Of a DNA stretch of 9,683 nucleotides, positions 1 to 9,683 are shown one piece after another. Under the pieces are notes generated by a model. The model made no database searches. It was not told the origin of the DNA and worked only from the letters and a program-made list of their open reading frames with translations. The position numbers and the translations under genes are program-made. The stretch spans positions 1 to 9,683 of the forward strand of contig SPBQ01000050.1 of NCBI GenBank assembly GCA_004525875.1, read 5' to 3'. Origin of the DNA: Myxococcales bacterium. GTDB lineage: Bacteria; Desulfobacterota_B; Binatia; UBA1149; SPBQ01. Position 1 is the first letter of the stretch. Every line of letters starts with the position of its first letter.

Positions 1-205
1 ACTGTCACGGGGGCCTCAGCTGTACAGCACGCGACGGCTGGAGGAAGCGTGCCATGCACGCGGACATGAAGGCAAGGTGCCGAACACGCTGTCGTTCTCG
101 ATGGAGGTATAGCAGGGAGCGCCGCGCCTCTACCACTCGCGAGTCTCCCGCACAGCCGAGGAGTCGCCTCCGGACAAGCACCGCGACTTCCCCACGTTGC
201 GAAGT

Positions 206-246
206 GCGGATATAAACCGTCTTCACGACCAAAGGGGTGCGAAGAC
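206..246 (+). promoter_or_regulatory. Leader of the STAS-like gene: -10-like box and ribosome binding site
   Basis: A TATAAA hexamer at 211-216 is the best -10-like element in the first 246 bases, but no convincing -35 box lies 16-18 bases upstream of it. AAAGGGG at 231-237 is a good Shine-Dalgarno sequence, nine bases before the ATG at 247, and supports that start. I see no gene in positions 1-205. The small open frame on the opposite strand there has an arginine-rich, low-complexity translation typical of a shadow. Confidence 0.4.
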
Positions 247-606
247 ATGATCAGAGTGCTTCCGGAAAGTGATGGCCAGATTGTCGGCGTACAGGCCAGT
301 GGAACCCTCACGGCCGAGGACTACGAGAAGGTATGGATCCCCGCCCTCCAGAGCGTCATCGCGCGTGAGGGCAAAGTCCGCGTATTGCTCTACCTCGACG
401 CCACGTTCGAAGGCTGGGATGCGGGCGCAATGTGGGAGGACGCGATGTTCGGCGTCAAGAACGTCACCAAGTTCGAGAAGATCGCGCTCGTGGGCGGCCC
501 GGAGTGGGTTGCGCGCATCGTCGGGATCGTGGGAGTCGTGATCCCCGCCGACGTCAAGTCGTTCGACGGAGACGAGCTCGAGGAAGCCTGGAACTGGGTG
601 CGGTAG
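247..606 (+). CDS. SpoIIAA-like (STAS-superfamily) protein
   Basis: The 119-residue protein matches the small stand-alone SpoIIAA-like family in length and pattern. It opens with a beta-strand (MIRVLPES), followed by G-x-L-T-x-E-D-Y near residues 19-26, a second strand around VRVLLYLD, the family-typical F-x-G-W-D near residues 55-59, and a strand IALVGG before an amphipathic C-terminus (W-x-W). Members of this family are cytosolic, resemble anti-sigma-factor antagonists in fold, and have mostly unknown roles. No serine typical of a phosphorylated SpoIIAA site can be assigned with confidence. The start is supported by AAAGGGG nine bases upstream. It converges with the glutathione transferase gene, whose stop lies 42 bases away, so the two are not co-transcribed. 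The family assignment is confident and the function unknown. Confidence 0.8.
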   Translation: MIRVLPESDGQIVGVQASGTLTAEDYEKVWIPALQSVIAREGKVRVLLYLDATFEGWDAGAMWEDAMFGVKNVTKFEKIALVGGPEWVARIVGIVGVVIPADVKSFDGDELEEAWNWVR

Positions 607-648
607 CCGAGATCGACCGTTAGCGGGCGCTGCGCAACCCTCCGGCGG

Positions 649-1257
649 CTACGCTGGGCGTGCGCCCAGGTATTTCGCGACCGACCCGCGCGCCGCAAAG
701 TCATCGTAGAATGCCTGCAATCCAGGTGCCCCTTTTACACTGGCGCCTTCGATGTATGTGCTGAACGCGTCGAGCACGTCCCACACGGCGGCATCGGCGA
801 ACGTCAGATCTCGGCCGACGAAGTGCTGCGTCGACTCGTTGGATTCCAGTAGGCGTTCGAACGCGGGGAGCCAGCGATTCGTCCATGGACCGTCCAGGAA
901 TTCCGCCTGCTTGGCCGCCGCGTCGTCGCCGAACAGCTTGAAGTATTGCATGCGCAGATCTTCGGCAGCGAGCGTGATCGATTCCGCGCGCGCGGCTTGT
1001 CGTGGTGTCGACGGAGACGCGCCGTGAGCGCGTCCGATGTAAGCCATGATCACCGGACCTTGTACGAGCCGGAACTCGCCGTCTTCGAGCATCGGGAGTG
1101 CAGCAAAATCCAGTGGCGGCGGTTGCTGCGAGCGAAGCTCGCGAAATCTCTCGCCGTTTACGTGCTCGTTCTCGAACGGGACGTCGAGCGCGTGGAGCAA
1201 CACGCGAATCTGCTCCCCACGACCTCGGATCGGAAAATAGTAAAGACGATAGCTCAT
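649..1257 (-). CDS. Glutathione S-transferase
   Basis: This 202-residue cytosolic enzyme is predicted to conjugate glutathione to electrophiles or to act as a glutathione-dependent peroxidase. The N-terminal thioredoxin-fold domain (about residues 1-75) begins with L-Y-Y-F-P-I-R-G-R-G-E, the pattern of Tyr-type (alpha/mu/pi/sigma-like) GSTs. Tyr6 or Tyr7 is the likely catalytic tyrosine. A cis-proline sits in A-L-P-M-L (Pro55), and the glutathione gamma-glutamyl contact motif reads Q-G-P-V-I at 66-70, where many relatives have Q-S-x-A-I. The helical C-terminal domain (about 80-202) contains the N-capping and hydrophobic-staple pattern L-T-F-A-D-A-A. The start is supported by AGGAGA eight bases upstream on the minus strand. 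It is divergent from the peroxiredoxin-like gene, which also acts in thiol redox or detoxification. The specific substrate cannot be told. Confidence 0.88.
   Translation of the reverse strand: MSYRLYYFPIRGRGEQIRVLLHALDVPFENEHVNGERFRELRSQQPPPLDFAALPMLEDGEFRLVQGPVIMAYIGRAHGASPSTPRQAARAESITLAAEDLRMQYFKLFGDDAAAKQAEFLDGPWTNRWLPAFERLLESNESTQHFVGRDLTFADAAVWDVLDAFSTYIEGASVKGAPGLQAFYDDFAARGSVAKYLGARPA
654..669. other. Short GC hairpin between the convergent STAS-like and GST genes
   Basis: CTGGGC-GTGC-GCCCAG forms a perfect six-pair stem with a four-base loop. It lies in the last codons of the GST gene and about 48 bases past the stop of the STAS-like gene. There is no T-run on either side, so it is not a classic intrinsic terminator, though it could help to end transcription of either convergent gene. 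The coding constraint of the GST C-terminus may be the whole explanation. Confidence 0.3.
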
Positions 1258-1293
1258 CGGTCGTCTCCTGGGCTGGGCGCGAATCGCGATATC

Positions 1294-1307
1294 GGACTCA
1301 TCGGTCC
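1294..1307. promoter_or_regulatory. Inverted repeat GGAC-N6-GTCC, candidate TetR operator (site A)
   Basis: GGAC (1294-1297), the spacer TCATCG and GTCC (1304-1307) form an inverted repeat; with flanking bases the arms extend to CGGAC/GTCCG. It lies between the divergent GST and peroxiredoxin-like genes. On the minus strand a TTGACT -35-like box (1319-1324) with 17-base spacing would put the -10 at 1296-1301, inside the repeat. On the plus strand TACAGT (1316-1321) is a possible -10. The same GGAC-N6-GTCC pattern occurs upstream of the neighbouring tetR gene (2628-2641). The repeat itself is seen directly; its role as an operator is inferred. Confidence 0.45.
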
Positions 1308-1382
1308 GGAATGCATACAGTCAATGCCTGACGATGGCAAGGCCGCCGACCCATGAGCGTCCGCCGCGCGGAGGAAGCTCGC

Positions 1383-1859
1383 ATGCATGAAAAACTCACC
1401 GCGGGTGACACGTTCCCGACCATCACGCTGGAACTGCTCGAAGGCGGCACCCTCACGCTTCCCGCCGAGCTACCGACACCACTTGCGGTCGTGTTGTTCT
1501 ATCGCGGCCATTGGTGACCGTTCTGCCGTCGGCAGCTGGCCGGCTATGAGGCGATCAAGCAGCGATTCGCGGACGCGGGCGGGACGGTGTACGCGGCCGC
1601 CGTCGATTCGGCGGAGAAGGCGAACGAAGTCAGAGCCGACGTGAGCTTTCCGCTGGCGATCAACGTTACCAAAGCTCAGTCCGACGAAGTGAGGGCGTGG
1701 TGGAACGGTGATCGCAACTACATGCAACCTGCCGAGTTCATCATCAACGCCGATGGGCTGATCTTGTCGGCGACCTACAGCACCGGGCCGATCGGGAGAC
1801 TCGACGCGGAAGACGCCGTGACGATGGCGCCCCTGCTCGGCCCCGGTGGCCTCTCCTAG
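1383..1859 (+). CDS. Peroxiredoxin-like (AhpC/TSA-type thioredoxin-fold) protein, probable selenoprotein with UGA-encoded Sec45
   Basis: Read from the ATG at 1383 to TAG at 1857-1859, this is one intact 158-residue frame interrupted only by TGA at 1515-1517. The translation matches the peroxiredoxin-like redoxin family along its length: A-G-D-T-F-P near residues 7-12, the strand A-V-V-L-F-Y-R-G-H-W at 35-44, then TGA at 45, P-F-C-R-R-Q-L from 46, and a late block Q-P-A-E-F-I-I-N-A-D-G followed by T-Y-S-T-G-P-I-G-R-L. The family has W-C-P-(F/Y)-C here, so TGA replaces the first, attacking cysteine while the second (Cys48) is kept, giving a UxxC redox centre. Bases on both sides of the TGA remain clean coding sequence without frameshift. 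GGAGGA at 1370-1375, seven bases before ATG 1383, fixes the start; an in-frame ATG at 1353 lacks such a site. The predicted role is reduction of peroxides or disulfides in the cytosol. The alternative is a very recent nonsense mutation (TGC to TGA is one change). No sel genes lie in the window to decide. Confidence 0.78.
1518..1553 (+). promoter_or_regulatory. Bacterial SECIS-like hairpin directly after the in-frame TGA
   Basis: A six-pair stem GTCGGC (1528-1533) / GCCGGC (1539-1544, one G-U pair) closes a five-base loop AGCTG (1534-1538). The upper stem begins 10 bases after the TGA and the loop begins 16 bases after it. A lower helix CGTT (1519-1522) / GGCG (1550-1553), with two G-U pairs, is separated from the upper stem by a 5x5 internal loop. 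Bacterial SECIS elements sit inside the coding region just after UGA, have a small apical loop with G among its first bases (here the second base), and in E. coli fdhF the SelB-binding minihelix starts about 11 bases after UGA. A competing hairpin, CTGCC (1523-1527) with GGCAG (1531-1535), is possible. Confidence 0.6.
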
Positions 1860-1970
1860 CCAGGCGGCTCGACGGACGTGGAAGGGCTAGATCCTGGATC
1901 CATTACAAGCGAGCTACGCCGGCGCCGACGTGGCGGTGCGTGACGACGACGCGCTCGTTCTAGTTACGAC

Positions 1971-2564
1971 TTACTTCAGTGCCGCGAGCGCCTCGTCGAT
2001 CACGCGTCCCATCGTCGCGCGCGATGCACCGCCGTTTGCCATCACTTGCAGGCCGTAGAACACGCTGGTGAGTAGCTCCGCGCTCGCTCGGATGTCGCAG
2101 TGCCGAGCGATCTCGCCCGCTGACTTTCCGGCGCTCAGGACGTCTGCGAACTTGTCGGTGAGCGATCGCATGCCGGCAGCGACCCGTTCGGTAACGACTG
2201 CGTCGCCTGCGGCCGAGTCGATCGCGCACTTGCCCAGATAGCAGCCACCAAGCTCGCGTTCGCGCTGGCTGCGCAGCGTTTGCATCTCCAGCAAAGAGCG
2301 AATCGTCGCGATCGCAGATGCTCGAGCATCCTTCGGCGCTTTGGACGTGGACTTCGGTGTCGGCGCGTCCGAACCGCGAAACCGATCGATGGTCCGCACG
2401 AACAGCTCCTGCTTGCTGCCGAAGCTCTCGTAGAAACTGCTCTTGCTAAGCCCCATTGCCGGTAGCAGATCCGACAGCGACGTGGCGGCGTAGCCTTTCT
2501 CCCAGAAGACAGTCAACGCCGCGTCGACCGCCTCGTCCTCGTCGAATTCTCTCGGTCGTGCCAT
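1971..2564 (-). CDS. TetR/AcrR-family transcriptional repressor
   Basis: The 197-residue protein starts M-A-R-P-R-E-F-D and has the standard TetR N-terminal helix-turn-helix at about residues 12-57: a helix rich in Ala, then G-Y-A-A-T-S-L-S-D-L, the recognition-helix region M-G-L-S-K-S-S-F-Y, and F-G-S-K-Q-E-L-F. The C-terminal ligand/dimer domain includes G-G-C-Y-L-G-K-C at 106-113, a variant of the G-C-x-L-G-N motif of LmrA/YxaF-like TetR proteins, giving Cys108 and Cys113 plus one later Cys. A GTG fifteen bases upstream (2579) is an in-frame alternative start; neither start has a well-spaced ribosome binding site (GAGG abuts the ATG). It is divergent from the flavin monooxygenase, the usual arrangement of a TetR protein with its target, and its promoter region carries an inverted repeat. 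It probably represses itself, the monooxygenase and perhaps the GST/peroxiredoxin pair. The ligand is unknown. Confidence 0.88.
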   Translation of the reverse strand: MARPREFDEDEAVDAALTVFWEKGYAATSLSDLLPAMGLSKSSFYESFGSKQELFVRTIDRFRGSDAPTPKSTSKAPKDARASAIATIRSLLEMQTLRSQRERELGGCYLGKCAIDSAAGDAVVTERVAAGMRSLTDKFADVLSAGKSAGEIARHCDIRASAELLTSVFYGLQVMANGGASRATMGRVIDEALAALK

Positions 2565-2623
2565 CCTCGTAGCGACCACCCACGCCGACGGTCGGGCAGA
2601 TAGCCGTCGAGAGTGGATACATG

Positions 2624-2646
2624 TTTTGGACTGACACGTCCAGAAA
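2624..2646. promoter_or_regulatory. Inverted repeat TGGAC-N6-GTCCA in the tetR/monooxygenase divergent region (site B)
   Basis: TGGAC (2627-2631) and GTCCA (2638-2642) are perfect complements with a six-base spacer. An outer T-run on the left (2624-2627) and an A-run on the right (2644-2646) extend the symmetry with mismatches. A weak tetR promoter can be drawn on the minus strand with -35 TGGACG (2637-2642), a 17-base spacer and -10 TATCCA (2614-2619), so binding here would block tetR. The core GGAC-N6-GTCC is the same as at 1294-1307. Operator function is inferred from position and from sharing the motif. Confidence 0.5.
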
Positions 2647-2753
2647 TCCGAGAGACCGATGCAGGGTCGGAATAACGTGCCATCTCCTGCGCATCGTCAC
2701 GTCGACCGGCGAGTCGGCCCACAACACCCGCTTCTCGCGCCGGACGCCTTCAT

Positions 2754-4253
2754 GTGGCAGACTTCGCGGCTAAATCTTTCGGAGAGCACTCCTCATTGGA
2801 CAACCACGACTCGCTACGCATTGCCATCATCGGCGCCGGCCCGGCCGGCCTCGCCGCCGGGCACGAGCTGCTCGCCCAGGGCTTCACGAGCTTCACGCTC
2901 TATGAAGCGACCGACGCGGTAGGGGGCACGTGGCACATCCTCACCTACCCAGGCCTGGCCTGCGACGTCTGGGCTCACTCCTACACGTTCTCCTACCGCC
3001 CCAACCCCGACTGGACGGCGAGCTTCGCCGAGCAACCGGAGATCGAGGCCTATCTGCAAACGTGCGCGGAGGAGTTCGGACTCATGCCGCATGTCCGGCT
3101 TAACACGCGCATCGCGAGTGCGCTCTATCAGGGCGACGGGGTCTGGCAGCTGGAGAGTGAGGGCGGTGAGATCTTCGAGTGCGACGTCGTCATCAACGCG
3201 ATGGGCAACCAGCACACGCCCTTGTATCCGGACGTGCCCGGCATGGACAGCTTCGAGGGGCCGAGCTTCCACGGCACTCGCTGGCACCACGACGTCGAGC
3301 TGAAGGGAAAGCGGATCGCGATCGTCGGCTCGGCCGCGAGCGCCGTTCAGATCGTCCCGGAGGTGGCCAGGATCGCCGAGCACCTCACCGTGCTGCAGCG
3401 ATCGGCCAACTGGATCATGCCGCGCGGACGCAAGCCGTACTCGGAGTCGAAGCGCGCGCGGTTTCGGCGCTTTCCGGTGCTCGTGCGAATGACCCAGCGA
3501 TTCCAGCGCTTCCTGATGGGCTTCGTCCACCCCGCCGTCACGCTCGGCAACAAGCGGATGGACGACTTCGAAAAGCGTGCGCGGAAGTTCATCGACTCGG
3601 CGATCCCCGACCCGGAGATGCGCAGGGAGCTGACGCCGACCAGCCGCTTCGGTTGCAAGCGCGCCCTGGTCTCCGACGATTTCTATCCCGCACTCATGCT
3701 CGATCACGTGGAGCTTGTGCCGGAGGGGCTGGCCCGGGTACGCCCGCAGGGCATCACGGCCGCCGACGGCCGCGAGATCGATGTCGACGTGATCATCTAC
3801 TGCACGGGCTACAAGGTTCTCGACTTCGATCGCATCAACGTCATCGGAGAGAACGGCAGAACGTTGGCAGAACAGATGGCGGATGCACCCATGGCGCACA
3901 AGGGAATCGCCACTCCGGGCTTCCCGAACTACTTCTTCGCCGTCGGTCCCAACGGCATGGTCCTGAACGTCCCCTACTTCATCACGGTCGAAAGGAACGT
4001 GGAGAGCATCGTGGGCCTGCTCGTCGAGAAGGAGGTGGCCGCTGCCCGCGCCATCGCCGTGAAGCCCGAGGTGCATCGCGCCTACAACGAGTGGATGGAT
4101 ACGCAGTTCCCGCGGTACTCATGGGGCAACGGCTCGTGCAGCAGCTACTACATGAACGCTGCGGGGCGAGCGCCGTTCTTGTTTCCGGGCGATTTCGCCA
4201 CCTACGCGAAACTACACGGCGAAGGCGGACTCCACGAGTACGAGGTGCGCTGA
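2754..4253 (+). CDS. Flavin-containing monooxygenase, Baeyer-Villiger type (NAD(P)H- and FAD-dependent)
   Basis: The 499-residue protein has the two-dinucleotide-fold layout of class B flavin monooxygenases. The FAD Rossmann motif I-I-G-A-G-P-A-G is at 25-32 and is followed by G-G-T-W and Y-P-G-L-A-C-D-V. The Baeyer-Villiger fingerprint appears as F-E-G-P-S-F-H-G-T-R-W-H at 167-178, matching FxGxxFHxxxW but with His where Pro or Asp is usual. The NADPH fold is V-G-S-A-A-S-A at 191-197, and the late C-T-G-Y motif is at 350-353. It probably inserts oxygen into a ketone or aldehyde, or oxygenates a heteroatom; the substrate is not predictable. The start is uncertain. GTG 2754 gives the longest frame without a clear ribosome binding site, while TTG 2796 (residue 15) has GGAG at 2781-2784 upstream. 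It is divergent from tetR and convergent with the lipoprotein gene (10 bases between stops). Confidence 0.88.
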   Translation: MADFAAKSFGEHSSLDNHDSLRIAIIGAGPAGLAAGHELLAQGFTSFTLYEATDAVGGTWHILTYPGLACDVWAHSYTFSYRPNPDWTASFAEQPEIEAYLQTCAEEFGLMPHVRLNTRIASALYQGDGVWQLESEGGEIFECDVVINAMGNQHTPLYPDVPGMDSFEGPSFHGTRWHHDVELKGKRIAIVGSAASAVQIVPEVARIAEHLTVLQRSANWIMPRGRKPYSESKRARFRRFPVLVRMTQRFQRFLMGFVHPAVTLGNKRMDDFEKRARKFIDSAIPDPEMRRELTPTSRFGCKRALVSDDFYPALMLDHVELVPEGLARVRPQGITAADGREIDVDVIIYCTGYKVLDFDRINVIGENGRTLAEQMADAPMAHKGIATPGFPNYFFAVGPNGMVLNVPYFITVERNVESIVGLLVEKEVAAARAIAVKPEVHRAYNEWMDTQFPRYSWGNGSCSSYYMNAAGRAPFLFPGDFATYAKLHGEGGLHEYEVR

Positions 4254-4263
4254 CGCGCGGCGG

Positions 4264-4899
4264 CTACTGCCTCACCCAGTACGGTCGGAAATCATCCGTG
4301 GCGCGGTACACGAGACCCCGCACCATTCGACTCTCCGCTCCCTGCGGGTCGTACGCACCGATCCCCGCGAGCCCGCCGCCGGCCACGTGAATGCTCGCGA
4401 GCCGTTCGCTGCCACGCGACGCGGCCGACCAGAGCGTTGCCCCGCTTCGCGTGTCATACCTCCGCATCGTCAGGGCTCCTTCGATCTCGGCCGACGCGCT
4501 GACCGACTCAGTGTCGCGACCCAGTCGAATGCTCGGCTTGATGCGACGCGCGTCGAGCGTACCGACGAGGAGCACGTCGACGTGGTGCTTCTTGCCGATC
4601 GCGCGCACGGCCTCGGCATCCATCGTGTGATGACCGAGCGACGCGAGGATCTGTTGCTCTGCGCCCAGCTCGAGGGTCGGGACACCCGGCTGCGCCGAGT
4701 GCACGACGGCCACGAGCTCGCGCGAGGCCTCCACGTTGAGCTGCCCGCCGGAGCTCGGTGAAAACTCGAGCATGCCGATGGAGCCCAGGCTGCGCAGGTC
4801 CAGGCGCGGCGGCATGCGGACCCTGGTGTGCGTCGAGCAGGCGGTCATGGAAACGAGCGCCCCGACCAGCACAGCACCTGCAAAGCTCTTCCGGATCAT
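4264..4899 (-). CDS. Predicted outer-membrane or periplasmic lipoprotein of unknown function
   Basis: Taking the ATG at 4899, which follows a purine-rich AGGGGGAGAGG ribosome binding region, the product is 211 residues. It opens with M-I-R-K, a hydrophobic stretch (about 6-17) and S-M-T-A-C at 17-21. This is a lipoprotein signal with Cys21 as the lipidated residue, although Met at -3 is atypical. The mature part has S-I-G-M-L-E-F, an alternating segment, then A-V-R-A-I-G-K-K-H-H-V-D-V-L-L-V-G-T-L. That 'helix, then strand ending V-G' pattern resembles CsgG/LpoB/TolB-N-like lipoprotein domains, though the similarity is weak and I do not assign a family. A longer reading from 4932 would add eleven residues before the signal and is less likely. 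It stands alone, convergent with the monooxygenase gene. Confidence 0.72.
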   Translation of the reverse strand: MIRKSFAGAVLVGALVSMTACSTHTRVRMPPRLDLRSLGSIGMLEFSPSSGGQLNVEASRELVAVVHSAQPGVPTLELGAEQQILASLGHHTMDAEAVRAIGKKHHVDVLLVGTLDARRIKPSIRLGRDTESVSASAEIEGALTMRRYDTRSGATLWSAASRGSERLASIHVAGGGLAGIGAYDPQGAESRMVRGLVYRATDDFRPYWVRQ

Positions 4900-5230
4900 C
4901 CTCTCCCCCTCTGCACGCGTGGCACAGGCCATGGCGTCTGCGCGACCGCGTCAACGCGCCCGAGCAACCAGGCTGCCGTGCGTGTAGGGGGAGCGCAGCC
5001 GGAAAGCGTCGCGATCGCAGTCGACGTTGCGAGCGCGAGCGACAGATCGGCACGCGGTGGGCGACGGCGCGGGTCGAGAATGCGACGAGACCACGGTCGC
5101 GCCGGCAGAGTGCGCCTTCAATTCGAAGGCTGACGGAGTCAGTTGCAGGAACTGAGAAACGGCCTCTGGTTCATCGAGCCGTGGGCTGTTCATATTTTGG
5201 ATGTTGTCGAGCCGCGCGCCACTCGCCCCG
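4900..5230. other. Gene-free stretch with two tandem hairpins
   Basis: I see no convincing gene here; the open frames in it have arginine- and alanine-rich translations without domain signals. It separates the lipoprotein gene from the end of the oxidoreductase fragment, both on the minus strand. Two perfect inverted repeats lie close together: GCCTTC-AATTC-GAAGGC (5114-5130) and TCAGTT-GCAGG-AACTGA (5139-5155). A short AT-rich patch follows (about 5188-5200). The hairpins could end transcription of the upstream oxidoreductase or structure the lipoprotein leader; neither has a T-run on the minus strand. Confidence 0.35.
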
Positions 5231-5980
5231 CTATGCCCCCGCCGCCTCCGGAGCACTCCGACGTGTTACCGACACCATCCCCTCCAGCGTGGTAAGAATC
5301 CGATCGCAAGCCGCGAGCGCGGTCTGTGCCGAGCCGTAGACGCCCATGATCTTCGCGGCGCTGGTCCGCTCGCCGACCAGGTACAGCCCATCCACGCCCT
5401 CCGCTTCGATGTCGACCAGCGAACGGCCGACGTTGCCCGGCGTCTCGATCAACGTGGCGGGGCCGAAGGAGCGCAACGTCCACAGCGCGTTCTCCGCAAG
5501 GCCCGGGAACAGCGCTCGTACGTCGGCGTCCCAGTCCTCGAAGAGTTTCTTGAGCGCGGCCTTGTGCGACGCCTCGCGCATCTGGAACACGTTCGGCTTG
5601 TCCCACCAGCCGATCTGCATCCAGAGCGAGACCTCGGTGCGTTTCTTGTCGTCGAAGTAGCGCAGCGAGCTACCGCACCAGGGCCGCTTGGTTACGGGTC
5701 CCTCCTGCACCCAGCGCTGTCCGGTGTCGTCCCACAGGTCGTCGCGATCGATCGCGTAGGTCAGCGTGGCCAAATTCAGTGTCTTGCGATGCACGTGCCG
5801 CAGGCGATCGGCGTACCACGGCCGTAGGTCGTCCTCCGATACGATGCTGAAGATATCCCAGATGGCGACGGCGCTCGCGACGATCGACGCCTCGATCCCG
5901 CTGTCTACGAGGCGAAGACGCGGTAGCCCGGCCGCCGGCCCGAAGCCGGTCGAGGACGGGCCACCGACCTGTCCTTCCAA
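5231..5980 (-). pseudogene. FAD-dependent oxidoreductase (phytoene-desaturase/amine-oxidase-like), C-terminal half only
   Basis: The 249-residue frame has the C-terminal part of a flavin oxidoreductase. From about residue 30 it reads as a coherent substrate-domain sequence (A-S-A-V-A-I-W-D-I-F, then D-L-R-P-W-Y-A-D), and it ends with the family's FAD-closing signature G-L-Y-L-V-G-E-R near residues 209-216, followed by K-I-M-G-V-Y-G-S-A-Q-T-A. Full-length relatives are about 450-550 residues and begin with a GxGxxG FAD fold. That half is absent here and is not present on either side in any frame I checked. The first 30 residues look non-native. The only start is TTG at 5980, without a clear ribosome binding site. 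Upstream, the frame is open back to the TGA stop of the small gene at 6017. I read it as the remnant left by an internal deletion. A stand-alone domain translated by coupling to the upstream gene is possible but less likely. Confidence 0.6.
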
Positions 5981-6016
5981 ACGTTGCGGGTGCGAGACGC
6001 CCTCAGCGCCTGGCGG

Positions 6017-6322
6017 TCACACCAGCTGGCGCCAGATCCCGTCTTCGAATGCTGCGGCATCGAACAGATGCCGCTCTTGAGCAGTGTGAACCTTGGACCA
6101 GTACTCCGTATCTTCGAGAATCTTCTCGTTGAACTTCTCGAGGGCCGTCATGTTCTCGAAGTTGATCTGCCACACGACCTGGCCGGTGGGTCCGCCCATG
6201 CGTAGCCAGCATTGCGCCGTCTTGTTGTAGTTCTCCTTGATGTAGTTCGTCATCGCGGCGGCGAACTCCATCGCTGCCGGGGGATCGTTCGCGATACGAC
6301 CTATCCTTGTGCTTCCTACCAT
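6017..6322 (-). CDS. Small conserved-looking protein of unknown function
   Basis: The ATG at 6322 is chosen because ACCTCCTT on the plus strand (6331-6338) gives AAGGAGGT, a near-perfect ribosome binding site, eight bases upstream; an earlier ATG at 6352 would place that site inside the gene. The product is 101 residues and soluble, with no signal peptide. It has the sequence W-L-R-M-G-G-P-T-G-Q-V-V-W-Q-I-N-F-E-N-M-T followed by a helix A-L-E-K-F-N-E-K and a C-terminal W. The strand-helix pattern with V-V-W-x-I-x-F resembles small dimeric alpha-beta-barrel (NIPSNAP/ABM-like) proteins, but I would not assign it. It is in the same frame as, and 36 bases ahead of, the truncated oxidoreductase, so the two are probably on one transcript. 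A promoter and a palindrome lie just upstream. Confidence 0.72.
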   Translation of the reverse strand: MVGSTRIGRIANDPPAAMEFAAAMTNYIKENYNKTAQCWLRMGGPTGQVVWQINFENMTALEKFNEKILEDTEYWSKVHTAQERHLFDAAAFEDGIWRQLV

Positions 6323-6342
6323 CGCCCGATACCTCCTTGCCG

Positions 6343-6385
6343 TATTCGGCAAATCGAATATCCGCCTGCGATCTGACTGTCACAA
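6343..6385 (-). promoter_or_regulatory. Candidate sigma-70 promoter with overlapping palindrome TATTCG-N6-CGAATA
   Basis: On the minus strand TTGTGA (6380-6385) and GATATT (6357-6362) are separated by exactly 17 bases, each matching four of six consensus positions. They drive toward the small gene at 6322. The plus-strand sequence TATTCG (6343-6348), GCAAAT, CGAATA (6355-6360) is a perfect six-base inverted repeat covering the end of the -10 box and the expected transcription start, a typical repressor position. The element is seen in the sequence; its function is inferred. Confidence 0.42.
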
Positions 6386-6563
6386 GCATCTGTTCGACGG
6401 CCTCACGAACGAACATCGCTCATCTCGCCATCGCCGTGACGCTCGATCTCCGCCTTGCATCACGGGCACGTTCACGACGGCGGGTCGGAATCTCTTCACC
6501 GGGCTCGCATAGCGACGAACGCGATGCGGCCACGGTATCTGCGTGGATGCGAAGCACGGAGGG
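6386..6563. other. Stretch without a recognisable gene
   Basis: Between the promoter of the small gene and the doubtful membrane-protein frame I find no protein with family features on either strand. Translations of the open frames here are rich in Arg and Ser. No T-run terminator or repeat was noticed. If the membrane-protein frame at 6564-6827 is not real, the gene-free stretch extends to about 7013. Confidence 0.3.
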
Positions 6564-6827
6564 TCATGCTGCCGGGCGATCGGTTGCATGAAGCTGCCGG
6601 ACGCGCCCGATGGTGTTGCGCTGCATGCTGCCGCGACGGCGTGCATCATCGTGCCGGCCGGGATGCGCCCTCAGGGCGGGTTGTAGAAGTAGTTGAGCCA
6701 GCTCTTGGAACGGATCTCGAGCGTTCGGAGGAGCAACGAAGATGTCTGCCGCCTCCTCGCTGTAGATCGCGGCGAACATCCAGAGCGCGATGACGATCAC
6801 TGCGAAGATGATCAGACCCGGTGACAT
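6564..6827 (-). CDS. Doubtful small single-pass membrane protein
   Basis: The 87-residue frame starts M-S-P-G, and residues 5-22 form a clean hydrophobic segment (L-I-I-F-A-V-I-V-I-A-L-W-M-F-A-A-I-Y), followed by an acidic stretch S-E-E-A-A-D-I-F. This makes the first half look like a real N-terminally anchored small protein. The second half (from about residue 45) is Arg/His-rich and looks like a shadow frame. A +1 shift near 6690-6720 instead gives K-S-W-L-N-Y-F-Y-N-P-P and then a stop, which looks more protein-like, so the gene may be frameshifted or differently bounded. The region upstream of the ATG has only a weak GGGAAG three bases away. It is divergent from the sensor kinase. Confidence 0.35.
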   Translation of the reverse strand: MSPGLIIFAVIVIALWMFAAIYSEEAADIFVAPPNARDPFQELAQLLLQPALRAHPGRHDDARRRGSMQRNTIGRVRQLHATDRPAA

Positions 6828-7013
6828 GTCTTCCCGAGTGACAGCTCTCCTCCGAGTGGGCTCGCGGAGCCTGGCGGGGTGCGATGGTCCAGAGAAGCGC
6901 CCTCAGCCGCCCCCTACCGTGGACACGCCCAACGTCTTGAGGAAGATTGGAAAGATCCATGGACGAACAGAGATGGTCTTCGGAGGCTTGAAAGTGATCA
7001 CCTGGGTCAGGGG

Positions 7014-8510
7014 ATGACGCGCGACAGGCGAATGGGGTTGGCCCGAACAGAGAATCACAAGCGCACGCATCGGCACTCGCGGAGCTGGCCTGCACTGAGC
7101 TTGTCGCTAGCCGTCGCGGTGCTCGGCATAGCCGTCAGCATCCGGCTCTTTCACCGTCAGGTGGAGTACGAGCGCGAGCAGATGGAGGGATGGACGGCAC
7201 TGGAGGCCGATGCCTTGGTGAACGATATTTCCGAGGCACTCGAGCCCCAGGTCCTCGCACTGGTACGCATGGCCGAGCGCTGGCGACGGGGCGGCGGCAT
7301 ATCGCGGTCGGAGTGGGAGGCTGACGCGAAGCTACTGGTCGAGCACTCCGCGGCGTACCAGGCGATCGGGTGGGTCGATCCTTCGTTCCACGTGCGCTGG
7401 ATCGTCCCGCTCGAAGGGAACGAAGCGGCCCGGGGTGTGAACTTGGGGTTCGAACAACGACGCCGGACGGCGCTCGAGGTCGCGCGGGATCGCCGACAGG
7501 TGACGGTGACTCGCTCCGTCGAGCTCGTCCAGGGCGGCATCGGAATTCTTGTCTATGTCCCGCTGTATCTTGGGGATGAGTTCGGCGGGTTCATCGGGGG
7601 CGTCTCTCGGGTACATGACTTTTTCGAGCCCATGGTTGCGGACGTTCGCGACCGCGGCTTCGACCTCGCCGTCTTCGACGGCGAGGAGCTCATCTACGGC
7701 GAGCGGCGACAGGACGGCGACGCGAGCCCGCGCGAGGTCCGGACGGCTGAATTCTACGATACCGACTGGCGGATCGTCGTCGCGCCCACGGGCGATCTAC
7801 TCGCGCGCTCGCGCTCGGATCTGGCGACGCTCATGCTGCCGGTCAGCGTCGCCTTCACGATCGTGTTCGCGGCGAGCGTCGGGCTGTGGCAGGCGGCGCG
7901 AGTACGGGTCAGGGAGGCAATCGTCGCGAATCGTGAGCTCGATCATCGCGTGAAGAATACGCTGGCGACCGTCCAGGCAGTCGCTGACCAGACTCTCGCG
8001 AGCTCGCCGTCGTGGCCGGCGTTCGAGAGCGCATTCCGCGGCCGCATCCAAGCGCTGGCCGCCATCCACGAAGCGCTGGCGCGCACGAAATGGGGCCCGC
8101 TCGACCTGGCCGACCTGGTCGCGCTTACCGTTTCACCGTACGGCTCGACGCGAGACAGCGTCCACGCGTCCGGACCGCGGGTCGACGTGCCGGCCGACGC
8201 CGTGCGTCCGCTCGGCCTGGCTCTGCACGAGCTCGCGACGAACGCTACCAAGCATGGTGCACTGTCGAGCGACGACGGGCGCGTGGATCTGGCGTGGACG
8301 CTATCGGATCACATCGGTGAGCGGCAGCTATCTGTCGTATGGAAGGAGAGCGGTGGGCCTCTGGCCGACACGCCTGGCCCCCGAAGCTTCGGCCTGAGCC
8401 AGATCGAGCGCACGATGCCCTACGAGCTGGAGGGCACCGTACGGCTCACCTTCGAGAAGACCGGCATTCGCTGCGTGATCGAGATCCCGCTGCCGGCGGT
8501 CCGGGCGTAG
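7014..8510 (+). CDS. Membrane sensor histidine kinase, CHASE domain plus HWE-type kinase
   Basis: Read from ATG 7014 the protein has 498 residues. It has a basic N-terminus, transmembrane helix 1 at about 26-43, an extracytoplasmic CHASE-type ligand-binding domain at about 45-265 (with A-Y-Q-A-I-G-W-V-D and an N-L-G-F-E-Q-R-R-R segment), and transmembrane helix 2 at about 270-292. An HWE/HisKA_2 kinase follows. The phospho-acceptor is His311 in E-L-D-H-R-V-K-N. The ATP-binding N-box is H-E-L-A-T-N-A-T-K-H-G around Asn410, and W-K-E at 443-445 is the signature that names the HWE group. The C-terminus has F-G-L-S-Q-I-E-R. There is no receiver domain, so an external response regulator is required. 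An in-frame ATG at 6879 would add 45 residues of non-conserved character and is less likely; neither start has a perfect ribosome binding site. It ends two bases from the convergent hybrid kinase. Confidence 0.9.
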   Translation: MTRDRRMGLARTENHKRTHRHSRSWPALSLSLAVAVLGIAVSIRLFHRQVEYEREQMEGWTALEADALVNDISEALEPQVLALVRMAERWRRGGGISRSEWEADAKLLVEHSAAYQAIGWVDPSFHVRWIVPLEGNEAARGVNLGFEQRRRTALEVARDRRQVTVTRSVELVQGGIGILVYVPLYLGDEFGGFIGGVSRVHDFFEPMVADVRDRGFDLAVFDGEELIYGERRQDGDASPREVRTAEFYDTDWRIVVAPTGDLLARSRSDLATLMLPVSVAFTIVFAASVGLWQAARVRVREAIVANRELDHRVKNTLATVQAVADQTLASSPSWPAFESAFRGRIQALAAIHEALARTKWGPLDLADLVALTVSPYGSTRDSVHASGPRVDVPADAVRPLGLALHELATNATKHGALSSDDGRVDLAWTLSDHIGERQLSVVWKESGGPLADTPGPRSFGLSQIERTMPYELEGTVRLTFEKTGIRCVIEIPLPAVRA

Positions 8511-8512
8511 CC

Positions 8513-9683
8513 CTAGCGACGCATCGGCTGCGCCCTACTGGTGGCGGTGAGGAGCTCGCGAATCTGTCCGAGCAGATCGTCGGTGCCGAGCCCGCGCTTC
8601 TCGATGAGCGCCGCCACATCGCCGTTGAGACGGCGGCGATCCTCCTCCGTGATGTCCTTCGCCGTGACCACCACGATCGGAATCGAACGCCAATCCTCGC
8701 GCTTGCGCACTTCCATCACGAACTCGAAGCCGTCCATCAGCGGCATCATGAGATCGAGCAGGATCAGCGAGGGCCTCGTCTCGGCGAGGCGGGCCAGGCC
8801 CGCCCTGCCATTGTCCGCTTCGCCGACCGTCCACCCTTCCTGTTCCAGCGCATGTCTGACGACCTCGCGCACTGCGGGACTGTCGTCGACGACCAGCACG
8901 CTCTTCTCACCGGCCTTCGGAGTGTAGCGCTCTATGACCGCGATCAGTTGCCGGCGCTCGATCGGCTTGGTCAGGAAGTCGGTGGCACCGAGCGTCGCGC
9001 CGAGGGCCTTGTCGTCGGTCATAGTCACCATGATGACGGGGATGTCGCGCGTATCGGGATCCGCCTTCAGCGCCCGCAGCACGGCCCAGCCGTCCATCCC
9101 CGGCATGAGGACGTCGAGTGTGATCGCGCTCGGCTGCAGGGATCTCGCACGGCTGATGGCCTCCCGGCCGTCGCTGGTCGTCTCCACGCGGAAACCCTCC
9201 GCCCGCAGCGAACGTCCCAGCAGATCGAGAGCGTTGGGATCATCATCGACCACCAGAACCGTCCGCGTACCATCGGCGGGTGCTGTCTCGACGGCCACCG
9301 ACTTCGCAGCGTCCGCACCGGCAGCAGCGTCCGCATCGGCCGGCGCGTCCAGACCGCGTAGCGGGAGCCGGATCGTGAACGTCGATCCCTTGCCCACGGT
9401 GCTGTCGACACTGACGTCTCCGCCCATCATCTGGCAGAAGCGTTTCGTGATGGCGAGACCGAGGTCGGTGCCGCCGTAGTTGCGTGTCGTCGTCTCGTCG
9501 GCCTGACTGAACTCCTCGAAGATCTTGTCGAGCTTGTCGGGCGGAATTCCGATGCCGGTGTCGCCAATGGCGAACTCGACCATATCGACGCCGCCTTGCT
9601 CCGTCTTGCTAGCGACGAGTGTGATGACCCCTTCCTCGGTGAACTTGGCGGCGTTGCTGAGCAGATTGAACAGCGCTTGGCGG
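8513..9683 (-). CDS. Hybrid sensor kinase, C-terminal part: HATPase domain plus two receiver domains (runs off the window)
   Basis: The frame is open to the right edge, so the N-terminus (sensor and phospho-acceptor His) is missing. In order, it shows an N-box ([13 protein letters not shown]), the G1 box D-T-G-I-G-I-P, the F-box F-E-E-F-S-Q, the G2 box written G-G-T-D-L-G-L-A-I instead of G-G-T-G-L-G-L, and an Ala/Asp-rich linker. Receiver 1 has V-V-D-D-D, the acceptor Asp in [10 protein letters not shown] and K in F-L-T-K-P-I. Receiver 2 has V-V-D-D-S and the acceptor in [11 protein letters not shown], but lacks the usual K-P, offering only I-E-K-R-G. It is a cytosolic signalling module that passes phosphate from kinase to receivers. 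The Met at 9583 is internal, not a start. It is convergent with the HWE kinase. Confidence 0.92.

Follow-up and report, generated by a model that had tools for sequence, protein, structure and literature searches.

The window, our name for the whole 9,683-nucleotide stretch of Myxococcales DNA analysed here, most probably encodes a 158-residue selenoprotein of the AhpC/TSA fold, in which UGA 1515-1517 is read as selenocysteine (Sec) under the guidance of a downstream hairpin and residues U45 and C48 carry out redox chemistry. We put the probability of this reading at roughly 94%. An intact frame, a UGA codon conserved in other genomes together with Sec machinery, a covarying hairpin and a predicted fold support it.

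A redoxin gene interrupted by UGA

The features of the locus are the following:
1371-1378, plus strand: Shine-Dalgarno-like GGAGGAAG, just 5' of the ATG at 1383, read from the sequence
1383-1859, plus strand: probable selenoprotein gene of 158 residues with U45 and a TAG stop at 1857-1859 (translation; PF00578, PF08534)
1515-1517, plus strand: UGA codon 45, probably read as selenocysteine (TGA at the same codon in homologues from 30 other genomes)
1524-1526, plus strand: codon of Cys48 in the UxxC motif (translation)
1528-1544, plus strand: SECIS-like hairpin, with a stem of 1528-1533 paired to 1539-1544 and the loop AGCUG at 1534-1538 (folding and comparative tests)
1587-1859, plus strand: open reading frame (ORF) from an internal GTG, the expected product of a gene caller, lacking the active site (ORF list; P0002)

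An earlier note on this DNA had proposed that the TGA replaces the first Cys of RGHWCPFC within a clean frame that runs from a Shine-Dalgarno-preceded start at 1383 to the TAG. Translation bears out both points: TGA 1515-1517 is the sole internal stop, it specifies residue 45 of RGHW-U-PFC, and GGAGGAAG lies upstream of the ATG. The UGA thus occupies the Cys position of homologues, with an open frame downstream, and forms a UxxC motif, U45-P-F-C48. The readthrough product, with Cys in place of U, matches Pfam AhpC-TSA (PF00578; E 1.2e-15, 58 bits against a cut-off of 26) and Redoxin (PF08534; E 1.2e-08). Since the AhpC-TSA match spans residues 8-127, homology extends on both sides of the TGA. 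Third-position GC is 0.70 5' and 0.83 3' of the TGA, compared with 0.70-0.86 in the neighbouring genes. Relative to L095, the nearest genomic relative, dN/dS is 0.31/1.28 before the TGA and 0.39/1.00 after it, which indicates constraint on both halves of the gene.

A divergent GST-like gene lies upstream (649-1257). An Rfam scan of the whole window gave zero matches. Comparison of ten window proteins with 13 regions from relatives revealed no conserved neighbourhood: apart from the redoxin, only an FMO-like gene was shared, about 5 kb from the redoxin in one of the 13 regions. The window also contains, at 5231-5980 on the minus strand, a 249-residue ORF without a Pfam match, which by eye looks like the C-terminal portion of an FAD-dependent oxidoreductase, possibly one without its N-terminal portion.

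Database relatives frequently lack the active site. A first protein search returned 23 relatives, some full-length with Cys and others of about 107 residues that begin just past the UGA. A profile search returned 1069 proteins, and the best 120 of these included 111 not seen before; the RGxW active-site motif is present in none of the 111, and 97 of them share the same start place as judged by start pattern. Short sequences make up most of the profile's rows, which biases the listing towards short proteins. The expectation of the earlier note that gene callers would hide the active site therefore holds for all 111 newly listed relatives. P0002 (92 residues) is a database protein of the internal-GTG kind and comes from the window; P0111, among the matches listed, belongs to Candidatus Rariloculus, a gammaproteobacterium.

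Such short C-terminal proteins in gene-caller output would be expected if the UGA terminated translation and an internal start gave rise to a separate product. We regard this as highly improbable, because the short protein would be devoid of the active-site motif of its fold, the 44 codons upstream of the UGA are conserved, and the hairpin described below covaries.

Conservation of the UGA and of the selenocysteine machinery

Besides the window, 30 genomes carry TGA at the aligned codon (2 + 13 + 13 + 2 by search set). TGA was found in two of the three matching genomes from the order of G001, a Gammaproteobacteria MAG (194 searched), in 13 of 18 from the phylum of G009, a Myxococcales MAG (282 searched), and in 13 of 15 from the phylum of G002, a Chloroflexi MAG (151 searched). 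In the order of G810 it was found in eight of nine (79 searched), two of which were additional genomes. The 30 include distant kin such as L107-L110, L112, L153 and L154, which share 26-46% identity over the aligned parts. The UGA is conserved across independent homologues. G671 was excluded from the counts: its match, located at the end of a contig, contains a TAA and begins only past the active-site position. A class sample of G001 gave matches in seven of 369 genomes, none with an internal stop. A scan of GTDB contigs, one of whose patterns demanded Cys, retained 80 of 110 loci, and in every one of the 80 the codon is TGC or TGT. Residue 45 of homologues is accordingly either Cys or UGA, and the frames of the UGA-bearing relatives are undecayed; the earlier note had suggested looking for both.

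These observations bear on the possibility that an ordinary Cys redoxin gene has acquired a nonsense mutation or been misread in sequencing. Cys homologues do exist, and the TGA of the window rests on a single sequence. Recurrence of TGA at the same codon in 30 other genomes nevertheless excludes chance, and with the frame intact and under persistent constraint past the TGA (dN/dS), we consider a mutation or error very unlikely.

G735 carries a pair of neighbouring UGA redoxin genes. The second, L097 (963-1127, minus strand), lies near the first, reads FYRGFW-U-PPC with TGA at the aligned codon, and has six of six hairpin pairs. One stretch among viral contigs matched a search pattern, and no relative was found among them; 18 plasmid records matched, each with less than 60% identity.

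The Sec machinery was compared between 15 UGA genomes (13 from the phylum of G009, plus G055 and G195) and five Cys-only controls (G001, G804, G803, G722 and G760), of which G001 and G804 are the closest and the other three have more distant homologues. SelA was detected in 15/15 UGA genomes and 0/5 controls. SelD over the cut-off was present in 14/15 and 0/5, with a partial match of 100 bits in G744, and tRNA-Sec above 60 bits likewise in 14/15 and 0/5, with G824 at 46.5; the best tRNA-Sec score among the controls, 48.8 in G760, is just above Rfam's 47. SelB over the cut-off was found in 14/15 and 0/5. The exception, G810, is the nearest genomic relative of the window by the tree and has SelA, SelD and tRNA-Sec. 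In G055 (contig C50) and G195 (contig C99), selA adjoins selB, and tRNA-Sec lies within about 6.3 kb and 4.4 kb, respectively, of this set. The figures for SelA, SelD and tRNA-Sec cover these 15 UGA genomes and five controls. In Chloroflexota, SelB exceeds the cut-off in 13/13 UGA genomes and also in 2/2 Cys-only genomes; the Cys form can thus be compatible with the Sec trait in one genome.

Across the 282 genomes from the phylum of G009, SelB exceeds the cut-off in 153 and tRNA-Sec was found in 180, borderline scores included; the Sec trait looks common in this phylum. The SelD matches in G805, G623 and G788 each contain one in-frame TGA, and SelD is probably itself a selenoprotein in these genomes.

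The earlier note's suggestion of a probable selenoprotein is thus supported via relatives, through the recurrent TGA, the Sec machinery and the covarying hairpin. From these we infer Sec insertion in the source organism, where SelB and Sec-tRNA would decode UGA 1515-1517. Reassignment of UGA to tryptophan, making residue 45 a Trp, is the least probable of the alternatives. The database relative P0004 does read RGHWWPFC, with Trp in place of Cys or Sec, although this is possibly a TGA translated as Trp by the gene caller of its source. Against reassignment, UGA serves as a normal stop for another ORF of the window, 2754-4253, full-length homologues have Cys at the place of residue 45, and relatives encode SelA, SelD and tRNA-Sec.

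A SECIS-like hairpin downstream of the UGA

The hairpin at 1528-1544, which may guide Sec insertion, has a 6-bp stem and a 5-nt loop, begins 11 nt past the UGA and places the loop 16 nt from it. Scored at these fixed positions, the 17 UGA genes including the window form on average 4.71 of six pairs, compared with 3.60 ± 0.21 in synonymous versions (0/2000 as high). The 96 Cys rows, in which some genes are counted twice (L001 and L087 are one gene), form 2.27 compared with 2.30 (336/500 as high). Both sides change in six of six pairs, and the covariation score of 0.337 exceeds that of 500/500 shuffles and of every slid version. A second set of 14 Chloroflexota genes, fetched once the positions had been fixed, forms 5.71 of six pairs against 3.83 ± 0.24 in synonymous versions (0/2000); 12 of the 14 have all six pairs, and these 12 represent one clade of close kin. 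Among synonymous versions of the window region, a stem of six occurs in 7/1000. A register 4 nt off pairs nearly as often (4.06 in the 17 UGA genes, 5.14 in Chloroflexota), although it would leave too small a loop, and the distant members L107, L109 and L110 pair better at a spacing of 21.

The support for a SECIS comes from these comparative tests and not from stability or RNAalifold. The hairpin is not unusually stable compared with dinucleotide shuffles (z -0.01), and RNAalifold proposed no consensus structure. Relative to synonymous versions, the region past the UGA is modestly more stable in the 17 UGA genes (median z of -0.64 for 39 nt and -0.62 for 45 nt) than in the 96 Cys rows, again with some genes counted twice (-0.10 and -0.04); the difference has p = 0.017 for 39 nt and p = 0.106 for 45 nt.

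The bSECIS model, as given in the Fig. 2 legend of PMC13188914, specifies a loop of 3-9 nt, an upper stem of 4-16 bp, a G in the first two loop positions, 16-37 nt from UGA to loop and a minimum free energy of at most -7.5. The window hairpin satisfies it, with a loop of 5, a stem of 6, G at loop position 2, a spacing of 16 and -13.4 kcal/mol. The constraints are passed by 27 of 31 UGA genes (the four that fail are L085, L086, L096 and L100) and by 37 of 99 Cys rows, which include genes counted twice. They are also passed by 152 of the 214 TGAs in the window, so a match to them says little.

Predicted chemistry, known relatives and evolution

An AlphaFold model of the protein (pLDDT 91, pTM 0.87) has a helix from residue 46, which would place U45 at the helix N-terminus. 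The putative active site, U45-P-F-C48, thus lies where the first long helix begins. The top fold match is Bcp4 (3hjp; TM 0.80), and ResA variants rank lower. In a profile alignment to 6q5v, residue 45 lines up with the Thr of T-P-V-C and Cys48 with the Cys of that motif, which is the peroxidatic one. The protein therefore departs from the canonical peroxiredoxin Thr/Ser-x-x-Cys motif in that residue 45 replaces the Thr, while fold and family agree. The earlier note had called Cys48 a resolving Cys that is kept. It is indeed kept, but the label is too simple for a residue that aligns with the Cys column of T-P-V-C in solved peroxiredoxins.

We infer the chemistry, substrate and reductant from these features: the enzyme is likely a thiol peroxidase or thiol:disulfide oxidoreductase that uses a U45-C48 selenenylsulfide. 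In the favoured scheme the U45 selenolate would attack a peroxide or disulfide, Cys48 would then form a selenenylsulfide with U45, and a thiol system would reduce it. Peroxidase and disulfide oxidoreductase are close rivals. That the selenoprotein is mainly a thioredoxin-type thiol:disulfide oxidoreductase and not a peroxidase has, in our estimate, slightly less than an even chance: UxxC is a thioredoxin-type motif, both the sequence and the fold searches also matched ResA-type oxidoreductases, and 'Prx-like thiol:disulfide oxidoreductase' is the name used for this kind in entries of the reviews PMC13188914 and PMC9312934. The top sequence and fold matches, in contrast, are peroxiredoxins, with Cys48 in the active-site Cys column.

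Selenoproteins of this kind are already known, as the earlier note had recognized. UxxC Prx-like selenoproteins (PF00578) had been described by 2005, and passages of the relevant papers report 22 Prx-like sequences from the Sargasso Sea (PMC1088965), 225 'Prx-like 1' in GOS (PMC2398784) and eight Prx-like thiol:disulfide oxidoreductases in PMC1794560. As these passages and those of the two reviews present them, the published proteins (PMC1088965, PMC2398784, PMC13188914, PMC9312934) share with ours the Pfam family PF00578, UxxC with UGA first, and Cys homologues. As sources the passages mention marine sets and cultured Geobacter, Syntrophus and Desulfotalea, and the comparison with the RGHWUPFC branch is one of descriptions only. 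TxxU Sec peroxiredoxins, as described in such passages, share the PF00578 fold family, but there Sec comes second, whereas here Sec is first and Cys second. The 'Peroxiredoxin-like family protein' cd02970, as it appears in PMC13188914, is likewise AhpC/TSA with Sec at the first motif position, in UxxS instead of UxxC. SelL-related redox proteins (NCBIfam NF040769) match the redoxin region weakly, at 25.3 bits where the curated cut-off is 120, and the protein scores below the cut-off of every NCBIfam model. The passages retrieved in a literature search cover the general Prx-like UxxC class, and none of them treats the RGHWUPFC branch. Our analysis adds a well-supported branch to this class, together with its compact hairpin and its truncated database entries.

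The tree, built from 53 rows, groups the window with L095 (95/85). At least seven changes between Sec and Cys are required on it, so a single origin of Sec is not supported. The Cys gene of G001 (L001/L087) is nested among Sec genes (94/97), and SelA, SelD, a strong tRNA-Sec and SelB over the cut-off are all absent from the G001 genome. Both observations fit a Sec-to-Cys switch with loss of the Sec trait, which is likely in G001.

Our data raise the possibility, which we judge at even odds, that RGHWU(P/S)xC proteins constitute a large unnamed selenoprotein subfamily in at least three phyla. Its members would share a compact SECIS, with a 6-bp stem 11 nt past the UGA and mostly an AG(U/C)U(G/A) pentaloop, would have switched repeatedly between Sec and Cys, and would appear in databases for the most part as proteins of roughly 107 residues without the active site. 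The gene set offers a conserved compact SECIS together with natural Sec/Cys switches, including the Cys member of G001 among Sec relatives. The findings point to a redox selenoenzyme found repeatedly in uncultured bacteria from three or more phyla. Because automatic annotation shortens it, selenium use in such bacteria is easily missed.
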